Source: Acetobacteraceae bacterium (GTDB lineage Bacteria; Pseudomonadota; Alphaproteobacteria; Acetobacterales; Acetobacteraceae). Taken from it: a stretch of 5,406 bases of DNA. This document shows positions 1 to 5,406 of this stretch, piece after piece (position 1 is the stretch's first letter; each line of letters opens with the position of its first letter). Both the position numbers and the translations under genes were made by a program. The notes beneath the pieces are model-generated. The model saw only the letters and a list, made by a program, of their open reading frames with translations, ran no database searches and had not been told where the DNA came from. The DNA is taken from assembly GCA_947476855.1 (NCBI GenBank), contig CANJSR010000346.1, positions 1-5,406 on the forward strand. Direction: 5' to 3'.

Positions 1-1
1 C

Positions 2-439
2 GCGCGGATGCACACCGAGGCGACCTATGCGGAGGGGGCGGTGTTCCACCTCTCCCCGCCCGTCATCGCGCGGATGGACCCGGCGACGGGGCGGCGGAAG
101 AAGATGGCGATTCCGGGCTGGTTGGCTCTGCCGCTGTTCCGCCTGCTGCGGCACGGCAAGCGGCTGCGCGGTACGGGGTTCGATGTGTTTGGGGGACAGG
201 CCGAACGGCAGGCGGAACGGGCATTGATCGAGCAGTATGTGGGCGATCTCCGCACGATCGCCGGGTCACTGCGGCCGGACACGCTGATGACGGCGCTGGA
301 ACTGGCCGGCGTGCCGGACATGATCCGGGGGTTTGGGCCGGTGAAGGATGCCAACCGGGTGAAGGCCGAGGCGCAGCGGCGGGTGTTGCTGGACCGGCTG
401 GCCGCCCCGCCCGCCCCGCTGGCGATGGCGGCGGAGTAG
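2..439 (+). CDS. Indolepyruvate ferredoxin oxidoreductase, fused alpha/gamma form, C-terminal end (5' truncated)
   Basis: This is the last 145 codons of a gene that begins before the window; the frame is open to base 2 and ends at TAG 437-439. The pattern matches the C-terminal domain (DUF6537 type) of large fused indolepyruvate ferredoxin oxidoreductases. An FHLSPP stretch is followed by a DPATGR-KK segment, then RLRGTGFDVFG, AERQAERALIEQY and a closing IRGFGPVKDAN motif. The family oxidatively decarboxylates aryl pyruvates such as indolepyruvate to acyl-CoA, passing electrons to ferredoxin in the cytoplasm. The thiamine-diphosphate, ferredoxin-like and gamma-subunit domains would lie upstream and cannot be seen. 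The tail ends in an Ala/Pro-rich stretch, common in GC-rich genomes. The ATG at position 8 is internal to the conserved region, so it is not the real start. The assignment rests on remembered family motifs. Confidence 0.82.
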   Translation, partial: ARMHTEATYAEGAVFHLSPPVIARMDPATGRRKKMAIPGWLALPLFRLLRHGKRLRGTGFDVFGGQAERQAERALIEQYVGDLRTIAGSLRPDTLMTALELAGVPDMIRGFGPVKDANRVKAEAQRRVLLDRLAAPPAPLAMAAE

Positions 440-453
440 GGAATAGCGGCCTT

Positions 454-479
454 CCCGGTCCGTGAGAGGAAGGGACGGG
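454..479 (+). terminator. Weak hairpin, possible terminator of the oxidoreductase gene
   Basis: CCCGGTCC (454-461) can pair with GGGACGGG (472-479) around a 10-nt loop, with one mismatch and one G-T wobble. It starts 14 bases after the stop codon. No T-run follows, so this is only a candidate. The rest of 440-621 holds no gene I can support and no second copy of the neighbouring coding DNA. Confidence 0.25.
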
Positions 480-593
480 CACAGGCTGACCGGGACAGCA
501 AATCCGTTCGGCCGGCGTTTGTTGGTAAGATGCCCGGCGGATCACACGGGGGCAGGAGGGAAAGATTGATTCAAATCAGAAGCGAAAGGCCAT

Positions 594-629
594 TTCACGG
601 AATTTGCCAAAAGCCGATCATTCACGGAA
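594..629. repeat. Short direct repeat TTCACGGAA at the 3' end of the TIR-FGE gene
   Basis: TTCACGGAA occurs at 594-602 and again at 621-629, 27 bases apart in phase. The second copy covers the stop codon (622-624) and the last codons of the minus-strand TIR-FGE gene. The surrounding 60 bases (601-660) are only 25/60 GC by hand count. The repeat is short enough to be chance. Confidence 0.35.
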
Positions 630-2271
630 CGAAATAATTTCTCGCAAGTCGAAATCCGACATCATCGCGTCGATGGTCGATGCTGACGACGTTACGAATA
701 CCCGCGCGGATGTACCTCGGCTCCTCGCGCCAGGAACCACCGCGCAGTATCCGGCGATCAGGGTAGCCGCCAGCGCTCCATACTGATCCGTCGCGCGGTC
801 GTCCTTTGTAGTCATCGTGCCACGGGTCTGCAACCCACTGCCATACAAGGCCAAGCATGCCGTGCAAGTTGAAGTCGTTGGCTTGCAAATCGTTGGCCGG
901 CACCGCCCCTCGAAAACGCGGTGGGATGTGATTCACGCCATCTTCGAAACGGTCCCCCCAGAAATATGCAGTTACACTGCGCGCGCGGGCCGCAGACTCC
1001 CATTCTGCTTCACTGGGCAAGCGATACGGGGTTTCGTGACCGGCCTCTTTGATTAGGCGGATCGTGTCATTGAGCCAGTCGATATAGGCTTCGGCGTCCG
1101 TATAGCTGACATTCCCTGCCGGCAGCCTCGCGTCTCGGTCCTTAGGCTTGTTCTTCCACGTATCGTCAACCGGGTGGTCCGGTCTGGCGTTGAGGAAAGC
1201 GCGATACTCGCCAACTGTGATCGGGTAATTACTCATGAAGAAGGGGGGAACCGTTACCTCCGGCCTCTCCCGAGACCTTGGCCATGCCTTGTCACCCATC
1301 TCGAACCTGCTCTCAGGAATCAGGACCATCTTGGGGCACACAGCGCATTGGGGGATCGCCCTAGGCACCGCCGCGACCAATGGTGCAATCGTGGTGGGCG
1401 GCGCTACGATAGGGGCCGACGCCGGTGTCTGACGGCGTGAACCGGCAGTATATTTTTCTGCGACCTCGCTGAAATACGCTATCGCTCGTGGCAGGCCCCA
1501 GATACCGATTCCGATCCCCACTACCACAAGCCCAATCGACATCGCCCACGTGCGTTGCGAGAAGCCGAGCCTTCCCGGGTCGAATCGCGCCAATGGCGCA
1601 GCCGGTGCGCCGGCGGCCGCGGTGGAAAGTGCCTCTTCAGGAATGTGACTTGCGCTGGGTGAAGGGGTTTCCGTGTCCCGTTTCGACACAGGCGCCGTTG
1701 CCCGGTGGCCAGATGGTAGAACAATCGGCATCACAGGTACGGTCGTCGGCGCCACCCGGTACAGCGTTTCCTCGATCCGGGTGGCAAAGGCCCGCAACCT
1801 CTCCCGCATATCGGGCGTGTCCAGGCCCTTCGTTTCCACATCCGTGAAATCGACCCAGTGGAGGGTCTTCAGATAAGCGAACAGCGCCGGATCATGAATT
1901 TCATCCTGCCGAACGGTGTTGAACAGCGACACATTCGTGAAACAGATCGGCAGAATCAGATCCTTGCGGCCCCGCGCTTCCATCAATGTCCGGAAATACC
2001 TGATCTCTTCCGCGCAGTTTGGGCTGTGCAGCAGCGCGGGCGTGATGATCGGGATCAGGAAGGATGCTTCCCGCAATGCGCTCTCAATCTGCGCCCGCCA
2101 TTCCGTGCCCGGAGGAATGGCGGCGACATCCTGGAACACTCGAACCTCGAGTTTCCCCAGTTTCTGCTTCAACTGCGCCTGCAGGCTCTCAAGAAGGCCG
2201 CTAAGCCGCCTGCCCGAGGCCACGTCATCGTCCCGCGTATAGCTCCAGAATCCGATTGGCGGCAGCGACAC
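622..2271 (-). CDS. TIR domain - transmembrane - FGE/SUMF1-like (C-type lectin fold) fusion protein
   Basis: A 549-residue protein. Residues 5-165 form a TIR domain: box 1 FWSYTRDDD (8-16), a VFQD strand with a BB-loop-like segment (45-55), and S83-x-x-C86-x-x-E89, the usual site of the catalytic glutamate in NAD-cleaving TIRs. A Pro/Ala-rich linker precedes a hydrophobic helix (about 241-267), then a second linker. Residues 309-549 form an FGE-sulfatase/SUMF1 domain: CxxCPKMVLIP (309-319), PYRLPSEAEWESAAR (415-429), GLVWQW (474-479), RILRGGSW (507-514) and DDVGFRLAR (536-544). After C312 this domain has no cysteine, so both copper-binding cysteines of true formylglycine-generating enzymes are missing and the family enzyme activity is unlikely. 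The start is GTG at 2269-2271, because an in-frame TGA lies at 2278-2280 and box 1 begins seven codons in. I infer a membrane-anchored sensor-effector, possibly anti-phage; the ligand is unknown. GC is lower than in the flanks. Confidence 0.88.
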   Translation of the reverse strand: MSLPPIGFWSYTRDDDVASGRRLSGLLESLQAQLKQKLGKLEVRVFQDVAAIPPGTEWRAQIESALREASFLIPIITPALLHSPNCAEEIRYFRTLMEARGRKDLILPICFTNVSLFNTVRQDEIHDPALFAYLKTLHWVDFTDVETKGLDTPDMRERLRAFATRIEETLYRVAPTTVPVMPIVLPSGHRATAPVSKRDTETPSPSASHIPEEALSTAAAGAPAAPLARFDPGRLGFSQRTWAMSIGLVVVGIGIGIWGLPRAIAYFSEVAEKYTAGSRRQTPASAPIVAPPTTIAPLVAAVPRAIPQCAVCPKMVLIPESRFEMGDKAWPRSRERPEVTVPPFFMSNYPITVGEYRAFLNARPDHPVDDTWKNKPKDRDARLPAGNVSYTDAEAYIDWLNDTIRLIKEAGHETPYRLPSEAEWESAARARSVTAYFWGDRFEDGVNHIPPRFRGAVPANDLQANDFNLHGMLGLVWQWVADPWHDDYKGRPRDGSVWSAGGYPDRRILRGGSWREEPRYIRAGIRNVVSIDHRRDDVGFRLARNYFVP

Positions 2272-2277
2272 GCGAAC

Positions 2278-2304
2278 TCAGCCCCGGATGGTCGGTTGTT
2301 TCAT
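2278..2304 (-). other. In-frame eight-codon mini-ORF just before the TIR-FGE start
   Basis: On the minus strand an ATG at 2302-2304 reads MKQPTIRG and stops at TGA 2278-2280. The frame is the same as the TIR-FGE gene, whose GTG start lies six bases beyond that stop. It could be a leader minigene allowing reinitiation, the remnant of a longer N-terminus broken by a nonsense change, or chance. No Shine-Dalgarno sequence is evident before this ATG. Confidence 0.2.
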
Positions 2305-2312
2305 GGCCGGAC

Positions 2313-2340
2313 GTTACGGCACTTCTACCCGGCACGCCAA
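2313..2340 (-). promoter_or_regulatory. Weak candidate promoter for the TIR-FGE gene
   Basis: On the minus strand TTGGCG (plus coordinates 2335-2340) is followed after 16 bases by CGTAAC (2313-2318). These match the sigma-70 consensus at 4/6 and 3/6. Initiation about seven bases on would fall near 2306, almost at the mini-ORF ATG. The 88-bp gap to the upstream same-strand gene leaves room for a promoter, but read-through from that gene is also possible. Confidence 0.2.
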
Positions 2341-2359
2341 TGACAGTCGGCCGCCCCCC

Positions 2360-2713
2360 CTACCGCATGAAGTGATGCTTCGGCTCCCCAATCACACCAC
2401 CCGCCCGCCAGTCCTCCCGCAGCTTGGGAGAGCGCATCCAGTCCATCCCCTGCTTCCGTGACGCCACGTCAAACAGCACCAGAACCTGCTCCTGCTTGTC
2501 CGCGCCGCGATAGATGCGCGGATTGGTCACTCCGGCCGTCACCCGCTGCGCCTCCGCCCCGTCAAACACCGGGCGCCATGCCGCATAGTCCTTGATCGCG
2601 AATTCCACGACCATCGTGAACGGCTTCTCGTCCTTCGCCCAACCGGCGCTCGGCGCCATCAGCGCCAGCGCGGTCAAGGCGGCGAACACGTGCCGACGCA
2701 AGGGATGTGTCAT
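2360..2713 (-). CDS. Small exported protein, dimeric alpha/beta-barrel (ABM-like) type
   Basis: A 117-residue protein. The start is ATG 2711-2713, since AGGAG (plus 2721-2725) lies seven bases upstream and the next residues make a signal peptide: RR near the N-terminus, a hydrophobic core (10-20), and likely cleavage after A26. The frame stays open upstream to 2875, but that extension has no signal-peptide character or better ribosome site. The mature part has VVEFAIKDYAAWRPVFD (35-51), TNPRIYRGAD (63-72), a VLVLFDVAS strand (78-85) and a C-terminal MRSPKLREDWRAGGV segment (93-107). This resembles small ferredoxin-like alpha/beta-barrel proteins of the antibiotic biosynthesis monooxygenase or 'cyclase' group. 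The substrate is unknown and no catalytic residue can be assigned. The protein probably works in the periplasm. The stop (TAG 2360-2362) is followed on the minus strand by a run of G residues. Confidence 0.8.
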   Translation of the reverse strand: MTHPLRRHVFAALTALALMAPSAGWAKDEKPFTMVVEFAIKDYAAWRPVFDGAEAQRVTAGVTNPRIYRGADKQEQVLVLFDVASRKQGMDWMRSPKLREDWRAGGVIGEPKHHFMR

Positions 2714-2740
2714 GGGGATTCTCCTGTCTCCGAGCCCACG

Positions 2741-2769
2741 CTCATACCCAACACCCCAGGAACCGCCAA
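2741..2769 (-). promoter_or_regulatory. Candidate sigma-70-like promoter for the exported ABM-like protein
   Basis: On the minus strand TTGGCG (plus 2764-2769) and TATGAG (plus 2741-2746) are separated by exactly 17 bases; each matches consensus at 4/6. Predicted initiation near 2734 gives a leader of about 20 bases that contains the AGGAG site. Position and spacing support it; the match alone would not. Confidence 0.4.
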
Positions 2770-2819
2770 GCACCCCACGCAACCCAGGACCGGCCCCAGG
2801 GCATTGGCGATCCGCGCGC

Positions 2820-2856
2820 GGGAGAATAACCTCCCCACAACGGCCCGATTGGGGAG
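2820..2856 (+). promoter_or_regulatory. Alternative hairpins that could mask the leader-ORF ribosome binding site
   Basis: CTCCCCA (2831-2837) pairs perfectly with TGGGGAG (2850-2856), a 7-bp stem with a 12-nt loop that buries the GGGGAG ribosome site of the leader ORF at 2861. GGGAG (2820-2824) can instead pair with CTCCC (2831-2835) around a 6-nt loop, which would free that site. The two structures share CTCCC and are mutually exclusive, as in a switch. The second needs transcription to start upstream of 2820. A weak promoter candidate, TTGGCG (2804-2809) with AATAAC (2825-2830) at a short 15-base spacing, would start too late for it. Confidence 0.35.
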
Positions 2857-2860
2857 AGCC

Positions 2861-2905
2861 ATGACATACGCCCATACGACGCTGTCAGCCGGGAACCCCG
2901 GTTGA
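2861..2905 (+). CDS. Leader peptide ORF overlapping the MFS transporter start
   Basis: ATG 2861 opens a 14-codon ORF reading MTYAHTTLSAGNPG, with stop TGA at 2903-2905. A purine-rich GGGGAG (2851-2856) sits four bases before the ATG, a better ribosome site than any directly before the transporter gene. The stop overlaps the transporter start as TGATG (2903-2907), the classical arrangement for translational coupling. The peptide has no run of a single amino acid that would suggest ordinary attenuation. I infer that ribosomes load here and reinitiate at 2905. That the peptide itself has a function is not shown. The alternative is chance overlap with a weak independent transporter start. Confidence 0.45.
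   Translation: MTYAHTTLSAGNPG
2889..2901 (+). promoter_or_regulatory. Small hairpin directly before the MFS start codon
   Basis: CCGGG (2889-2893) and CCCGG (2897-2901) form a perfect 5-bp stem with an AAC loop, ending three bases before ATG 2905. It covers GGGA, the only weak Shine-Dalgarno-like bases for that start, and lies inside the leader ORF. Ribosomes translating the leader would melt it, which fits coupled translation. Confidence 0.35.
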
Positions 2906-4122
2906 TGGGGGACACCGCACGCACCCGCACGATCCTGATCGGCGCCTCGGTCATGCTCTGCCTCAGCATGGGCATGCGCCAGAGCCTCAGCCTGTTCCTG
3001 CCGCCCGTCACCCGAGACCTCGCGCTGACCGCGGCCGACTTCACCTTCGCCGTCGCCGTGCAGAATATCGCCTGGGGCCTGTCGCAGGCCCCGATCGGCA
3101 TGATCGCCGACAAGTTCGGCCTGCGCATCGCCATGGTCCTCGGCGCGATCACCTACGCGGCCGGGATCACCGTGATGGCGACGGCCACCGGCGCCATGTC
3201 GCTCGCGGTATCCGGCGGGTTGATCGGCATCGCGCTGTCCTGCACCGCCTCCTCCCTCTGCATGACCGCCTGCGCCCGCGCCGTCCCCGAATCCCGCCGC
3301 TCCACGATGCTCGGCATTGTCGCGGCCACGAGTTCGCTGGGCATGATGCTGGTCGCCCCGATCCTGCAGGTGCTGCTGCAAGGCCATGCGTGGCGCGTCG
3401 CCATGATCTTCTTCCTGGTGCTGGCCGCGGTCATGGTGCCCGCCGCCTTCCTGGCGGGCGGCGCCGACAAGCTGCCCAGACCCAACCGCGCGACGGTGAC
3501 GATGCGGGAGGTCCTCGGCCAGGCCGCCCGCCATCGCGGCTTCCTGGTGATGTCGGCCGCCTATTTCGTCTGCGGCCTGCAACTGGTGTTCCTGACCACG
3601 CATCTGCCGAACTACCTGGATGTCTGCGGCCTCGACCCGATGCTCGGCGCGCAGGCCCTGGCCGTCATCGGCGGGATGAACGTCCTCGGCTCCTACTCGG
3701 CCGGCTGGCTCGGCGGGCGGTATCCGAAGCATATCCTGCTGGGGATGCTGTATGTTCTGCGGTCCTGCGTGCTGACGCTGTACTTCGTGATGCCGCCGAG
3801 CCCGACCTCGACGATCATGTTCGCGGCGGCGATGGGGATGCTGTGGCTGGGCGTGATGCCGCTGGTCAGCGGTCTGGTGGCCGAGATGTTCGGCACCCGC
3901 TACATGGCGACGCTGCTGGGCCTTGCGTTCGTCACCCACCAGTTCGGATCGTTCCTGGGCGCCTATGGCGGCGGGCTGATCTTCGACCTGCTGGGGTCCT
4001 ATGACCGCGCCTGGCAGATCGGCGTGTCGATCGGCGTGATGGCCGGGTGCGCGCAAATCCTGTTCGGCGGGCCGCCCCAGCGGCGTGATCGGATCGGCGC
4101 CCCGGTGCTCAGCGCCGGCTGA
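2905..4122 (+). CDS. MFS transporter, 12-helix, monocarboxylate/oxalate-formate-like
   Basis: A 405-residue inner-membrane protein with about twelve hydrophobic segments and a central cytoplasmic loop (about 186-212). The first helix ends in GMRQSLSLFLPPVTRDL (23-39), typical of the OFA/monocarboxylate-porter-like branch of the major facilitator superfamily. Motif A follows helix 2 as G65-x-x-x-D69-K-x-G72-x-R74. A degenerate second copy lies at about 267-276, and the C-half has THQFGSFLGAYGGGLIFDLLGSYD (344-367), another branch feature. Members carry small organic anions with protons or by exchange; the substrate here cannot be told. ATG 2905 is preferred over TTG 2902 because it overlaps the leader stop. 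No enzyme gene adjoins it to hint at a pathway. A strong hairpin begins six bases after the stop. Confidence 0.9.
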   Translation: MGDTARTRTILIGASVMLCLSMGMRQSLSLFLPPVTRDLALTAADFTFAVAVQNIAWGLSQAPIGMIADKFGLRIAMVLGAITYAAGITVMATATGAMSLAVSGGLIGIALSCTASSLCMTACARAVPESRRSTMLGIVAATSSLGMMLVAPILQVLLQGHAWRVAMIFFLVLAAVMVPAAFLAGGADKLPRPNRATVTMREVLGQAARHRGFLVMSAAYFVCGLQLVFLTTHLPNYLDVCGLDPMLGAQALAVIGGMNVLGSYSAGWLGGRYPKHILLGMLYVLRSCVLTLYFVMPPSPTSTIMFAAAMGMLWLGVMPLVSGLVAEMFGTRYMATLLGLAFVTHQFGSFLGAYGGGLIFDLLGSYDRAWQIGVSIGVMAGCAQILFGGPPQRRDRIGAPVLSAG

Positions 4123-4128
4123 AATGGC

Positions 4129-4158
4129 ATGGGCCAGGGGAGCAACCCCCTGGCCCAT
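4129..4158. terminator. Strong bidirectional hairpin between convergent genes
   Basis: ATGGGCCAGGGG (4129-4140) and CCCCTGGCCCAT (4147-4158) are perfect 12-bp complements with a 6-nt loop. The hairpin lies six bases after the MFS stop and six bases after the end of the convergent lipoprotein gene, so it can serve both transcripts. No long T-run follows on either strand, which is common in GC-rich genomes but means factor-independent function is not certain. Confidence 0.75.
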
Positions 4159-4164
4159 CCACGC

Positions 4165-4446
4165 TTACTGTGACTTGGTCGAGGACTGGCGCTTTCCGGC
4201 GGCGTAGCCGTCATTGTACGACTGCGCCTCGTTCTTCTTGACCTGATCATAGACCAGCCCACCCGCGAGGCCGGCAGCCGCCCCCGCCGCGGCGCCGAGA
4301 CCGGCATTACCGCCGATCGCACCCAGAATCGCACCCACGCCCGCGCCGCCCACCGTGCCGGTCAGGGCACGCTGCTGCGTGTCGTTCATGCCCGTGCACC
4401 CGGCAAGGCTTCCCGCCAGCAGCAGGCCAACAAAGATCTTACCCAT
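4165..4446 (-). CDS. Glycine-zipper outer-membrane lipoprotein
   Basis: A 93-residue protein. The N-terminus is a lipoprotein signal: MGK, a hydrophobic stretch, and lipobox L14-A15-G16-C17. The residue after Cys is Thr rather than Asp, so outer-membrane sorting is expected. Residues 30-64 form a glycine zipper of repeated G-x-x-x-G spacings (GTVGGAGVGAILGAIGG and onward), which can insert into or pack against membranes. A charged tail (65-93) follows, with YDQVKKNE and YNDGYAAGKR. Such proteins usually brace the envelope or respond to envelope stress; the exact role is unknown. The start ATG 4444-4446 has AAGGAG (plus 4455-4460) eight bases upstream. That site overlaps the stop of the preceding Rap1a-like gene, so the two are almost certainly co-transcribed and perhaps translationally coupled. 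Confidence 0.85.
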   Translation of the reverse strand: MGKIFVGLLLAGSLAGCTGMNDTQQRALTGTVGGAGVGAILGAIGGNAGLGAAAGAAAGLAGGLVYDQVKKNEAQSYNDGYAAGKRQSSTKSQ

Positions 4447-4458
4447 TATCCGATCTCC

Positions 4459-4848
4459 TTACTTGCCGCGCTTGCAGGGGTAACGGCCGCCCAGATAGGC
4501 GAACATCGAATCGAACGGCTTCATCGCCAGCCGGGACGCATCGGCCTTGGCCCAGGTGACGAAGTCGGCGATCGCCGTATCGCGCGTGGGCGCTGGGTTC
4601 GGCAGGCAGAACATGCGGTGGCGCTTGCTCGCTTCCTGGTGGATCTGATGCATCTGCACCCCGCCGACGATGAACCCGTGGCAGAAATTCAGCGCGGCGG
4701 TGCCCAGAGGCTCCTTCGGGTCGGCGGCGCACAGCGCAACCAGGTCATTCGTCGTCTTGATCTGGAAATTGTCCTCGGTGACGGCGTTCGCCGGCCCGAT
4801 GGCCAGGAACGGCAGCAATGCCAGGCCGGCCAGTCGTGAAAGTTTCAT
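4459..4848 (-). CDS. Rap1a/Tai-like periplasmic protein
   Basis: A 129-residue protein with a signal peptide (KLSR, hydrophobic core 6-18, cleavage likely after ANA at residue 22). The mature part has four cysteines: NDLVALC40, NFCHGFIVGG with C56, FCLP with C81, and GGRYPC125. This spacing, with FVTWAKADASRL between the last two, fits the Rap1a/Tai immunity fold, a small disulfide-linked helical periplasmic domain. Characterised members neutralise type VI secreted peptidoglycan amidases. Many genomic relatives have no known effector, and none is visible here, so an immunity role is possible but unproven. The start ATG 4846-4848 has a GAGGAA ribosome site eight bases upstream. It is the first gene of a two-gene unit, with the glycine-zipper lipoprotein starting 12 bases after its stop (TAA 4459-4461). 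Confidence 0.8.
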   Translation of the reverse strand: MKLSRLAGLALLPFLAIGPANAVTEDNFQIKTTNDLVALCAADPKEPLGTAALNFCHGFIVGGVQMHQIHQEASKRHRMFCLPNPAPTRDTAIADFVTWAKADASRLAMKPFDSMFAYLGGRYPCKRGK

Positions 4849-4872
4849 GCGCCTGTTTCCTCATGCATGCGT

Positions 4873-4915
4873 GTCCGGCGTGCCCCGGTGTTGCATCGCA
4901 ACGGTGGTGCCGGAC
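4873..4915 (-). promoter_or_regulatory. Nested hairpin in the likely 5' leader of the Rap1a-like operon
   Basis: An outer stem GTCCGGC (4873-4879) / GCCGGAC (4909-4915) encloses an inner stem GTTGC (4890-4894) / GCAAC (4898-4902) with a 3-nt loop. If transcription starts near 4918, as the candidate -10 suggests, the whole structure sits at the 5' end of the mRNA, about 25 bases before the start codon. It could stabilise the transcript or be an operator on the DNA. Confidence 0.35.
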
Positions 4916-4922
4916 AACGCTG

Positions 4923-4951
4923 GCATTGTAGCATTGTTTCGTCGTTATACG
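4923..4951. promoter_or_regulatory. Overlapping divergent -10 candidates within a tandem 7-bp repeat
   Basis: GCATTGT occurs twice (4923-4929 and 4931-4937), eight bases apart. On the minus strand TACAAT (plus 4925-4930) matches the sigma-70 -10 box at 5/6 and would serve the Rap1a-like operon; no good -35 box is found. On the plus strand TATACG (4946-4951) matches at 4/6 and would serve the gene at 4983. The arrangement suggests overlapping back-to-back promoters, with the repeat as a possible regulator site. Confidence 0.3.
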
Positions 4952-4982
4952 GCCAACAAAGGATTGGAGGCTCGGAGTGACC

Positions 4983-5406
4983 ATGAACCCACTGGCTGAA
5001 CTGCGCCGGCCGTTGCCCGCCGCCCTGGGCATCGCCGCGATCATTGGATGGGGCTTTGCATTCTATACGATGTCGTCGGCGAATCGCCTGCGGACCGAGG
5101 CCACCAGCAAGGTGGAACTCGCCGTGGCGGCGCAGCGGATGACCAATGCCGAGATGGCGGCGTTGCGCCAGGCCTCCGGCACGCTGGCCGAGGTCGCGGC
5201 GAAGGCCGCGCAGGCCCGGACCGAGGCGGAGGCGGCCACGGCGCTGACGCGCGCGGAGGCGGCCAGGATCGTTGAACTGCGCGCGGAGTCGGAAAGCCTC
5301 GCCAAGACCGTCGCCGAACGGGTGGCCGAGGAAGCGGAAAAGCGGCAGGCCGCCGCGAAGGCGATGGAGGAACTCGGCGCCGCCCTGGCGGTGCGCCTGG
5401 GAGAGA
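4983..5406 (+). CDS. Membrane-anchored coiled-coil protein, N-terminal part (3' truncated)
   Basis: An open frame of 141 codons from ATG 4983 runs through the window end. GGAG (4974-4977) lies five bases upstream of the ATG. A short N-terminus with two arginines (MNPLAELRR) is followed by one hydrophobic segment (about 13-30, ALGIAAIIGWGFAFYTM), a likely signal anchor. From residue 33 on, the protein is rich in Ala, Glu, Arg and Gln with regular hydrophobic spacing and almost no Gly or Pro, which predicts a long coiled coil (about 35-130). With the cytoplasmic N-terminus, the coil should face the periplasm. Any C-terminal domain that would decide the function lies beyond the window. I do not recognise the family. 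Short minus-strand and other-frame reading frames over this region are shadows. Confidence 0.75.
   Translation, partial: MNPLAELRRPLPAALGIAAIIGWGFAFYTMSSANRLRTEATSKVELAVAAQRMTNAEMAALRQASGTLAEVAAKAAQARTEAEAATALTRAEAARIVELRAESESLAKTVAERVAEEAEKRQAAAKAMEELGAALAVRLGE

Follow-up and report, generated by a model that had tools for sequence, protein, structure and literature searches.

The window analysed here, a stretch of 5,406 nucleotides from an Acetobacteraceae bacterium, carries on its minus strand a gene whose product joins a TIR domain, a membrane helix and an FGE/C-type-lectin-fold domain in a single chain. This arrangement, proposed in the first-pass annotation, is borne out by an intact reading frame, Pfam and an AF2 model. 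Its neighbours in the window are the 3'-terminal part of a gene of the indolepyruvate ferredoxin oxidoreductase type (IFOR), a small ORF (2360-2725/2875, minus strand), a gene for an MFS transporter (2902-4122) and two genes whose products are a glycine-zipper and a Rap1a-like protein. The small ORF (2360-2875) has a signal-peptide-like start and matches nothing in Pfam or NCBIfam. Rfam gave no match in the window. The features of the gene are as follows.

622..2271, minus strand: TIR-TM-FGE gene, 549 amino acids, GTG start
1756..2271, minus strand: TIR domain, residues 1-172 (Pfam TIR_2 32-145), from Pfam, AF2 and structural alignment
2005..2007, minus strand: codon of E89, the catalytic-Glu position of S-x-x-C-x-x-E, from alignment
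1444..1557, minus strand: membrane helix, residues 239-276 of the AF2 model, from AF2 and a hydropathy maximum at about 242-260
1336..1347, minus strand: C309-x-x-C312-P pair at the start of the FGE domain, from sequence comparison
640..1338, minus strand: FGE/C-type-lectin-fold domain, residues 312-544, from Pfam, AF2 and structural alignment
649..744, minus strand: segment R510-R541, homologous to the DGR variable regions of relatives, from the relatives' VRs; it looks frozen in the window allele

The ORF at 622-2271 is uninterrupted, with no internal stop, and both domains score above the curated Pfam cut-offs (TIR_2, PF13676, residues 32-145, E 3.3e-15; FGE-sulfatase, PF03781, residues 312-544, E 7.3e-43). 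Structure prediction upheld both domains: in the AF2 model of the 549-residue protein (mean pLDDT 82.5) the TIR and FGE blocks are mostly above 90, the helix is at about 75 and the stretches 188-237 and 274-307 are below 50. The 50 matches listed by the structural aligner mostly cover residues 305-547, the TIR part appearing in rows 47, 49 and 50. A TIR domain followed by an FGE domain was found in 84 of the best 120 of 814 homologues, and the gene is therefore not a chance fusion. Other combinations were seen as well: P0106 has the same TIR type joined to a trypsin-like PF13365 domain in place of FGE, and P0087 and P0090 are fusions of a caspase with FGE.

The S-x-x-C-x-x-E glutamate site noted in the first-pass annotation is present as S83-x-x-C86-x-x-E89, in which E89 occupies the catalytic position of TIR domains. 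C86 and E89 are invariant in a 24-protein alignment and at least 90% conserved in an 80-row alignment. The domain has the TIR fold and a glutamate at the catalytic position, as TIR NADases do, and is a putative NADase.

The C-terminal domain has the fold of an FGE without its catalytic cysteines. Cysteines occur in the 549-residue protein only at positions 86, 110, 309 and 312. The two catalytic cysteines that human FGE has close to its C-terminus (C336/C341) have no counterpart here and, because there is no cysteine after residue 312, the protein cannot be a formylglycine-generating enzyme.

The hydrophobic helix annotated at about 241-267 was recovered both as a hydropathy maximum (about 242-260) and as an AF2 helix (239-276). 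Such a helix separates the domains in 29 of the 84 TIR-then-FGE homologues (hydropathy cut-off ≥ 1.4; best 120 of 814). Without correction for kinship, a C-x(1-3)-C-P pair is present in 19 of these 29 and in none of the 55 without a helix; among the same best 120 of 814 the contrast is 18/28 versus 1/56 at a cut-off of 1.5 and 14/23 versus 5/61 at 1.6. The corresponding pair in the window protein, C309-x-x-C312-P, is common to periplasmic-type PvdO and helix-bearing relatives. The co-occurrence of cysteine pair and helix points to a disulfide formed under the oxidising conditions of the periplasm. In helix-bearing homologues K+R number 86 in the 15 residues before the helix versus 45 after it (again uncorrected for kinship), a charge bias which would place the TIR domain inside the cell. 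An N-in/C-out topology, with cytoplasmic TIR and periplasmic lectin fold, is predicted, and both features agree with it. Most TIR-FGE homologues have no helix (55 of 84 with the most permissive cut-off; best 120 of 814) and so should sense in the cytosol.

Judged by sequence comparison, the lectin fold ends in a stretch of about 32 residues that matches the variable region (VR) of a diversity-generating retroelement (DGR). As in DGR target proteins, a C-type-lectin fold carries the VR (here segment 510-541) at its C-terminus. The region is hypervariable across the family. P0003 and P0004 are 98% identical in TIR and 96% in the rest of FGE, with 59% identity over residues 513-541. Where TIR-FGE pairs are 80-98% identical in the rest of FGE, VR identity averages 58% and is the lower of the two in all 22 pairs; for pairs in the 70-80% range it averages 55% and is lower in 38 of 39. 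In the control, FGE proteins without TIR at 70-80% identity, the VR stands at 69% versus 72% (14 pairs, 9 proteins). Effector-fused pairs without TIR that do show the drop are P0087/P0090 (84 versus 53%) and P0114/P0101 (70 versus 47%). Between P0002 and P0006 all 17 adenine-mutable codons vary and two of the 15 other codons do.

The machinery for such variation was found in relatives. On L001 (contig CAIRCM010000039.1 of an uncultured Acetobacteraceae MAG) a TIR-TM-FGE gene is followed by bAvd (PF22296, 7.5e-19), a reverse transcriptase (RT; PF00078, 6.5e-14) and a template (TR); its VR and TR differ by 16 mismatches in 125 nt, 15 of them opposite a TR adenine. In the sister genome G333 the template and RT are on contig C16 and TIR-FGE targets are on contigs C29 and C28. 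Mismatches to the C16 template fall on 17/31 A and 1/95 non-A positions for C29 (9e-12) and on 14/31 A and 4/95 non-A for C28 (3e-07), by one-sided Fisher tests made for 10 chosen comparisons out of 33. The TIR-FGE gene of G401 also fits the G333 template (14/31 A, 6/95 non-A), and the adenine pattern recurs in targets without TIR (G160:C66, G216, G004, G333:C90 and G160:C98). The pattern at C29 and C28, together with the non-TIR targets, indicates that one RT and template can serve TIR-FGE receptors at other places in the genome.

Strong TIR and FGE domains share one frame in 20 relatives from 10 genomes. The VR scan caught 17 of these, its motif missing G003:C376, G003:C4 and G362:C141; spurious motif matches in G160:C19 (RAAARR...) and G002:C47 (RAAGRR...) were ignored and VR rows lacking an equal-length template (for example, G269:C46) were left out of the comparison. 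A close match to a template of the same genome was found for three of the 17, and adenine-specific mismatches are seen in G333:C29, G333:C28 and G001:C39. Several TIR-FGE VRs, for example those of G001:C52 (17/28 A versus 18/98 non-A) and G001:C26 (19/28 A versus 23-25/98 non-A), match none of the templates found. The RT clade is present in four of nine genomes tested, at high identity in five of the 33 genus-group genomes (in one case a fragment) and in three of 397 genomes drawn from the family (E 1e-20), most of the genomes surveyed being, or appearing to be, fragmented MAGs.

The core operon of G333 on C16 (L051, 7252-9783) comprises a small TIR gene resembling ThsB (5e-17), a helical-FGE target, bAvd and RT; TIR is a separate gene here and is fused to FGE in other loci. 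In two further loci, L066 (G333:C90, about 5677-6180) and L056 (G160:C98, about 8541-8954), VR and TR lie a few hundred bases from each other and no full RT gene stands between them. These may be DGR satellites that depend on an RT acting in trans from another site.

The window allele itself differs more from its G333 counterpart than its surroundings do. At the same locus in G333 (contig C29) the MFS protein and the IFOR tail are each 98% identical and the small ORF 96%, and in 100-base bins the flanks are mostly 89-99% identical while the gene is mostly 54-88%. The glycine-zipper and Rap1a-like genes (4165-4848) are unmatched in the aligned C29, where they would lie between the MFS gene and a coiled-coil gene, and look like an insertion or a loss that sets the two genomes apart. 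The GC content of the TIR-TM-FGE gene is 60% (GC3 0.68), against 71% for bases 1-440 and 69% for the MFS gene (GC3 0.93). By the NG86 method, the window and G333 alleles of the gene differ with dS 0.73 and dN 0.21, versus dS 0.13 and dN 0.01 in the adjacent MFS gene. Fast point selection was rejected as the cause, since synonymous sites are as diverged; a silent-site gap of this size points to replaced or long-kept alleles. The window TIR is 94% identical to that of P0005, whose FGE is 63% identical, and the window FGE is 97% identical to that of P0001, whose TIR is 84% identical. This mosaic, with its switch near residue 172, indicates domain swapping.

It is reasonably likely that the window copy is a decayed or frozen DGR target, an old member off the mutagenesis cycle which is either a receptor of fixed specificity or drifting. 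RT, accessory protein, template and second VR copy were all absent from the 5.4-kb window. Against the closest TR found, the template of the foreign genome G333, the window VR has mismatches at 15/31 A and 23/95 non-A positions (p 0.011), and its 3' end is unlike that template. It is also 97% identical to the VR of P0001 and thus as conserved as the rest of FGE (97%). The non-A mismatches and the conservation against P0001 argue that the window copy has not recently been mutagenized. All 12 amino acid differences from the G333 template peptide, however, fall on the 17 adenine-mutable codons and none on the other 15, a pattern that fold constraint alone could also produce. Decay or drift is opposed by the intact frame and a dN/dS of about 0.3 against the G333 allele, from which it appears that selection still acts on the gene. 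A frozen VR concerns this copy and is compatible with the receptor model set out below.

Support for defence from gene neighbourhoods is thin. PADLOC gave no match for the six flanking proteins and weak matches to the TIR part of the gene (best 1.8e-05). That no partner gene is seen, as first annotated, held for the six flanking ORFs scanned, which include neither ThsA nor an NTPase. Among the relatives, L001 carries the candidate defence genes HEC-01A (5e-140) and HEC-01B (2e-51), of the AAA_21 and DUF4276 kinds, at 7118-8886, one gene away from its TIR-FGE DGR locus. The receptors of G333 and G001 have mostly housekeeping genes as neighbours. The G333 DGR core adjoins genes which, recognised by eye, we take to be rimM-trmD-rplS-like. 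The HEC-01 neighbours and the ThsB-like gene ahead of the helical-FGE target in G333 hint at a defence role. No relative of the TIR alignment was among 30 pattern matches on viral contigs, and in a small look at phage and plasmid records the matches were to the FGE domain only (nine phage and seven plasmid records, 42-45% query cover). Microcystis phages of the MaMV-DC/LMM01 group have an FGE-domain protein of 37% identity, annotated as a kinase or hypothetical.

The explanation preferred here, with moderate confidence, is that the window encodes a membrane receptor made of a single chain, from a family of sensors diversified by DGRs, in which ligand binding would lead to NAD cleavage by TIR. 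To the computed architecture and fold, the lost FGE catalytic cysteines, the hypervariable VR, the adenine-specific VR/TR mismatches of relatives and the divergence of alleles, this model adds a putative role in ligand sensing and defence. The N-terminal TIR would lie in the cytoplasm, one helix would span the inner membrane and the enzymatically dead FGE/C-type-lectin fold would present its variable face in the periplasm. A ligand at the cell surface or in the periplasm, most likely part of a phage or of a competitor, would on binding cause the chains to cluster and the TIR domains to meet, turning on NAD cleavage, and the cell would then stop or die. In relatives, one RT and one adenine-rich template would rewrite the binding face of several scattered receptor genes, recombination would also swap alleles and domains, and the window copy would be one such allele, apparently without recent mutation. 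Binding, activation and outcome are drawn from general TIR and CLec biology and from FGE/CLec sensor proposals in the available parts of published work (PMC8195603, PMC10907252, PMC7159879). The first-pass annotation had pictured a device with an FGE-like sensor and a TIR response; that picture is partly supported, and to it must be added the DGR variable region that was overlooked. The protein is probably a single-chain, inverted Toll-like receptor with a defensive role. More tentatively, several such receptors dispersed among the core genes of this branch of Acetobacteraceae, their periplasmic binding faces rewritten in trans by one RT and template in an antibody-like diversification, and their loci also carrying hyperdivergent, domain-swapped alleles, may form an anticipatory anti-phage repertoire without an NTPase or second-messenger partner.

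It is rather unlikely that the protein is instead a receptor for envelope or cell-cell signalling, its DGR face recognising particles, kin or neighbours and its TIR making a signal nucleotide or serving as a scaffold, with no killing. Such a role would suit the housekeeping surroundings of the loci examined, the DGR survey, which in its available text has cellular DGR targets as mainly membrane-anchored and concerned with cell-particle and cell-cell contact (PMC8144416), and the interpretation of cyanobacterial DGR targets as signalling in the accessible part of PMC7517822. It is less easily reconciled with a TIR that keeps the conserved Cys and Glu, with HEC-01A/B beside one DGR locus and the ThsB-like TIR gene in the G333 core operon, or with hyperdivergent alleles at one locus, which would be typical of conflict genes. 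A periplasmic PvdO/FGE-type enzyme, catalytic in its C-terminal domain and with a TIR scaffold that only multimerises, is very improbable given the missing FGE-type pair, NCBIfam matches to PvdO, GldK and EgtB that are all far under their cut-offs, and the hypervariability of the family's C-terminal face, which fits binding and not a conserved active site.

If the receptor model is true, one small protein unites a response domain (TIR), a path for the signal across the membrane and a self-mutable binding face. A one-chain receptor would be a simple setting in which to ask whether DGR diversification of a cellular lectin-fold protein shifts which invader is sensed. Natural material is offered by G333, where one template has two or more TIR-FGE targets on contigs different from its own, and by the hyperdivergent allele at the window's locus.

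Membership of Thoeris was rejected, there being no ThsA beside the TIR gene (six flanking ORFs, no PADLOC match), and the window has no Argonaute/APAZ as in SPARTA. The STAND-FGS and MoxR-vWA ternary conflict systems were likewise rejected, as no NTPase partner occurs in the chain or the six flanking ORFs scanned. DGR-diversified FGE/CLec sensors with immunity-like effectors, TIR included, are already published, and the available parts of these papers connect the sensors with NTPases, adaptors or kinases (PMC10907252, PMC8195603, PMC7159879, PMC7517822). Among the closest are the antigen-sensor candidates of Thiohalocapsa PB-PSB1, a multicellular bacterium (PMC10907252, available text), which share the C-terminal FGE/CLec domain with VR, the DGR RT and template, remote or several targets, a TIR effector in some loci and, in some cases, a predicted periplasmic location. 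Those sensors are associated with STAND/NACHT NTPases or MoxR-vWA ternary systems, whereas here there is one chain, without NTPase, in Acetobacteraceae. Cyanobacterial DGR variable proteins can also carry a TIR-like domain on a VR-bearing CLec and can be remote; in the part of PMC7517822 available, however, TIR-like domains are less common than kinases, most proteins are predicted to be cytosolic and no membrane-spanning TIR case is spelled out. For conflict systems with the FGS domain (PF03781), the accessible text of PMC8195603 and PMC7159879 proposes FGS as an invader sensor, with TIR among the effectors and links to DGRs, but centres on NTPase, EAD or bDLD adaptors. The word TIR is absent from the available text of the survey of DGR targets (PMC8144416), and TvpA, the DGR variable protein of Treponema denticola (2y3c), has no TIR.

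Searches of the open-licence literature brought up no account of a TIR-membrane-FGE receptor in one chain that is diversified in trans in Acetobacteraceae, and no paper on TIR together with FGE-sulfatase or on a DGR in Acetobacteraceae; absence from that literature weighs little. To our knowledge, most bacterial TIR sensors studied are cytosolic or act with partner proteins. Toll-like receptors have an ectodomain, one helix and a cytosolic TIR. The window protein departs from them in having neither an LRR ectodomain nor a C-terminal TIR: the order is inverted, with the TIR N-terminal, and the ectodomain is a lectin fold.
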